Shown piece after piece: positions 1 through 64,000 of a DNA stretch of 64,000 bases. A program made the position numbers and the translations under genes. This DNA is from Candidatus Poseidonia sp. (lineage in GTDB: Archaea > Thermoplasmatota > Poseidoniia > Poseidoniales > Poseidoniaceae), in the NCBI GenBank assembly GCA_016778305.1, contig JADHPT010000009.1, forward strand, positions 1 to 64,000, written 5' to 3'. The notes beneath the pieces were generated by a model. The model saw only the letters and a list, made by a program, of their open reading frames with translations. It searched no databases and was not told where the DNA came from. Every line of letters starts with the position of its first letter. Position 1 is the first letter of the stretch.

Positions 1-23
1 GGCTATCGCCTCGGTCGCGGTGT

Positions 24-31
24 TGATATAC
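24..31 (+). promoter_or_regulatory. TATA box of the tRNA-Leu gene
   Basis: The run TGATATAC is centred about 27 bp before the first base of the tRNA. That is the expected archaeal TATA-box distance, so transcription would start at or next to the tRNA 5' end. A GGGG/CCCC inverted repeat lies between box and tRNA and may be chance. Confidence 0.5.
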
Positions 32-54
32 GCGGGGTGAGAGCCCCAAACGGC

Positions 55-138
55 GCAGGAGTCGCCCAGCTTGGTCAAAGGCGCTGGGATGAGGTCCCAG
101 TCCGTAACGGTTCGCAGGTTCGAATCCTGCCTCCTGCA
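55..138 (+). tRNA. tRNA-Leu (anticodon GAG)
   Basis: The cloverleaf can be folded by eye. The 7-bp acceptor stem is GCAGGAG/CTCCTGC (55-61 and 131-137), with A138 as discriminator. The anticodon stem CTGGG/CCCAG encloses the loop ATGAGGT, so the anticodon is GAG. A long variable arm follows, as expected of the class II tRNA-Leu, then a T arm GCAGG-TTCGAAT-CCTGC. The CCA tail is not encoded and no intron is visible. It reads CUC/CUU leucine codons. Confidence 0.95.
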
Positions 139-188
139 CTCTCTCTTGTTTGAATAAAGTTCAATGAGCATGCCGTCCACCTTGTTGC

Positions 189-827
189 ATGCGCCTCCTT
201 GTCGTTGACCTTCTGGCAGAGCGGCAAGCCTTCGGCCGCGAGGGGGTAAGGGAGATTGTGAGTCATTTCCCTACCAATGAGATTTTTCTTTGGGCCCCTC
301 ATACTGATGCTCGCCTCGATTATGGTTTTGGAAGTGTTGTTGAGCAACCGGTGTCTGCTGACGCGATTGTCATCACGGGGTCACGGCGCAATGTTTCCAT
401 GTGGGAGCCGTGGATGGACGATGTTGTGGCCCTCATTCACGCTTCAAAAGTACCGCTCTACGGAATTTGTTTTGGTCACCAAATTATTGCACACGCCTTC
501 GGTGGGCGGGTTGAGCGGGCTTCAACCGATTCCCATTTCGTCGCCGAGGTAGTTGGTTTGAACGGGCAAAGCGACATGGCTGCTTTTGCTCATCAAGAAC
601 ACGTCGTCGATGCAGGAACCTTGGACATCATTGCGTCCGCAGACCACTGTAGGATTGCAGCATGCCGGCACCCCACGCGTCCGATTTACACCGTACAATA
701 CCATCCAGAAGCTGTTGGTGTTGTATTGGATGCGGCTCTTGCATGCGGCGATATGGACCTCTCAGAACGGGAGGCTTTCGCAGACCAATTGCTGACCACC
801 GACGTTTCCAAAGCCTTCAATTTTTGA
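189..827 (+). CDS. class I glutamine amidotransferase, GMP-synthase-like
   Basis: This 212-residue protein has the class I glutamine amidotransferase fold signature. The nucleophile elbow GICFGHQ lies near residue 93 with Cys as nucleophile, and the catalytic His sits in QYHPEA near residue 172, followed by the triad Glu. The family hydrolyses glutamine and passes ammonia to a synthase domain or partner. No synthase domain is fused here and none is adjacent, so this is one of the stand-alone GMP-synthase-like amidotransferases whose acceptor is usually unknown. It starts at an ATG 50 bp after tRNA-Leu and ends 23 bp before the convergent PhoU-like gene. The guaA glutaminase subunit is an alternative, but the sequence diverges from it. 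Confidence 0.8.
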   Translation: MRLLVVDLLAERQAFGREGVREIVSHFPTNEIFLWAPHTDARLDYGFGSVVEQPVSADAIVITGSRRNVSMWEPWMDDVVALIHASKVPLYGICFGHQIIAHAFGGRVERASTDSHFVAEVVGLNGQSDMAAFAHQEHVVDAGTLDIIASADHCRIAACRHPTRPIYTVQYHPEAVGVVLDAALACGDMDLSEREAFADQLLTTDVSKAFNF

Positions 828-850
828 ACGGATATTGGCCCAACCTTCGT

Positions 851-1894
851 TCACCGTACGCTGCGGTGAAGTTCACTGAATACCTTCATGTTCAGCAAGA
901 TTTCTCCGAAATCACGGGCGTATGCACACAACCGGCGCACGGATTCTGACAAGCGAAGGTCAAAGGCCATCCACAGATTGGAGCGGTGATTTTCAAGGAC
1001 GTTTTTCTCATGCTCCAACAAGCGTTGTTGTGCATGCTTGAGGTCTTGTCGTGCTTTCTCAATCCTGTTTGAATCGCGTGTTCGAATGTTGATCATTAAT
1101 TCCTTGAGGCTGGCCTGCCAGAGGGGTAATTGCTCCAATGGTGTCATTTCAATCATGTTTTTCGTGATTTTAGGGTGTTCTAAGATGAGAGTGGCAATAC
1201 TGAATGAGTGGTCCATCATTCGCTCGAGGGAGCGTGCAAGATTGGCGTATTCAAGGGCTTGTGTGCGGGTGAGGTTGAGTTTTGTTGCCACGAGATAGGA
1301 ATCCAATAAAATGCGAACTTGGCGGTCGATGAGATAGAGGAGGGCGTCAACCTCGCTCTCACGTTCTTCTGCGTCTTCGATATAGTTGCGTGCTTCGCCC
1401 TCAAAAACGCTCAGAATGTCACGAGTTAATGACGTGACTTGCAGATACATCCTATTGAGGCTCGCGTGCAGCGGCATATCGCCTGCGTTCATGAGGCATT
1501 TGAGTTGGGTTCGGTTAGGCCCTTCGTCCATGATTTCAAAGCCGCGTGTACTTCTCAGGAAACGCCGTACTTGCCCGCTTACTGCTTTCGTTTCATCCGG
1601 TTGGTGATCGATGTAGATCTCATCACTTCCAGCGATATAGGCGCCCATGAGGTGGTCATGAAGGCTCTTTTCGGGAAGGTTTTTGGTTGAAAAAAATGTT
1701 TGCTGGAGGGTTTTTTCATTCGAATCTAGGGGCGTGACCCGCAGCGCACCACTGGGCCGCCAATCCACGCGGAGGGAGTCGCGCGCCTGAAGTCCCTGAG
1801 CGGTCACCCAAGGCTTGGGAAGACTTACTGTGAAGGTACTTCCTCCAGTCGACTGCAATTTGCGAACTTCGTTTTCTCCCGGTCCAAGTCCCAT
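851..1894 (-). CDS. AbrB/SpoVT DNA-binding domain plus PhoU-like regulator
   Basis: This 347-residue protein begins with an AbrB/SpoVT-type swapped-hairpin domain at roughly residues 8-52 (EVRKLQSTGGSTFTVSLPK, then a leucine/valine strand). A long helical region with the spacing of PhoU-type three-helix bundles follows. Archaeal proteins of this architecture are annotated as phosphate-uptake regulators. It is divergent from the PiT-type phosphate transporter at 1975 with only 80 bp between starts, so autoregulation and control of the transporter are likely. The role as a phosphate sensor and DNA-binding repressor is inferred from family and context. No two-component phoR/phoB pair is visible nearby. 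Confidence 0.8.
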   Translation of the reverse strand: MGLGPGENEVRKLQSTGGSTFTVSLPKPWVTAQGLQARDSLRVDWRPSGALRVTPLDSNEKTLQQTFFSTKNLPEKSLHDHLMGAYIAGSDEIYIDHQPDETKAVSGQVRRFLRSTRGFEIMDEGPNRTQLKCLMNAGDMPLHASLNRMYLQVTSLTRDILSVFEGEARNYIEDAEERESEVDALLYLIDRQVRILLDSYLVATKLNLTRTQALEYANLARSLERMMDHSFSIATLILEHPKITKNMIEMTPLEQLPLWQASLKELMINIRTRDSNRIEKARQDLKHAQQRLLEHEKNVLENHRSNLWMAFDLRLSESVRRLCAYARDFGEILLNMKVFSELHRSVR

Positions 1895-1910
1895 GCTATC
1901 AATTCTGTGA

Positions 1911-1953
1911 CTAAATACTCCTATATAGAATATACATAAGCGCGAATATATAC
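1911..1953. promoter_or_regulatory. divergent promoter region of the phosphate genes
   Basis: The 80 bp between the two phosphate genes is AT-rich and holds several TATA-like elements: CTATATAG at 1921-1928, AATATAC near 1929-1935 and AATATATAC at about 1945-1953. The last is centred some 26 bp before the transporter ATG at 1975, giving a leaderless start. CTATATAG is about 30 bp from the regulator ATG at 1894 on the other strand. Bound regulator could therefore block both promoters. Confidence 0.5.
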
Positions 1954-1974
1954 CTACTTTTACTGGAATTAGTC

Positions 1975-4122
1975 ATGGAACCTATAACCATGGTCTTGAT
2001 TGGATTAGCGTTGATTGTCTGTGCATACATGGCATGGAACATCGGTGCGAATGATGTAGCAAACGCAATGGGAACATCTGTTGGTTCTCGTGCTCTAACA
2101 CTCAGGCAAGCGGTCATCATTGCTGCAATTTTCGAATTTAGCGGTGCTTTCTTTGCGGGAGATGCAGTCACGGATACAGTTCGAAAGGGTATTCTTTCCG
2201 TCGATTTCTCTGACCCAATGGTTGATGGCGCGTTCTCACAAGACATTGCCTTTGGTTTCATTGCCGCTATGATGGCTGCAGCGACTTGGCTTACTATTGC
2301 TACTCGATACGGCCTTCCTGTTTCGACAACACACTCCATTATCGGGGGGATCCTTGGTGTTGGTTTAATTCTTGAAGTTAAGCATGATACTTCACTTATC
2401 GACTGGGAAGTTGTTCAGAAAGTCGTCATGTCTTGGGTGGCAAGCCCACTTATGGGTGCATTAATCGCTTTCTTTTCTTACTACATTATCAAGAAAACAA
2501 TTCTTGATTCTGAGAATCCAGTTGACAGATCACAATGGCTTGCTCCGATTCTGGCTTTCCCGACATTCTTCATTCTCGGTTTGGCACTTCAGTTTAAGGC
2601 GCTCAAGGGTTTCTTCTCAAAAGCCGCTTCAGAAGGCTGGATTGACAACAAATACGATTGGTTACCCGTCAAAGAGAACGGAGTGTTCAATCCATTTGCA
2701 GAGAATGCCTGGTTCCCACTCAATTCACTGATTCTCGCGGCCGTGATTGGAGCAATCGCAAGTTTTGGATTGTATCTGGTTCTTCGTCGAATCGATATCA
2801 ATGAAGAAAAGCGTGGGTTCCGTGGTGTAGAGCGAATTTTCGTTTGGTTGCAGATTATTACCGCTGCTTACGTTGCTTTTGCTCACGGTGCAAACGACCG
2901 CTCCAATGCGATTGGTCCAATGGCTGCTGTTTGGCAAGTTCTCAGTAGTGATGGCGGTCAACTCATGGAAAAAGCACCTATCCCAGTTTGGCTTATCCTC
3001 TTGGGCTCTGCTGGAATTGCTATTGGTGTCATGACCTGGGGTTGGAGAGTCATGGAAACGATCGGTAAGAAAATTACCGACATCACGCCAACCCGTGGGT
3101 TTGCTGCTGAATTCGGTGCAGCTACCACCATTCTCATCTTCTCGATGCCATTTTTGGCTGTCCCTGTTTCAACGACGCACACCCTTGTCGGTGCCGTTGT
3201 CGGTGTCGGATTGGCCGGTGGAGCGAAAGCAGTAGACTTCAGAGTGTTCGGAAAGATTGCCGCATCATGGGTGGCCAGCGTTCCTGCTGCTGCCTTTGGA
3301 GCAATTGTGTTGTTTGTCGCCTCTGGAGGAGATTCACTCAACATGATTGTCTTGCTACCGTTATCATTCATTGCTGTTGGACTGGCTATCTGGAAGAGCA
3401 GTGGCGAGATTCACGTTGAAGATGCACTCTCTGACGCAGGCCGAGACGCTGATGCGCCTGAACAGATCATTGTTGGAGACACCACTCCTTTCGAATTGTT
3501 CCATGAACATGCAAAGGCAGTTGAAAAGACAGTTGAACACATGCTTGAAGCAGTCAACACCTCATGCGATGGTGAAGATGCCTCTGACGCAATTCAAGCT
3601 ACCATTGATGCTGAATTGGCAGCGGACAATGTCAAGACTGAGGTTCGAAAACTTGCAAGTGAAGACAGGCGCTTTGGTGTCCATGTCAGTTACGACGATT
3701 TCCTTTACATGGTTACACGCCAAGACCGAATTGCCGACTATGCTCAGAATGTCGCGGAGCAACTCGCATTCCGGCCATTGTTTGTTGACAAGGAAGCAAA
3801 GAAGAATCTCAAAGACATGGCAAATGCGGTGTTAGAAACTGTGGCTAAATACGAAGATGCTGTTGAAGCACTCCGAGACTTTACCATCAGCGGAGAGACC
3901 AAGGCTGCCCAGAACAAACTTGCTGAACTTATTCGAGAAGTGAATCTCAAGGAACACGAGGCGGATGTTGTTGAAGCAAATGCTGCCGGTTATGTCTTCA
4001 GCAATGGTGATGATTCACCACTCGCTGCCATGCACATGTATCGTGTCTTACAACGCCTGGATGATGTTGCAAATGCGTGTGAGAAGGCTGCTAACGCCTT
4101 TTTGCCAATCATCAATCGTTGA
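1975..4122 (+). CDS. PiT-family inorganic phosphate transporter fused to a PhoU-like (DUF47) domain
   Basis: This 715-residue protein is a sodium- or proton-coupled phosphate permease of the PiT family. Two copies of the signature are visible: GANDVANAMGTSVGSR near residue 24 and AHGANDRSNAIGPMAAV near residue 304. Each is followed by a VSTTH motif, and about eleven hydrophobic segments fill residues 1-475. From about residue 500 to the end is a soluble helical domain resembling DUF47/PhoU-like proteins, usually encoded separately beside PiT genes. Here the accessory domain is covalently joined, which implies cytosolic regulation of transport. The ATG follows a TATA element by about 26 bp. 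It ends 36 bp before a convergent membrane gene. Confidence 0.92.
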   Translation: MEPITMVLIGLALIVCAYMAWNIGANDVANAMGTSVGSRALTLRQAVIIAAIFEFSGAFFAGDAVTDTVRKGILSVDFSDPMVDGAFSQDIAFGFIAAMMAAATWLTIATRYGLPVSTTHSIIGGILGVGLILEVKHDTSLIDWEVVQKVVMSWVASPLMGALIAFFSYYIIKKTILDSENPVDRSQWLAPILAFPTFFILGLALQFKALKGFFSKAASEGWIDNKYDWLPVKENGVFNPFAENAWFPLNSLILAAVIGAIASFGLYLVLRRIDINEEKRGFRGVERIFVWLQIITAAYVAFAHGANDRSNAIGPMAAVWQVLSSDGGQLMEKAPIPVWLILLGSAGIAIGVMTWGWRVMETIGKKITDITPTRGFAAEFGAATTILIFSMPFLAVPVSTTHTLVGAVVGVGLAGGAKAVDFRVFGKIAASWVASVPAAAFGAIVLFVASGGDSLNMIVLLPLSFIAVGLAIWKSSGEIHVEDALSDAGRDADAPEQIIVGDTTPFELFHEHAKAVEKTVEHMLEAVNTSCDGEDASDAIQATIDAELAADNVKTEVRKLASEDRRFGVHVSYDDFLYMVTRQDRIADYAQNVAEQLAFRPLFVDKEAKKNLKDMANAVLETVAKYEDAVEALRDFTISGETKAAQNKLAELIREVNLKEHEADVVEANAAGYVFSNGDDSPLAAMHMYRVLQRLDDVANACEKAANAFLPIINR

Positions 4123-4158
4123 GTCTTCATTCAGACGACTATTGAGTGGCTACGGTCA

Positions 4159-5544
4159 TCATATGATGTAGGAGATAGCACACATTAATGCGAGCAGGAA
4201 GCCTGGTAAGTACGCAGATGCGGCGCTTTTGGCGTCCGACAATGCAAGAAGTTCAGAACCTCGATGGGTCATCACCTTGTGCCCGGGTTCGTCTCCTTCT
4301 GCAGTCAACATTGCGAGTGAGTGAGCGATCGTTTTGTCAACATTTTCCGCTTCTTCGTTGGTCTTTGGCCTCACAAAGCAATGACTGAAGAAGGGGTCTC
4401 CGACGCAATAGCCTTGTGATTTCCACTGGTGAAATGCTTTGCGATTGCGGATTTTTCCCGTAGCGAACATACGCCCCTTTGATGCCCAAAGGGAATCGTC
4501 TCGATTGGTCCAGTCCCCCGTACTTGGCAGTGTTCCATGAGCAAGTAGGGCTGGCTCTACACTCACGCCACCAGTCCCATCATGGACCATAGCGTCCGAT
4601 TTGCCCTGGTCGTTGCGGATCCGGTCGTAGGAGCTTCTATCCTTCCATTCTCCGGATTTATTTCCCTCGGAGTCCGTTGACTCTACATATTCTTCCCACT
4701 CAAACTTATGACCGTACTCCCAGTACCACTGAACTTGGCCGTTGACAACCTTGTCTCTTGCGCCGTCAACGTAAACTGGAGCGGGCCACGAGCCGGGTGA
4801 ATTGGGTCGCAGTTGGCCAAAAACCTCCACTCCGCCCATCGGTAGGCCCTGCATTGTTGACGTTGCAAGGTCTGTAATTCGCATGTTTTTTCGGCGACTG
4901 AAGTATTCAAACAAGAGAATAATAATTCCAAGGGCAATTCCCCCACCAGCAACGGGGAGCATCCCTTTGTCCAAATTGACTGCGAGAAGAATAAGGAGTC
5001 CTGCAACGAAGCTCTGAACAGCCCGAATCAAGGAGGTTGCGGTGAGCATTGGCGGCATGGGTGTTCCGATATTACGCGGGTGCTCCTGAATGAGTCCCGC
5101 TTCGTCAGCAGAGTGCGGTGACGTGGTGTCCCACTCAGAAATCTGGGGTGGCGGTAAAATCCAACCGTCCCCACCGGACGTTCGTTGGTGTTGTTCTGGT
5201 CCATCGCTACATCGGGCCTGTTCATTGCCCTCTCCTATCTTTTCTTGCAGATTCTCAAGGGTGAGTTTCATCGAAGTGGGGAAGGAATAGGCAAACAACA
5301 GTCCAACGACGTAAATGATTCCTGCCGCAATGACATAATTTGCAGCTTTACCGACTTCACCTACCCCTTCATCGCCGGTTTCCGTGATGGTTGCAGTAAG
5401 AACAATGAACGACAGTCCGACCATCAAAATGAGCCCGAAAACTAGGGAGAGCCATCCTAAAATTGACCTTGGAAGATTAAAATCTACGGTTGGGGGTTCG
5501 AGGACGGGTTGGAGGAGTTCTCGGACTTCTGCTGGGGTTGGCAT
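4159..5544 (-). CDS. multi-pass membrane protein with a GIDE-like region
   Basis: This 461-residue protein has hydrophobic segments near residues 29-52, 66-90, 168-190, 193-213 and at the extreme C terminus (about 445-461). Between the fourth and last segments lies a soluble Trp-rich region with a K-V...W-Y-W-E-Y...EW stretch and a DGTGGVSVEPA motif. Together these resemble the GIDE domain of MUL1-like membrane proteins, including the DxTGxVxV element. There is no RING finger, so no ubiquitin ligase activity is implied. Function is unknown, and the domain call is tentative because it rests on motif memory only. It is convergent with the phosphate transporter and divergent from the membrane protein at 5648. 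Confidence 0.6.
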   Translation of the reverse strand: MPTPAEVRELLQPVLEPPTVDFNLPRSILGWLSLVFGLILMVGLSFIVLTATITETGDEGVGEVGKAANYVIAAGIIYVVGLLFAYSFPTSMKLTLENLQEKIGEGNEQARCSDGPEQHQRTSGGDGWILPPPQISEWDTTSPHSADEAGLIQEHPRNIGTPMPPMLTATSLIRAVQSFVAGLLILLAVNLDKGMLPVAGGGIALGIIILLFEYFSRRKNMRITDLATSTMQGLPMGGVEVFGQLRPNSPGSWPAPVYVDGARDKVVNGQVQWYWEYGHKFEWEEYVESTDSEGNKSGEWKDRSSYDRIRNDQGKSDAMVHDGTGGVSVEPALLAHGTLPSTGDWTNRDDSLWASKGRMFATGKIRNRKAFHQWKSQGYCVGDPFFSHCFVRPKTNEEAENVDKTIAHSLAMLTAEGDEPGHKVMTHRGSELLALSDAKSAASAYLPGFLLALMCAISYII

Positions 5545-5647
5545 GTGGCGGCCTTTGGGGGTTCACCTTTACAAGTTCCGCTTTTCATGATGCTCGGGCG
5601 TTTATTCGTGAGGAGTTCTTCGTAGCCAACTCCAAAAACAGAAGCGT

Positions 5648-6328
5648 ATGTGGGGCGTCATGGTAGATGCGGAGGGAGTAGGTGCTTCACTCTTAGACCA
5701 GGTGGTTCAAGGAGGAGTTTTCTTTGCTATCCCTGTCTTTTTGATCTCGCTGGTGCTCTTCGTCCAGGGCTCCAAGCAAATCCCTCTCACTGTTGGCATG
5801 GTAGGTTTTTTCGTCGGATTTGGGCTCTCTGGCCAACTTTATTCGGAGGCAGTAGACTTTGATTTACCTGTGACAGAACAGCAATTCAGAATCATCGTTG
5901 CTGCCTTGGTCGCTGGCACATCAATTTCTGTGGCAAAAGTCGCCATGCGATTTTTAGCAGCCGGGTTGGTATTTTTGTTAGCGACGAACCTCATCGCAGT
6001 TGGTGACCGATTTGGTTATGATTTCGAGGGTGATGCTTTTCTCTCCGGCATTCTCACCCTCATCGCTTTCATTTCCAGTTATGCCTTTCGTAGACTGGTT
6101 CCGGCCTTGATGGCAGGCTTGGTTGGAGCGCTTGGAATGATGTTTTCCATCTATGTGATTCTTGGATGGCCGGTTGAACGACTTGACGGAGTCGCTTACC
6201 CCGATGCGTACCTCGCCATACCCTTCATGCTGGTAAGTTGCTATATCCAGTACAAATATTTCATACAGAAACGCAAAGAGATGGAAGCAGAAGAGTTTGC
6301 TGAAGAAGATAAGGCTTACACCTTTTGA
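5648..6328 (+). CDS. hypothetical multi-pass membrane protein
   Basis: This 226-residue protein has about six or seven hydrophobic helices (for example FFAIPVFLISLVLFVQG and LVAGTSISVAKVAM) and a short charged cytosolic tail rich in Glu and Lys. No motif identifies a family. An ATG at 5660 is an alternative start that would remove four residues. Its stop overlaps the first possible start of the SDR gene by four bases, and the best SDR start lies 38 bp downstream, so the two are probably co-transcribed. Confidence 0.7.
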   Translation: MWGVMVDAEGVGASLLDQVVQGGVFFAIPVFLISLVLFVQGSKQIPLTVGMVGFFVGFGLSGQLYSEAVDFDLPVTEQQFRIIVAALVAGTSISVAKVAMRFLAAGLVFLLATNLIAVGDRFGYDFEGDAFLSGILTLIAFISSYAFRRLVPALMAGLVGALGMMFSIYVILGWPVERLDGVAYPDAYLAIPFMLVSCYIQYKYFIQKRKEMEAEEFAEEDKAYTF

Positions 6329-6366
6329 ATGTCAAGCATTATACAACGAAGGCGAGAGTCATTTGT

Positions 6367-7044
6367 ATGCCTCAAGCATTGGTCACCGGCGCCAACCGTG
6401 GAATTGGGTTTGAATTGACTCGACAACTTCTAGAAACTGGTTACACCGTTCACGCGACCTACAGGAGCACGAAAGGCGGGTTGGCTGACATTACTCACCC
6501 ATTGTTACATCTCCACAAGTTGGATGTTCGCAGTGATGATGCCATTGCTTCAGTAGCATCGCTTATTGAGGGAGGTTTGGACCTGCTCATCAACAATGCA
6601 GGAATTGCTGACGGGCGATGGTCCTCGGTTGAAGAGATTGACTTTGGAGTCGTGAGTGAAGTGATGGAAGTCAACGCAATCGCTCCGCTTCGAGTGACAA
6701 GAGGGTTGCTTCCAGCTTTGGATCACGCTGAAGGGGCTAAGGTGGTGATGATGACCAGCTTGATGGCATCAATCGCCGATTGCCACAGCGGGAAATCTTA
6801 CGCTTATCGCGCCTCTAAAACCGCATTGAATATGTTGACCGTCGCTATGAAGAACGAACTTCTTGATCGAAATATATCCGTCATTCTCATCCATCCTGGA
6901 TGGGTGGAAACCGATATGGGTGGACCGCGCGCTCCGCTACGACCAAAGGAAAGTGTTGAGGGGATTCTGGACCGAATTCACGAACAAACACTCGATATGA
7001 GCGGGCGTTTTGTCCAATATGACGGTGAACGATTGCCCTGGTAA
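6367..7044 (+). CDS. short-chain dehydrogenase/reductase (SDR)
   Basis: This 225-residue NAD(P)-dependent oxidoreductase of the classical SDR family resembles C-factor and carbonyl-reductase-like members. It has the cofactor-binding TGANRGIG motif near the N terminus, a NNAG motif mid-protein, the catalytic Ser in MTSLMAS and the catalytic pair YAYRASK (YxxxK). The start at 6367 (MPQALVTG) is chosen because SDRs begin just before the first beta strand. An upstream in-frame ATG at 6325 would add 14 unrelated residues. Substrate is unknown. Its stop codon directly abuts the stop of the convergent Fur-family gene. Confidence 0.9.
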   Translation: MPQALVTGANRGIGFELTRQLLETGYTVHATYRSTKGGLADITHPLLHLHKLDVRSDDAIASVASLIEGGLDLLINNAGIADGRWSSVEEIDFGVVSEVMEVNAIAPLRVTRGLLPALDHAEGAKVVMMTSLMASIADCHSGKSYAYRASKTALNMLTVAMKNELLDRNISVILIHPGWVETDMGGPRAPLRPKESVEGILDRIHEQTLDMSGRFVQYDGERLPW

Positions 7045-7434
7045 TCAGGCCGAACAATTGCGGCAGATACCGTGAAGCGTCAACGTGACGTGGTCCACAG
7101 ATGATATTTTATCTGAGGTTGTCAAGTCGATACTTTCTGGTAGGGGGATGTCCCAGAGCGTGCCACAGACCGTACATGATACGTGGGCGTGTTCGGCTAC
7201 ATTGCAATCGTAACGGACTTCTCCTCGGTGATTCACCGCTTGGATATGCCCTTCATTTGCAAGATGTGTCAAATTCCTGTATACCGTTGCCAATCCAATA
7301 CCGTGGTGAAGAAGTTCCTTGTGAAGTTCCTGGGCGGTTGGGTGATCGTGACGGTTGATGACGGCGTCATGAATGGTTCTCTTTTGCCACGTCATTCGAC
7401 GATCAGGTTGATCCGTCGCTGACGGTTTGCTCAT
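7045..7434 (-). CDS. Fur-family metalloregulator, probably PerR-like
   Basis: This 129-residue protein has the Fur layout: an N-terminal winged helix (HPTAQELHKELL and GLATVYRNLTHLANEG) and a C-terminal dimerisation/metal domain. The domain contains HVSCTVCG and CRNC, the two CxxC pairs that hold structural zinc in Fur and PerR. It lies 18 bp downstream of katG on the same strand and is probably co-transcribed with it. A Fur-type palindrome sits in front of katG. That pairing favours a peroxide-responsive PerR role over iron uptake control, though the two cannot be told apart from sequence alone. Confidence 0.9.
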   Translation of the reverse strand: MSKPSATDQPDRRMTWQKRTIHDAVINRHDHPTAQELHKELLHHGIGLATVYRNLTHLANEGHIQAVNHRGEVRYDCNVAEHAHVSCTVCGTLWDIPLPESIDLTTSDKISSVDHVTLTLHGICRNCSA

Positions 7435-7452
7435 ACAAATGCCTCAGTTGAC

Positions 7453-9687
<2,235 letters not shown>

Positions 9688-9689
9688 CT

Positions 9690-10064
9690 ATGACCGACCC
9701 CGTGCCGTCCGTTACACTGGTCAAATCAGGGGAAATTGACGATCGACCGCCGCTTACCTCGGCCGATGAAGCGCTCGAACAAACCCTCAGCATGTTGTGT
9801 TCCTTTCTGAGCATTGATGATTTTTTTAGTTTCCTTGCGTCCCCCGCGTTTGCGTCTCTTGCCCGCCGTGACACTCCGTGGATTACCTTTGAAATCGGCC
9901 TCTATGCAGATCACACGAAAACCCTCCAACTCATCCCTTCAAGTCACGAATTGAAAATAGCTGATGCAAGTGAATCGGGCGTCTTTGAAAACAACCTCTG
10001 GACCGGAGATATTGAAGACGGGTTGATGGAACTTCTTGGTGCCTGGGTCATTGCTGTTGCATGA
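9690..10064 (+). CDS. hypothetical protein, 124 residues
   Basis: This is a small soluble acidic protein, probably alpha/beta, with no motif I recognise and no signal peptide or transmembrane segment. It is divergent from katG and shares the intergenic region holding the Fur-like palindrome, so it may be peroxide-regulated. Its stop is one base away from the stop of the convergent hydrolase. Coding status is supported by codon use resembling its neighbours and by the lack of a competing frame. Confidence 0.6.
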   Translation: MTDPVPSVTLVKSGEIDDRPPLTSADEALEQTLSMLCSFLSIDDFFSFLASPAFASLARRDTPWITFEIGLYADHTKTLQLIPSSHELKIADASESGVFENNLWTGDIEDGLMELLGAWVIAVA

Positions 10065-10065
10065 T

Positions 10066-10875
10066 TCAATAAAAAATTGAGCAGCACGTAAGAGAGCCAT
10101 CGGCGGCTCGGATTTCACTCATGTCCAGTTCAACGGTCGTGAGGCCTCGTTGTTCAAGGGTGGCTTTGACCGTCGGATATCCTTCTGCAATCAGAACCGT
10201 GCCATTGGGCAGGCCAATGGTATTGCACCCGTAGGTTTCTTCGGCCGGCATCCAAATCACTTCACAGCCTACGGGCAAGATTCCAAAAGCATCTGCGTCC
10301 AAATAACCCTCTGGGGCCAGAATGATATCGTCCGTGGGCGTGGAGCAAATGCTGGTCAAATGAAGGGCTTGCGGGGGTATGTCGATGATTCGCAACTCAT
10401 AATCAAAGAAGTCCAGCAGGCTACGAAGGCTGGCAATGCCCAAATCATTGGTCCTCGAAGAACGCCCTACAAAGAAAAGATCGCCTAACCGAACGATATC
10501 TCCTCCATCCATTCGTGCATCTCCACCCATGTTGCAGGTCTGAATGCCCTCCAGTGCGGACATCAGAAAATCAGCAATGGGGGGCTGTTCTGCTACTCGA
10601 GATGGCGCCCCGGGGGTTGGAAGCAGCATGTGGCCGTCCACAACAACGGCTTGGTCCTCAACAAAAATACAGTCTGGATGGTTGTCATCTGCCTCAAGGC
10701 AGTGCACCTCAACACCTGCTTGACGGAGTGCGTCGATGTAGGCTTGATGTTGGACCTTTGCGAGCGCAATATCCGTGGGCCCGGTACCGAAAAAGCGGGC
10801 AATGGCTCGCTTATATGAAGCGGGAACAGAACGCACCAAAGCACGGTGCTTCTGGTTCAACCGAACGGTTGCCAT
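10066..10875 (-). CDS. dimethylarginine dimethylaminohydrolase (DDAH)-like amidinohydrolase
   Basis: This 269-residue protein belongs to the guanidino-group-modifying pentein family. The FVED acidic motif near residue 70, the catalytic His in LHLTS near 167 and the C-terminal nucleophile in LTCCS (Cys264 or Cys265) match DDAH-like members. These hydrolyse N-methylated arginine or arginine-like guanidines to citrulline and an amine. The N-terminal RNxDCIFVED-like spacing also resembles arginine deiminase relatives, so the exact substrate is open. It is a single gene with an ATG start. The 128 bp upstream of it on this strand, between 10876 and 11003, hold nothing I can name. Confidence 0.85.
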   Translation of the reverse strand: MATVRLNQKHRALVRSVPASYKRAIARFFGTGPTDIALAKVQHQAYIDALRQAGVEVHCLEADDNHPDCIFVEDQAVVVDGHMLLPTPGAPSRVAEQPPIADFLMSALEGIQTCNMGGDARMDGGDIVRLGDLFFVGRSSRTNDLGIASLRSLLDFFDYELRIIDIPPQALHLTSICSTPTDDIILAPEGYLDADAFGILPVGCEVIWMPAEETYGCNTIGLPNGTVLIAEGYPTVKATLEQRGLTTVELDMSEIRAADGSLTCCSIFY

Positions 10876-11003
10876 GTATTACCGGTTGACGGGCGTGCCT
10901 TAACCCTTCGCCTGTTTTCGGTAGGCCGTTTCCGGTGAACGGAAATCTGAGTGATTTACAATCCCTACGTACCCATACTGTTGGATTCAACGATGGGGGA
11001 GGT

Positions 11004-13013
11004 TCAGTTCTCTTCTTCCGAGGTATAGGTGGGTGGATAGAGATAGCGCGGGTCGCGATCCTCATCCATTTGGACGACATAGACTCCCGAAACCATCTCT
11101 GAGATGAATAGATAGCCGCGAGGGTCGTATTGCAATCCCCAATCGAATGGAATCATACAAGATGCCCAGCAGTCAGCCATATCGTAACCGAGCGTTTCCT
11201 TGGGGTCTTCAATCCACGTTGGGCCTGCTGGAAGATAGTAGCCCATCGTGACGGTTTCAGCGAATTCTTGAATTGCGGGGAATCCAATTTCAGGAGCTGG
11301 GACGCCGTTGATCCACGTTGTTTCAGACCAGATGTTGCTGTGATCTGTCACCCAATTTCCTGCGTGGTAATGCGTCCAGTACACGTGTCCGTTGGTTCCT
11401 GTATCTCCGTTGTGCGGACTGTAAATGTAACCGCCCGGAATGTAGTGGTGATCGTGCACACTACCGTCGGGGAGAATGCTGGTTCCCGGTAATTTCCATT
11501 TGCTCAGGAGGAAGGGTTTCGCTGGATCGGTCGTGTCAATGGTCCAGATGTATCCAGTGTGATTGGTATTGGTGCCGTATTCAGGAGCAATCATGGTTAA
11601 GTGGCGCCAATTAATCCCGAAAACTGGGTCTTCAGGGCCCGTGCCGCATTCTTCATCCCATGTGTCTACGGGGTCAATTTCAGCAGCTCCGTTGCACAAA
11701 AGGTGGTCATAAGGAACTGCGTAGTGTATCCACCCGTTCCCGTTCAAGGCGCCTGTACTTCCGCCCCATTCTTCCGGGGTCATGTTTGCGTGGCCTCCAC
11801 CATCAGGCCCGTACCAGCCGTCGTCCTCACTCGGGCAACCGAGCCAGCGACCGACTTCATTGTCCTGTGGCCATGTGACCCCTTCAGGATCGGGAACTTC
11901 GGGCGGGTTTGTAACATCTACAATCCGTAGCCCTGCATCCCAATAAGAAATGTAGAGAAGTTTCTGGCCGGTTATTGGATGAATATGAAATACGTTATCG
12001 TGATTGAAGATTGAACCACCACAGGTCGTTTCAGGTTCGGGAGAGTATCCGCCCCAACGAAGGATCTGCCGGCTGTCGTTTTGTTGTTCATCGGTTGATG
12101 TTGGGTTCCAGGATTCAAATCCAAGCGGCACATAGAAGATTTGGGTTCCTTTGTAGAATGTTCCAGAATCTCCTTCAACCATTTCTGGATAAGGATCTGC
12201 TCCATAGAGGAAAAGATGGCATTCTTCGATGGCCCAAAGTGGGTTAGCAGGCTCCCAGTCACAGTCCACGTGCATGTCTTGGTTGTGGAACCCCGCTGGA
12301 GGGTTGTTCCATTCGGCTACCTTGATTGGTTCATTCTTATTGACAACAGAAATAACGTCGAGACGGTTTGCTCCACTGTTCGCATCGTCATCTTGAGGAA
12401 TTGGGTCCAAATCGCTGTTGGTAAGTTCGTGGTTGACAAGGACCCAGTTGTTATCTGGTGTTACTTTGATGTCAATCATTCGGCCGACCTCTGCGTAATA
12501 AGTGGAGAGGAGCGTGATGTTATTAGGTTCAGAGATGTCCAAGATTTCAAATTGGTTGTACGAAGAAACATATGCATAGCAACCGCCAGTACCATCGGGA
12601 TTTTTGACACAATCTTCCATGAAATTACCCTCAATCGAAATTTCAGAGGAGTCCCCCGGAGTGGGCCCGACATTCTTGTACTCTGGGAAGCATGGTCGCC
12701 CTGCAACGTTATCAAGTTCTGCGGGTGGAGCCACATTTCCATCGCAATTGAGATTGTGATAGTCAATGAGCTTCATGTTGGACGTTTGGAGTCTGTGAGC
12801 AAGAAGGTCACTGTGACTGTGGTTCTCGTCCTCAATTTCAACCACTGGATCAATCCATTCGCTTGAATCATTACTGTCATTGGCACTTCCTCCATCGTCC
12901 AGACTCATGTATGCGAGTGCAGAAAGTACGCTTACTGTTAGTAAAGTTGACAGCGCTATAACAATAATTTTGTCGGCTGCACTTTCATCCTCTCTAAGAC
13001 GGGGTGTTTGCAT
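11004..13013 (-). CDS. membrane-anchored LVIVD-type beta-propeller protein, copy 1
   Basis: This 669-residue extracellular protein has a signal anchor at residues 16-38. A His/Asp-rich stretch (ENHSHSD) comes next, followed by repeated blades of the LVIVD type, such as SYNQFEILDIS and SYWDAGLRIVDV. His-rich motifs recur: HNQDMHVDCDW, HDNVFHIHP, HDHH near residue 520, SPHN near 532 and HYHAG near 549. These look like metal ligands. It is paralogous to the protein encoded at 14522-16300, sharing SPHN-D, HYHAG-WV and SYW-AGLRI-DV. It is divergent from a small anchored secreted protein, as is its paralogue. The ATG is 24 bp from a TATA element. The copper-enzyme idea rests on the SCO1 neighbour and is inference. 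Confidence 0.8.
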   Translation of the reverse strand: MQTPRLREDESAADKIIVIALSTLLTVSVLSALAYMSLDDGGSANDSNDSSEWIDPVVEIEDENHSHSDLLAHRLQTSNMKLIDYHNLNCDGNVAPPAELDNVAGRPCFPEYKNVGPTPGDSSEISIEGNFMEDCVKNPDGTGGCYAYVSSYNQFEILDISEPNNITLLSTYYAEVGRMIDIKVTPDNNWVLVNHELTNSDLDPIPQDDDANSGANRLDVISVVNKNEPIKVAEWNNPPAGFHNQDMHVDCDWEPANPLWAIEECHLFLYGADPYPEMVEGDSGTFYKGTQIFYVPLGFESWNPTSTDEQQNDSRQILRWGGYSPEPETTCGGSIFNHDNVFHIHPITGQKLLYISYWDAGLRIVDVTNPPEVPDPEGVTWPQDNEVGRWLGCPSEDDGWYGPDGGGHANMTPEEWGGSTGALNGNGWIHYAVPYDHLLCNGAAEIDPVDTWDEECGTGPEDPVFGINWRHLTMIAPEYGTNTNHTGYIWTIDTTDPAKPFLLSKWKLPGTSILPDGSVHDHHYIPGGYIYSPHNGDTGTNGHVYWTHYHAGNWVTDHSNIWSETTWINGVPAPEIGFPAIQEFAETVTMGYYLPAGPTWIEDPKETLGYDMADCWASCMIPFDWGLQYDPRGYLFISEMVSGVYVVQMDEDRDPRYLYPPTYTSEEEN

Positions 13014-13032
13014 AGTCTAAGCGGAGTCTGAG

Positions 13033-13040
13033 TTATATTT
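13033..13040 (-). promoter_or_regulatory. TATA box of propeller gene copy 1
   Basis: On the minus strand AAATATAA is centred about 24 bp before the ATG at 13013, which fits leaderless transcription. The same 91-bp interval must also carry the promoter of the divergent gene starting at 13105. A weaker TTTTATGTA near 13078-13086 is suitably placed for that gene. Confidence 0.5.
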
Positions 13041-13104
13041 CAAATAAGAGTATGATTGGTTCCTTTCACGAATTTCTTTTATGTAGGCAGCTAAAGTGGC
13101 CGTT

Positions 13105-13773
13105 ATGATGAAGCGGATGGCCCCATTGATCGGTTTGCTATTTCTCTCTTCGGTTTTGATCGTAGGAAATGTTCAGGGCCACTCTGCAGACACCTTTACC
13201 GTCGTCATCAAACAAAGCGGTTTGACGCCGGGCTCATCTCAAATTGCCTACAACGATTCTGTGGTGTGGCACAATACTGATTCGAGAGAAAACATCACGC
13301 ATCGAATCGTCTTTGATTTTGACGGAGATGGCTTGTTTAACGGTTCTGACGATTGGGATTCCGGTGAATTGGTATCGGATTGCGATTCAACATCGGACAA
13401 CTCCACTGAAAATAACAGCGAAGCAGAATGTAACGTTACCTTCTTTGTGTGGTTTAACGGCACGTGGGGTATTGGAGAATATGCGTATCAAGACATGGTA
13501 TCCGACGGCTCTGTCATGAATGGGACAATACTTGTGGTTGAGGATGTTCACGTAGAGAATTCGACTTCTCCTCCAATAGGGAGCTCCTTTGGCGTTGTTG
13601 AGACAAATGATGATGAAGTCGTTGAGACAGATGATGATACTTCTGATGATGTTCGTCGAATGTTACTTCTTGTGGGTGCTGGCTCTGGATTGGGTGCGGG
13701 AGGATTGCTGGTTCTCCTGTTAGTGCGCCGTTCAGGAGACGGTATTGCAGAAATAAATGATGAAGAAGCGTGA
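13105..13773 (+). CDS. secreted, membrane-anchored beta-sandwich-like protein, copy 1
   Basis: This is a protein of about 222 residues. It has a signal peptide (LIGLLFLSSVLIVGNVQG, then HSADTF), an extracellular domain of about 125 residues, an acidic linker (DDEVVETDDDTSDD), a transmembrane helix (LLLVGAGSGLGAGGLLVLLLV) and a short charged tail. The domain carries a calcium-loop-like DFDGDGLFNGSDD and two cysteines that may form a disulfide. Its SVVWHNTDSRENITHRIV stretch recalls cupredoxins, but a full His-Cys-His-Met copper site is not clear. It is paralogous to the protein at 16335. Starts at 13105 or 13108 are both possible; the earlier in-frame GTG at 13096 looks less likely. Confidence 0.75.
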   Translation: MMKRMAPLIGLLFLSSVLIVGNVQGHSADTFTVVIKQSGLTPGSSQIAYNDSVVWHNTDSRENITHRIVFDFDGDGLFNGSDDWDSGELVSDCDSTSDNSTENNSEAECNVTFFVWFNGTWGIGEYAYQDMVSDGSVMNGTILVVEDVHVENSTSPPIGSSFGVVETNDDEVVETDDDTSDDVRRMLLLVGAGSGLGAGGLLVLLLVRRSGDGIAEINDEEA

Positions 13774-13867
13774 TTGAATTGACGATCCTCGTCTACGTCC
13801 TAGGAGAATGAAAAACCGAGATTATCGGTTTGATTACCTGGATGGGGTCTCAAAAAAAGGAGAACGT

Positions 13868-14512
13868 TCAGAGGGTGTTGAGATAGCGTAAGTCTTCCAA
13901 GAAAAGGTCGAGAATCCAGTCGTTATCGCCCCACCACACACGTTGATAACCAAATCGGTCAACGAGAATTGTTCCAGTTTCATGGTTTACTGTGTAATCG
14001 TCTGGATGGTGGCGGGCACTGGAGTTATTGGCGGCTTCTTCAATCGTTAGTCCAACCCCGAAGTTGACCCAAACGTTTTGCAAAGCGTTCATGGAAGGGC
14101 TGTCACTATCGTTACTGGTCGAGGTGAGGTGTGCCCACTCCGATTTCGTGCCAGTCTTCCAGTCGTGGAGAGTTGAAACGTTATCGCGCCAGGGGTCAAC
14201 GGTGATGGTCAGGAAGGTGGTCTTGTTCAATTCATCATCCGATAATTGTGATTTGACCCACTTCATGTTGTGAGTAACAATCGGGCAGATATCAATGCAG
14301 TTGGTGAATAAGAAGGCGATGGCGAGGGTGGTGTTGGCTGCTTCTTCTGAGTAAGTCCAAGAAGTCCCTTCGCTGGTGGTGAGAGTGAAATCCTGCACTT
14401 TAACGCTGTCAATTGACTCACCTTTTGGCGTCCAACGGTCAATTTCAGCAGGAGAAAAGCATCCTGCGAGGAAGAGAGTACAAATGAGAATTGAGAACAG
14501 TCGCGATTGCAT
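13868..14512 (-). CDS. SCO1/SenC-type copper chaperone lipoprotein
   Basis: This 214-residue lipoprotein has the lipobox LAGC at residues 15-18 and a thioredoxin-fold SCO domain. The copper ligands are visible: CIDICP (CxxxCP) and a distal His in VNHETGT. SCO proteins deliver copper to, or act as thiol reductase for, the CuA site of haem-copper oxidases, and also serve other copper enzymes. The start follows a GAGGTGA ribosome-binding site lying at the end of the upstream propeller gene, 9 bp away, so the two are one operon. No cytochrome oxidase gene is in the window, which makes the propeller protein a candidate client. Confidence 0.9.
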   Translation of the reverse strand: MQSRLFSILICTLFLAGCFSPAEIDRWTPKGESIDSVKVQDFTLTTSEGTSWTYSEEAANTTLAIAFLFTNCIDICPIVTHNMKWVKSQLSDDELNKTTFLTITVDPWRDNVSTLHDWKTGTKSEWAHLTSTSNDSDSPSMNALQNVWVNFGVGLTIEEAANNSSARHHPDDYTVNHETGTILVDRFGYQRVWWGDNDWILDLFLEDLRYLNTL

Positions 14513-14521
14513 GGTTTCACC

Positions 14522-16300
14522 TCAAAGTCGATACGGTTCATCGATATCGAGTTGGACAAGATACAGGCCGGTGGAGATGCACGAGGCGTACGTGATGCCT
14601 TCATGGTGTTCAACCGCCCATAGGAAGGGCACCCACCCGAAATCATAGAAGCTTGAATCAAGGGGGGTTCCGTCTTCGCCATGAGGAAGGTAATAGGCAA
14701 CTGTGGCCTCTTCATTGGTTGCGATTCGATCGTCGGGTTGGGTTGGGGCAACCAGGGTTTCTACATCAATCACCCATAATCCCGCATGGTAATGGGAAAT
14801 ATACAGACGCCCATCCCACGTTCCACCGCGGCTTTGATCGGTCTCTTCGGTAGTTTCGAAGTAAGTGCTGTCGAGGTTGTGTGGGGAGAAAAGGAGCCAT
14901 TCATCGCCGTTGGGGTGTGCCTCGCAATCTGCCCCATAGCAGTGTTCTTCTGCATAGGGAATTTCCCAGTCCCTGATGAGTTTCGGTTTGAATTTGAATT
15001 GGCCGTCTTCAAGGGTATATTCTGTTGTGTCAATCAGGTAAATGATACCCGTTCCAACGTTTGTGGAAAGGACTTCGACCGCTGCTGTTACCATGTGGAC
15101 GGGTTCATCTGAATAGCCAACGTGAGATAAATCAAGCATCTCGGGGAAGGGTTCTGCATAGTGGATGTAAGAGACACGTCCACCGTTTTCGTTTCCAGTA
15201 GTACCGCTATCGGGTTGCCCATCGCCATCCATATCGAGGAAGTCCATCCACAATCCAACTTCTGGTGCACGCCATCGGCACATGAGTGGATTGCCTTGTC
15301 CTGCCTTACAGGTCGTTGCATGAAGGGTGTAGGCTTCAGGTGAGTTCACGGGGTGGGGGACGTCTGAAACATCGGCAATACGCAAGCCTGCTTCCCAATA
15401 ACTACCGTAAATGAACGTCCTTCCAAACCTTGGGTCGTTGGGATCTTCTCCCGGCCAGGTTTGGACGGTCATATCGTGGATGTAAATCCAGCCACCACGG
15501 GTGGTATCCCACGCAACTTCGTATTCTCCAACCTTGATCATCGTGTGCCCCGCTCCGCTGAGAGGAACCCCGGGGAGGTTACGGGCAGCTGAGCCATCGA
15601 GGTTGAGATGAACGATGGTGACTCCACCACAGGCTTCGCCGATGGCGTCGTTGCATTCATTGTAATCGGGATTGGCGATGAAAACATACCATTCGCCGTC
15701 AATCATGTGCGTGTAGAGGTTGTGGGGGCCGCTTGGGTGGTCGCTATCGTACCACGAATCGATGAGGGTTGGATTTGTCTTATCGGTCACGTCGATGAGA
15801 AGCGCGGATACTTGAGTTGGATCGCTCCATTCACCGACGTTGGGGTCCGAGTTTCCCGGATCGATGAGTTGGTTCTGCTGAAGGATGTACTCTCGTCCGT
15901 TGTACTCAAGATATTTGACATCGAGAACTTGGGTGTTCGGATCGTTGAATACGCCTACAACTTCAGTGTTTTCGGGGTCGGTAACGTCGACAATGTGCAT
16001 GTCGTTCCAACCTGCCAAATATGCATAGGTCCGTCCGTCAGGGGTCGTGGCCACTTGGACTTCGGCATTTCCTGGTGTACTCAGGGGATTGAAATCGAGG
16101 AGTTCCATGTTATCGGTGCCAGCAATGTGCTGGCTGGCGTTTTTGTGATCGTGCCCTTCCCCTTGGAAGAGCGGGTCGCCGCTGGAAATGAGGGTTTCAT
16201 TGACTTGAACAGTGTTGGTGTCCTCGCCAAGAAGCAACAACGCTGCCGAGGAGGCGAACAGGAGGACAAAGAGCCCCAGCGCAATTTCCTTCCCACCCAT
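14522..16300 (-). CDS. membrane-anchored LVIVD-type beta-propeller protein, copy 2
   Basis: With the ATG at 16300 this is 592 residues. A signal anchor (ALGLFVLLFASSAALLLL) is followed by a His-rich stretch (GEGHDHKNASQH). LVIVD blades come next, such as AYLAGWNDMHIVDVTDPE, SYWEAGLRIADV and SHYHAGLWVIDV, with the SPHN motif near residue 472 and HYHAG near 503. The latter two motifs and the fold are shared with the copy at 11004-13013. In-frame ATGs at 16360 and 16396 would add a basic N terminus but overlap the divergent gene. It forms an operon with the SCO1-type gene just downstream. The function is not established; a metal-dependent periplasmic or surface propeller is the best reading. Confidence 0.8.
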   Translation of the reverse strand: MGGKEIALGLFVLLFASSAALLLLGEDTNTVQVNETLISSGDPLFQGEGHDHKNASQHIAGTDNMELLDFNPLSTPGNAEVQVATTPDGRTYAYLAGWNDMHIVDVTDPENTEVVGVFNDPNTQVLDVKYLEYNGREYILQQNQLIDPGNSDPNVGEWSDPTQVSALLIDVTDKTNPTLIDSWYDSDHPSGPHNLYTHMIDGEWYVFIANPDYNECNDAIGEACGGVTIVHLNLDGSAARNLPGVPLSGAGHTMIKVGEYEVAWDTTRGGWIYIHDMTVQTWPGEDPNDPRFGRTFIYGSYWEAGLRIADVSDVPHPVNSPEAYTLHATTCKAGQGNPLMCRWRAPEVGLWMDFLDMDGDGQPDSGTTGNENGGRVSYIHYAEPFPEMLDLSHVGYSDEPVHMVTAAVEVLSTNVGTGIIYLIDTTEYTLEDGQFKFKPKLIRDWEIPYAEEHCYGADCEAHPNGDEWLLFSPHNLDSTYFETTEETDQSRGGTWDGRLYISHYHAGLWVIDVETLVAPTQPDDRIATNEEATVAYYLPHGEDGTPLDSSFYDFGWVPFLWAVEHHEGITYASCISTGLYLVQLDIDEPYRL

Positions 16301-16334
16301 ATTCTTCCTGAATACTTTCCTCCGTTTGGTCTTT

Positions 16335-17036
16335 ATGGCTCCTCGCTCACCGCGATACATGGGCAGGTCCGTGGTTGCATTGGGCCTCTGTACCATGATG
16401 TTGTGCCTTGTTGCGCTGCCTTCTATGCAGGCCCACGAACAGAAAACCCTCTCGGTTATCCTTCTTGATGACGGTGCAGTATACGGGAATATCAGCGACC
16501 CCTCATTCGTTCAGGGCAATGCGATGTGGTTCAAAATGGAAGATGGGACGGAGAACGCCACGATGGTTGCCCGCCTCGATGTGAATCAAGACGGGGTCTT
16601 CAACGCCAGTGTTGACTTTGAGTCGGGCGTCATGATGGAGTCGTGTGAACTTGATGAAAATGGATCCTTGGTTGATGAAGAATGTATTGTCTCAAGCACC
16701 TACGCCTTCCCGTCCAACGCAAGTACGGGAATGTACACCTATTGGATTCTACGTGACCACAATACTACCGTAACTATGTGGAACTATACCATTTACGTGC
16801 ACGAAGACATCCATGAAGAAGACGGTCCTTCACCGGGAGACTGTTTTGGAGCTGGTTGTGAAACCAGTGCGGCTGCAGATGAAGACGTGAACTCGGGTGT
16901 TCCGCCCGATGAAGCCATCCTCCAAATTCTTGTTATTCTTGCCTTCGTTGCAATCATCTTCTTGTCTCTCTCCATACGAAAAGACCGCTTGAGTGGTAAA
17001 AGCCTGGATTCAGTTCACGCCAGTGAAGATGAATGA
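16335..17036 (+). CDS. secreted, membrane-anchored beta-sandwich-like protein, copy 2
   Basis: This 233-residue protein has a signal peptide (VALGLCTMMLCLVALPSMQA, then HEQKTL), an extracellular domain, an acidic Cys-containing linker (CFGAGCETS) and a C-terminal transmembrane helix (ILQILVILAFVAIIFLSLSI). It aligns by eye with the protein at 13105. Shared features are the loop DVNQDGVFNASVDFESG against DFDGDGLFNGSDDWDSG, a Cys pair spaced similarly, and a final Y-W/F strand before the linker. It is divergent from propeller copy 2 by 34 bp, mirroring copy 1. The start is at the Met before the signal peptide; a longer in-frame start would overlap the divergent gene. Confidence 0.75.
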   Translation: MAPRSPRYMGRSVVALGLCTMMLCLVALPSMQAHEQKTLSVILLDDGAVYGNISDPSFVQGNAMWFKMEDGTENATMVARLDVNQDGVFNASVDFESGVMMESCELDENGSLVDEECIVSSTYAFPSNASTGMYTYWILRDHNTTVTMWNYTIYVHEDIHEEDGPSPGDCFGAGCETSAAADEDVNSGVPPDEAILQILVILAFVAIIFLSLSIRKDRLSGKSLDSVHASEDE

Positions 17037-17230
17037 TCAGCCTTCGATAAGAGGGCAACGTTGGTCATTGACTGCTTCGAGTAAAAATCGGGCAAAGAGC
17101 GTTCGTTGGGCTGTACTGCGCTTTTGGTTTTGTATTTGGCCTTTCATGTTCTCATATTGAATATGGGCCTGCTCCCCTATCAAAGAATCGCTCGCTGGAG
17201 GGTAGGACTTGAGAAGGTGAACCACGACGC

Positions 17231-19003
17231 ATGCTCATGATGCGACAACGCTACGGGCAGGCCTGCTTGCTCGTCACCCTGATGTTACTCGCTCCTTTAT
17301 CCGGTTGCTTTGGTGAAGATGATGCTTCCGGGCCACGTTCTACCAGCGACGTAACCGTCTCTCCAGAAGTGATGGTTGGTGGCGTCTTTCAAGGATTGAC
17401 GATCGCTGCTGAAACTGATTTGACAGCCTTTGTCCCCTACCTCATCAAAAACCAAGAAACTGGATTTGTTCAAAATTCAACCGTTGTAGATTTGAGAGCA
17501 GGTGAATCAATTCTCCTGTCCGTTCTCGCACCGCCACGTACCGATACGGGCGTCGTGCTTATCGGAGATTACGGGAGAGAACATTGGCCAATTCGCGCCA
17601 TTGATGAATCGTGGCGGACATGGTATGAACGGGATGGCCATGAGCGAAATGACAATCCTGGAATCATGAGAGTGGCTCCTATCAACGGCACTCTTGACAC
17701 GGTTCAGCCTTCAAATGAAAGTGGCGGGCCTGCATTGACGCTTCGAATCTCTATTGAGCGGGACGTTGCCCCTGCCTATGGAGAAGAGGCTGGTGGGCGG
17801 CATTCAACGGGCGTGGTCAACGGACGAACGACATTCAATTATCTCTCAATGCTCTCGGATGAATCCCCGGATCCTTCTGACGGTGCTGACGGTGCTATTG
17901 GTTACCTTGACCGTTGGGCTGGCCAAGGCAATGTCGCATACGAAGACGCCGCACAATACTTGATTCAGGCCCTGGAAAGTTTCGGCCTGGAGGTCATCAC
18001 GCAGCGGTTCACCTATGACTCATTGACGACGGGAGCTCAAAATCCCGAGGCATACAACATCTGTGGGTATCGATTTGGTGACGTAGATCCGGATAAATGG
18101 ATGGTCTTTGGTGCTCATTTCGATATTGCTCCGCCTGCGAATGGTGGAATGCTGGACCCGCACATTTTCGGCCGGACATATGGAACTCGAGTAGGGGCAT
18201 ATGACAACACTGCAGGAACAAGTATGGTGCTCACTGTTGCCGAAGCAATGGCGAATTATAACACGCGTAACACCATGGTTTTCTGTTTGTGGTCCGGTGA
18301 AGAAGGTGGAAAGCGTGGAAGTGACTTCTGGACTGATTACTGGGTGAAAGAAGACAATCCAAATGTCGAGGTTACCAATTATGTGAATCTGGACATGGCC
18401 GGCGTTAACTGGCCAGGTGGCGGTGGCGCCCCATGTGGAGGCGAACACGGTGGAGGCGACGCTGGTTGTGACCCGCAGCCTGAAATCGATCCCGACGGCT
18501 ATCCTAAGGACGAGGAAGTGTGGCCAATGCGAGTCTACATCGGCCCAAGCCTGGACCATGATGTCATGAACCAGCCCGGTATGGTTGGCCTTGCTATGTG
18601 GATTGGATCAGACGCGATTGGTGTTGAAGAACAAATGTCGCCACTCATCGGAGCGGGGTACGATGCTGAAACCTGGAAAGTTGACGATTGGATGGCAAAG
18701 GACCGTCCTGAGATCATCGTCTATGAAGACACTACTGCTCGCTCTGATCACGCTACGTTCCAGGACAATCTCGGTACTGTGACCATGGGCTTTGGAGGCC
18801 TTGTCGACGGGTATTGGTGTTACCACCAGACCTGTGATACGATAGATGAGATGATCGATTGGATGGATACAACTGGCAAAGATTACGGGGAAGAGCAATC
18901 CGGAACCAGTAACCTTGTTGACGCCCTTGATACCATCACCTGGTGGGCAACCTATTCCTTCTTCCACCTTGATGAAACGCCCGTTCGAAATGCATACCTC
19001 TGA
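17231..19003 (+). CDS. secreted M28-family zinc aminopeptidase lipoprotein
   Basis: This 590-residue lipoprotein has a hydrophobic signal and lipobox (LLAPLSGC). After an N-terminal accessory region of about 200 residues comes the M28 peptidase domain. Metal ligands can be followed in order: GAHFD, AYDNTAG, the SGEEGG catalytic and metal Glu pair, NLDMAG and RSDHATF. The domain is interrupted by a Gly-rich, Cys-containing loop (GGGGAPCGGEHGGG). It probably releases amino acids from peptides at the cell surface, fitting a protein-degrading lifestyle. An AAGGTGA ribosome-binding site lies 10 bases before the ATG. Its stop abuts that of the convergent M50 gene. The 194 bp before it hold no convincing gene. 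Confidence 0.92.
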   Translation: MLMMRQRYGQACLLVTLMLLAPLSGCFGEDDASGPRSTSDVTVSPEVMVGGVFQGLTIAAETDLTAFVPYLIKNQETGFVQNSTVVDLRAGESILLSVLAPPRTDTGVVLIGDYGREHWPIRAIDESWRTWYERDGHERNDNPGIMRVAPINGTLDTVQPSNESGGPALTLRISIERDVAPAYGEEAGGRHSTGVVNGRTTFNYLSMLSDESPDPSDGADGAIGYLDRWAGQGNVAYEDAAQYLIQALESFGLEVITQRFTYDSLTTGAQNPEAYNICGYRFGDVDPDKWMVFGAHFDIAPPANGGMLDPHIFGRTYGTRVGAYDNTAGTSMVLTVAEAMANYNTRNTMVFCLWSGEEGGKRGSDFWTDYWVKEDNPNVEVTNYVNLDMAGVNWPGGGGAPCGGEHGGGDAGCDPQPEIDPDGYPKDEEVWPMRVYIGPSLDHDVMNQPGMVGLAMWIGSDAIGVEEQMSPLIGAGYDAETWKVDDWMAKDRPEIIVYEDTTARSDHATFQDNLGTVTMGFGGLVDGYWCYHQTCDTIDEMIDWMDTTGKDYGEEQSGTSNLVDALDTITWWATYSFFHLDETPVRNAYL

Positions 19004-19966
19004 TCAACGAACGAGGTTCGATACGGGGTCCGCAATCATTTGGAGAATGCCGGATGGCGTCCAAACCCCAGTGAACATGGTGAACACTGGAACGGCAAAA
19101 ATAAGCAAGACTGAGAAGTAGGCTACTTCGTTCCAATCCTTGACTTTAAGCCCGTCAAGTGGCCCAAAAGGCAGCATGTTAAACAGGCCGAGAATAAGAT
19201 TCGCGCCCAACCAATATACGCCAACATCAACGAGCATGGCTTGCCATACGAGGCTGCCATCGCTGACGTAATCTCTTCCAAAGAGTCCCGAGTCTGGAAG
19301 ATTGTTGAAGGCACCTGTCAGACCAAGGATGAGGCCCCAAAGCGGGATACCGATCAAAAACAATCCAAGATTGGTGAGCGGTCCAGCGACTGCGATGTGT
19401 CCGTTTTGACGTCGCGTGACCAGGCCTGCCACCATCACGGCACCGGGCGCCATGAAGAGAAAGCCAATGAAGAATGAAATAGCAATACCAAATTGCAAGC
19501 CCTTCGGATCTGCACGGAATTCAGCCCAACATCCATTTTTCTTAGCCACCAATTTGTGCCCGATTTCATGAAATAAGAAGGCGGGCCCTATGGCGATGAA
19601 CATCACCGGCATCGAAAGAAGGAGCATGACAATCCACGTTGAGAAACCATAGAATGAGATCCCCCCGATCCCCCCCACTGCCATAAATCCAAGAGCGAGT
19701 GTGAACGCACCCATCGCCAAGCGAAGGTGCTGTTTTTCGACATCACTGAAGTGCCACAGAGGCCCGGTATGATGCTTGGGTTTTTGCCAGGTATCTTGCC
19801 CAAAAAATTGCATAAAGGCTGGAGGTAAGTTCGCTCGTGAAGTCTCGAAGTGAATGGTCCCCTCGCTATCGATGCGCTGATGGACGCGACGAATTCGTGA
19901 AGAGTTTTTTTGATTGGAGAAGGGGTCATCATCCAAAATATCGGCTCTCTTGTCCCTGCCCGCCAT
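19004..19966 (-). CDS. M50-family (site-2 protease type) membrane metallopeptidase
   Basis: This 320-residue protein has a soluble N terminus of about 85 residues, then six or so hydrophobic helices. The zinc-binding HEIGH motif is at about residues 133-137 inside a helix, and the second site is LPFGPLDG, equivalent to the NPDG/xPxDG motif. These mark intramembrane M50 peptidases. Such enzymes cut membrane-tethered regulators or clear signal peptides; the substrate here is unknown. The ATG at 19966 is preferred because further upstream Met codons run toward the divergent gene. Confidence 0.88.
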   Translation of the reverse strand: MAGRDKRADILDDDPFSNQKNSSRIRRVHQRIDSEGTIHFETSRANLPPAFMQFFGQDTWQKPKHHTGPLWHFSDVEKQHLRLAMGAFTLALGFMAVGGIGGISFYGFSTWIVMLLLSMPVMFIAIGPAFLFHEIGHKLVAKKNGCWAEFRADPKGLQFGIAISFFIGFLFMAPGAVMVAGLVTRRQNGHIAVAGPLTNLGLFLIGIPLWGLILGLTGAFNNLPDSGLFGRDYVSDGSLVWQAMLVDVGVYWLGANLILGLFNMLPFGPLDGLKVKDWNEVAYFSVLLIFAVPVFTMFTGVWTPSGILQMIADPVSNLVR

Positions 19967-20057
19967 GGACCTATGTGTATCGGGCATGACTTTGAATCCT
20001 CGTGTCCAAGAGTTCATGAGGACGACTCCCTGTGCTACAGTCGGGTTCACCATGTCC

Positions 20058-20759
20058 ATGCCGCGTAAAGCCATGCAAGAATTGGGGTTCCAAGCCTGCT
20101 GCGTATGGTGTGATGCTCCGGATGATTCGAGTGCAAAACGGTGCGGGTCTTGTATCCAACATCATCGTAATGTGCGGGAACATCTAGCCGCAGGGCCGCC
20201 AGACGATCCGTTATTCCAACTTGCGAAGGAAATGATGGCCATGGCTGCCGACCCTCACCATTACGACCATGACGAGGTTCACGGGCCAGTTCTCCGAGAA
20301 TTACAGCGTAGAGCGGGTTCGATGGTGGATGCTCCCGTGCGGTCAACCACTGCGTCCATTGACGAACTCTTCCAACAACAAAAAATGAAGAAGAACGTCA
20401 ACGTTCTCCAAGACATTGGCAACCAAAACCCGTGGAGACATCAGCCCCTAGAAGCGGAGAAGGCACAACAGATGGCAGATGAATTATGGGGGTTGCAAAA
20501 AAACGAGAACGCCCATTATGGAGCCCGAACTGTTCCGAGTAAACCCATTCAAGAGGTCGATCGAAGTGAACGAAGTGGTGAGGACACCAAGTTGACCGAC
20601 CGTGTTCATGCTGCCGCTGCAACCGAAAAGTATCTCGATGAAGAAGCTGCTGAGATATTCGAGGAATTAGAGTTTAAACATCGGCAATCCCAGCGGGAGT
20701 CATTAAAATCAGCCATGAAGGAAGTAGAGAAACTCATTGACGACGACTTGGATTTCTAG
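20058..20759 (+). CDS. zinc-ribbon protein with charged helical tail
   Basis: This is a 233-residue soluble protein. The N terminus carries two Cys pairs (CCVWC and CGSC, 13-14 residues apart) followed by HH, a compact zinc ribbon. The remainder is hydrophilic and mostly helical, rich in Glu, Gln and Lys, ending in EKLIDDDLDF. I do not recognise a family. The start at MPRKAMQELGF leaves the ribbon near the N terminus; an in-frame upstream ATG at 20052 is nearly equivalent. Its last four bases overlap the end of the convergent AlaX gene. A nucleic-acid or protein-adaptor role is possible but not shown. Confidence 0.65.
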   Translation: MPRKAMQELGFQACCVWCDAPDDSSAKRCGSCIQHHRNVREHLAAGPPDDPLFQLAKEMMAMAADPHHYDHDEVHGPVLRELQRRAGSMVDAPVRSTTASIDELFQQQKMKKNVNVLQDIGNQNPWRHQPLEAEKAQQMADELWGLQKNENAHYGARTVPSKPIQEVDRSERSGEDTKLTDRVHAAAATEKYLDEEAAEIFEELEFKHRQSQRESLKSAMKEVEKLIDDDLDF

Positions 20760-21517
20760 AGTGCTTTTGTGTAAGGTTGGCGCAATTGTGGCGAGCCTAC
20801 GAGGTCGTACTTGATCCGCTGGGTTCCTTTCCCCTTGGATTTTTTTCCAAGGATGTTGATGTGTCCTATTTCTCCCAAGTTTGTCACGTGCGTTCCAGCA
20901 CAGGGGCACATGTCAATACGATCGCCGATTTGTACAATTCTTAATTCGTTAACACTGCGAGGAAGGAGGTCCATGTTGGTTCTATCTGACGGCATGATGG
21001 CGTTGATTTCTTCTCGCGTCATCACGCTATCCGTCACGGCCAGGCCTTCGTCCACTCGTTGATTGACGATTTCTGTGAGCGTTGAAAGCATGACCTCATC
21101 AAATGCAATGGGGTTGAAGTCAATACGTGAGCCGTTTGCATGAATTTGATTGCCAACGGTTCTCGCGCCGTTGAATTCCTCATAGACGATGCCGCTCACA
21201 AGGTGCTGTGCCGTGTGCATGCGCATGTGTGCATAACGTAGTTCCCAATCGATGCTTCCACGGACCTCGTCTCCTGGTTCCAACTGATGATCCTGTCCAA
21301 CTGTGTGATGTACGTCGTTGCGGCCACGGACTTCCGTAACGTTGAGTTTACCATTTGGTCCAACAAGGGTTCCAGTATCCCAATGTTGACCTCCGCCGAG
21401 AGGATAAAATAGGGTTCGATCAAGAACAACCTGCCCGCTTTCTACTGAGGTTACAACGGCGTCAAAATGCTGATAATATCCCGCATCAAGTGTCTCGAGA
21501 TACAACTTTTCAGTCAT
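20756..21517 (-). CDS. alaX: alanyl-tRNA editing protein AlaX (AlaXM type)
   Basis: This 253-residue trans-editing enzyme hydrolyses mischarged Ser- or Gly-tRNA(Ala). It is homologous to the editing domain of alanyl-tRNA synthetase. The four zinc/catalytic residues are present: HTAQH (His101, His105) and CAGTH (Cys206, His210). It also has the N-terminal FYPLGGGQ segment that distinguishes the longer AlaXM form from the short AlaXS form. A GAGGTGA ribosome-binding site precedes the ATG. It probably follows the desaturase in one transcript, since only 31 bp separate them on the same strand. Confidence 0.93.
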   Translation of the reverse strand: MTEKLYLETLDAGYYQHFDAVVTSVESGQVVLDRTLFYPLGGGQHWDTGTLVGPNGKLNVTEVRGRNDVHHTVGQDHQLEPGDEVRGSIDWELRYAHMRMHTAQHLVSGIVYEEFNGARTVGNQIHANGSRIDFNPIAFDEVMLSTLTEIVNQRVDEGLAVTDSVMTREEINAIMPSDRTNMDLLPRSVNELRIVQIGDRIDMCPCAGTHVTNLGEIGHINILGKKSKGKGTQRIKYDLVGSPQLRQPYTKAL

Positions 21518-21548
21518 TGTGTTCTCACCTCGAGTACAGGCGTTTCAT

Positions 21549-22637
21549 TCATTCAATGGCTGGTTGGGGTGTGGTAAAATCTTCTATCAGTGCAGCATTC
21601 TCTGGGTTTGAAGCGTCAATTTCAATGGATGGGGTCTTCCATGCCGTATGAAGGGCCACCGTTGAAAGTATGAGGGCTCGGAAAAATCCTACTTCTTCAT
21701 ATTCCCATCCTCGCTCCTCGGCGTATTCTTTGACGATAGGTGCAGCCTTTGGTAGATTAAAGTGAGAAAGGGCCGGAAGTAAGTGGTGCTCGATTTGATA
21801 GTCAAGTCCAACAAAGAAAAAGGAGCCAAATTTGCCGAGTTTGATGCGGCGGCCCGTTTCAATCTGCAACCGCCAGTTTTCGTCGTACTTCGTTACAATA
21901 GGGCGTCCTGCGTGACCCACGATGAAAATGGCTGTAAGGTACGTGCCCACGAGACTCCAGAGGAGGATATAGAATCCGAAGGTAACCTGCCAGCTTACAC
22001 CGAGCATGATCGGGAGGGCGAGCCACAGGAAGAAGTGAACGAGAATGAGGGATGAGTCGAGCATCCATATCTTTGAAAATCGGTTTCGCTTCTTTTTGAA
22101 CGGGTGCAAAATGGTGTACTTGATGCCGTCCCAACGCATCAAATGACCCACGAGGAGGGAAATTGGCCAGAAGAAGTATGCCTGAATGTTTCGCTGGAAC
22201 CACTGTCGCAATTTACCGCTGCTCTCATATTCCTCTTGGGAAAAGGTGAGAGGCCATGAGTGAATGTCCGGATCTTTTTCGACAACATTGGGATGTGCAT
22301 GGTGCTTCACATTGTGTTTTTCACGCCAGTATTCCATTGAGAGGCCTGAAAAGAGAGGGAATGCAACGGCTGCGAGTGATACGTTTCCTAATTTTGATCT
22401 GCACGCTGAAAGGTGAACTCCTTCATGCCCGATCATAGCCACGGTGGTCGTCAGGAGAGCTGTAATGGGGAACAAAACGAGCCCCCATTTGATGGGGAGA
22501 AGAATATGGGCGGTGTAGAGGCCACCGAGAACGGCCAACAGAACGATGATTTTCGTCCAAGATTTACCCGTTGGTTTGTCCAATAGACCATGTTCTTGAA
22601 GTTTTTTGCGGAGTTCAGCCATAGGATGCGCAGCCAT
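21549..22637 (-). CDS. membrane fatty-acid desaturase-type di-iron enzyme
   Basis: This 362-residue protein has four to six hydrophobic helices and the three His boxes of membrane desaturases/hydroxylases: HEGVH, HNVKHH and QIEHH. The QIEHH third box is typical of front-end (delta-6-like) desaturases. The family uses O2 and electrons from ferredoxin or cytochrome b5. An archaeon with isoprenoid ether lipids has few fatty acids, so the substrate could be an isoprenoid, a carotenoid or scavenged fatty acid. The ATG at 22637 follows AGGTGA with about six bases between; an in-frame GTG at 22646 lies inside that site and is rejected. Confidence 0.88.
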   Translation of the reverse strand: MAAHPMAELRKKLQEHGLLDKPTGKSWTKIIVLLAVLGGLYTAHILLPIKWGLVLFPITALLTTTVAMIGHEGVHLSACRSKLGNVSLAAVAFPLFSGLSMEYWREKHNVKHHAHPNVVEKDPDIHSWPLTFSQEEYESSGKLRQWFQRNIQAYFFWPISLLVGHLMRWDGIKYTILHPFKKKRNRFSKIWMLDSSLILVHFFLWLALPIMLGVSWQVTFGFYILLWSLVGTYLTAIFIVGHAGRPIVTKYDENWRLQIETGRRIKLGKFGSFFFVGLDYQIEHHLLPALSHFNLPKAAPIVKEYAEERGWEYEEVGFFRALILSTVALHTAWKTPSIEIDASNPENAALIEDFTTPQPAIE

Positions 22638-22697
22638 TATTGTCACCTGAACAGGGTGTGTTCATTGACCAACCGCGCGCCCCTCCCCTATGAAACT

Positions 22698-22715
22698 GGT
22701 GTTTTTACCAACACC
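22698..22715 (-). terminator. possible 3' hairpin after the ferredoxin/flavoprotein pair
   Basis: GGTGTT and AACACC form a 6-bp inverted repeat with a 6-base loop, 12 bases beyond the flavoprotein stop codon. The minus-strand RNA could fold it, but no long U run follows, so it may be a processing site or chance. Confidence 0.25.
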
Positions 22716-22726
22716 GTTTTGGCCAG

Positions 22727-23446
22727 TCATTCAAGGGAATGAATGAAATCGTCTACGCGCTGTGCAATGGCATCAAATGAAAGGTCATCGACGATGGAAG
22801 GAAGGAAACCTGAACAGGTCTCAAGATATCCCGTAGGTGGATTCCAGGGGCATTTGCCTTTCCACCACACCTCTGTTTGTCCGTCACTTCGTGATAGTGT
22901 TAACGCTGGTGTAGGCATGGATGGGTGGGGGTGATGAAGGGTTAAGAGGGTGCCACCAAACCATTGAACGTACTCTTGATTTGTAAATGAAATCACCAAT
23001 GATTCATCCACGACATGCTGCAGACGCCCTGGTTTTCCTAAGGTCTCACGGGTTGAAATAATGAGATCTGCATCAAACTCAGTAGGTTGGTGGCGTTCAT
23101 TCTTTGTCGTTGATACTCGAATCGTCTCACCTTGTTGCACCATACCCAATACTCGCGTCCTCGGGTAGATGTTGACGCCTTTTGAAGCTGCAACAGAGGT
23201 CATGTGCTTCATGACCCATTCCCAACGGCAACCCCAGCCGTCTGGGTTTGAAGAAAGTTTGAGAAATTCTATCTGGTGTGTTGAAAAATACTGATTGAAA
23301 ACGGATGGATTGAGAACTCTCCCGGGATGTGAAATAGGTAACCCTAACTCAGCATCGATTTCAAAAATTGAAACCGTCCCTTTTTCTTGATAATGCAGTG
23401 CGAGAAGCAATGCTTCAAGGCTACCTCCAATAATACATACGTCCAT
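22727..23446 (-). CDS. short FAD-binding oxidoreductase-like protein
   Basis: This 239-residue protein begins with a Rossmann dinucleotide fold (VCIIGGSLEALLLAL, then an acidic FEID strand end), as in geranylgeranyl-reductase and PHBH-like flavoproteins. The first glycines read GGSLEA rather than GxGxxG, and the C-terminal GD motif of the superfamily is not evident. It is also about half the usual length, so FAD binding is uncertain. The ATG lies one base after the stop of the ferredoxin gene, so the two are tightly coupled. The ferredoxin is the obvious electron partner. A longer in-frame start would run through the ferredoxin gene and is rejected. Confidence 0.6.
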   Translation of the reverse strand: MDVCIIGGSLEALLLALHYQEKGTVSIFEIDAELGLPISHPGRVLNPSVFNQYFSTHQIEFLKLSSNPDGWGCRWEWVMKHMTSVAASKGVNIYPRTRVLGMVQQGETIRVSTTKNERHQPTEFDADLIISTRETLGKPGRLQHVVDESLVISFTNQEYVQWFGGTLLTLHHPHPSMPTPALTLSRSDGQTEVWWKGKCPWNPPTGYLETCSGFLPSIVDDLSFDAIAQRVDDFIHSLE

Positions 23447-23447
23447 G

Positions 23448-23648
23448 TCAATCACTCGGAATGATATCAAGAGCAAAGACTGGACAGGATGGAATGCAAA
23501 GACGACAATGGGTGCAATTTTTTTCATCAACATATATCATACGATCTTCAAGAGTTAGTACGTGCACTGGACATAATGCGATACATGCTCCACATCCAAA
23601 ACACCGATCTTCACGGACAATGAATTCGTGGTGTTTCACTCTGCCCAT
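23448..23648 (-). CDS. 2[4Fe-4S] ferredoxin
   Basis: This 66-residue bacterial-type ferredoxin has two complete cluster motifs, CFGCGACIALCP and CTHCRLCIPSCP, each CxxCxxCxxxCP. It is a small cytosolic one-electron carrier. The stop is followed after one base by the ATG of a short flavoprotein, so the electron is probably passed to or from that protein. Membrane desaturases such as the one downstream at 21549 also need ferredoxin-like donors. The upstream region holds a striking palindrome at 23747. Confidence 0.95.
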   Translation of the reverse strand: MGRVKHHEFIVREDRCFGCGACIALCPVHVLTLEDRMIYVDEKNCTHCRLCIPSCPVFALDIIPSD

Positions 23649-23692
23649 GACAACTGCAAAATACGATGATAAAAGACTCCTTCTCTCCTGAG

Positions 23693-23822
23693 TGGAAAGA
23701 AAAACCCAGATTCACCGCCGAAAACATGAGAGCGTGCACATACCCCTTTCTTTCCACTGGAAAGAAATCTTTGGATCTCAACTGATGAAGGAAAAAGGGG
23801 AGAGAGATCAGTGAAGGAAAAA
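23693..23822. promoter_or_regulatory. repeat-rich control region between ferredoxin and beta-CASP genes
   Basis: The 320-bp region between starts at 23648 and 23969 contains a perfect palindrome at 23747-23767, with 10-bp arms of TGGAAAGAAA and its complement around one base. The same 10-mer recurs in direct orientation at 23693-23702. The 11-mer TGAAGGAAAAA occurs at 23786-23796 and 23812-23822, 26 bp apart. This looks like a set of regulator sites for one or both divergent genes. No gene is visible in the interval. Confidence 0.5.
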
Positions 23823-23968
23823 ACCCGTCTGATATGGTCGCGAGAGGTTAATCAACATAATGGTAAAAAAAGAAGAGAATTTATTCTTCCCCGAACAAGA
23901 ATCTACTCCAATGGAAATGAGGGGGTCTCTACCCACATCTTCATGTGTCACTTAGGTGTGGTGTTGCC

Positions 23969-25282
23969 ATGGTCTTGTATTCTGCTGGTCGGACCAGCAC
24001 CTATCCTGATGAGGCACCAAGAAAAGGACTCCAATACCACTACCTTGGTGGTGGAGATGAAGTCGGTAATGTAGGTCTTGTTCTTGAGGATCACGAGGGA
24101 GTTCGTTTGCTTCTCGATTACGGATTAGCCCCAACATCTCCGCCAAGGTATCCCTCTGAAGCCCCCTTAGTACACGATGCTGTCATTACCCATTCCCACG
24201 TTGATCACCTCGGCATGGTACCGTGGCTGTGTGCACATCATCGAACTCGTCTTCACGGAACAAAAGTAACAGCCGATCTGTCAGATATGATGTGGCGAGA
24301 TTGCTACAAGGTCAGTTCCATTGAGCGATATCCACTTGCTTGGGACAAACGAGATATCGATACTGCATTGGATTCTTGGCATATTCATGAGTTTGGTCAG
24401 CCTTGGAAACATCATTCTTGGACGCTTACCCTCCATTCAGCAGGTCATATTCCAGGAGCTGCGATGCTGCACATTCAAACACCCACCCACACCGTATTGC
24501 TCACCGGCGACTTTGATACACGAGATTCACCGCTTGTCGCAGGAGCTCAACCTGTCAAAACAGATATTCTCTTTGTTGAAGGCACCTACGGGGGACGTGA
24601 CCATCCTCCAAAGCAAGAGGAGATTCAACGATTCATCGATGCAGTTGACCGCGTGGTACGCCAGGGAGGCACCGTCCTCATACCCGCCTTTGCCAACGGC
24701 CGTACGCAGGACGTAGTCATGCTCCTGCACCGTCATCTGCCACATTTGGATGTTCATGTCGATGGAATGGGCAAGCGAGTTGCTAGAATTCACATGGACC
24801 ACCCAGACATGCTTCGTGATAGCGAGGAGTTTGAACGGGCTTGGCGGTGGTCAAAGCGGGTTTCAAGTAAATCAGACAAGAAAAAAGCCCTGGAGGCAGA
24901 CGTCATTGTCACCACGTCAGGGATGCTCAATGGAGGTCCAGCCCACTGGTACCTCAACCGCTTGCGCCATGACGGTCGGAATGCCGTATTTTTTACAGGA
25001 TACCAAGCCAAAGATACAGGGGGTAGAAGTCTTCTAGAAACAGGGCGTGTTGAAATCTACGGAAATTCAACAGAGATAGAATTGCCCACAGAACAATTTT
25101 CTTTCTCGACTCACGCTGGTCACCAGGAAATACTTGACTTCGCTAAAGCCTGTGAGGCCAAACACGTGATCGTTTACCACACGGACCCGAATCACGCCCG
25201 CCCCCCACTTGTTGAAGCCCTTGAGCTACAAGGCCATATCGTTCACCAGCCAAAGAATGGGGAATCGCACATACTGGAATGA
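23969..25282 (+). CDS. beta-CASP metallo-beta-lactamase RNase (aCPSF2-like)
   Basis: This 437-residue metal-dependent ribonuclease is of the CPSF73-like family. The metallo-beta-lactamase motifs are intact: HSHVDH (HxHxDH), a His in SAGHIPGA and an Asp in LTGDFD. The beta-CASP cap (FVEGTYGGRDHP, LIPAFANGRTQ) and C-terminal motifs (STHAGHQE, VIVYHTDP) follow. It lacks the N-terminal KH domains of FttA/aCPSF1, so it is the shorter archaeal paralogue, implicated in RNA processing and decay. The ATG at 23969 is preferred to an in-frame GTG at 23945, with an AGGTG at about 12 bases before. The neighbouring FkbM gene starts 7 bp after its stop. Confidence 0.9.
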   Translation: MVLYSAGRTSTYPDEAPRKGLQYHYLGGGDEVGNVGLVLEDHEGVRLLLDYGLAPTSPPRYPSEAPLVHDAVITHSHVDHLGMVPWLCAHHRTRLHGTKVTADLSDMMWRDCYKVSSIERYPLAWDKRDIDTALDSWHIHEFGQPWKHHSWTLTLHSAGHIPGAAMLHIQTPTHTVLLTGDFDTRDSPLVAGAQPVKTDILFVEGTYGGRDHPPKQEEIQRFIDAVDRVVRQGGTVLIPAFANGRTQDVVMLLHRHLPHLDVHVDGMGKRVARIHMDHPDMLRDSEEFERAWRWSKRVSSKSDKKKALEADVIVTTSGMLNGGPAHWYLNRLRHDGRNAVFFTGYQAKDTGGRSLLETGRVEIYGNSTEIELPTEQFSFSTHAGHQEILDFAKACEAKHVIVYHTDPNHARPPLVEALELQGHIVHQPKNGESHILE

Positions 25283-25288
25283 GGACTT

Positions 25289-26131
25289 ATGATGCTTAAA
25301 TCCTTATTTTGGAGAATCAACTTCTTCCTAATGAATAGAAGATCAGCAAAGATCGGGCGTCGATTAGGAAATGGAGTAAAATCCGTAATAGTCGATAGTA
25401 AAAACGGCATGTTAGCAGTAGACCCAAGAGACCTCGAGGTTGGATACAAACTCCGAAAATTTGGAAGTTATGGTTTAGATGAAATAGCCAGGATAAATGA
25501 ATTAATCACCAGTAGTTCGAACGTTTTGATAGTTGGAGCACATATTGGTTCAATCGTAATTCCAATTTCTAATCATTGTAACAAAGTAGTCGCTATTGAG
25601 GCCAACCCAAACAACTACAAGTTACTAGAAACCAATTTACACCTTAACAAATCAGAAAATATAACGATCCATAACATCGCTGCTAGTTCCAAAAAAGAGA
25701 CAATAGAATTTCAGATGAATGTGGTAAATTCGGGTGGCAGTAAGCGGGTTCCTAAAAATAATGAATACATGTATCGCTATGATAATCCAGAAATCATTGA
25801 CGTTCAAGCCCACTCTTTAGATGAATATCTTGATGATGAAAATTTTGATTTGGTCTTAATTGATATTGAGGGATCCGAATATTTTGCCATGCAAGGCATG
25901 GAAAAAATACTAGCAAAGTGCAACACGTTAATTATCGAATTTTTACCTCACCATCTCGAGAATGTAGCTGGTGTAGCGGTAGAAGTATTCTTATCACTGA
26001 TCCCTGAACAATTCACAAAACTAACGATTCCAAGCAAAAATAAAACCCACCCAATCGACATTGGTAGAGCAATGCTTAAGCAAATGTATCATCACAAAGA
26101 AGGCGACGACGGCATCATATTTACAAAATAA
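25289..26131 (+). CDS. FkbM-family SAM methyltransferase
   Basis: This 280-residue methyltransferase carries the FkbM core: the SAM-binding VLIVGAHIGSIVIP strand and turn, an acidic VVAIEANPNNYKLLETN motif and DLVLIDIEGSEY. FkbM enzymes O-methylate sugars and polyketides, and in marine microbes they often sit with surface-glycan genes. Base composition is clearly more AT-rich than the flanking genes, with many AAA, AAT and ATA codons, suggesting recent acquisition. No glycan gene is adjacent here; the nearest is the GT4 gene at 38947, also AT-rich. An ATG three bases downstream is an equal start. Confidence 0.85.
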   Translation: MMLKSLFWRINFFLMNRRSAKIGRRLGNGVKSVIVDSKNGMLAVDPRDLEVGYKLRKFGSYGLDEIARINELITSSSNVLIVGAHIGSIVIPISNHCNKVVAIEANPNNYKLLETNLHLNKSENITIHNIAASSKKETIEFQMNVVNSGGSKRVPKNNEYMYRYDNPEIIDVQAHSLDEYLDDENFDLVLIDIEGSEYFAMQGMEKILAKCNTLIIEFLPHHLENVAGVAVEVFLSLIPEQFTKLTIPSKNKTHPIDIGRAMLKQMYHHKEGDDGIIFTK

Positions 26132-26184
26132 CGCTACTATTTGTGATAATTCCTAATACAGAGTTTTCATGTCTCTTCGACGAC

Positions 26185-26274
26185 ATGAGCAACCTCAAAA
26201 AAAACTTGACTTCACCAAGTCCTGGAATGAAGATATTAGCCGAAGCGATTGAATACATCTACACCCAGCGGTAG
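26185..26274 (+). CDS. possible 29-residue small protein
   Basis: A short open frame (MSNLKKNLTSPSPG..., ending EYIYTQR) ends with TAG placed directly against the ATG of the next gene. The head-to-tail contact suggests translational coupling, and the C-terminal half could form an amphipathic helix. There is no family match and length alone gives little support. The rest of the 143-bp gap is AT-rich and without other signals. Confidence 0.25.
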   Translation: MSNLKKNLTSPSPGMKILAEAIEYIYTQR

Positions 26275-26577
26275 ATGAGTCCTATGGCGGCAAAGACACC
26301 ACCTGGAAAAAAGAAAGGCATGCGAAAACGCAAGATGCGTCTTTCGCTCAAGCAATCCAAACTATCTGCTTCCAAAGACAAGTATTCCGATTCCTTGGGG
26401 TGGTCCCAAGATGTAGGAAGAACCCTCACCGACCAAGAAGCACCCAAGGGCCCTGAGACACTCAAGGTACAGTGCGATATGTGCGGTTCGATGCTGAAGA
26501 TTCCGAAACCAAAACGGTCTCGGTACACGGTAACATGCACGTATCCAGAGTGCGGTAATGAAATGAAATTCGATTAA
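26275..26577 (+). CDS. small basic zinc-ribbon protein
   Basis: This is a 100-residue protein (97 if the ATG at 26284 is used). The N-terminal 35 residues are very basic (GKKKGMRKRKMRLSLK). The C-terminal half has a treble-clef-like ribbon with CDMCG and CTYPEC (CxxC and CxxxxC, about 21 residues apart). The basic tail plus ribbon suggests binding to RNA or ribosomes, but no family is recognised. It sits 1 bp before the tungstate-binding lipoprotein gene in the same direction. Confidence 0.6.
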   Translation: MSPMAAKTPPGKKKGMRKRKMRLSLKQSKLSASKDKYSDSLGWSQDVGRTLTDQEAPKGPETLKVQCDMCGSMLKIPKPKRSRYTVTCTYPECGNEMKFD

Positions 26578-26578
26578 A

Positions 26579-27391
26579 ATGGATTTCAAAGTATTCTTTG
26601 CCACCCTTCTGTTGCTGCCACTATCAGGGTGTTTTGCACCCCTCGACGACGATACAACGACCCTGCGTTTAGCGACAACGACGTCCATGCGCGACTCTGG
26701 GCTACTCGACATACTCGTTGCAGATTTTGAACAACAACACGACCTCCGCGTTGAGTATGTAGCAGTAGGAACGGGGGCTGCCTTGGAACTTGGAGAAAAC
26801 AAGGACGTTGACGCCCTGATCGTCCACGCCCCCGAGCAAGAAACAACCTTCATCGAGCAGGGCTTTGGAACGGAACGAACACTCTTGGCGTGGAATTCAT
26901 TCGTTCTCCTGTCTCCAATGACCCTACCCGGGCAACTCGAAGATGCTTTTTTTGAAATTCAGAATGAAAGCCACTGCTTCATCTCGCGGGGAGATTTCTC
27001 TGGGACCCACCAGAAAGAACAGGATATCTGGCGCCAATTGAATCAATCACATGACGTCCCCCTCACATCTGATTCAAACGGCGTTCATCCGAGTGGGGAT
27101 TGGTACCGCTCAATCGGCCAAGGAATGGGCGCGGCAATCAATATGGCCCACGAGAAAAATTGCATCACGCTCTCAGACCGTGGAACAGCACTTCACTACG
27201 AAGACAAGGTCACACTTGACCGATTTGAATATGATGACGAGATATTGTATAATCCCTATTCCTTCATTTCAATTACGGACCGGCCCGCGGGGCCGAACAC
27301 GATCTTCCTTGACTACCTTACAAAGCAAGGAAAGGACATTATTGCAAATTATACGATCGGAGGCGAACCAGCCTTCTTTGTCCCTTCATGA
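26579..27391 (+). CDS. tupA: tungstate-binding ABC lipoprotein TupA
   Basis: This 270-residue solute-binding lipoprotein has a signal and lipobox (LLLPLSGC). The Tup/Wtp-type oxyanion motif LATTTSMRDSGLLD near residue 31 and VGTGAALELGENKDVDALIVHAPEQE identify the TupA branch, which binds tungstate (and less tightly molybdate) outside the membrane. The TTTS element coordinates the oxyanion in this family. The matching permease and ATPase are encoded as a single fusion on the opposite strand, ending 43 bp inside this gene's 3' end. Context with moeA supports supply of metal for the pterin cofactor. Confidence 0.88.
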   Translation: MDFKVFFATLLLLPLSGCFAPLDDDTTTLRLATTTSMRDSGLLDILVADFEQQHDLRVEYVAVGTGAALELGENKDVDALIVHAPEQETTFIEQGFGTERTLLAWNSFVLLSPMTLPGQLEDAFFEIQNESHCFISRGDFSGTHQKEQDIWRQLNQSHDVPLTSDSNGVHPSGDWYRSIGQGMGAAINMAHEKNCITLSDRGTALHYEDKVTLDRFEYDDEILYNPYSFISITDRPAGPNTIFLDYLTKQGKDIIANYTIGGEPAFFVPS

Positions 27392-28716
27392 CCCATCCAC
27401 GAACCGCTAAGAACGCCTTTGACGAGCGGGTCGTTATCCGACAGACGTTTCCCTTCATGGAGAACGATCACTTCATCTCCCAAGCGCTTGGCCTGAAGGA
27501 TGTTGTGAGTGACCATGACGATACACACACCCTCGCCTTTCAACCTGATGAGTTCATCTTCAATCGCCTGAATATGCTTCCATCCAAGATTTGCAGTGCA
27601 TTCATCAAGCAATAAGAGAGAAGGAGCGAGCGAAAGCTGGCGTGCTAAGACCAATCGTTGTCGTTCACCACCCGATAGATTGGCTGTCGACTGCTCGCTA
27701 AGATGACCCAGTGAGAATTTGTTTTGATAGTAAAGAGCCGAAGGGGAAAGGGCAGGGAAGTACTGGGATGAAAAATTGAGTTCTTCAGCGACACTTGGCG
27801 TAAGGAGTACGGGCCGCTGGGGGACGAAAATACAAGCTTCGGGGCCGCACATAACATCGTCTTCCTCGAGACCTGCAAGACAGCGAAGGAGGGTCGACTT
27901 CCCTGCGCCGGATTCTCCAACTACCGAAAGGATGGTGCCAGCTTCGAGCCGAAGGTGAACGTTATCAAGCAGACGATTCTCATCTTTTGTAAGTGAAATG
28001 ACACGACTGGTTGCACCTCTGTAGGGCGTAGCCGCTCCTACCGCTTCACCTTTCAAGACAGGCTTTGTTCGTTTTCGTTGTGTTCTGGCAAAGGATGCAA
28101 AGGCTACCAATGCAAGGGATAGACCCAAGAGAAGCAGGCCCAAAAGCGCCGCCTGATCCATGTTCCCCTTTGAGGTCTCGAGAACAATACTGGTCGTCAT
28201 CACTCTGGTTTTACCAGAAATATTCCCGCCGACCATGATCACAGCACCTACCTCAGCAATCGCTCGTCCAAAGCCCAGGATAACGGCGTGGTAAACTCCA
28301 TTTATTGCTAAACCCACCTCCAACATCAACCGCTGTCGAGGAGAAACCCCGAGCGTTCCTAACGTATCGCTGTAATCCTCTCCCACCGCCTCGAAAGCCG
28401 ACCATGAACCACCCCATACCAAAGGCAGAATCAAACACGTTTGGGCAAAGATCATCGCTTCAACAGTGAACAAGAGATCCAGTCCACCAAGGACTCCACT
28501 CTTCGAGAAGAGGGAATAGACGAAGACGCCTACAACAACTGGGGGCAGGCCATAGAGTGCCGTGATGACGGTCTGAAGTTTTGAAAAAAACGATGCATTT
28601 TGTCGAGCGCACCACGCACCGAGAGGCACGCCAATCGCCGCAGCAATCAAGGTCGCAGTACCACTCGTGAGGAAAGTGGTGAAAATCACTTCTTGAAGCA
28701 CCGCTTCATCCACCAT
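27349..28716 (-). CDS. tungstate ABC transporter permease-ATPase fusion (TupB-TupC)
   Basis: This is a single 455-residue chain with an ABC permease domain at about residues 1-215. The permease has five to six helices and an EAA-type loop (GRAIAEVGAVIMVGG), as in TupB. An ABC ATPase follows from about residue 235, with Walker A GESGAGKST, signature LSGGERQR, Walker B LLLLDECTA and a switch His in MVTHN. The two parts are usually separate genes. The dimer would supply both permeases and both ATPases. It is convergent with tupA, with a 43-bp overlap, and divergent from moeA 76 bp away. Confidence 0.88.
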   Translation of the reverse strand: MVDEAVLQEVIFTTFLTSGTATLIAAAIGVPLGAWCARQNASFFSKLQTVITALYGLPPVVVGVFVYSLFSKSGVLGGLDLLFTVEAMIFAQTCLILPLVWGGSWSAFEAVGEDYSDTLGTLGVSPRQRLMLEVGLAINGVYHAVILGFGRAIAEVGAVIMVGGNISGKTRVMTTSIVLETSKGNMDQAALLGLLLLGLSLALVAFASFARTQRKRTKPVLKGEAVGAATPYRGATSRVISLTKDENRLLDNVHLRLEAGTILSVVGESGAGKSTLLRCLAGLEEDDVMCGPEACIFVPQRPVLLTPSVAEELNFSSQYFPALSPSALYYQNKFSLGHLSEQSTANLSGGERQRLVLARQLSLAPSLLLLDECTANLGWKHIQAIEDELIRLKGEGVCIVMVTHNILQAKRLGDEVIVLHEGKRLSDNDPLVKGVLSGSWMGHEGTKKAGSPPIV

Positions 28717-28792
28717 GGTAGGGCATTGAACAGACCCCCATCATCTTACCGTCTACCCACATCCTCAAACATCACCACGATTTGCCCCTAAC

Positions 28793-30007
28793 ATGGAGGG
28801 CGTACCGTACTTTATTCCCGTAGAGGAAGCTCAATCCATCGCATTCAAAACACCTCCACTCACTGCAGATGAGGAATGTGATTTGGATCGTGCCCACGGG
28901 CGTATATTATCTCAGGATTTGGTGAGCAAGGTCAACGATCCGCCCTTTGACAATTCATCCATGGACGGATTCGCGTGCCGTCTTAATCCAGGTGCAATCT
29001 ATCCCCTAACGTTGAAAATTTCTGGTGTCGTAGCGGCATCGGGGCAGGAAGGTACGAATGTCCTCGGCGAGGGGGAAGCCTTCCGAATCATGACGGGAGC
29101 GCCGATGCCAGAAGGTGCTGATTCAATTTTGCAAATCGAGCGATGCGAGGTTACTGCAGACGAAAGCACCGTTACACTCCTTGAAGCACCAAAGCCACAC
29201 TTTGTACGGAAGATGAGTGAAAATCTCACCGAAGGCGAGGTGACGCTCAAACAAGGAACACTCCTCACTCCTTCGCGAGTGGGCCTGTGTGCAACGATGG
29301 GTTACGCTACAGTGCCCGTGTACAAGCCTCTTGTCGTAGGTATATTGTCAACAGGAGACGAACTCAAAGCACCGGGGTCAGAACTCAAGCGCGGGGAAAT
29401 TTACGAATCAAACTCCTATGGTCTCGCTGGACTCGTTCAATGGATGGGCCATAAAGCCAAACGCTATTCTTCTGTTAACGACTCAATGGATGCGTTACGA
29501 ACCAGCCTTGATGCCGCAAGCGATGAATGCGATGTTATTCTCACGTCTGGGGGCGTTTCCATGGGCGAATTCGATTATGTTCGCCGAATCATGGAGGAGG
29601 AAGGAGACATACATTTCTGGCGCATGAAAATTCGCCCAGGCTCACCACCGCTCTTTGGCACGTGGAAGAGCACGCCCCTTTTCGGACTCCCCGGCAATCC
29701 CGTCTCCAGTCACGTTGTATTCCGGATGCTCGTAGCACCTTACCTTCGCCGAGCACTCAATACCGAGGGTCCTGTAGAGTGGAAGGTTCGAGCAAAATTA
29801 TGTGATAAAATCAAGTCTACAAAGGACTGCTTGACCCTGCGCAGAGTCACACTTACTTCCACGGAAGAAGGTATGATGGCTCACCAGCCACGCCACCAAG
29901 GCTCGGGTAATTTGGAAAGCCTTGCAAGCGCAGACGCCCTTACACTCCTACAGCCCGGTCAATCTGGCGATGTTGGCGAATGGATCGATGTTCTGGTGAT
30001 AGAATGA
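28793..30007 (+). CDS. moeA: molybdopterin molybdotransferase MoeA
   Basis: This 404-residue enzyme inserts molybdate or tungstate into adenylylated pyranopterin. The family layout is visible: N-terminal DRAHGRILS and DNSSMDGFA, the MTGAPMPEGADSI motif, the MPT-binding STGDEL and SGGVSMGEFDY, and the LFGLPGNPVS motif before a beta-barrel C terminus. It is divergent from the tungstate transporter fusion, so uptake and cofactor assembly are linked. In an archaeon this may serve tungsten enzymes such as aldehyde:ferredoxin oxidoreductases, none of which is in the window. The stop overlaps the next gene's start as ATGA. Confidence 0.93.
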   Translation: MEGVPYFIPVEEAQSIAFKTPPLTADEECDLDRAHGRILSQDLVSKVNDPPFDNSSMDGFACRLNPGAIYPLTLKISGVVAASGQEGTNVLGEGEAFRIMTGAPMPEGADSILQIERCEVTADESTVTLLEAPKPHFVRKMSENLTEGEVTLKQGTLLTPSRVGLCATMGYATVPVYKPLVVGILSTGDELKAPGSELKRGEIYESNSYGLAGLVQWMGHKAKRYSSVNDSMDALRTSLDAASDECDVILTSGGVSMGEFDYVRRIMEEEGDIHFWRMKIRPGSPPLFGTWKSTPLFGLPGNPVSSHVVFRMLVAPYLRRALNTEGPVEWKVRAKLCDKIKSTKDCLTLRRVTLTSTEEGMMAHQPRHQGSGNLESLASADALTLLQPGQSGDVGEWIDVLVIE

Positions 30008-30879
30008 AACACGTCGCCGAACACGAAACCGTTCTGTTGACGGTTCTCGAAGCCATGTATCCAGTAACGAGCATGTCAAAACTGAGGAAAATGCTGACTC
30101 AAGGGCGCGTTGAAGTCAACCAAGAAGTTCAACACCGAGCGAAACATGAAATTCACCCCGGCGATATCATCGTAATTCTTGACCATCAAAAAGCGATAGA
30201 ACAAACACCACCCCCGGAATCAAAGAAGAAAATTGATCTCGACGTTCTGTTTGAGGATGACTTTCTGTTGGTTGTCAACAAAGCCGCACACCTTCTTTCC
30301 ATCGCTACCGATAAATTGGAAATGGACACACTCCACAGCCGATGTGTAGACTATTTGCGGCAACACGATGCCGATGCTTGGTGCTTTATTGTCCACCGAC
30401 TCGATAGAGAGACCTCCGGAGTCATGGTCTTTGCAAAATCCAAACATACCAAAAACCATCTTCAAGAACAATTCAGTGAACGTGAAGTACATCGCCAATA
30501 TCTTGCCTTGGTTGAAGGAACGCCACAACAGCAACATGGAAGCATCAATACCTGGCTCATGGAAGACAAATTTCTCAACGTAAAAGCAGTGAATTCAAAA
30601 CACCCGAAGGGCAAAGAGGCCATATCTCACTATCGTGTGATCGAAGCTAACGAAGTGCTGGCACTCGTCGAAGTAGAAATTGAGACGGGACGGCGCCATC
30701 AAATTCGCATGGCGATGCAGTACCTCGGAACACCTGTTGTTGGGGATGAACTCCACGGGGCTGAAACCAACCCTCATGGCAGGCTCATGCTCCACGCCCA
30801 CGCCCTTGAATTCCTCCACCCAGAGCACGACGATCCCGTTCGTTTTGAGGCAGCCCCGCCCCGCTCTTTCAAGGTGTGA
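30004..30879 (+). CDS. RluA-family pseudouridine synthase with S4 domain
   Basis: This 291-residue RNA modification enzyme has an N-terminal S4 RNA-binding domain (MSKLRKMLTQGRVEVN, about residues 15-60). The RluA catalytic domain follows, with the HRLDRETSG motif holding the catalytic Asp, and later GRRHQIRMAMQYLG. RluA-type enzymes are typical of bacteria and eukaryotes; in archaea they are less usual, so past transfer is likely. The start at 30004 overlaps the moeA stop (ATGA); an upstream in-frame start at 29980 is not needed. The target position in rRNA or tRNA cannot be told. Confidence 0.9.
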   Translation: MKHVAEHETVLLTVLEAMYPVTSMSKLRKMLTQGRVEVNQEVQHRAKHEIHPGDIIVILDHQKAIEQTPPPESKKKIDLDVLFEDDFLLVVNKAAHLLSIATDKLEMDTLHSRCVDYLRQHDADAWCFIVHRLDRETSGVMVFAKSKHTKNHLQEQFSEREVHRQYLALVEGTPQQQHGSINTWLMEDKFLNVKAVNSKHPKGKEAISHYRVIEANEVLALVEVEIETGRRHQIRMAMQYLGTPVVGDELHGAETNPHGRLMLHAHALEFLHPEHDDPVRFEAAPPRSFKV

Positions 30880-30965
30880 AGGAAGAAACTGGCCGACTTC
30901 CACAGTTGCTGCGAAAGCAGGACTTGAAGAACTGTTGACGCCCCGCTAAGCACAGAGGGTCGCCT

Positions 30966-33905
30966 TTGAGTAAAGCAGGTGATGACGGCTGGATTGAAAT
31001 CCGAGGGGCTCGCACTCACAACCTCCAAGACGTTTCAGTGAACCTTCCTAAGGGTCAATTTGTCGTTATCTCAGGTGTATCTGGTTCGGGCAAATCGAGC
31101 CTGGCCTTTGACACGCTGTATGCAGAAGGACAACGGCGCTACGTTGAGAGCCTGTCGTCCTATGCCCGCCAATTTATCGGGCAGATGAAAAAAGCGGACT
31201 GCGATTCTATTGAAGGCCTCTCTCCCGCCATTTCCATCGATCAAAAACAAGGCAGCCATAACCCCCGTTCAACGGTGGCAACGGTTACGGAAATCCAAGA
31301 TTACCTCCGCCTGTTGTGGGCGCGAATTGGGAAGCCACACTGTCCAACCTGCGGCAAAGAAGTTGCACGCAGAACCGTACAGGAAATCGTTGATGATATC
31401 TTCTGGAAGATGGAAGGCCACGGAATCGCCGTTTGGAGCCCAGTGGTTCGGGCACGCAAAGGGACGCACGTCGATTTATTCCGCCAACTGGTTGAGCAAG
31501 GTTACCTGAACGGCCGAGTCAACGGGCACGAGACACCCTTCGAGACACCACCAACTCTTGACAAAAACTTCCGTCACGATATCGACGTACGAATCGATCG
31601 CCTCCGATGCACGCGAGACCGAAAGCAACGGTTGACTGAAGCCGTTGAATCTGCCTTGCGTTTGGGTGGCGGCACCTTGGCCGTCGAGAGTTTGGAGGCA
31701 CCCTCCGAAGGAAGTGTCACGACCAAGAATTCACGCTCCTATGAAACCGAACAGGGTCAAACCATTGCCTGGTCGGAAGATTTTGCTTGCCCCGACCACG
31801 GCGCATTCATGCCCGAACTATCGCCCCGAGTGTTTTCCTTCAATTCTCCACTCGGTGCTTGTGAGACCTGCCAGGGCTTGGGCGTTCAACGCCAATTCAA
31901 TACCGAACTCATCGTTGATCACACTCTCAGTGTTGCCAACGGGTGCGTCGTACCTTGGCGCCAATCGATGTCTCCCTCATGGTATCGGAAATTATTGGAA
32001 TGTACGTGCAATCATTATGGGATATCAACAACGCTTCCCTTCGAGCTGCTTGATGAAGACGAGCAAGACATCCTCCTGCACGGTTCAGGGTCAACCATCA
32101 TCCACTTCGAATTCACCTCGGAAAACGGCTCCCAATACAAGTATAGCAAACCATGGGAAGGCATCATCCCTCGTCTAGAGAAAACGTATACTGAGACTAC
32201 ATCCGAACGCTCAAGAAACCGATTGATTGCTTGCATGACCGACCTTGACTGCCCGGAATGCAACGGTGAGAAACTCAATCGCGCTGCTCGCTACGTCACC
32301 GTTGGAGGCATACGCCTCCCTGAAGTAAGCCAGTGTTCGGTTCATGACGCACTTGGTTTGGTACGCGCTTGGGACCCCGAAGGCGACGGCCCGCCGGACG
32401 CCTATCAGGACATTCTTGAAGCCCTTGACGAACGAAGCATGTTCATCGGAACTGAAATTATCAAGGAAATCGAGAATCGGTTGGGCTTCCTTGACAGCGT
32501 TGGCTTAGACTATCTGACCCTTGACAGGAAAGCGAACACACTCTCCGGGGGTGAAAGTCAACGCATCCGCCTTGCAACGCAAATCGGCAGTAGACTTACG
32601 GGCGTCATGTACGTTCTCGATGAACCCTCGATCGGATTGCATCAGCGGGATAATGCCCGACTTCTCGCCACCCTTCGCGAACTCAGCGATTTGGGCAATA
32701 CACTGTTGGTTGTTGAACACGATGAAGACACTCTCCGACAGGCCGACTGGCTGTGCGATCTCGGCCCGGGAGCCGGACTCGAAGGAGGCCTCATCGTTGC
32801 AAACGGGACGCCAGAAGAAGTCATGAAGACAGAAGCATCGATTACCGGTGCTTACTTGAGTGGTCGACGAAGCATTCCTTGGCCAGAACAACGGACGCGG
32901 CCAGGCAAAAAGAAACTCACCATCAAAGGCGCGAGCCATAACAATCTTCAGAACATCACGGCATCCTTCCCCCTCGGCTGTATGACGGCCGTGACTGGAG
33001 TCTCAGGGTCTGGAAAGTCGTCCCTTGTATCGGGAATTCTTGCACCCGCTCTTTTACGAGAAGTGCACCGAGCCGAGACTCTTCCTGGACGGCACACCTC
33101 CGTCAACGGAATGGAATACGTTGACAAAACCATCATCATCGACCAGTCCCCTATTGGACGAACCCCTCGCTCAAATCCAGCGACCTACACCAAAGTATTC
33201 GATGAGATACGCAACCTCTTCGCCGATACCAAATTGTCGAAAGAACGAGGTTACAAGCCAGGGCAATTCAGTTTCAACGTCAAAGGCGGACGTTGCGAAG
33301 CGTGCAGAGGGGGAGGCTCAATCAAACTCGAGATGAACTTCCTACCCGATGTCTGGATTACCTGCGATATCTGTGACGGCAAGCGGTATACCAGAGAATG
33401 TTTGGAGGTCACGTGGAAAGGACGCAACATCCACGATGTCTTGCAGATGCCGGTTGCAGACGCCGTTGATTTTTTCAAACACCATCGCAAGATACAACGC
33501 ACTCTTGAGACCCTCAATGCCGTAGGTCTGGGTTACATCCGCCTCGGGCAACCCGCAACGACCCTTTCGGGCGGCGAAGCTCAACGTGTCAAACTCGCAA
33601 GCGAGTTGCGAAGGATGCCCAACAAACACACCGTTTACATTCTCGACGAACCAACCACTGGCCTGTCATTCAGCGATGTTGCCAAACTGATCAGCGTCCT
33701 CCACCAACTCAGAGACAAGGGCCACACCATTATCGTCATTGAACACCATCTCGACGTGGTGAAATCTTGTGATTGGGTCATCGACCTCGGTCCTGACGGT
33801 GGAGAACGGGGAGGCCAGTTGATTGCAAGTGGCACACCCGAAGAGATTTCGAAGGCTACAGAAAGCGCTACAGGCCATTTCCTGGCGAAAATGTTGGAAC
33901 AATAG
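30966..33905 (+). CDS. uvrA: UvrA, excinuclease ABC subunit A
   Basis: This 979-residue DNA-damage recognition ATPase handles nucleotide excision repair. Two ABC modules are visible: Walker A GVSGSGKSS at residues 37-45 and again in the second half, and signatures LSGGESQR and LSGGEAQR. Three Cys4 zinc modules follow the family pattern, including CPTC, CPEC and CEAC...CDIC. The gene starts with TTG (30966), the only initiator that keeps the EIRGARTHNLQ N terminus of UvrA. UvrA is of bacterial origin in mesophilic archaea. uvrB and uvrC are not in the window. Confidence 0.97.
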   Translation: MSKAGDDGWIEIRGARTHNLQDVSVNLPKGQFVVISGVSGSGKSSLAFDTLYAEGQRRYVESLSSYARQFIGQMKKADCDSIEGLSPAISIDQKQGSHNPRSTVATVTEIQDYLRLLWARIGKPHCPTCGKEVARRTVQEIVDDIFWKMEGHGIAVWSPVVRARKGTHVDLFRQLVEQGYLNGRVNGHETPFETPPTLDKNFRHDIDVRIDRLRCTRDRKQRLTEAVESALRLGGGTLAVESLEAPSEGSVTTKNSRSYETEQGQTIAWSEDFACPDHGAFMPELSPRVFSFNSPLGACETCQGLGVQRQFNTELIVDHTLSVANGCVVPWRQSMSPSWYRKLLECTCNHYGISTTLPFELLDEDEQDILLHGSGSTIIHFEFTSENGSQYKYSKPWEGIIPRLEKTYTETTSERSRNRLIACMTDLDCPECNGEKLNRAARYVTVGGIRLPEVSQCSVHDALGLVRAWDPEGDGPPDAYQDILEALDERSMFIGTEIIKEIENRLGFLDSVGLDYLTLDRKANTLSGGESQRIRLATQIGSRLTGVMYVLDEPSIGLHQRDNARLLATLRELSDLGNTLLVVEHDEDTLRQADWLCDLGPGAGLEGGLIVANGTPEEVMKTEASITGAYLSGRRSIPWPEQRTRPGKKKLTIKGASHNNLQNITASFPLGCMTAVTGVSGSGKSSLVSGILAPALLREVHRAETLPGRHTSVNGMEYVDKTIIIDQSPIGRTPRSNPATYTKVFDEIRNLFADTKLSKERGYKPGQFSFNVKGGRCEACRGGGSIKLEMNFLPDVWITCDICDGKRYTRECLEVTWKGRNIHDVLQMPVADAVDFFKHHRKIQRTLETLNAVGLGYIRLGQPATTLSGGEAQRVKLASELRRMPNKHTVYILDEPTTGLSFSDVAKLISVLHQLRDKGHTIIVIEHHLDVVKSCDWVIDLGPDGGERGGQLIASGTPEEISKATESATGHFLAKMLEQ

Positions 33906-33969
33906 ACGCCGCAGACTACAAAGAGCGCATGGAACAACATCCGCATGCCCAACGGGCACGGTGCTTCCT

Positions 33970-36900
33970 ATGCCAATGACACGGGTTGAGATTACACCGA
34001 GAGAGGGTGAGGGTATGCGCGACGTCCGAGGGGACGTCGTTCGCCGCCAATTGCACGCAGACCACGGCTGCAACGTTCACCGCGTTCGCTCGATTTGCGG
34101 CTATCTCATTCAAGGTGAGACGACAGCGGAAGCAATTGCTGCACGAGTAGACGACCTGTTCGCCGACCCCATTATTGAACACGGCGCAGCGAACACGCTC
34201 TTCCTCTCGACAGATTTGTTTGACCAAACTCCCGACATGGTCGTGACCGTCGGCTTCAAACCGGGCGTTACCGACAATCCCGGAAAGGCAGCAACCGACG
34301 GCTACCTCACACTCTTTCCCGAGGATACTGAGGCCAAGATATCAACCTACACAACCTATGCATTTTACGGAGCAGGGGACCTCGACCCGACGTGGCTTGC
34401 TGGGACGCTTCATAACGGCCTCATCGAACGTGCGTTGGTGGCAGATCAAGCGGCATGTCAGGCAGGAGCCTGGCCCGCGCTTGACTACCCAACGCCTCCC
34501 GAACAAGTCTTCATCCAACCGAAAACCATCGACCTGGAGTGCGACGATGAGACCCTTGAAAGGATCTCAACGGAAGGACTCTTGGCGCTGAATTTGGAGG
34601 AAATGCACGCCATACAAGCCCACTACCGTGACGAAGAGATTCGTGCCCTGCGCACCACACACAACATTTCACCCGATGCACCAACCGATGTAGAACTCGA
34701 ATGTCTTGCTCAGACCTGGAGTGAGCACTGCAAACACAAAATCTTCGCTTCCCGCATTCATCACGTCGACCATGAGACAGGAGAGGACACTGTCATCGAC
34801 TCACTCTTTAAGACACACATTATGACGCCAACTCACGACATGCAAAAGGACGTGGACTGGCTCCTCTCAGTCTTCCATGACAACTCTGGCGTCATCGCTT
34901 GGGACGACACGTGGAGTGTTTGTATGAAGGCAGAAACCCACAATTCTCCTTCAGCACTTGACCCGTACGGAGGCGCTATGACTGGAATTGTTGGAGTCAA
35001 TCGCGACATCCTCGGAACGGGTTTGGGCGCTCGCCCGATAGCAAATACCGATGTATTTTGCTTCGGACCACCCAATTGGGAAGGGACCTTGCCCGACAAC
35101 CTCTTCCATCCCTCGAGGGTTCTACGAGGCGTCCACGCAGGTGTTCGGGTTGGAGGCAATGAGTCAGGCATTCCCACGGTCAACGGAGCGATCGTCTTTG
35201 ACGACCGCTACATCGGTAAACCTCTCGTCTACTGCGGTACAGTCGGCATCATGCCCCGGCACCTCCCCGACGGGCGCCCTTCACACATCAAAACCCCCGT
35301 TGCGGGAGATATTGTCTACATGGTCGGAGGGCGGGTTGGCTACGATGGAATCCACGGTGCAACCTTCTCATCCCTTGAACTGACAGAAGAATCCCCGTCC
35401 AGCGCTGTTCAAATTGGCGACCCCATTACACAGAAGAAAATGGTTGATATGATTCTCGAGGCGCGGGATGAAGGATTGATCAGCTGCATTACCGATAACG
35501 GGGCAGGCGGACTCTCCTCGTCGATTGGTGAAATGGCTGAATACACCAATGGATGCGAAATTGACCTTGCGACAGTTCCTTTGAAACAAGCCGGACTGTC
35601 ACCTTGGGAGATTCTTGTTTCAGAAAGCCAAGAACGGATGACAGTTGCCGTTCGCCCGGCCGATCAAACAGCCTTTGAGGCGCTTGCAAATTTACATGAA
35701 GTCGAGGCAACGCCCGTGGCCACCTTCACATCCACTGGTATGTTCCACGTTCGTTATGGGGAGGAAACGGTGGCGTACCTCCCCATTGATTTCCTTCACG
35801 ACGGCGTTCCACAACTTCAACTGGAATCGGAATGGACTCCGCCGCAACAAAGGCCCTTTGTAACGCCGAATGAAGCAGATCACAATGAATTGCTTTCATC
35901 CATGCTCCAACGCCCCAACATTGCCAGCAAAGAGACATGGGTTCGTCAGTACGACCACGAAGTCATCGCTCAAACAGCGATCAAGCCCTTCGTCGGTGTT
36001 GAACGAGATGGCCCTGGCGACGCGGGCGTCATCGCGCCGCTCCACGGCGACCCCCACGGACTCGTCATCTCGTGTGGAATTGCACCGCGATATTCAGACA
36101 TTGACGCCGGTGCAATGGCCGCAGCAGCAATTGATGAAGCGGTACGAAACGCCGTTTGCGTCGGACTTGACGTTGACAAAATGGCTGGCCTTGACAACTT
36201 TTGTTGGCCCGATCCGATCGAATCAGTGAAGACCCCCGACGGCCGTTTCAAACTGGCCCAACTCGTTCGAGCCAATCGCGAACTGGAACGAGTATGTCGT
36301 GCGTACCGACTTCCTTGTGTAAGCGGAAAGGATTCGATGAAGAATGATTATGGAAGCGGCAAGGATAAAATCTCCATTCCGCCAACCCTTTTGTTCTCCT
36401 TATTTGGCGACCATCCCGATGTACGCAAGAGTGCAACGAGTGATTTCAAAGAGGCTGGCGACCGAATTTATCTGGTCGGGCATTCACAACAGGAATTGGG
36501 AGCAAGCGAACTATCTTTCATGATGCGAGAACGGAATCCGGCCAACGGTATTGGTGGCAATGTCCCCCTCCTGCTCAACCCCGAACAAAATTTAGCCACC
36601 TATCGCCAACTTTCGACAACCATCCATCAAGGCTGGGTTAAAACAGCCCACGATTGCAGTGAAGGAGGCCTTGCAGTAGCTCTGGCTGAAATGTGCATCG
36701 GCGGACGCATTGGGGCGAAGGTTGACATCGATGGAACAGGAGACGGAGACCTGTGGGCTCGACTTTGGGGAGAGTCTCTTGGACGTATCGTGGTAGCGGT
36801 CAAACCTGAACATGAATCAGACTTCTTGGCTACCATGAAAGGTCACCCTACGACGATCTTAGGCGAGGTAACTCCATCTTCAGCTCTTGAGATGGTCGAT

Positions 36901-36987
36901 GGCGAAACCACCCTCATATCAAGCGACATCAACGTATTAGCGGACGCATGGAAAGGCACGTTGGACATGACCGGGGGGGTTGCGTGA
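33970..36987 (+). CDS. purL: PurS-PurS-PurL fusion, phosphoribosylformylglycinamidine synthase subunit
   Basis: This is a purine biosynthesis protein of about 1005 residues. The last 750 residues are PurL, the ATP-dependent synthetase: the TWSEHCKHK motif, KAETHNSPSALDPYGGA, GDPITQKKM and SEGGLAVALAE. The first 200 residues hold two PurS-like halves, one near VEITPREG and one at VTVGFKPGVTDN. PurS is normally a separate 80-residue subunit that dimerises, so this arrangement looks like a PurS dimer in one chain, as in the N terminus of large-type PurL. The glutaminase PurQ is separate and starts at the last base of this gene. ATG codons at 33970 and 33976 are both possible. Confidence 0.9.
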   Translation: MPMTRVEITPREGEGMRDVRGDVVRRQLHADHGCNVHRVRSICGYLIQGETTAEAIAARVDDLFADPIIEHGAANTLFLSTDLFDQTPDMVVTVGFKPGVTDNPGKAATDGYLTLFPEDTEAKISTYTTYAFYGAGDLDPTWLAGTLHNGLIERALVADQAACQAGAWPALDYPTPPEQVFIQPKTIDLECDDETLERISTEGLLALNLEEMHAIQAHYRDEEIRALRTTHNISPDAPTDVELECLAQTWSEHCKHKIFASRIHHVDHETGEDTVIDSLFKTHIMTPTHDMQKDVDWLLSVFHDNSGVIAWDDTWSVCMKAETHNSPSALDPYGGAMTGIVGVNRDILGTGLGARPIANTDVFCFGPPNWEGTLPDNLFHPSRVLRGVHAGVRVGGNESGIPTVNGAIVFDDRYIGKPLVYCGTVGIMPRHLPDGRPSHIKTPVAGDIVYMVGGRVGYDGIHGATFSSLELTEESPSSAVQIGDPITQKKMVDMILEARDEGLISCITDNGAGGLSSSIGEMAEYTNGCEIDLATVPLKQAGLSPWEILVSESQERMTVAVRPADQTAFEALANLHEVEATPVATFTSTGMFHVRYGEETVAYLPIDFLHDGVPQLQLESEWTPPQQRPFVTPNEADHNELLSSMLQRPNIASKETWVRQYDHEVIAQTAIKPFVGVERDGPGDAGVIAPLHGDPHGLVISCGIAPRYSDIDAGAMAAAAIDEAVRNAVCVGLDVDKMAGLDNFCWPDPIESVKTPDGRFKLAQLVRANRELERVCRAYRLPCVSGKDSMKNDYGSGKDKISIPPTLLFSLFGDHPDVRKSATSDFKEAGDRIYLVGHSQQELGASELSFMMRERNPANGIGGNVPLLLNPEQNLATYRQLSTTIHQGWVKTAHDCSEGGLAVALAEMCIGGRIGAKVDIDGTGDGDLWARLWGESLGRIVVAVKPEHESDFLATMKGHPTTILGEVTPSSALEMVDGETTLISSDINVLADAWKGTLDMTGGVA

Positions 36988-37832
36988 TGATGCCCCGCGT
37001 CGCCGTTCTCTTTGGCTTCGGGATCAACTGTGATCACGAAACAAAGGCCGTTTTCGAATTAGTCGGGGCTGAAGCCCAGCGCATCCACGTCAACCGCTTT
37101 ATTTCAGGCGATACAAATCTTGCAGATTTTGACATTCTTGCCGTTCCAGGTGGTTTTTCCTTCGGGGATCACTTGGGCAGCGGGCGGCTTCTTGGCAATC
37201 GCATGCGCTTTGCTATGCGCGATGCTCTACGGGATTTCGTTGATGCCGGCAAACCGATTATCGGTATTTGCAACGGCTTTCAAGTCCTTGTTAAAACCGG
37301 ATTATTACCGGGACCAGATGCAGGGCATTCCCCCGACTTCGTTCAACGCGGCAGTCTCGGGCTCAACGATAGTGGACGCTATGAAGATCGCTGGGTCACT
37401 CTCGAATTCGACCCGAACAGTCCTTGCATATGGACCAAGGGAATGACGAGAATGACCTGCCCGGTACGTCACGGTGAGGGAAAATACATCATGCCCACCC
37501 CACAAGCATTGGAAGCGCTTTCAACCACTCACCAACTAACAGTTCGCTACGTTGACCCATCAACATCGGTAGGAGAAGGTCTCAGCGATACAGTTCTCCC
37601 CTATCCAATGAGCCCAAACGGGAGCATGAGAAACGTAGCAGGAATCTGTGATGCAACCGGCCTTGTGTTTGGCTTGATGCCACATCCAGAAGCCAACTAT
37701 GCTCGTTGGCTCCACCCAGACCATACCAGGGGAACGGCGCCAGCAAGCGAAGGAAACGCTCTCGATTCATGGGAAGGCGAGGGATTGCAGATGTTTCGAA
37801 ACGCCGTGGAATACGTGAAGCAGAACCGTTGA
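36987..37832 (+). CDS. purQ: PurQ, glutaminase subunit of FGAM synthase
   Basis: This 281-residue class I glutamine amidotransferase supplies ammonia to PurL. It has the N-terminal VAVLFGFGINCDHET, the nucleophile elbow GICNGFQ and a catalytic MPHPEA near the C terminus. It starts with ATG overlapping the purL stop (TGATG), so the two are translationally coupled. An ATG one codon later is an equal choice. The length, about 50 residues longer than short bacterial PurQ, fits the archaeal and large-type form. Confidence 0.95.
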   Translation: MMPRVAVLFGFGINCDHETKAVFELVGAEAQRIHVNRFISGDTNLADFDILAVPGGFSFGDHLGSGRLLGNRMRFAMRDALRDFVDAGKPIIGICNGFQVLVKTGLLPGPDAGHSPDFVQRGSLGLNDSGRYEDRWVTLEFDPNSPCIWTKGMTRMTCPVRHGEGKYIMPTPQALEALSTTHQLTVRYVDPSTSVGEGLSDTVLPYPMSPNGSMRNVAGICDATGLVFGLMPHPEANYARWLHPDHTRGTAPASEGNALDSWEGEGLQMFRNAVEYVKQNR

Positions 37833-37837
37833 TTTAA

Positions 37838-38908
37838 ATGTTGAAGGACAACAAACGAATCGTTCACATCGATGCATTACGAGGCCTTGCCGTTTTGTTC
37901 ATGGTGATGGTCCATGCAGCAGCCACATGGAATCCATATTCAAGTTCTCAAACATCGGTTCTAGCCTACGTTGTCTCAGGTCTCGGTGGACTTGCAGCAC
38001 CTCTGTTCATCACGCTCTTGGGCTGGGGGCTGTTGCGTGCGAACTTATCCCATCAACAACGTGTTATTCGTGCGGGCTTTCTTTTCGTATGCCAATTTCT
38101 TGTGAACATCATTTCACCCCACCTTTTCGAACCCTTTACTCCTGGTGTTCTTTCATTGATGGGATTGTTGATTCTCACTGAACCCATCTGGATCTATCCG
38201 CTCCGCCAAGGCCGACTTTCTGCTCAAGCGTACTTCTTGTCGACCTTTGCAGCCGTGTTGACACTGACATTTTTGGCTCCAGAGATACAAGGGGTATCGT
38301 CATGGAACGCTCGTGTAGCAACCAATTCAACGGTTGTGTTGGTGGAGCATTTGATGTTGACAGGGACCTATCCGCTCCATCCATGGGTTCTTTTTGCGGC
38401 CTTTGGCGCCACGATATCGGCCCTTCCCGATGGAGAACACCGAAGACCGGCTATCGCCTTTGTTGCGCTGGGCTTGACCTATAGCGGTCTGTTGCTCATC
38501 CATGCTTGGAGGAATCAAGTGGCCTGGGCGCTACCGTCTGGAACGGCCCTTCTAACGTTCTTTCCTGCCAACGGACCCTTTCTGATCGCGAGCCTTACGG
38601 GAGTCATCCTTCTGTGGGCTCTCGCATCAACACGGCTTCACGTTGAGTGGTTGGCCCAAACAGGACGATGTTCCCTTACCGTGTACGTGATGCATTTCTT
38701 TCCGTTTGCCTTCCTCCACGGAATTGATGAACGGTATGCTTGGTCGTTATCACAGTCGATGTTGGTCACCTTTTGCTACACGTTACTGTGGGCAATGATT
38801 GCCACACAGTGGTACAAACGATATCCAACGAAAACCCTTGAGTCATTGATGCGTTCTCTCGAAGGAAACATCAGGATGAGGCAACAAAGGACCAAGGGCG
38901 GGTCATGA
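37838..38908 (+). CDS. DUF1624/DUF418-type membrane acyltransferase-like protein
   Basis: This 356-residue membrane protein has about ten helices. The N terminus RIVHIDALRGLAVLFMVMVH carries the D-x-x-R-G-x motif and the His seen in heparan-alpha-glucosaminide acetyltransferase-like (DUF1624) and YeiB (DUF418) families. The C-terminal TGRCSLTVYVMHFF also matches. These proteins are thought to acylate glycans or lipids across the membrane, and the substrate here is unknown. It begins 5 bp after purQ but is unrelated in function. It is convergent with the GT4 gene, which could point to surface-glycan work. Confidence 0.75.
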   Translation: MLKDNKRIVHIDALRGLAVLFMVMVHAAATWNPYSSSQTSVLAYVVSGLGGLAAPLFITLLGWGLLRANLSHQQRVIRAGFLFVCQFLVNIISPHLFEPFTPGVLSLMGLLILTEPIWIYPLRQGRLSAQAYFLSTFAAVLTLTFLAPEIQGVSSWNARVATNSTVVLVEHLMLTGTYPLHPWVLFAAFGATISALPDGEHRRPAIAFVALGLTYSGLLLIHAWRNQVAWALPSGTALLTFFPANGPFLIASLTGVILLWALASTRLHVEWLAQTGRCSLTVYVMHFFPFAFLHGIDERYAWSLSQSMLVTFCYTLLWAMIATQWYKRYPTKTLESLMRSLEGNIRMRQQRTKGGS

Positions 38909-38946
38909 AACAGCATTGATTTGAATTGATTCATCTCATATGATTT

Positions 38947-40227
38947 TCAAGCACTCTTGTTGGCTTTTTGAGCGATTGCTCGCTTGAAAACAGATTCATA
39001 ATCGGTAGCATTGTGCTCATATGTGTACTTCGAAAGTACTCTCTCACGTCCCAGTAAAGCTTTCTCTTGCGAGTCAACATCTGATAGCATTTGGTTTACA
39101 CATGTTGCTAGATCATCAGGATCTCCTCGTTTGAATAACCCGCCGACAGAAGTATCAACCATCTCTGTCAATGGTTCCTGGTCAACAGTTGCTACAGAAG
39201 TTCCACTCGCTAATGATTCCAAAGGAATGAGCCCTTGACCCTCATAATATGAAGGGTAAACTACCAAATCTGCAGAACGGAAATGTTGCGCCAATTCTTC
39301 GAAGGAAAGGCTACTTTGGATAAAAATCGAATCTGAGATTCCTAATTTCTTAGCTTGTTTCTCGAGACTGGATTTCATATGACCCCGGCCTACAATTACC
39401 AAACGAGCACCGGGGTTTTTCTGCAATATATTGGGCATTGCTCTCAGCAGGGTCATGTATCCTTTCCGTGCCACTAAGCGACCAACCGCCAGTAACATAG
39501 GAGTTTTTGTTTTGGAAGAATATGAGAGAGCGTCTTCGTCAGCGCAATCATATTGTAATCGTATTCTCTCGTGTTCTAATTGCTCAGCCTCGTCATCAAT
39601 ATTAGGCGGCCTGAACACTTTATGGTCACAGCCCCACAAGATTACTTCACAATCAAAATTCTCGTCAGGCCGGTACCATTGTTTGAATTCCTTGAGTGTG
39701 GATTGGGAGTTCGCAACACAAATACTCGACTCTAATATTCCCGCACGTTCGTATTTTGAATACCACTTACCGGTAGTCAGAATTGCAAGGTCGTTAGGGT
39801 TTCGCCACGTAGCAGACTCACGTGCCGCCGCAGCTCTCTTTACCCCTTCCTTTTCACCCAACCAAGAACCGTGAAGGCAAGATACGACAGGAGCGATATT
39901 GTCTTCTAACCACCTGAACTCTTTCCTCTTCCATGAGACGAGGGGTAGATGTGCATTGATGATATCGATTGGCTTCTTGCTGTGCAATTGCTTCAGGGCT
40001 GCAAAGGCGTTCTTGCCGTACGATCGGGTGAAAGCCATAGGGAGCTTAGCCCATGGAACCGAGACAACATCAACCCCCGCAAGAGAAGGTGGTCTTTCTG
40101 AGTGACTCCTCGTGATAATGGTGACATCGTGGCCCAGTTTGACAAAGTGGCCTGCTAAATGAAAAACCACTGAACCTATGCCTCCCCAACGTGGAGGATA
40201 TTCACCGGACACTATGGCTATGTGCAT
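38947..40227 (-). CDS. GT4-family glycosyltransferase
   Basis: This 426-residue GT-B glycosyltransferase has an N-terminal domain beginning IAIVSGEYPPRWGGIGSVV. A C-terminal nucleotide-sugar domain carries VGRLVARKGYMTLL and the family-4 EGQGLIPLESLASGTSV motif, with its catalytic Glu pattern ExxxxxxE. It probably makes surface glycans or glycolipids. Codons are more AT-rich than in the purine genes next to it, so acquisition is possible. The ATG at 40227 starts right at the Rossmann strand; an in-frame start nine bases upstream adds little. Confidence 0.9.
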   Translation of the reverse strand: MHIAIVSGEYPPRWGGIGSVVFHLAGHFVKLGHDVTIITRSHSERPPSLAGVDVVSVPWAKLPMAFTRSYGKNAFAALKQLHSKKPIDIINAHLPLVSWKRKEFRWLEDNIAPVVSCLHGSWLGEKEGVKRAAAARESATWRNPNDLAILTTGKWYSKYERAGILESSICVANSQSTLKEFKQWYRPDENFDCEVILWGCDHKVFRPPNIDDEAEQLEHERIRLQYDCADEDALSYSSKTKTPMLLAVGRLVARKGYMTLLRAMPNILQKNPGARLVIVGRGHMKSSLEKQAKKLGISDSIFIQSSLSFEELAQHFRSADLVVYPSYYEGQGLIPLESLASGTSVATVDQEPLTEMVDTSVGGLFKRGDPDDLATCVNQMLSDVDSQEKALLGRERVLSKYTYEHNATDYESVFKRAIAQKANKSA

Positions 40228-40401
40228 GTCGAACAATTACTCCACTTCGTAATCTAATAAATAATCCAATGGAGCGTTGTCTTCAAAGCCACCTATCCTT
40301 GAAACTACAGGACTTGGTTGGAGAGTTGACTGCCGGGACGCAGATTACGGAGTGCTGTTGGCACGCTAAGTCGAGTGACTCGCAAATAACACCATGGAAA
40401 C

Positions 40402-40423
40402 AGGACAGCCCGAAGGCTGCCCT
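40402..40423 (-). terminator. UUCG-capped hairpin downstream of the rhodopsin gene
   Basis: On the minus-strand RNA the 9-base arms AGGGCAGCC and GGCUGUCCU close a UUCG tetraloop with a C-G closing pair. One G-U pair forms only on this strand, so the fold belongs to rhodopsin mRNA. It lies 33 bases after the stop and is followed by U-rich sequence. It could act in 3'-end formation or mRNA stability. The rest of the gap 40228-40455 holds the GT4 promoter region and a short ACCGT/ACGGT repeat. Confidence 0.45.
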
Positions 40424-40455
40424 GCTTCAGGGGTTTGGAGAAACCGTAACGGTCT

Positions 40456-41331
40456 TCACTCAGCTGCAGCAAGTGCTTCGGTTGCTTTCTTAGCACCCAT
40501 CCAAGCAACAATACCGAATCCGATCTTGTTGATGATGTCTGCAATGTTGTAAGCAACAGCCATGATCTCTGCTCCGTTGTCTATGTCAATGAGGGAGACT
40601 TCAGGGCTGAAGAGGTAACCGAGGGGGTAGATAATCCATCCAACGACGATGAACCAGCGGAGAGCGTTTGCGCTCCAGAGAAGTTCTTCAGAAATCTTGG
40701 AGTTGTCGACGCCCAGACCGTCAGTCCAAGGTGTTCCAGTGGCGACAATAATCATTGCCCAACCCATACCGCCAAGCAAGAGAGCGGGGATAGGGCTGAG
40801 GAGGCCGGCTTCACCGAGGTATCCGAATCCAATCATGATGAGAGCACCGGTGAAACAGATGCCGGTGAATCCGAGACCTGCCACTTTCTTGTCAGTGATG
40901 GCTTCCTTTCCAACAAGGGACGGGAATTTGAGGGCCATCAACGGAACGGTGATGATCCAATCCATGTATCGGTACTCGATAGAGACCACGCCGAAATCAG
41001 CGTAGACACCACGCATGTAGTAGTAGTGGAATGCAGCGATACCAACGATGAGCGCTGAAATCGTCATGGTTGTGCGGAATTGTGGAGCGACGTTACTTCG
41101 CTCACTCATGAAGAAGACGAAGGCGGCACCCATTGAGATGTATCCGACGAAGAAGAGGAAGAAGGTCACAAGTTCCAGACTGTCATTTTCGAGGCCATCG
41201 GAAAGGAATGCCGGAAGTCCGGTTTTCTCATTCATTTCACCGGCCGCAGCACTGACCGTAGAGGCCATTGCAAGGGCGATTGTGGCAATTAAAAGCAGGC
41301 TCGTTGTTTTGGAGAATTTTTCAGTTAGCAT
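40456..41331 (-). CDS. proteorhodopsin-family light-driven proton pump, green type
   Basis: This 291-residue seven-helix retinal protein has an N-terminal signal-like segment (about residues 9-28). Counting from the ATG at 41331, the helix C motif RYMDWIITVPLMALKF gives Asp124 (counter-ion/acceptor, equal to D97 of proteorhodopsin), Thr128 (T101) and Lys135 where proteorhodopsin has the donor E108. His102 matches H75, and the retinal Lys269 sits in DIINK. Met132 at the spectral tuning site predicts green absorption. It should pump protons outward. A TTG nine bases upstream is in frame, but the ATG is preferred. A TATA box lies about 34 bp upstream. No retinal-synthesis genes are adjacent. Confidence 0.95.
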   Translation of the reverse strand: MLTEKFSKTTSLLLIATIALAMASTVSAAAGEMNEKTGLPAFLSDGLENDSLELVTFFLFFVGYISMGAAFVFFMSERSNVAPQFRTTMTISALIVGIAAFHYYYMRGVYADFGVVSIEYRYMDWIITVPLMALKFPSLVGKEAITDKKVAGLGFTGICFTGALIMIGFGYLGEAGLLSPIPALLLGGMGWAMIIVATGTPWTDGLGVDNSKISEELLWSANALRWFIVVGWIIYPLGYLFSPEVSLIDIDNGAEIMAVAYNIADIINKIGFGIVAWMGAKKATEALAAAE

Positions 41332-41360
41332 GTTTCTCAAGTCGCGCTTTTTGGGAACGT

Positions 41361-41370
41361 GTATATAAAC
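41361..41370 (-). promoter_or_regulatory. TATA box of the rhodopsin gene
   Basis: The minus strand reads GTTTATATAC, a strong archaeal TATA box. Its centre is about 34 bp from the ATG at 41331, so the mRNA should start close to 41340 with a leader of about ten bases or fewer. A-rich sequence upstream could serve as the BRE/TFB site. Confidence 0.6.
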
Positions 41371-41409
41371 GAATGTTTTTTTTGCTAGGAAAAAACACCC
41401 TATTCCTTA

Positions 41410-43188
41410 CTAATTCTCAACACCCAAGCCGGTTTGAACCGACCACAATCGAGCATAGATCTCATTGCGCTCAAGCAGAGCCTCGTGCACCCCGTCTTCT
41501 GCGACATCCCCGTTATCCAGTACAAGGATGCGGTCAGCCCTTCGAATGGTTGAGAGGCGATGTGCGATAATGATGGTCGTTCGCCCCTTTGAGATACGCT
41601 CAATTGAACGTTGGAGCGCAGCCTCAGTCTCGTTATCCACTGCAGATGTCGCCTCATCGAGAATAAGCAAAGGAGCATCTTTCAAGACGGCGCGCGCAAT
41701 AGCGACTCGTTGACGTTGTCCACCAGAGAGGCGATGGCCCCCCTCGCCTACCATGGTGCCCCATTGGTCCGGAAGTGCTTCTACAAACTCAAAGGCTTCA
41801 GCAACTTTGGCAGCTTCAATCACTTCACCATCATCGGCATCAGGTCGCCCATAGCGTATGTTTTCCATGATGGTTGTTGGAAAGAGTGTGATGTGTTGGT
41901 CAACCAAAGCGATTGAAGAGCGCAGGGCCTCTAACTGCCATTCTGATAACTCTTCTCCAGCCCAAGATATTGATCCACTCTGCGGCTCTGCAAATCTCAA
42001 CAGCAGCCTGACAAGAGTCGTTTTTCCGGCACCCGTTGAACCAACGACTCCCGTTGTCCGTCCCGCCTCAAAGGTAAGGTTGAATGAATGAAAAATCTGC
42101 TCTCGTCCAGGGTAACCAAAGGCAACGTCCTTCAGAACGAGATCGCTCGCTTTCACATCAGCTCGCGGGGGACGATGGTCTCCTTGAACGATCTCAATTG
42201 GAGATTCCAGAACATCAAGCACCCGTGTTGATGATGCCATAGCTCGCTGATAGAGGTCAAAGGTTTCACCGAGACGGGTGAGCGGCCAGAGCAAACGCTG
42301 TGTCATAAAGACAAGAACCGAATAGGCACCAATCGCCAAGGTGCCTTCCAAGGTTAACCATCCACCAAGCAGGAGGGTCGCTGTAAATCCGACGAGAATT
42401 GCCATTCGAATAAGCGGTGTAAACGCTGCAGAGAGGCGGATAGCCTCGCGATTTGCCTCGCGATAGTCGTCGCTTAGAACCTCGACCCTCGCCAACTCAT
42501 GGGCCTCAGCGGTGAAGGATTGAACCGTGGACATTCCAGACAAATCATTCTCTAAGAGGGCGTTCATCCGTCCAGCAGCATCCCGAACACGGGCATAACG
42601 GGGCTCTAAACTACGCTGATAGCGAAATGAGCCCCATACGATAATCGGGATGGGCAAGACCGCGAACAAAGCAACCTGCCAAGAAATCAACAAAAAAACG
42701 GCACCTACTACGATGACGGTTGTGCTGACTTGTAGCAAGTCATTAGCACCCTTGTCGAGGAATCGTTCGAGTTGATTGATGTCATCGTTGAGAATTGCGA
42801 GAATATCACCCTTCTGCCGTTCATCAAACCAACCCATGCCCTGCTGCTGAACGTGATCAAAGGTGTCCAGCCGCAACTCATGCTGAACGGTCTGTGCGAG
42901 ATTCCTCCACAGCACGCCATAGAAATACTCGAACAGTGATTCAAGCCCCCAAATCAAGAAGGTAAGTACGGAGAGCAATACGAGTTGATGCCAAGGGTCT
43001 TCTACGCCAAACGAGGCGAGCAAGGAATCTTCGCGAAGAACGACAACGTCAACCGCTAAACCGATGAGCAACGGAGGGGCGAGATCCCAAATTTTGTTGA
43101 GGATGGAACAGAACGAAGCCAATCGGATGGTTCCTCGATGAGGGCGCATGTACGAGAGGAGTCGTTTGAAGGGCCCCGCTTCGCTCAT
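41410..43188 (-). CDS. ABC exporter, fused permease and ATPase (ABCB/MsbA type)
   Basis: This 592-residue half-transporter has six transmembrane helices in residues 1-310. A complete nucleotide-binding domain follows: Walker A GSTGAGKTT, Q-loop, signature LSGGQRQRVA, Walker B LLILDEATS, H-loop AHRLS. Such homodimers export lipids, peptides or drugs. An acidic/aromatic coupling region and the FYGVLWRNLAQTVQHELR stretch are normal for the family. The ATG at 43188 (MSEAGPFKRLLSYMRPH) is preferred over a farther start. It is divergent from GGGP synthase, which could hint at lipid export, but that is only positional. Confidence 0.93.
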   Translation of the reverse strand: MSEAGPFKRLLSYMRPHRGTIRLASFCSILNKIWDLAPPLLIGLAVDVVVLREDSLLASFGVEDPWHQLVLLSVLTFLIWGLESLFEYFYGVLWRNLAQTVQHELRLDTFDHVQQQGMGWFDERQKGDILAILNDDINQLERFLDKGANDLLQVSTTVIVVGAVFLLISWQVALFAVLPIPIIVWGSFRYQRSLEPRYARVRDAAGRMNALLENDLSGMSTVQSFTAEAHELARVEVLSDDYREANREAIRLSAAFTPLIRMAILVGFTATLLLGGWLTLEGTLAIGAYSVLVFMTQRLLWPLTRLGETFDLYQRAMASSTRVLDVLESPIEIVQGDHRPPRADVKASDLVLKDVAFGYPGREQIFHSFNLTFEAGRTTGVVGSTGAGKTTLVRLLLRFAEPQSGSISWAGEELSEWQLEALRSSIALVDQHITLFPTTIMENIRYGRPDADDGEVIEAAKVAEAFEFVEALPDQWGTMVGEGGHRLSGGQRQRVAIARAVLKDAPLLILDEATSAVDNETEAALQRSIERISKGRTTIIIAHRLSTIRRADRILVLDNGDVAEDGVHEALLERNEIYARLWSVQTGLGVEN

Positions 43189-43284
43189 GGTGGTCCCAGA
43201 ACGCGAGGCCTTGAGAATGCTCGCTTCAATCCAGTACGAGCGCAACGCCTATGCCCCTCAGGCCACAACCGCTGACTGAGCAGC

Positions 43285-44097
43285 ATGCATGTGGGAGATG
43301 GTACGGTTCTCGCTAAGGTTTGCCGACCTTCCAGTACAGCACGTCACATCACGCTTATCGACCCTGCAAAGCAAACAGCAGACATAGCAGCACAACGAGC
43401 GATGGTTGCTGTAGAATGTGGCTCCAAGATGATCTTTGTCGGAGGCTCTACCGATACGCCCGACAAGGTCGTACACGCAACTTGCACGGCGATTCAGGAA
43501 GCCTTTGAATTGAGGATGTTCGCCGCGAGCCAAGACCCAGAAAGCGATGAAATGGATTGGGATATTCCCGTTGTTCTCTTTCCTGGCGGAGCCCATGCCC
43601 TTTCGCCGGCTGCAGATGCCATCACCTTCATGATGCTGATGAATTCTACCAAACGAGAATACCTCGTAGGCGAACAAGTGCGCGGAGCACCCTCTCTCCA
43701 TCAATTCGGCGTCGAGGCTCTACCTACCGGATACCTCGTCTGTGCGCCGGGTGGTCGCGTGGGGGAAGTTGGTGCTGCAGAATTGATTCAACCCACCGAT
43801 ACGGAACTGGTCGAGGCCTATGCTCTGTGCGCGAACATGTACGGCTTCTCACTTCTCTATCTCGAGGCGGGGAGCGGAGCCACTTCACCGGTTCATCCAA
43901 ACCTTATTGCAAAAGCAAAGAGCGTTGAGGGTCTTACATTATTGGTCGGCGGCGGCTTAAGGAGCGGAGCAGATGTTGCTAAAGCCGTCAACTCTGGTGC
44001 CGATTGGATTGTCACAGGGACCGTTACGGAAGATGCTTCTTCGCTTGATGAATTAAGGACACGCCTTACTGAAATCATCAAAGCCTGCTCGGCCTAA
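43285..44097 (+). CDS. geranylgeranylglyceryl phosphate (GGGP) synthase
   Basis: This 270-residue TIM-barrel prenyltransferase joins geranylgeranyl diphosphate to sn-glycerol-1-phosphate, the first committed step of archaeal ether-lipid synthesis. Signature motifs are HITLIDPAKQT near residue 21, VGGSTDTPDKV, FPGGAHALSPAADA, YLEAGSGA and LLVGGGLRSG near the C terminus. It belongs to the PcrB/GGGPS family, and the archaeal-length insertions favour GGGPS over bacterial PcrB. The geranylgeranyl reductase at 57871 acts later in the same pathway. The stop is one base from that of the convergent coiled-coil gene. Confidence 0.95.
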   Translation: MHVGDGTVLAKVCRPSSTARHITLIDPAKQTADIAAQRAMVAVECGSKMIFVGGSTDTPDKVVHATCTAIQEAFELRMFAASQDPESDEMDWDIPVVLFPGGAHALSPAADAITFMMLMNSTKREYLVGEQVRGAPSLHQFGVEALPTGYLVCAPGGRVGEVGAAELIQPTDTELVEAYALCANMYGFSLLYLEAGSGATSPVHPNLIAKAKSVEGLTLLVGGGLRSGADVAKAVNSGADWIVTGTVTEDASSLDELRTRLTEIIKACSA

Positions 44098-44098
44098 A

Positions 44099-45370
44099 TC
44101 ATTCGTCGGTGTCTTCGTCGAACAAAACAGGATCGCCCGTACCGCCTGGTGAAGGTGGACGAACCCCATCAACATCCATGCCCTTCTCGAGCACTGTTTC
44201 ACCTGTTTCCAAGTCAAGTTCTGCGCCATCGGCTAACTTGGCCATGTCCTCGGTATTCGGGGCCTTGATGGTGCGCTCAAGGTCAGGAGCATTGGCATAG
44301 AGTTCCCGCTTGAGTTCCCGACTCTCGTGACTTCGTACGAGGGAAAGTGAATCAGCAAAGACACGTCCAACGACCTCACGAGTTCGCTCACTTCGGCGAG
44401 CGGAATTCAATTCATGCTCCATCGAGCTTCGCTGGTCTGCGATTTCACGCAGTTCTGCGGTACGGTCTTGGAGTGCTGCTTCAATGTCGGTCATGGTCAG
44501 CGTCATTTGTTGGAGACGCTCATCGCGTTCGAAGACCTCGTTGTGCAGGCGACGCTCACGACGTCGCAACGACTCATACTCTCGGTTTCGTTCAAGCAAT
44601 CGTCGCTTCAATTCCTCGATTTGCTCGACCAGATAATCGTGTTCCGCAGATACGGACCGGGGACCCTGCATGACGCGCTCAAGCTGTTCTTCCAACTCTT
44701 CCAAACGGCGATCCCTTGCATCGAGAAGACCACGGAGTCGGTCGGCGATGTCACGAAGTCGTTGACGTTCTTCTTCAAGGGCCTCAGCAGCAGCCTTTTC
44801 CACTTCGAGTTGGCGCTGACGTTCATCGACTTGTTGCTTGAGCAAACGGACCTCTTCTGCCGTAACCGAGGTCAAGCCTGCATCTGCAGCCTTTTCCAAG
44901 GCCTCAACCATTTGCGTGATTCGGCCTTCCATCTCTCCGATAACTTCGTCCTGTTGAGTAGTAAGTTCACGCAATTGTGAAACTTCATGCTCCATCGAAC
45001 TTCGTTCTTGTTGGGAGAGCGAGGATTGCTGATTTGCTAACTCTTCTTTTGTATCGTTGAGAAGACGTTCGAGGTGGACAATTTTCGCGTCCGCCTCTTT
45101 CATCGATTGTTCAGTTTCGGCCAGCCGGGCAACCTCTGGGGCGACCTTGTCGTGGCGTTCAGCCAAATCCAATTCAACAACGCGAAGGCGTTGTTTGACC
45201 GTGACCAATTCGTCGTTCCTTTTTCCAAGCTCGTCCCAGGCCACCAGGACCTCCTCAACGAGTTGCTCTACGGGGTAGCCTTTGAGCATCCCCTCAAGCG
45301 CTGCGCGCTCATCGTTGGACGAATTTCCAACACGACGGATACCACCGGGGGACGAACTCTCTACAGCCAT
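44099..45370 (-). CDS. long coiled-coil protein, probable partner of the actin-like ATPase
   Basis: This 423-residue protein is almost entirely heptad-rich coiled coil from about residue 50 to 330 (for example LEELEEQLERV, LKRRLLERNREYESLRRRERRLHNEV). A short globular N-terminal segment holds ALEGMLKGYPVEQLVEEVLVAWDELG, and the C-terminal 80 residues are acidic and disordered. The motif RSSMEHE occurs twice. No family is recognised; SMC-like or filament-adaptor proteins look similar but have heads that are absent here. It follows the actin-like gene by 92 bp on the same strand, so a cytoskeletal adaptor or scaffold is the natural guess. Confidence 0.7.
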   Translation of the reverse strand: MAVESSSPGGIRRVGNSSNDERAALEGMLKGYPVEQLVEEVLVAWDELGKRNDELVTVKQRLRVVELDLAERHDKVAPEVARLAETEQSMKEADAKIVHLERLLNDTKEELANQQSSLSQQERSSMEHEVSQLRELTTQQDEVIGEMEGRITQMVEALEKAADAGLTSVTAEEVRLLKQQVDERQRQLEVEKAAAEALEEERQRLRDIADRLRGLLDARDRRLEELEEQLERVMQGPRSVSAEHDYLVEQIEELKRRLLERNREYESLRRRERRLHNEVFERDERLQQMTLTMTDIEAALQDRTAELREIADQRSSMEHELNSARRSERTREVVGRVFADSLSLVRSHESRELKRELYANAPDLERTIKAPNTEDMAKLADGAELDLETGETVLEKGMDVDGVRPPSPGGTGDPVLFDEDTDE

Positions 45371-45462
45371 ACGGCAATGCATGCCCGATTGACTACACTT
45401 GAACCTTCCCGCCACGGCAGGGGAGATGAGGCCGTATTTCAGACCCTTTTTTCAGCACCGAA

Positions 45463-46467
45463 TCAATTGATTGAGGTGTACATGTCATCAGGCATGTCGC
45501 CGGCGAGCTTGAGTGCACCAATGGCGACTGAGTTGATGGGGTCTTCGACGCACCAAACCTTGACATCACCGATGTCTGAGATTTCGCTTGCGACTCGCTC
45601 AGCACTTCCTTCAATCAGGGAGCCGCCACCGGAGAGGATGATGTTGTTGCGGAGAATAGGCTGGTATTCGGGGTCGGCACCAGCAACGATCTTCTTGATG
45701 GCGTTACCGATCTTTGGAATAATCAATCCGCATGCCTCTTGAATCAAATCACCGATGTCGACAACTTGTTGCTTACCCTCAACGGAGAGTTTGACAGTTA
45801 CTTCGCGAGTATCACCGCCAACGTAAGACGACTCCTCTTTCCACTTACGGACCATGTCCTTGGTGACCTGCGCGCCGGTGTACTTCTTCTTGATGAGGTC
45901 CATGAGTTGGAGGTCAAGCCAATCACCAGCTTCGGTGATGGTGACTTGGTCTTCATCGGTAGGGAAGGTTCCGTAGACTCGTGCGATGTCGGTTGTACCG
46001 GCACCGATATCAACAACGATTGAACCAGCGATCTCATCGATTCCGTAGGCGGTAGCGAAGGGTTCGGTAACGACCATAATGGCGTTCACTTGTCCACGAA
46101 GGGTGGCAACAAGGTTGGATTTGTCCGTGAAGGAAACGTGGCTTGGAGAGCAAATAACGCCAAAAACCTCGTCGTACTCTTCAGGGTCAACGGTTTCAAG
46201 AAGGTGCGAGACGAAAGCCTTGGCAGCAGCCAGATTTGCCTCATCATCTTGGGTGACTCCAGCAGCCATTGGGCGGTAGAGGTTGCAAGCAAGTTTGTTC
46301 TTCAATGCATCATCGCCGAACAGGACATCTCGGCCGAGGAAATTACGAGCCACTGCATCCTTTGGACGTCCGACGACGGTTTCGATTGTATGCATCTTAT
46401 CAGCGCTTGATGCGATGGTAGATTGGTAGGTTCCAAGGTCAATTCCAACATAAAGGCGGTCACTCAT
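45463..46467 (-). CDS. actin/MreB/MamK-like ATPase
   Basis: This 334-residue protein is of the actin-Hsp70 ATPase superfamily. Phosphate-1 is GIDLGTYQST at residues 8-17, phosphate-2 is VVDIGAGTTDIA near 150 and the adenosine motif is IILSGGGSLIEG near 287. It has the length of MreB/MamK/ParM-type filament proteins and lacks the Hsp70 C-terminal domain. The start at MSDRLYVG follows an AAGGTGAATGAA ribosome-binding site. The coiled-coil gene follows it. A polymerising cytoskeletal role is inferred from family. No mreC/mreD or par centromere repeat is nearby, so neither wall synthesis nor plasmid partition is indicated. Confidence 0.88.
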   Translation of the reverse strand: MSDRLYVGIDLGTYQSTIASSADKMHTIETVVGRPKDAVARNFLGRDVLFGDDALKNKLACNLYRPMAAGVTQDDEANLAAAKAFVSHLLETVDPEEYDEVFGVICSPSHVSFTDKSNLVATLRGQVNAIMVVTEPFATAYGIDEIAGSIVVDIGAGTTDIARVYGTFPTDEDQVTITEAGDWLDLQLMDLIKKKYTGAQVTKDMVRKWKEESSYVGGDTREVTVKLSVEGKQQVVDIGDLIQEACGLIIPKIGNAIKKIVAGADPEYQPILRNNIILSGGGSLIEGSAERVASEISDIGDVKVWCVEDPINSVAIGALKLAGDMPDDMYTSIN

Positions 46468-46588
46468 TTCATTCACCTTCCGACTTGCGGACATGTTGGC
46501 GAGTCCGCCATCAACCTTCAAGGTTCACCTTGATATTTTGAGGAGAATTATACCTTCTCTCGCAATAAAAAGAGCCGCAGTTAGTCGT

Positions 46589-49500
46589 TTATTCTTGTTC
46601 GGTAGAACTTCCAATTCCCTGAGCCAATTTCTCGTCTGAAAAGGGCGGATACGACCCTTCTTGACCGCTAGACGAGGCATTCAATACCCGAAAGCCCCGT
46701 GCAACAGCAAAGCCCAACAACATACCAATTATTCCGATCAACACCATTGGTTGAATGGTTACACTTGCGTCGTCTGACACGGGAGCGGGCTCGTCATCAT
46801 GCATGGGATTGTTCCATGTGAATGAAAGGTTCTCGCGAGCGACGGTCGTGATCGGTGGCTGAACGGCTGCGGGCGACCCATTTGTTGTCTCGATCGTCAC
46901 AGCTATTTCGTAGGTTGTCGATTGGAGGTAATACGGGGGCAAATCATTCGGAATACTCCAGGTACACCGATGCAGAACCCCCGGCTGTAATGCGATTCCG
47001 CTGCAAGCGAATACAGAAAGATTCGTCTGGTTGGTGAAACGAACTGTAAAATTGGAAACATAACCGTCGCCATCATCATCTACAACACGCCAAGCAACGG
47101 AGAGATTGTCGGTAATGGTGCTGTTATCTTGGGGCGCTTCCACGACAACGAGAAGAGGGGCCTGATCGATGGGGTAACATCCCGATCCGTCCACGGGCCA
47201 AGCAAGGTCGTCGGTCAAGCACGCATCATCGGGGTCGGCCACACCGTCACCATCTGTGTCATCGATACAACCATCCACATTGGCATCAAAGCCACGGGCA
47301 TCTTCTTCCGGGCAAAAATCGTCCAGGTTGTGGACGCCATCTCCATCGTCATCGTCAAGGCAACCATCATCGTTGAGGTCAGCAAGACTTGCATTCTCCA
47401 TCGGGCAAGCATCGTCGATATTGTTGACTCCGTCCCCGTCCCCGTCCATGTGGTCATCCGAGTCGCGCTCAACACCGCTGACGACAAGAGCAAAGCCAAC
47501 GGCATCTCCATCAAGGCCAACAGAACCTGGAGTTCCACCAGGCACGACATAGCGGGCTGCAACCTCAACCTCGATGAAGCGGGAACCATTGATCAGTGAT
47601 GCGGGAATATCAATCCCGAAGGTGGTCTCGTTGCTTTGGGGGAAGAGCGAGGTATTGCCGAGATCGACCACACTTCCGTAAAATGAAGTGGGAGCCCCAT
47701 CACCCTGAATACGATCGGCAACCATGACACTCCCATCATCCAGTCGAACCCGGAGTTGGAGATCATCAACAAGCGCAGGCTGCGCTTTGGCGGGATAGGC
47801 CAAGCGGACCCGTACGGATTCGTTGTCAAGAGGAGTAAAGCGGTGCGTGAATGCATCTCCGGTTTGCAAAAAGGGGCCTGAGGCGCCTTGACCGAACCAA
47901 GGGTTTTGTTCAAAAGCACTCAATCCCCTATCGTTTTCAGCATATTCATTGAACCAATCATTGACGGTGGTATTGTGCAATCGATAACTGTCGTGTGCCC
48001 AGAGATGAGCTCCCGGAGACTGGCCATCGGTCAACGACGTCGTGTCAACCAGCGTGCTTAGGTTGAGCACTCCCCACCCGTCATAGGGGTTGTGGAGAGC
48101 GTTGGAAACATCCCCTCCGGATCGGAATTCATTGTCAAGCGGGGTCGTGGATAACGCCAGCGTAGCCCGTAGGAGCGCTCCTGATGGCGTAAAGCCAGAT
48201 CCGAGGGCGACGCTTCGAACATCTGGAACTGCCCATTCAGGTTGAATATCGCTCAAGTTGACATGTGTTGTCGGCTCCCAAGGGCCGTGTATCCACCCGT
48301 CTTCGTAGAGCTGCTGGATGATCCCAGCACTTCCCGCAGCTAAGGGGGTGGCCATACTGGTTCCAGAAGAAAGCCTCAACCCGTCGTTGTTGGTGTCCCA
48401 GAAACCATCGCCATTCGCTGACTGAATATTTTTTCCGGGCGCGAGGAGGAAGACGCCATCAGTACCTTCCTCGGTCGGCCCGTAGGCGGTTGAACCCCAC
48501 CGTTCGGGAGAGGAATCCTTCGTACTTGCACTCACGGCAACAACATTTCTCCCGTTAGCTGGCTCAAGAATTCCTTGCCCCCCATTTCCAGGGGCGATGA
48601 AAGCGAGCGACCAAGGCATCGCTCGAGCATAACTATCGAAGTGACCGGTACGCTCTGTATAAGCGGTGGTATCGTCGCCCCAAGAATTGGAATGGATCAC
48701 TGCACCGTGCACACTTGCTTCATACAGCAGTTCATCGACATTCGGGGGCGACCATCCGCTCTCGTTCACAATGTCCTGAACCACGAGCCGTGCACCATGA
48801 GCGAGGGTACTCCCGTTGGCTGGCTCAGCACCGGTTCGCTGGCTCTGTACGTCTCGACAGCCAAGAGAAGCAACAACGTGGGTGCCGTGTCTGTAATCGC
48901 TCTGTCCGGGGGTGTCGTTTCCATCAATGGTGTCGTTGAGGAATATGATTTTCCGATGTGATTCACCAAAAATTCCGACAGCAGGATAGGGCGCACCCTC
49001 TTCTGCGTGCAAGGAGGTATCTTGTGTTGCGTTGCGAAAACAGGCATGGTCGGCGTCAATTCCACTGTCGGCTACGCCGAGAACGATTCCGGAACCGTCC
49101 AAGCCGAAGGTCCAGAGAGGATGGGATGAAAATACCCCGTCCTGGAGCAGGGCACTCGCTTGGGCGTTTCTCGCTTTCGTGGTAAGAACAGGCTCAATCC
49201 ACAAGACGCCATCCAAGCCCAGCAACCTTTCAACAACCGAACGTGAGCCGACGCTCAAGTGTACTGAAGTAGGCAATACCGATTCAACAAGGGCAACGCT
49301 CTCTATTAGTTCGGCATCGAGGAATGAAAGAGAAGCAATGACCTCCTCTTTGACAAGAAGGGGAAGGTTCGGTTCAAAGACGAGACGAATATCACTCCAA
49401 CCTCTATCATCCAACCCTCCTTTCCAGACTGCATCGTCGAATGGAATCACTTCAACATAAGAAGGAAGGACTGACTGCGTTGGATGCCAAACCAACAACG

Positions 49501-49699
49501 TCTCAGGACTTACAACTCGCAGTGGGACAACGCCGTGTTGCTCCATCTCCTCCCAAGCCTGCGAAGTCCATACCGCTTGGTCGAGCCGCAGTAATTTTTC
49601 TTCTCCGCCGATATCCGGTTTGGGCATGTAAGCGGGCGTTTGGAGGCCCGAGGCGAGGGGGAGCACGAACAGGAGAACGAGCCACCATGCCGTGCGCAT
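46589..49699 (-). CDS. secreted subtilisin-family (S8) protease with TSP3 repeats and membrane anchor
   Basis: This 1036-residue extracellular serine protease has a signal peptide at residues 1-18 and a propeptide-like region to about 190. The S8 domain has Asp211 (VADSGID), His271 (RHGTH), oxyanion Asn372 and Ser448 (SGTSMATP). A jelly-roll P-domain-like region follows. At about 800-880 there are three thrombospondin type-3 calcium repeats (DGDGVNNIDDACP and similar), then an Ig-like segment. Near 1000 is a C-terminal transmembrane helix (LIGIIGMLLGFAVARGF) with a short tail. It degrades protein at the cell surface. It is divergent from the eL20 gene by 99 bp. Confidence 0.93.
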   Translation of the reverse strand: MRTAWWLVLLFVLPLASGLQTPAYMPKPDIGGEEKLLRLDQAVWTSQAWEEMEQHGVVPLRVVSPETLLVWHPTQSVLPSYVEVIPFDDAVWKGGLDDRGWSDIRLVFEPNLPLLVKEEVIASLSFLDAELIESVALVESVLPTSVHLSVGSRSVVERLLGLDGVLWIEPVLTTKARNAQASALLQDGVFSSHPLWTFGLDGSGIVLGVADSGIDADHACFRNATQDTSLHAEEGAPYPAVGIFGESHRKIIFLNDTIDGNDTPGQSDYRHGTHVVASLGCRDVQSQRTGAEPANGSTLAHGARLVVQDIVNESGWSPPNVDELLYEASVHGAVIHSNSWGDDTTAYTERTGHFDSYARAMPWSLAFIAPGNGGQGILEPANGRNVVAVSASTKDSSPERWGSTAYGPTEEGTDGVFLLAPGKNIQSANGDGFWDTNNDGLRLSSGTSMATPLAAGSAGIIQQLYEDGWIHGPWEPTTHVNLSDIQPEWAVPDVRSVALGSGFTPSGALLRATLALSTTPLDNEFRSGGDVSNALHNPYDGWGVLNLSTLVDTTSLTDGQSPGAHLWAHDSYRLHNTTVNDWFNEYAENDRGLSAFEQNPWFGQGASGPFLQTGDAFTHRFTPLDNESVRVRLAYPAKAQPALVDDLQLRVRLDDGSVMVADRIQGDGAPTSFYGSVVDLGNTSLFPQSNETTFGIDIPASLINGSRFIEVEVAARYVVPGGTPGSVGLDGDAVGFALVVSGVERDSDDHMDGDGDGVNNIDDACPMENASLADLNDDGCLDDDDGDGVHNLDDFCPEEDARGFDANVDGCIDDTDGDGVADPDDACLTDDLAWPVDGSGCYPIDQAPLLVVVEAPQDNSTITDNLSVAWRVVDDDGDGYVSNFTVRFTNQTNLSVFACSGIALQPGVLHRCTWSIPNDLPPYYLQSTTYEIAVTIETTNGSPAAVQPPITTVARENLSFTWNNPMHDDEPAPVSDDASVTIQPMVLIGIIGMLLGFAVARGFRVLNASSSGQEGSYPPFSDEKLAQGIGSSTEQE

Positions 49700-49798
49700 G
49701 GCTTTGCCAGCCTTGCGGTTTGCCTCAAACTATCGGTGAAGTGTTTGCCAGATATCGCGCCAGCGCGTTTAAGGATGGATGGCAGGTCGGACGGCTTG

Positions 49799-50071
49799 AT
49801 GAAGGCCTACCGAGTTTCTGGAACGGCACCCTTTGGAAGCCAACGACAAGCATTTTCCTTTGATATCCCAGCGGAAAATGAAGACGGTGCAACACACCAC
49901 GCGTATTCAATCCTCGGGTCACGGCATCGCATCGGCCGCCGCATGGTCAAGATCGAGTCGATATCTGAAATCGACCCACGCACCTCGACAGAAGCAAAAG
50001 TTCTCCACCACTTCCGCGAACAAATCGCTGCACAAGGTGGCACCATCGCCCCTACTGCCGAGGAAGAGTGA
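49799..50071 (+). CDS. ribosomal protein eL20 (L18Ae/LX)
   Basis: This 90-residue large-subunit ribosomal protein is found in archaea and eukaryotes. The start MKAYRVSGTAPFGSQRQAF and the SILGSRHRIGRRMVKIESI segment are characteristic of LX. The ATG at 49799 is chosen because the protein begins exactly at the family's first residue. A TATA-like GTTTAAG lies about 28 bp before. It leads the conserved archaeal cluster eL20-pfdA-ftsY seen directly downstream. Confidence 0.93.
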   Translation: MKAYRVSGTAPFGSQRQAFSFDIPAENEDGATHHAYSILGSRHRIGRRMVKIESISEIDPRTSTEAKVLHHFREQIAAQGGTIAPTAEEE

Positions 50072-50120
50072 AGTCGCCACCGCCTTCTTCTACCCTGAGG
50101 TGTTGGGAGGTCTGAAGACG

Positions 50121-50690
50121 ATGGTTGACAGAAATCAATTGCAACAACACGCCCGTGAGGTTGAAGCCCTCCGCAAGCGATTTGATGAAATCAACCTCCG
50201 GCTCGAACAAGTAGACACCGTCCTTGCAGAGCATGCCATCACCACCTCCGTGCTTTCAGCGCTGACTGCACCGTCTGACAAAGCGTCGATTTCGACGCAT
50301 CTTCCAATCGGTTCGGGCGTGAGCCTCCCCTATCGCCATACTGGAACAAAGGAAGGCACCGCTCTGGTTGACCTGGGAGCCGGGGTCTTTGGAGAACGCC
50401 CATGGTCGGACGCTCATGCCATCACCGACCAGCGCCGACAGGATATCCAACAGTTGAGAGATGAATTGAAAGGTCAAGCCGACCAAACTGAAGCAAGCCT
50501 TGCCGAAGTGGCTCAGAAATTCAACACGCTTGCGGAAACACTCCAATCTCAAGCTGCGCCACCCCCGGCCATGAATTCAGCCCCAACTTCAGTACCTCAA
50601 GAGGAAGAACAGCCTCCCCAAGAACAACCCCCACAGCGCCGACAGCGCAAACGGGGGATGTTTGGTAACAATTTGACATTGGATGATTGA
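50121..50690 (+). CDS. pfdA: prefoldin alpha subunit
   Basis: This 189-residue subunit of the hexameric co-chaperone captures unfolded proteins for the thermosome. Two long coiled-coil arms flank a beta-hairpin core with the family motif LPIGSGVSLPYRHTGTKEG and VDLGAGVFGERP. It is about 40 residues longer than typical archaeal alpha prefoldins because of a Pro/Gln/Glu-rich C-terminal tail ending RRQRKRGMFGNN. It lies between eL20 and ftsY, the standard archaeal order. Confidence 0.93.
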   Translation: MVDRNQLQQHAREVEALRKRFDEINLRLEQVDTVLAEHAITTSVLSALTAPSDKASISTHLPIGSGVSLPYRHTGTKEGTALVDLGAGVFGERPWSDAHAITDQRRQDIQQLRDELKGQADQTEASLAEVAQKFNTLAETLQSQAAPPPAMNSAPTSVPQEEEQPPQEQPPQRRQRKRGMFGNNLTLDD

Positions 50691-50699
50691 GGGAAGACC

Positions 50700-52082
50700 A
50701 TGGGCCTGTTTGATCGATTCAGAAAACGTATTCATGAGGTTGCGGATGAAACCGATCAAGACGCTCTTTCCGTCGATGCGTCTTCAGAGGAGGCCAAAGA
50801 ATTGCTTCAGCCGCCTCAGGCAGCCCAATCTGAAGATGAATGGGATGATCTTGAGGAAGTTGAACCTCTTCGGGAGGCGAAGCCAGAAGGGAATACCGAT
50901 GATGATTGGGATACTTGGGACGATGACGAACCGATTGTACCGGTCACATTGACGAAAAAAGAACGTAAATTACTCGAACGTCAAGAACGCGAACGAAAGA
51001 AAGCAGCAGCCCAAGCAAAAAAAGCCATGAAAAAACGCGGGGCGGTCGAAATGGCACGCCCAAAAGGCTCCAAAGTGGACTTGAGTATGATGCGAACCAC
51101 CACGGGCAGACAACTCGTTGAGGTTAAACAAGCACCGAAAGGGTCCAGTAAAACTGCTACGATTGAATTTGAACAAGGATCAACCGTGGATATTGACCTC
51201 GGCGGAGGTGTCGTTAGTGAAGGCGGGCGCATCATCAAACCCGGACAAGGGCTGGATGATTTACTTGAGGAACTCGAATGGGCACTCCTTGAATCTGATA
51301 TTTCCCAACAAGCCACCAGCGCCATCATAGATAGTTTACGAAAGGCCCTTGTTGGGGCGCGGCTCCGCAAAGGAGCAGACCTCTCCAAAGTCCTCGAAGC
51401 AGCCCTCAAACGTGCCCTTCACACCCTTCTACAAGCAGGTTATTGGGACTTTGATGCCTCGGTGAAGGCCTTCGTTGAGAAGGGCGATCTTCCAGTTGTC
51501 ATCATGCTCGTTGGGGTAAATGGAACGGGCAAGACCACGACGGCTGCTAAAATCGCCCAACGGTTGTTGAATAACGGCTTGAGTGTGATTGCAGCGGCTG
51601 GAGATACCTTCCGTGCTGGCGCCATCCAACAACTTGAGTCCCACTGCGAACGCCTTGGTATCCGCTGTGTTTCAAGCCAACGGGGCGGCGACTCAGCCGC
51701 TATTGCCCGAGACGCCATCGATAGTGCGAAGGCGAAGGGGATTGATGTCGTACTGGTTGATACAGCCGGGCGCATGCAGAACAAAACGAATTTGATGAAT
51801 GAATTGAATAAAGTTCGAAAGGTCACCAATCCTCACCTCACCCTCTTCGTTGGAGACTCCCTGGCAGGAAATGACGCCGTCGAACAAGCGAAAATGTTCC
51901 AGGAGATCATGCGCTTTGACGGCGCGGTGTTAACGAAAATGGATACCGATGCAAAAGGCGGAGCTGGACTGTCCATCGCGTTTGCAACCGGGCGCCCAAT
52001 CGTGTTTGTTGGCGTCGGCCAAAATTACGAGGACTTGCTTCAATTCGACCCCCAATGGTTACTTGACCAACTCTTCGAGTGA
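50700..52082 (+). CDS. ftsY: FtsY, signal recognition particle receptor GTPase
   Basis: This 460-residue SRP receptor docks SRP-ribosome complexes at the membrane. The N-terminal 160 residues are highly acidic then basic (a membrane-binding A region). The NG domain follows: G1 Walker A GVNGTGKTTTAAK at about 272-284, then GDTFRAGAIQQL, DTAGRMQ, TKMDTDAKGG (G4) and a C-terminal FVGVGQNYEDL. A GAGGGA ribosome-binding site precedes the ATG, 9 bp after the pfdA stop, so the genes form an operon. Confidence 0.97.
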   Translation: MGLFDRFRKRIHEVADETDQDALSVDASSEEAKELLQPPQAAQSEDEWDDLEEVEPLREAKPEGNTDDDWDTWDDDEPIVPVTLTKKERKLLERQERERKKAAAQAKKAMKKRGAVEMARPKGSKVDLSMMRTTTGRQLVEVKQAPKGSSKTATIEFEQGSTVDIDLGGGVVSEGGRIIKPGQGLDDLLEELEWALLESDISQQATSAIIDSLRKALVGARLRKGADLSKVLEAALKRALHTLLQAGYWDFDASVKAFVEKGDLPVVIMLVGVNGTGKTTTAAKIAQRLLNNGLSVIAAAGDTFRAGAIQQLESHCERLGIRCVSSQRGGDSAAIARDAIDSAKAKGIDVVLVDTAGRMQNKTNLMNELNKVRKVTNPHLTLFVGDSLAGNDAVEQAKMFQEIMRFDGAVLTKMDTDAKGGAGLSIAFATGRPIVFVGVGQNYEDLLQFDPQWLLDQLFE

Positions 52083-52120
52083 AGCGTAGGACAAAAAGAC
52101 CTCCACCCACAGGGAGCCTC

Positions 52121-52501
52121 ATGGCCGATATGTTTGCAGACGAAGACTCCGCCCGTTTTTTTCAGATGATTCAAATGCTGCAACGCTCAACAATGTTGCA
52201 CATGGGCTACCTTCCAGATCAAGAAGGGAAGTTCCATTACGATCTTCTTGAAGCAAAAGAAGGGATTGAAGTCATACGAATGTTTCAGAAGAAAACAGAC
52301 GGAAACCTCAACGCCCAGGAAGTTCAATTGCTACGAACTGTGATCAGCGAACTCCAAATGCAATTCACCAAAGCGCCACAACTTCACCGGGAACGTCAAA
52401 GCGAACAAACCCAAAGCGACGTCATCCGAGAAACCTTCTCTCAACCTCAAGACGGCCCCATTGAGGACCTTTCAACATCGATAGATGAAGGCGAAGAATA
52501 G
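52121..52501 (+). CDS. DUF1844-like small protein
   Basis: This 126-residue soluble protein has a helical core (FFQMIQMLQRSTMLHMGY) and the LLEAKEGIEVIRMFQKKTDGNLN stretch, both typical of DUF1844 proteins. A polar C-terminal tail follows. The family has no established function. It lies 38 bp after ftsY in the same direction, with an AGGGAG site before the ATG at 52121; a longer in-frame start would overlap ftsY. Co-transcription with the SRP-receptor cluster is likely. Confidence 0.75.
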   Translation: MADMFADEDSARFFQMIQMLQRSTMLHMGYLPDQEGKFHYDLLEAKEGIEVIRMFQKKTDGNLNAQEVQLLRTVISELQMQFTKAPQLHRERQSEQTQSDVIRETFSQPQDGPIEDLSTSIDEGEE

Positions 52502-52545
52502 CGGTTGTTTGATGTGCAAGAACATCCTGCGAGGAATTGATTGGT

Positions 52546-53208
52546 ATGGGACTCGTGACAGAAGTTGATGACGAAGGAGCACCTACCGTGCTCATCGTTG
52601 ACAACAACCCAATGTCGAGTCTACGCCTTTCAAATTTATTCAAAGCACGTAATTTCATCATCGAACATTGTGAGGATGGCGACCAAGCCGTTGACGAATA
52701 CATCCGCCTCGATCCAGAACTCGTCGTTCTCTCCCTTGACATTCCGTCCTTGGACGGACATCTAGCGGCGCTTGAAATGCGAGAGCACGGCGGCGAACAA
52801 CGCATTGTATTCGTTGCGCCAGCAAGGATGGCTGACGTAGCCAACGATGCTGCATTTTCTGCAGGAGCAGTGGCTTGGCTTCAAAAACCGATCTCGAACG
52901 AGACCCTTGAGTCACAGTGGCGCAAGATTCTCGGCAGGATCCCCGACGCTCCAGGGCTTGAAGACTTGGATGAACTCTATCCGGGCGATCGTGTCAAACC
53001 AGAAGCAGATGAAGGCCCGATGCCGGGACTCCCACTACCATTGCCGATGCCGGTTGGAGGACTTCCGTTGCCACTTCCCGAACTTGTTGTCGCAGAAGTA
53101 GCTGCACCAGTCAAGAAAAAAAGTCGTAAAAAGTGGGTGTTTGCTCTTCTCATTCTGGCTGTTGCAGCCGCTGGAGCAGCGTACGGTTTGGGCTATATCT
53201 CGCTTTGA
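52546..53208 (+). CDS. response-regulator receiver domain tethered by a C-terminal membrane helix
   Basis: This is a protein of about 220 residues. Residues 12-125 are a CheY-like receiver: VLIVDNNP acidic start, the phospho-acceptor Asp in LSLDIPSLDG, and the conserved Lys in WLQKPIS. A Pro/Leu-rich linker (MPGLPLPLPMPVGG) follows, then a basic patch (KKKSRKK) and a C-terminal transmembrane helix (VFALLILAVAAAGAAYGLGY). There is no output domain or histidine kinase nearby. The start at ATG 52546 follows GAGGA by ten bases. A membrane-anchored phosphosignal acceptor or adaptor is the inference. Confidence 0.8.
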   Translation: MGLVTEVDDEGAPTVLIVDNNPMSSLRLSNLFKARNFIIEHCEDGDQAVDEYIRLDPELVVLSLDIPSLDGHLAALEMREHGGEQRIVFVAPARMADVANDAAFSAGAVAWLQKPISNETLESQWRKILGRIPDAPGLEDLDELYPGDRVKPEADEGPMPGLPLPLPMPVGGLPLPLPELVVAEVAAPVKKKSRKKWVFALLILAVAAAGAAYGLGYISL

Positions 53209-53327
53209 GTAATGCAATTGAGCAACCACGCATGGAAACCCATCGTCATCTTTTCTTGGTTCAAGACAGGGTGGGAACATCATTGGGGATTGTGAGTTTC
53301 CTCATCCGTCCAAGCGAATAACTTCAG

Positions 53328-56075
53328 TTATCGGTTCTTGAGGTATTCTTCACCGTAGTACGCCCACTGTTCCATGCTCCATCCAGCAGGCAAGCCTTCT
53401 GCGGGGAGTGGAGGCATTGCCGGTGGCGCTTGAGGCTGGAGGGGGGCCATCGGAGCGATAGCAGGCAACTGTGTGGGAGTTGCATCGAATCCAGTTGAAA
53501 GCGAGGATCGCTTTCGTCCAAAGAAGAGGAGAACACCCACCAACATGAGCAAGAGGGGCACACCGACATACAGAAGCATGCTATTGACGTCACCTTCCTC
53601 TTCTACATGTTTTGATGCGTCCATGGGGTAAACGTCAACATCGTCGGACCAACCGTCACCATCGCCATCCAAGCAGCCTTTTCGGTCTTCAAAGGATGTT
53701 CCAGATTCTTCAGGGCAGTCATCGGAGAGATTGGTTCCCTGTTGGTCGGCGTAACCGTCTCCGTCAGTGTCTGACCAGAGCAAGGGGGCGTCATCGTATG
53801 CGTCCAGGCGGTTTTCCCACCCGTCTCCGTCTGAGTCAGGACATCCAAAACTCTGCTGCGATGAGAGCCCGTAGAGGCCAGGGCAACTGTCGGGCATCAC
53901 CCCGTCTGCATTCTCGCCGTAACCATCACCATCAGCGTCTTCGTGCTGGGTTGCTTCATTTGGGAATGCGTCGTTAAGGTCCGACCACCCGTCTCCGTCA
54001 GTATCAGCGCAACCGAAGCGGTCTTCAGTAGAACTACCGAAGACTGCAGGACAGGCATCTGGTTGGAAACCTGTCAGGGAATCTCCGTACCCGTCTCCAT
54101 CACCGTCGGCATGTTGAGAGGCAAGGGTTGGAAAAGCATCGTTGAGGTCTGACCACCCGTCTCCGTCAGCATCAGCGCAACCGAAGCGGTCAGCAGTGGA
54201 GGTGCCGGCAGTTTGAGCACACCCGTCTCCTTCAAAACCGTCGGGGTTATCTCCATATCCGTCTTCATCAGCATCGAACCACTGTGTTGGTTCGGTGGGG
54301 AATTCATCTGTTGAGTCGCTGTAGCCATCGTTGTCAAAGTCGGCGCAACCCAAGGCATCTCCTAACGAACTCGTTCCGGGAACGAGTGGACAATCATCCA
54401 CGTCATCCATGGTTCCGTCGTTATCGTCATCGAGATCTTCACCAGCATCTTCACAACCATCCCGGTCAATGTCATTGCCCACATAGGAAGTAAATGAAGG
54501 AGGGCTCATCGGACAGAGATCGCTTCCCGCAGCCGAGACCGTGCAGGCCCAACCATCATCCAAGTCACTTGCGTCACAGATGCGATCGTTGTCGTCATCA
54601 ACGTCTTCACCAGCATCCTCGCATCCATCCCCGTCATAATCAGTAGACGTGGAGGACTGCCATCCAAGTGCGCCAAGCGCACACAAATCGATTTGATCAT
54701 TCATGCCGTCGTTATCGTCATCTTGGTCCTCCGCAGCATCGTGGCAACCGTCGGCGTCATGATCGGTTGAGATTGAAGCGGTCCAATTGCTATGTCCGAC
54801 GGCACAATCATCGTTGAGGTCAAGAACGCCGTCGTTGTCGTCATCATCATCACACGCATCGCCGTATGCATCCCCGTCACGGTCGAGCTGAAACGGGTTG
54901 GGTGTTGCTGGACAATTGTCGACTTCGTTACCGACGCCATCGCCATCATCGTCCTCGTAGGGGTCGATGCGTACCACTTCGTTTTGGGCATTATCGACGT
55001 AGAAAAGATGGCCTTGCGGACCGACTTCAAGACCCATAATCGAGGTCGCAGTTGTTTGAATTTTATCAAGGAAAGTAGCGCTTTTTCCGTCCGCAGCAAG
55101 TTCGTAAGCAGCAATTTTACCATTTCCGTTTTCAGAGATGAAAAGTTGTCCATCGGCCAGAGCAATCCCTGAAGGAATGTTAAGGCCAGTAGCGAGAACT
55201 CCCCACTCTACTCCGGTAATTCGAGAATATTCAGCAAGCGGCTCAAGGCGAGAAGCGTCGTTCATGATGTTCGCCTTATTGGTAGATGGGTCGTCGGTGT
55301 TGACCCAAACAACGCGATTAGCACCCGCATCAGCGATGTAAAGGATTCCCGTATCCTTGTCCATGATCATGTGACCTGGCTTGCCCATGAAGTGGGAGAG
55401 TTGAATTTCAGAATACCTGTGGACGACGGCGTCCGAATGGTCGTCTTGTCCTGTATCATGGTCCTCTTTGAAATCGTAACGGACCAGCTCACCATAATAT
55501 CCGTCGTTGTACCAGTAGACGTTATCGTAGTCGTGTGCGATTCCAACACCGTAGGGTGATTCGTGATTCATGTCAATGTGGCTCCCGAGTAAACCATTGC
55601 CGTTGTTCTGGTTTTCAACGGCATAGTGGTCCAGGGAAGACGGCCAAAGTGCTGGACCCATGAAGTTGTTCGCAGCTCCTTGACCACAATATGTATTGAC
55701 ACTTTCTTGGGCCGAGCCCCACATCCAATCGAATTCTTCGTCGTACGCTCCAAAGGCGATAGCACTGACTTCTTCAAGGAAATGGTTGCTGTTGGAATCT
55801 TCCCGATTTTGTGAAGTTTGATTGGCAAGTCCCGTGTTCTCAACGATGGTGATGCTGTCTGTTCCACGATTGGCAATCCAAAGTTCATTGGTTCTTCCAG
55901 GATGGAATTCCAAGTCCCGGGGGCTGGAGAGGTCATCGGAAGCATCGGCAATAACGACTTCATTGAAGCCAACACCGAACTTCTCAACGGGATCAGACTC
56001 GCCTTCTGCAGTCGCGTATGACGGAAGGGAAAGGAGGAGGACGATGAGCACAGAAATGGCGACTTGCTTCTTCAT
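53328..56075 (-). CDS. large surface protein with beta-propeller and TSP3 calcium repeats
   Basis: This 915-residue cell-surface protein has a signal peptide (VAISVLIVLLLSLPSYATA). An NHL/SMP-30-like propeller of about 350 residues follows (LEFHPGRTNELWIANRG, ILYIADAGANRVVWV). About 400 residues of Asp-rich thrombospondin type-3-like repeats come next (DGDGVGNEVDNCP, DADGDGWSDLNDAFP). Then there is a transmembrane helix (VGVPLLLMLVGVLLFFG) and a Pro-rich cytosolic tail ending GWSMEQWAYYGEEYL. The start is at the Met before the signal peptide. It should bind much calcium and stand out from the cell. Function is unknown; adhesion or substrate binding is plausible. Confidence 0.8.
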   Translation of the reverse strand: MKKQVAISVLIVLLLSLPSYATAEGESDPVEKFGVGFNEVVIADASDDLSSPRDLEFHPGRTNELWIANRGTDSITIVENTGLANQTSQNREDSNSNHFLEEVSAIAFGAYDEEFDWMWGSAQESVNTYCGQGAANNFMGPALWPSSLDHYAVENQNNGNGLLGSHIDMNHESPYGVGIAHDYDNVYWYNDGYYGELVRYDFKEDHDTGQDDHSDAVVHRYSEIQLSHFMGKPGHMIMDKDTGILYIADAGANRVVWVNTDDPSTNKANIMNDASRLEPLAEYSRITGVEWGVLATGLNIPSGIALADGQLFISENGNGKIAAYELAADGKSATFLDKIQTTATSIMGLEVGPQGHLFYVDNAQNEVVRIDPYEDDDGDGVGNEVDNCPATPNPFQLDRDGDAYGDACDDDDDNDGVLDLNDDCAVGHSNWTASISTDHDADGCHDAAEDQDDDNDGMNDQIDLCALGALGWQSSTSTDYDGDGCEDAGEDVDDDNDRICDASDLDDGWACTVSAAGSDLCPMSPPSFTSYVGNDIDRDGCEDAGEDLDDDNDGTMDDVDDCPLVPGTSSLGDALGCADFDNDGYSDSTDEFPTEPTQWFDADEDGYGDNPDGFEGDGCAQTAGTSTADRFGCADADGDGWSDLNDAFPTLASQHADGDGDGYGDSLTGFQPDACPAVFGSSTEDRFGCADTDGDGWSDLNDAFPNEATQHEDADGDGYGENADGVMPDSCPGLYGLSSQQSFGCPDSDGDGWENRLDAYDDAPLLWSDTDGDGYADQQGTNLSDDCPEESGTSFEDRKGCLDGDGDGWSDDVDVYPMDASKHVEEEGDVNSMLLYVGVPLLLMLVGVLLFFGRKRSSLSTGFDATPTQLPAIAPMAPLQPQAPPAMPPLPAEGLPAGWSMEQWAYYGEEYLKNR
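53971..54191. repeat. 168-bp direct repeats inside the TSP3 gene
   Basis: Two near-identical 53-bp stretches at 53971-54023 and 54139-54191 are 168 bp (56 codons) apart and in frame. They encode successive FGCADxDGDGWSDLNDAFP modules. Less exact copies flank them from about 53650 to 54360. This is gene-internal tandem duplication, prone to copy-number change and assembly collapse. Confidence 0.8.
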
Positions 56076-56171
56076 ACGCACGGGCCATGTAGAATTGACT
56101 TTTGATATGTTGGTTTGTTTGCCCACGACAAAGAATGGCTTGCTATGCGAGCAATCACCCAACAATAACCC

Positions 56172-57068
56172 CTATTGGTGCCTTGGTGGCTTGGATAAAT
56201 GAATCGATGAGATCGTCGACCAGGGGATATTTTCTGGCGTTTTCCGTCCAACAACATGCATGCGCAGAACTGCTCCGTGAGGCAAAGTCGCTTTGAGGTG
56301 CTGACCGCCATGGGCCAACTCAACAGAACTCGGCGAAGTGGCAAAGAGGGAGAAAAGGCCGTTATTGTGGGCAACATCAGCCAATAATGGAACGGTTCTC
56401 GCAGCCTGCCATTCTCTGACGGCATCGCCCAAGCCAAGGTCCAAAACGTCGCCTTTGCACGTTAAGCCGCCATTCAACTTCACTTCATCCCATGTCCCAA
56501 AACCATCAATGGTCTCGAGCAGCGCTTCGTTTAATGTTCCAGGTTTTTCCGTTTCAAGCATTGAGATAAAACCCCGCTCATCCTTGATGATGCTACTGAG
56601 TAGGTGGACGTTTTCAGGCCAATCCAGATTCCGGTTTGTGAATGCGAGAACGACCCGTACGTCGACATCATCGTCGTTGCCAATACGCTCCTGGTGCATG
56701 GCGATGAGCATGCGTGACTTCCTTGCAATGCGTTGATTGACCGTACTGTGATTGTGACTGGTTCCGTTTTTTCGCTGTTGAATGAACTCTTCCTCAGCGT
56801 TGATGAGAAAGGTGCCAGACCAATGTTTCTGTTCGACGACCAACAGACTGTTTCCACCCACGACAACAAGGTCAATTTCACGCATCCCACCTTGTTCCTC
56901 GTCGGGAATACGAACCGATTCAAACACATGCCACCCGTTCTCTTTCCCTGCAGCCCGGGAAATCCTGGCTAAACGCTGTTCTGCCATTTCGCCGGCCCGG
57001 TGAATATCATCGGGAGGGTGCACACGCCGCCGTTCACGCCACCAAGACCAGCGTGTAGACAACTTCAT
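56172..57068 (-). CDS. NERD-domain protein
   Basis: This 298-residue soluble protein has an N-terminal NERD (nuclease-related) domain. GEMAEQRLARI is followed by EIDLVVVGGNSLLVVEQKHWSG, the Asp and Glu-x-Lys pattern of the restriction-endonuclease-like core. A C-terminal region of unknown type holds VRMHVVGRKTPE-like strands. NERD proteins are presumed DNA-processing nucleases with no settled role. The ATG at 57068 (MKLSTRWSWWRERRR) lies 4 bp after the HAD gene stop, so the two are co-transcribed. A long upstream in-frame extension inside the HAD gene is rejected. Confidence 0.8.
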   Translation of the reverse strand: MKLSTRWSWWRERRRVHPPDDIHRAGEMAEQRLARISRAAGKENGWHVFESVRIPDEEQGGMREIDLVVVGGNSLLVVEQKHWSGTFLINAEEEFIQQRKNGTSHNHSTVNQRIARKSRMLIAMHQERIGNDDDVDVRVVLAFTNRNLDWPENVHLLSSIIKDERGFISMLETEKPGTLNEALLETIDGFGTWDEVKLNGGLTCKGDVLDLGLGDAVREWQAARTVPLLADVAHNNGLFSLFATSPSSVELAHGGQHLKATLPHGAVLRMHVVGRKTPENIPWSTISSIHLSKPPRHQ

Positions 57069-57072
57069 GATG

Positions 57073-57864
57073 TCACCGCAACAATTCATCAACGCTGTTG
57101 ACGATGACGGTCGGACGTTGTTCAGCGCCCTCGGGCAAAGCATCAACGTCGGCTTGGGTTGCCTCGCCTGAGAGGACGAGGACGCCCACCACACCAGCCC
57201 GAGAGGCCATGGCCATATCGGTGTACAAACGATCACCGACCATAGCGCAGCGAGCTGGCTCAAGGCCCAACGCCTCAATTTTGTGAAGAATCATGCCAGG
57301 GTTGGGCTTCCCTGTGATGTGCTCTGGGTCAACTCCAGTCGTAGTCTTGAACATGGCGAGATAGGCGCCAACATCAGGCAAGCCTCCATCGGGGCTCGGG
57401 CAGACCATGTCGGGGTGACTTGCAACCAATGGTACACCAGCATGCATGTGAATGCTTGCCCGTGCGATTTTATCATAGGTTAATTCGGTATCGTAGCCAA
57501 GCACAACATATCGCGGCTGCTCACTTGTTGTTGAAATACCGGCTGACTCCAGCATGGAGCGCATCCCTTCGGTGCCTACCAACCAGGTCTCAGATATCTG
57601 GTTTTTTGCCAGCCAAGCCAGCAAATCATGAGTTGAAAGAAGAACATCCTCCTCGTTCGCTGCAAGCCCCAAGTGGTGTAACTTCACGAGATATTGTTCA
57701 ACCGATTTTGAAGAATTATTGGAGAGGAAGAAACGCTGAACACCCTGCTCCTGACATCGGTCAAGGAAGGCCTTGGCTCCGTCAATCAACTCGCCTCCAA
57801 GGTAGATGGTGCCGTCCAGATCAAGGAATACAGCATCGACATCGGTGAGTGTTGCATCCATCAT
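57073..57864 (-). CDS. HAD-superfamily phosphatase, NagD/subclass IIA type
   Basis: This 263-residue phosphatase has motif I FLDLDGTIYLGG (Asp nucleophile), motif II FLSNNSS and motif III GKPNPGM. The motif IV acidic pair is in MVGDRLYTDM, with a C2-type cap, all fitting the NagD/p-nitrophenylphosphatase branch. Members hydrolyse sugar phosphates, nucleotides or phosphoglycolate; the substrate here is unknown. It sits between geranylgeranyl reductase and the NERD gene on one strand with 4-6 bp gaps, so an operon is likely. Confidence 0.92.
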   Translation of the reverse strand: MMDATLTDVDAVFLDLDGTIYLGGELIDGAKAFLDRCQEQGVQRFFLSNNSSKSVEQYLVKLHHLGLAANEEDVLLSTHDLLAWLAKNQISETWLVGTEGMRSMLESAGISTTSEQPRYVVLGYDTELTYDKIARASIHMHAGVPLVASHPDMVCPSPDGGLPDVGAYLAMFKTTTGVDPEHITGKPNPGMILHKIEALGLEPARCAMVGDRLYTDMAMASRAGVVGVLVLSGEATQADVDALPEGAEQRPTVIVNSVDELLR

Positions 57865-57870
57865 CTTCCC

Positions 57871-59250
57871 TCAGAACATCAAGGTCTTGAACATGAACCA
57901 TGGTGAATGCAGATTTTCCTGCGCCTCTTTGCTTGCAATCATTTCAGTCATCATTTCTTGAATAGCAGGCTTTTTCGAGGCTTTTCCAACAAACCAGTTC
58001 AACAACCAGGCACGCCGACTCATTTTCTGCATTCGGAACGAATTGGTCAACTCGGGGCCGAGTGCAGCCCAAAGAGCATCTTGATACGCCTCTGGTGTTT
58101 TCTCGTTGAGAATATGATCTGCGGCCATTTCGCCACTTACGAGAGCATTACCAACACCTTCCCCACTGAAGGGGTCGACCAATGATGCGGCGTCGCCAAC
58201 GAGGAAAACGCCGTTTGCAGATGAGCGGCGCGGTTGGTTACTCGCCTTTTTGCGAGGTGAGCCGAACGGGAGCTGCCACCCCTTACCGGTTCCTGGAATC
58301 ATACTGGCTTCGGCAAACCTGTCCTTGAACAGTGGATGTTCGTGAATCACTTCATGTTGAAGCAACTTGAGTTTCTTCTTCTGCTTGTCAAGTAAGGACA
58401 TCACCATGCCTATGCCGACGTTGACCACGCCTTCGGAAACGGGGAAGAGCCAGAAATAACCTGGGATCACAGTATCAACGAAGTGAATTTCAATGTCTCC
58501 GACATTTGCCTCACATCCTTTGACGCCTCGCCAATATTCGCGGTATCCTGCGCAATAGTGGTCCCGGTCCACCATTTCTTCTCCATAAGTCTCCTCAACC
58601 ATCGATTTAGCGACAGGGCATCGATAGCCAGCAGCTCCGATGATGTTGGTAGCATAATAGGTACGCTCCTCGCCCTTTCGCCCACCGATGCGAACAACGA
58701 TTCCTTTGGCATGGCGCTTTGATTGAGAACCTTCACCGGGGTCTTCCCCGCCTGCCCCATCATCGTAGAGAACATCACGAACATCTCCACCCTGGATGAT
58801 TGCACCACCAGCATCTCTTACGAGGGTTTGAACTTGGTTGAAGAGGATGTGGTCAAATTGTTGGCGAGGCAGAGAATAGCCAGCCTCCAGACGAGCAACG
58901 TCTTCTTCTGGTAGTGCGACCCGAACAGTATGCCCTTTGGGCGAGGAAAACAGAATCCCAGTAACACGGAAGTGAGGCGTAGATTCGAGATGTTCTTTCA
59001 CTCCAAGTCGTTTAACATGACTTAGTGATTTACCGCCCACTGCATCACCACAGATTTTGTCACGGGGCCACGTTTCTTTCTCAATCAGCAACACCCGCTT
59101 GCCTTCCATGGCAAGGTAGCCAGCAGCAGAAGACCCGCCGGGCCCGCCGCCAACGACAATGGCATCGTAGGTACCTTCTGCGTCAGGGGTTTCTCCAGAG
59201 TCAATGGGTTGTTTCCAAGAAACATCGTCTCCCGTCCTCGGTGCGCCCAT
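57871..59250 (-). CDS. geranylgeranyl reductase-family flavoprotein
   Basis: This 459-residue FAD enzyme has an N-terminal GxGxxG Rossmann motif (VVGGGPGGSSAAGYLA) and the GGR signature GDAVGGKSL. It also has the YFWLFPVSEGVVNVGIGM strand that shapes the lipid pocket, and the second FAD motif GDAASLVDPFSGEGVGNAL. Archaeal members saturate the geranylgeranyl chains of membrane ether lipids, using ferredoxin or F420-type donors. With GGGP synthase at 43285 it covers two ether-lipid steps, though not as an operon. It is divergent from the DMT transporter. Confidence 0.92.
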   Translation of the reverse strand: MGAPRTGDDVSWKQPIDSGETPDAEGTYDAIVVGGGPGGSSAAGYLAMEGKRVLLIEKETWPRDKICGDAVGGKSLSHVKRLGVKEHLESTPHFRVTGILFSSPKGHTVRVALPEEDVARLEAGYSLPRQQFDHILFNQVQTLVRDAGGAIIQGGDVRDVLYDDGAGGEDPGEGSQSKRHAKGIVVRIGGRKGEERTYYATNIIGAAGYRCPVAKSMVEETYGEEMVDRDHYCAGYREYWRGVKGCEANVGDIEIHFVDTVIPGYFWLFPVSEGVVNVGIGMVMSLLDKQKKKLKLLQHEVIHEHPLFKDRFAEASMIPGTGKGWQLPFGSPRKKASNQPRRSSANGVFLVGDAASLVDPFSGEGVGNALVSGEMAADHILNEKTPEAYQDALWAALGPELTNSFRMQKMSRRAWLLNWFVGKASKKPAIQEMMTEMIASKEAQENLHSPWFMFKTLMF

Positions 59251-59297
59251 GACAGGAATGGAGAGGGGGCGCCCTTTGAGGATATGCTTTCAAGACG

Positions 59298-60326
59298 ATG
59301 ATGTACCGCCACACTCATGACCTCTCGGCCATTGGTCGTACCATGGATGAAGTCGCCCGAGAAGCCGGTGTTGACTACCATCCGCAACGGCGTAAAGCCG
59401 CTCTCGTTTTATTGAGCGTCACCTTGATCTGGGGTGCGACCTTCATCTGGATGAAACAAGCACTCAATGCCCTTCAGCCAGAAATAGCTGATTACGGGAC
59501 CTTTCCGGTAGTCGCTTTTCTTGTTGCTGGGCGTTTCTTCATCGCAATGGTATTGGTTCTGCTGTTCTTCTCAAAAGCGAGAGAAGGCCTGCAAGCCCGA
59601 GCCATGTGGAAGGGTGGGAGTGTACTTGGCGGCGTTATGCTGATCGGTTTCGTCACACAAATGGTTGCATTGGACGACATCAACCCCTCAACATCAGCCT
59701 TTCTCACATCACTCTATGTCGTGATGACGGCCTTGTTGACGGTTCGAATGGCTGAACATCCTCCCCGCAGAGCGCTGTACTGGGGCGTCTTCATGGCAAC
59801 CTTTGGGGCGGGCTTCATCGAAGGGCCGCCTCATCTATCGTGGGGGTGGGGTGAACTCGCCACGGTATGTTCAGCATTCTTCTTCGCCCTTCATATCGTA
59901 TTCACTCAACATTTCACCCAGCGTTTTGATCCGATTGGATTGACAGCTACGTCCTTCGTATTCATTACGGCAGGTTGTCTTTTTCTGGCCCTTTTATCCA
60001 CGCCATCACTCCCTGCCATGGCCAGCGACATCCTTTCTCGCGAAGGTGTTTTGTTGCCCCTATTCTTGCTGGGACTTGGAGGCTCGTTCTTTTGCCTCCT
60101 CGCCCTCAATCTTTTCCAGCGATACATGCACCCCGTTCAAGCGGCCATTATCTATGCATTTGAACCGGTTTGGGCTACGATCTTTGGTCTCGGTTTGGAT
60201 CTCGTCACCTGGACGCTCTGGATACCCCTTGGCGGCGGTATTCTTCTTGCCGGCAATATCATGGTTGAATTGACCACGCCGCATGAATCGTTCAAAACCG
60301 AGCAAGAAAATGAGCAGAACTCTTGA
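59298..60326 (+). CDS. EamA/DMT-family transporter
   Basis: This 342-residue membrane protein has ten predicted helices in two EamA repeats: SVTLIWGATFIWMKQAL at the start of the first and ELATVCSAFFFALHIVFTQ at the start of the second. The second ends at the AIIYAFEPVWATIFG motif typical of the family. It exports or exchanges small metabolites such as amino acids, and the substrate cannot be told. A Met at 59343 is an alternative start that would drop a polar N terminus. Its stop lies 35 bp before the PLP enzyme, on the same strand. Confidence 0.88.
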   Translation: MMYRHTHDLSAIGRTMDEVAREAGVDYHPQRRKAALVLLSVTLIWGATFIWMKQALNALQPEIADYGTFPVVAFLVAGRFFIAMVLVLLFFSKAREGLQARAMWKGGSVLGGVMLIGFVTQMVALDDINPSTSAFLTSLYVVMTALLTVRMAEHPPRRALYWGVFMATFGAGFIEGPPHLSWGWGELATVCSAFFFALHIVFTQHFTQRFDPIGLTATSFVFITAGCLFLALLSTPSLPAMASDILSREGVLLPLFLLGLGGSFFCLLALNLFQRYMHPVQAAIIYAFEPVWATIFGLGLDLVTWTLWIPLGGGILLAGNIMVELTTPHESFKTEQENEQNS

Positions 60327-60361
60327 AAGAGCGACAGGAATTGGTCTGCTTGTTGGCCTAC

Positions 60362-61534
60362 ATGTCAGATGACGACGAAAACCACCGTTTTGCCACGCAC
60401 ACCGTTCACAGTGGAACGCAGCACATCGGCGACGCCGTCAACACACCTATCTTCCAATCATCAACGTACAAATTGACCGATGAACGATATGCTGGCTGGG
60501 CTGCAGGCGCACAGCATACACTTCTCTACGCTCGCCTTTCTTCAGTCAACTCCGATGCCGTCGCTCAAAAACTGATAGCGCTTGAGCATGGCGAGGATGC
60601 CGAAGTATTCGCATCAGGCATGGCGGCAATCTCCACTACACTGCTGGCTCTGCTCAATCAAGGCGACCACATGGTCGCCAGCCCAGATGTCTACGGCGGC
60701 ACCTACGGGCTTCTGACTGAGGAATTACCGCGCTTTGGAATCTCAACGACCATGGCTGACATGCGAGACCCAGCCTCTTACGAGGCAGCCATTCAACCCA
60801 ATACGAAATTGCTGTACATCGAGACCTTGACCAACCCCGTGCTCAAGGTGTGCGATATTTCCGCCATGGCCGAAGTGGCGAAACGTCACAATCTCCTGCT
60901 TCTGATCGACAATACCTTCGCATCCCCGTGGGGATGTCAACCCTTAGTCCTCGGTGCAGATTTAGTCATACATTCTACCACCAAATACCTCGGAGGTCAC
61001 TCAGACATTATCGGCGGAGCCGTTGTTGGCCCGAAGGACCTCATCGCTCAGATTTTCATGCGAAAGGTCCACTTTGGAGGCAGCCCCGACCCTCATGCCT
61101 GCTACCTTCTCGAACGAGGTATGCGTACACTTGATGTTCGTATGCCCCGTATTTGTGAAAATGCAGCAACGGTTGCAGAGCGCTTGGAACAACATGACGC
61201 CATCGAGACCGTCTATCACACCAGCCTCGAGAGTCACCCTGATTTCGAAGTCGCTCAACGAACCATGCCAAAAGGCTCAGGCATGGTAGCCTTCGTCGTC
61301 AAGGGCGGTGACGAAGCGGCCTTGAACTTCATGCGCAGCCTCAACATTATCTACGAAGCAACCAGCCTGGGTGGCGTTGAATCATTGATTGAATGCCCGT
61401 TTAATTCCAGCCACATGTTCGTACCTGAGGACGTTCGTGTAGCTGCAGGCGTCGTGCCAGGCTTTGTTCGACTGAGCATTGGCATTGAGGACGTTGAAGA
61501 TTTGTGGCAGGATATTGACCAAGCCTTGGCTTGA
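60362..61534 (+). CDS. Cys/Met metabolism PLP enzyme (cystathionine gamma-synthase/lyase type)
   Basis: This 390-residue PLP enzyme of the transsulfuration family has the N-terminal THTVHSGTQ and TPIFQSSTY. The PLP phosphate and ring contacts are in FASGMAAIS and IDNTFASPWG, and the PLP-Lys is in HSTTKYLGGHSD. A C-terminal SLGGVESLIECP follows. Family members catalyse cystathionine gamma-synthesis or -lysis, methionine gamma-lysis or O-acyl-homoserine sulfhydrylation, and sequence alone does not separate these. The start is at MSDDDENHRF. Its stop is two bases from that of the convergent orphan gene. Confidence 0.92.
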   Translation: MSDDDENHRFATHTVHSGTQHIGDAVNTPIFQSSTYKLTDERYAGWAAGAQHTLLYARLSSVNSDAVAQKLIALEHGEDAEVFASGMAAISTTLLALLNQGDHMVASPDVYGGTYGLLTEELPRFGISTTMADMRDPASYEAAIQPNTKLLYIETLTNPVLKVCDISAMAEVAKRHNLLLLIDNTFASPWGCQPLVLGADLVIHSTTKYLGGHSDIIGGAVVGPKDLIAQIFMRKVHFGGSPDPHACYLLERGMRTLDVRMPRICENAATVAERLEQHDAIETVYHTSLESHPDFEVAQRTMPKGSGMVAFVVKGGDEAALNFMRSLNIIYEATSLGGVESLIECPFNSSHMFVPEDVRVAAGVVPGFVRLSIGIEDVEDLWQDIDQALA

Positions 61535-61536
61535 TC

Positions 61537-63282
61537 TCATTCGCCCGTGGTTGCACGCAGCGTACTCAAAGCGATGTTCCACTTTTCTTGAAGCCCACTG
61601 ACGTCATCTGCTTCAGCGTTGAGCAATTCTTGACCGATTTCATTCAAGGCAGTTGTCGCCTGCGACCAAGCACCACCTCGGTCTCGAGCATTGTTATCGA
61701 AGTGCCACTCCTGGCCTCTTGAGCGGCCCACTGCCATCAGCCACGCCCATGCAGCCGCTGCTTCGTCTACGCTGTTGTGGCGGGCCGTTGCGAGGCGTTC
61801 GACGCCACCCATGCCCGTGGTCAACCCTTTGACGATGAAGGACGTGATCATGTTCGTTGCCACCCCTGCTTCCTCCATGGAAGGGAAGCGGGATTTTTGT
61901 AGAGCCAGCGCCTTCGCCTGATCGAGCCCTTTCAAGAATTTTCCATATGCCTTGGGGGTGTTGAGTTGGTCTTCCCAAATAGCGTGAGCATCTTCACCTT
62001 CGAGACCTACATAGGCCAAACTCTTCTCTCCGTGGGTCTCCCACAAGGCATTGAGAATATCGCCACAGGTAACTCCCGCCATTACGCGCAAACATCCTGT
62101 TTCACGAGCTTCCGCTCCTCCCTTTGCCTCAATGCGAAGCGCCTGAGTTTCTTCGGTAGGCTCCAAGAGAGCAAGGCGGAGAATTTCAGCGGTTAATCCC
62201 TGTTCTTCTTTGGAACCAGACACGTCAACCAAGGACTCATGAATGGCTTCAAATGAAGTTCCATCAAGCCACGTTTCTCCTATCAATAATCCTTCATCAA
62301 TACCTTCGAGGACGGTTTGTTTAATCGCCGAGCCAACCAGTCCCTCGTTCATCGTCAAGCCCTGCCATGCGTCAACGATTCTGTCAATACCTTCGATACA
62401 AGGCTTAGGTAATGGCGTCTCTGTTGGCCACCCCTTTGGAGCCCAATGCGCTTCAACGGTGAGGATGGAAGGCAAGAGCGGAGGAAGCATCGATAGGGCG
62501 AGGTGGTGAATGAAGGGGGGGTCTTTTTTGGTAAACGATGCGATGGCTTCGAAGCCAAGATACACCTCTGGGCCGTGATGGAACTTGATTTTCACATAAC
62601 CTGCCTTTGTAGGATGGCCCTGCGTTGCCAGGGCCTGGTCAACATCTTCTGTCGCCCACACGACGTTGTCGTCTGAACGAGATTTCTCAAGGTCGAAGCG
62701 GGAGCGTGATAGAACGTCGCCCAACCACGCTTCTGGCGGCTTTGGCTTCGGGCCTGTGCAGACAAAGCCACCGTCCCAACTGAAGAAGTACATCCCGCGT
62801 TTTGCGTGTTCTTCCCAAGGCAGCATGCGCAGCGTAAGGTGACTGTAATTTTGGATCCCTGCGAGGTACCCGGGCTTTCCATCACCTCTTCGAATGTAGG
62901 ATGCAGATCCAAAGGACGATGATTTGAACTGCCCGACCATGGTGAATTGCTCGTCATGAGTTGCGTGCAATGATCCAGCGAATGCCTTCGACACGGGGTC
63001 GCCTCGTTTGGCCATCATTCGCTTGGAGAGCCACTTGACGTCATCCTTTTTCTTGATGATACGCTCGAGGTCGCGCAGCGTTTTGGTAACTGGATCTGTC
63101 CTTCCCCATCGCATTCTCCCTTCAAAGGTCATGGCCGGGAGGTGCCCACGAGGGTTCTCTTGGAACTGCTTGAGTTGTTTTGCCAACTTCTTGGAGGTGG
63201 CTTCGTTGGCTTGTTTGGTACCCCGCATTTTCACGCGTTGTTTCTTTTTGCCGGGAAATTCCACTTTGGATGGTGCCGCCAT
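61537..63282 (-). CDS. hypothetical protein of 581 residues
   Basis: This is a large soluble protein with no motif I recognise. The N-terminal 30 residues are very basic (FPGKKKQRVKMRGTK). The rest is mixed alpha/beta with many Trp and charged residues, without signal peptide, transmembrane helix or Cys clusters. The frame is long, uses the same codons as its neighbours and has no competitor, so it is surely coding. The ATG at 63282 is preferred over one four codons upstream. A nucleic-acid-binding or enzyme role cannot be claimed. Confidence 0.75.
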   Translation of the reverse strand: MAAPSKVEFPGKKKQRVKMRGTKQANEATSKKLAKQLKQFQENPRGHLPAMTFEGRMRWGRTDPVTKTLRDLERIIKKKDDVKWLSKRMMAKRGDPVSKAFAGSLHATHDEQFTMVGQFKSSSFGSASYIRRGDGKPGYLAGIQNYSHLTLRMLPWEEHAKRGMYFFSWDGGFVCTGPKPKPPEAWLGDVLSRSRFDLEKSRSDDNVVWATEDVDQALATQGHPTKAGYVKIKFHHGPEVYLGFEAIASFTKKDPPFIHHLALSMLPPLLPSILTVEAHWAPKGWPTETPLPKPCIEGIDRIVDAWQGLTMNEGLVGSAIKQTVLEGIDEGLLIGETWLDGTSFEAIHESLVDVSGSKEEQGLTAEILRLALLEPTEETQALRIEAKGGAEARETGCLRVMAGVTCGDILNALWETHGEKSLAYVGLEGEDAHAIWEDQLNTPKAYGKFLKGLDQAKALALQKSRFPSMEEAGVATNMITSFIVKGLTTGMGGVERLATARHNSVDEAAAAWAWLMAVGRSRGQEWHFDNNARDRGGAWSQATTALNEIGQELLNAEADDVSGLQEKWNIALSTLRATTGE

Positions 63283-63381
63283 GATGCTCCCCAACCCACG
63301 CGGCTCGGTGGTGAGGTTTGAGTGCTTCTATGGGGAGTTGCGTTCGCAAAGGCCAAAGATAAGAGGCACACCTCGCTTGTC

Positions 63382-64000
63382 ATGGTGACGGTCACGCTGC
63401 TGGGAACCGCCCAAGATGGCGGACGCCCGCAAGCAGGCTGTCAATTGGATTGCTGCAGCGACTTGAGCCCGGACAAATACCGCTACCCGGTCAGTTTGGG
63501 TATCGTTGATCAAAATGGCCACGGACATCTTATTGAGGCGACGAGGTCTCTTGCAGACCAACTCAAACTTTGGAAGCACCCTTCAATTCACTCAGTCGCA
63601 TTGACCCATGCACATTTCGGTCATGTCGATGGGCTCGGTCTGTTCGGAAAAGAAACGCTCAACGCCAAAGGATTAGCCCTGTATCTCTCCTCTTCAATGC
63701 AACGTTTGGTTGAGGCAACGCCACAATGGAACTTGATGGTGGAGGACGGCGTTTTTGTTCCCCGTCCGATCGCTGGGGGGCAAGACGTCCTCCTCGGCGA
63801 GGGGTGCCTCCTCGAAGCAGTTGAAGTCCCCCACCGTGCCGAACTTTCTGACATGCATGCCTTCATCGTCCGGGGGCCCAACCGAAGCCTCCTTTTTCTC
63901 CCCGACCATGACCGATGGGCGGCCACGCTCGCCTTCCACCAGAGCGCCAGCATACGAGCATGGCTCAAGGGTATGGAAGTTGATATCGCCCTCATCGATG
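63382..64000 (+). CDS. PqqB-like metallo-beta-lactamase fold hydrolase (partial)
   Basis: An ATG at 63382 opens a frame that runs off the window, with 206 codons and no stop. It begins TVTLLGTAQDGGRPQAGC, with nearby CC (residues 24-25). The metal-binding motif THAHFGHVDGLG follows (HxHxxHxDG; one residue before the last His is Gly rather than the classical Asp position). FLPDHDRW and an Asp near VDIALID come later. This matches the PqqB-like branch of metal-dependent hydrolases, which carry the same LGTAQDGGxPQxGC start. It is divergent from the 581-residue orphan by 99 bp. No other PQQ genes are in view. Confidence 0.85.
   Translation, partial: MVTVTLLGTAQDGGRPQAGCQLDCCSDLSPDKYRYPVSLGIVDQNGHGHLIEATRSLADQLKLWKHPSIHSVALTHAHFGHVDGLGLFGKETLNAKGLALYLSSSMQRLVEATPQWNLMVEDGVFVPRPIAGGQDVLLGEGCLLEAVEVPHRAELSDMHAFIVRGPNRSLLFLPDHDRWAATLAFHQSASIRAWLKGMEVDIALID

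Follow-up and report, generated by a model that had tools for sequence, protein, structure and literature searches.

Poseidoniia, archaea that are abundant in the surface ocean, remain uncultured, and most of what is known of their surface biochemistry comes from annotation. In the genome of one of them, a Candidatus Poseidonia (1.9 Mb in 33 contigs), we analysed a stretch of 64,000 nucleotides, here called the window, in which a SCO1-type copper chaperone lies beside two membrane-anchored beta-propellers and two small anchored proteins. What does the chaperone serve there? The answer that we put forward, with our confidence about evenly balanced, is that these genes form, in Poseidoniia, an extracytoplasmic enzyme module linked to copper, in which the propeller is probably loaded with copper by SCO1 and a histidine-brace-like partner. 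If true, this would add a new copper-binding partner family and bring a possible copper enzyme into the metal-propeller superfamily.

Layout and conservation of the locus

The propellers and the small proteins were given the working names Prop and Cup in this analysis. The locus, on contig C13, has the following features:

PropA, 11004..13013, minus strand: membrane-anchored LVIVD-type beta-propeller of 669 aa (ORF, Pfam); falls in its own clade (support 1.0) and has all 8 invariant His
CupA, 13096..13773, plus strand: small anchored protein with a Cys pair, D-x-H and a C-terminal TM helix; mature N-terminus predicted at the His of codon 13180 (signal-peptide pattern AxA/VxG before His, read from the sequence)
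SCO, 13868..14512, minus strand: SCO1/SenC lipoprotein with an LAGC lipobox, CxxxC and a distal His (Pfam, alignment)
PropB, 14522..16300, minus strand: membrane-anchored seven-bladed propeller of 592 aa (ORF, Pfam, AF2, fold match)
SPHN motif of PropB, 14876..14887, minus strand: S472 to N475 in blade 6; S472, P473, H474 and N475 all invariant
HxHx5H motif of PropB, 16127..16153, minus strand: H50, H52 and H58, N-terminal, behind the TM helix; invariant in 36 of 36 relatives
CupB, 16335..17036, plus strand: small anchored protein, start probably at 16359, with C96-C109, D150-x-H152 and a C-terminal TM helix; mature N-terminus predicted at the His of codon 16434

The ORF coordinates and lengths agree with the two divergent propeller/anchored-protein pairs described in the first-pass annotation, including the minus-strand propellers of 669 and 592 residues, the latter counted from the start chosen there. 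A longer in-frame start at 16396 would give PropB 624 residues, and alternative ATGs lie a few codons inside the CupA ORF, one of which may be the real start. The LVIVD type was confirmed by Pfam (1e-8 in PropA, 5e-6 in PropB), as was the SCO1/SenC chaperone 9 bp past the PropB stop, which matches PF02630 at 1.8e-17, keeps C72, C76 and the distal H177 in the alignment and is matched by solved SCO relatives down to 3.6e-14. A promoter and terminator scan gave counts without clear excess over shuffled sequence. An M28-type peptidase gene (window 17231-19003) adjoins CupB and recurs there in most related SCO-bearing loci. At 7045-9666 of the window a FUR-family regulator adjoins a KatG-like catalase-peroxidase, a combination typical of the peroxide response.

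The first-pass annotation had proposed a genome survey for co-occurrence of the three gene types, and across Poseidoniia their linkage proved to be conserved. Among 390 genomes of the phylum, in which the Poseidoniia are mostly metagenome-assembled or single-cell genomes, Prop was found in 111 Poseidoniia genomes and Cup in 109. Both are present in 108 genomes, Prop only in 3 and Cup only in 1, and at least 20 class members have neither. Over the 132 scored class genomes (108 with both, 4 discordant and 20 with neither, the last count being a lower bound) a Fisher test gives 1.6e-19, a value that ignores relatedness, and the joint absences are spread over several genera. Outside Poseidoniia the phylum survey found essentially no Cup, with one marginal match. 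A divergent Cup lies within 2 kb of PropB in 91 of 93 loci; of the other two, one begins 180 bp short of a contig end, and in the second the Cup is about 4 kb distant. SCO adjoins PropB in all three surveyed families and stands within 8 kb of it in 72 of the 93 loci, the remaining 21 including contig ends and also the whole genera g3 and g4. SCO1 genes sitting usually beside oxidase genes, the pattern that was to speak against a link with the propeller, were looked for and not seen, and these counts support SCO1 being linked to the propeller and not to the oxidase. One PropB gene (G015 C1:212498-214270) is broken by a single in-frame TGA, either a sequencing error or a pseudogene.

The description of the locus as a duplicated module turned out to be misleading. 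PropA and PropB are 25% identical (2e-30), CupA and CupB 28% (9e-14), and a tree of 68 propeller sequences rooted on haloarchaeal homologs separates a pure PropA clade (support 1.0) from a pure PropB clade (support 0.82). Since each clade includes members of both Poseidoniales families, the split is, judging from this tree, ancient and not a recent local duplication. In the sister family both lineages lie in a single operon, PropB-PropA-Cup-SCO-SCO2-YHYH, from whose PropB a second Cup diverges. These pieces are arranged as two divergent pairs in the window's family. PropA and CupA can move as a unit, as in two loci (L034, L039) where the pair sits across PropB-CupB on the opposite side. The sister-family PropA has a lipobox-like start. 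Beside one sister-family operon a single ORF carries both peptidase M28 and ZIP zinc-transporter domains (L149:201-2477).

The propellers and their nearest relatives

The AF2 model of PropB (pLDDT 78, pTM 0.84) has a strand list that reads as seven blades. We aligned 36 propellers, comprising PropA and PropB from three families and two Haladaptatus homologs (23% identity, 91% coverage), and found 47 invariant positions. Eight of these are His (H50, H52, H58, H193, H275, H380, H474, H505; H474 is counted ignoring one unknown residue), so that 8 of the 23 His of PropB fall among the invariant positions, an over-representation with P = 1.7e-4. D127 and E409 are likewise conserved, down to the 23%-identical haloarchaeal homologs. 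In the model blades 3 to 6 carry H193, H275, H380 and H474 at or close to their inner strands, D127 holds the corresponding place in blade 2, and E409 belongs to blade 5, positions from which the central His would converge on one site. Prop is very probably a metalloprotein. The HxHx5H motif is also present in the haloarchaeal homologs and absent from bacterial phosphotriesterase relatives; H50, H52, H58 and H505 are archaeal additions, which may make up a second site or a clamp. The His motifs pointed out earlier survived in part: SPHN and HYHAG are conserved, with the first His of HYHAG varying (27 of 36), while HDHH, which is found in copy 1 only and is not retained in the sister-family PropA (L149), was dropped as a key motif. 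On Haladaptatus plasmids (L166:5854-7455, L167:5854-7455) the Prop homolog has the same 8 His, lies behind an S8 peptidase gene and has no annotated SCO neighbour.

With LVIVD and choice-of-anchor B proteins the propellers share a Pfam LVIVD match above the cut-off and, in PropB, a partial match to TIGR04312; they differ in their archaeal-specific His and gene context. The TIGR04312 score of 28 against a cut-off of 100 led us to reject choice-of-anchor B membership of PropB.

The top Foldseek PDB match of PropB is 5hrm (E 1.3e-9, TM 0.50). Both 5hrm and 5ioj are entries for the Sphingobium phosphotriesterase/haloalkylphosphorus hydrolase (Sb-PTE), whose seven-bladed propeller holds a binuclear metal centre. 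Single-sequence searches against solved structures with PropA, PropB, A1, A6 and one haloarchaeal homolog found nothing relevant, and a combined profile, which includes haloarchaeal homologs, was needed. Against 177,635 PDB sequences this profile matched only 5hrm (E 0.006) and 5ioj (E 0.011), the match being concentrated in the C-terminal 70 residues, and HHalign to one hydrolase sequence covered no more than 77 C-terminal columns.

The hydrolase side of the alignment consisted of plasmid relatives of the Sphingobium protein. H193/H258, H275/H317, H380/H389 and E409/E407 (PropB/hydrolase; Sphingobium and Novosphingobium proteins) share the same columns, and D127/E201 and H474/H475 agree in order and stand 3-5 columns apart. 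The hydrolase residues E201, H258, H317, H389, E407 and H475, presumably its central metal ligands, are present with the same numbering in L168, a close relative. Sb-PTE resembles Prop in its fold, in being both the top fold match and the only profile match, and in four shared columns, whereas identity is about 16%, Sb-PTE is without HxHx5H and HYH, and no SCO or Cup partner was seen with it. The kinship is modest on sequence alone and is carried by the fold match and the alignment together.

The haloalkylphosphorus hydrolase is not known for copper. On Paraburkholderia and Tsukamurella plasmids the gene immediately behind a phosphotriesterase-like propeller gene is a DUF305 gene (L171:3970-4635, L174:3882-4628), and other plasmid DUF305 genes were found near CopC genes. 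The DUF305 protein CopM binds copper (PMC4335983), and the position of hydrolase relatives beside DUF305 genes is a second, weaker pointer to copper.

The small Cup proteins

Every Cup starts with a His directly after a signal-peptide-like stretch that ends in AxA or VxG, the pattern by which the cleavage site was placed. In 74 Cup relatives the invariant residues are H1, D37, N41, S64, C71, C84, D125 and H127 (mature CupB numbering), and 44 more diverse Cups, sister families included, keep H1 (44/44), the last His (44/44), the Asp (43/44) and the second Cys (44/44). A histidine brace holds copper in a T-shaped geometry by two His and the N-terminal amine, and at the level of sequence the Cup proteins have the marks of this class, namely a conserved predicted mature N-terminal His, a second His and an Asp. 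This signature, which we regard as the best evidence at the locus, had escaped the first-pass annotation, as had the HxHx5H of the propellers. The Cys pair and the calcium-like loop had both been proposed as features of these proteins; the former is invariant in the 74 relatives, and the loop, missing in the g3/g4 Cup subgroup, was ruled out as a key feature. A cupredoxin reading was likewise rejected, the plastocyanin ligand pattern not being conserved whereas the N-terminal His and D-x-H are.

Pfam found no family above cut-off in CupA or CupB and no CopC match in the 74 members. Mature CupB (residues 26-165) was modelled by AF2 as a beta-sandwich (pLDDT 87.7) in which H1 precedes the first strand and the final strand is followed by D-x-H; with six alternating strands the two ends would be expected to share a side. 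The fold search gave weak matches (TM ≤0.50 in either normalisation), without CopC among the 50 fold matches listed and without a close Foldseek match to a histidine-brace protein.

Cup has D-x-H past the last strand, a position that we believe differs from that in CopC, and is also set apart from it by the C-terminal TM anchor, the Cys pair and the lack of a sequence match. What the two have in common is an N-terminal His after the signal peptide, a D-x-H of the same spacing and a small beta-sandwich. CopC of Pseudomonas fluorescens binds Cu(II) via His1, Asp83 and His85 (PMC7529816), and as Cup has the N-terminal His and D-x-H, it should bind Cu(II) too. Proteins with a mature N-terminal His were found by a published search to bind transition metals (PMC12537917). 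The architecture of YcnI, an N-terminal His, a beta domain and a C-terminal TM helix (PMC8424229), recurs in Cup, as do copper-gene neighbours, but DUF1775 has no Pfam match in Cup, and in YcnI the mono-histidine brace is completed by Glu and Trp in place of D-x-H. From these residues we consider it likely that Cup binds copper.

Proposed function and alternatives

In the mechanism that we propose, PropA and PropB would be seven-bladed propellers held at the membrane by an N-terminal TM helix, each with a central metal site of the haloalkylphosphorus hydrolase type (D127, H193, H275, H380, E409 and H474 in PropB numbering). Cup would be a C-terminally anchored beta-sandwich whose mature N-terminal His and D-x-H bind Cu(II) as in CopC, and the SCO lipoprotein, joined by SCO2 in the sister family, would together with Cup supply copper to the propeller. 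So loaded, the propeller may act on a substrate at the cell surface. That copper is the working metal of the propeller seems to us an evenly poised proposition. Tentatively, the module could amount to a new class of surface cuproenzyme, widespread in marine Poseidoniia, in which a propeller of the phosphotriesterase superfamily with an N-terminal His clamp receives copper via a new histidine-brace family and a dedicated SCO. The conserved Prop and Cup residues are concrete targets for testing.

The nearest solved relative being a hydrolase, with four ligand-like residues in common columns, the propellers may instead be surface metallohydrolases of the Zn, Mn or Ca kind with phospho- or carboxyl-esters as substrates, and with Cup and SCO mere neighbours that have another copper task. 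We think this improbable, given that Prop and Cup occur together with only four exceptions and keep their divergent arrangement in nearly all loci, and that the hydrolase family lacks the additional invariant His. An equally doubtful reading takes the whole locus as a non-catalytic system for copper acquisition, buffering or detoxification, in which Cup captures Cu(II), SCO reduces it or hands it over, and the propeller serves as scaffold or storage. The YcnI-like architecture and CopC ligand set of Cup suit such a role, as do the DUF305 genes adjoining the bacterial propeller relatives; no copper ATPase or CopD-like importer, however, appears among the general annotations of the neighbourhoods, and the propeller retains an enzyme-like His/Glu/Asp centre.

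The copper-loaded surface enzyme was reached in the first-pass annotation through an analogy with SBP56, the propeller-type methanethiol oxidase MtoX. The conserved, surface-anchored and copper-linked module with ligand-like His stands, and the SBP56 kinship does not. SCO1 accompanies mtoX in bacteria (PMC5739008) and is present at the propeller loci, and both are His-bearing propeller-type proteins; nevertheless PF05694 was matched neither in the 194 phylum genomes searched nor in the Pfam scans of the propellers, SBP56 is absent among the 50 fold matches listed for PropB, and no MauG was seen among the identified neighbours of the propeller loci. Homology to SBP56 was therefore rejected, and a copper methanethiol oxidase of this type is highly improbable. 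Little weight can also be given to the idea that SCO1 acts in trans for cytochrome c oxidase and stands beside the propeller by accident. The genome does encode a heme-copper oxidase, with COX1, COX2 and COX3-like genes on contig C25, away from the locus as had been remarked, and the 12 kb read around these genes revealed no SCO; yet SCO keeps its place at PropB in every surveyed family, and a second SCO, behind a YHYH gene on contig C33, could serve the oxidase.

Literature searches for a link of YHYH or LVIVD with copper or metal were unproductive. The gene preceding the second SCO on contig C33 encodes a YHYH/FSH1-hydrolase protein (L175:2-3418), and in the sister-family operon a YHYH-domain protein (PF14240) lies behind SCO2 (L149:9679-11874, L155:15842-17863). 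YHYH appears to be associated with the same copper genes.
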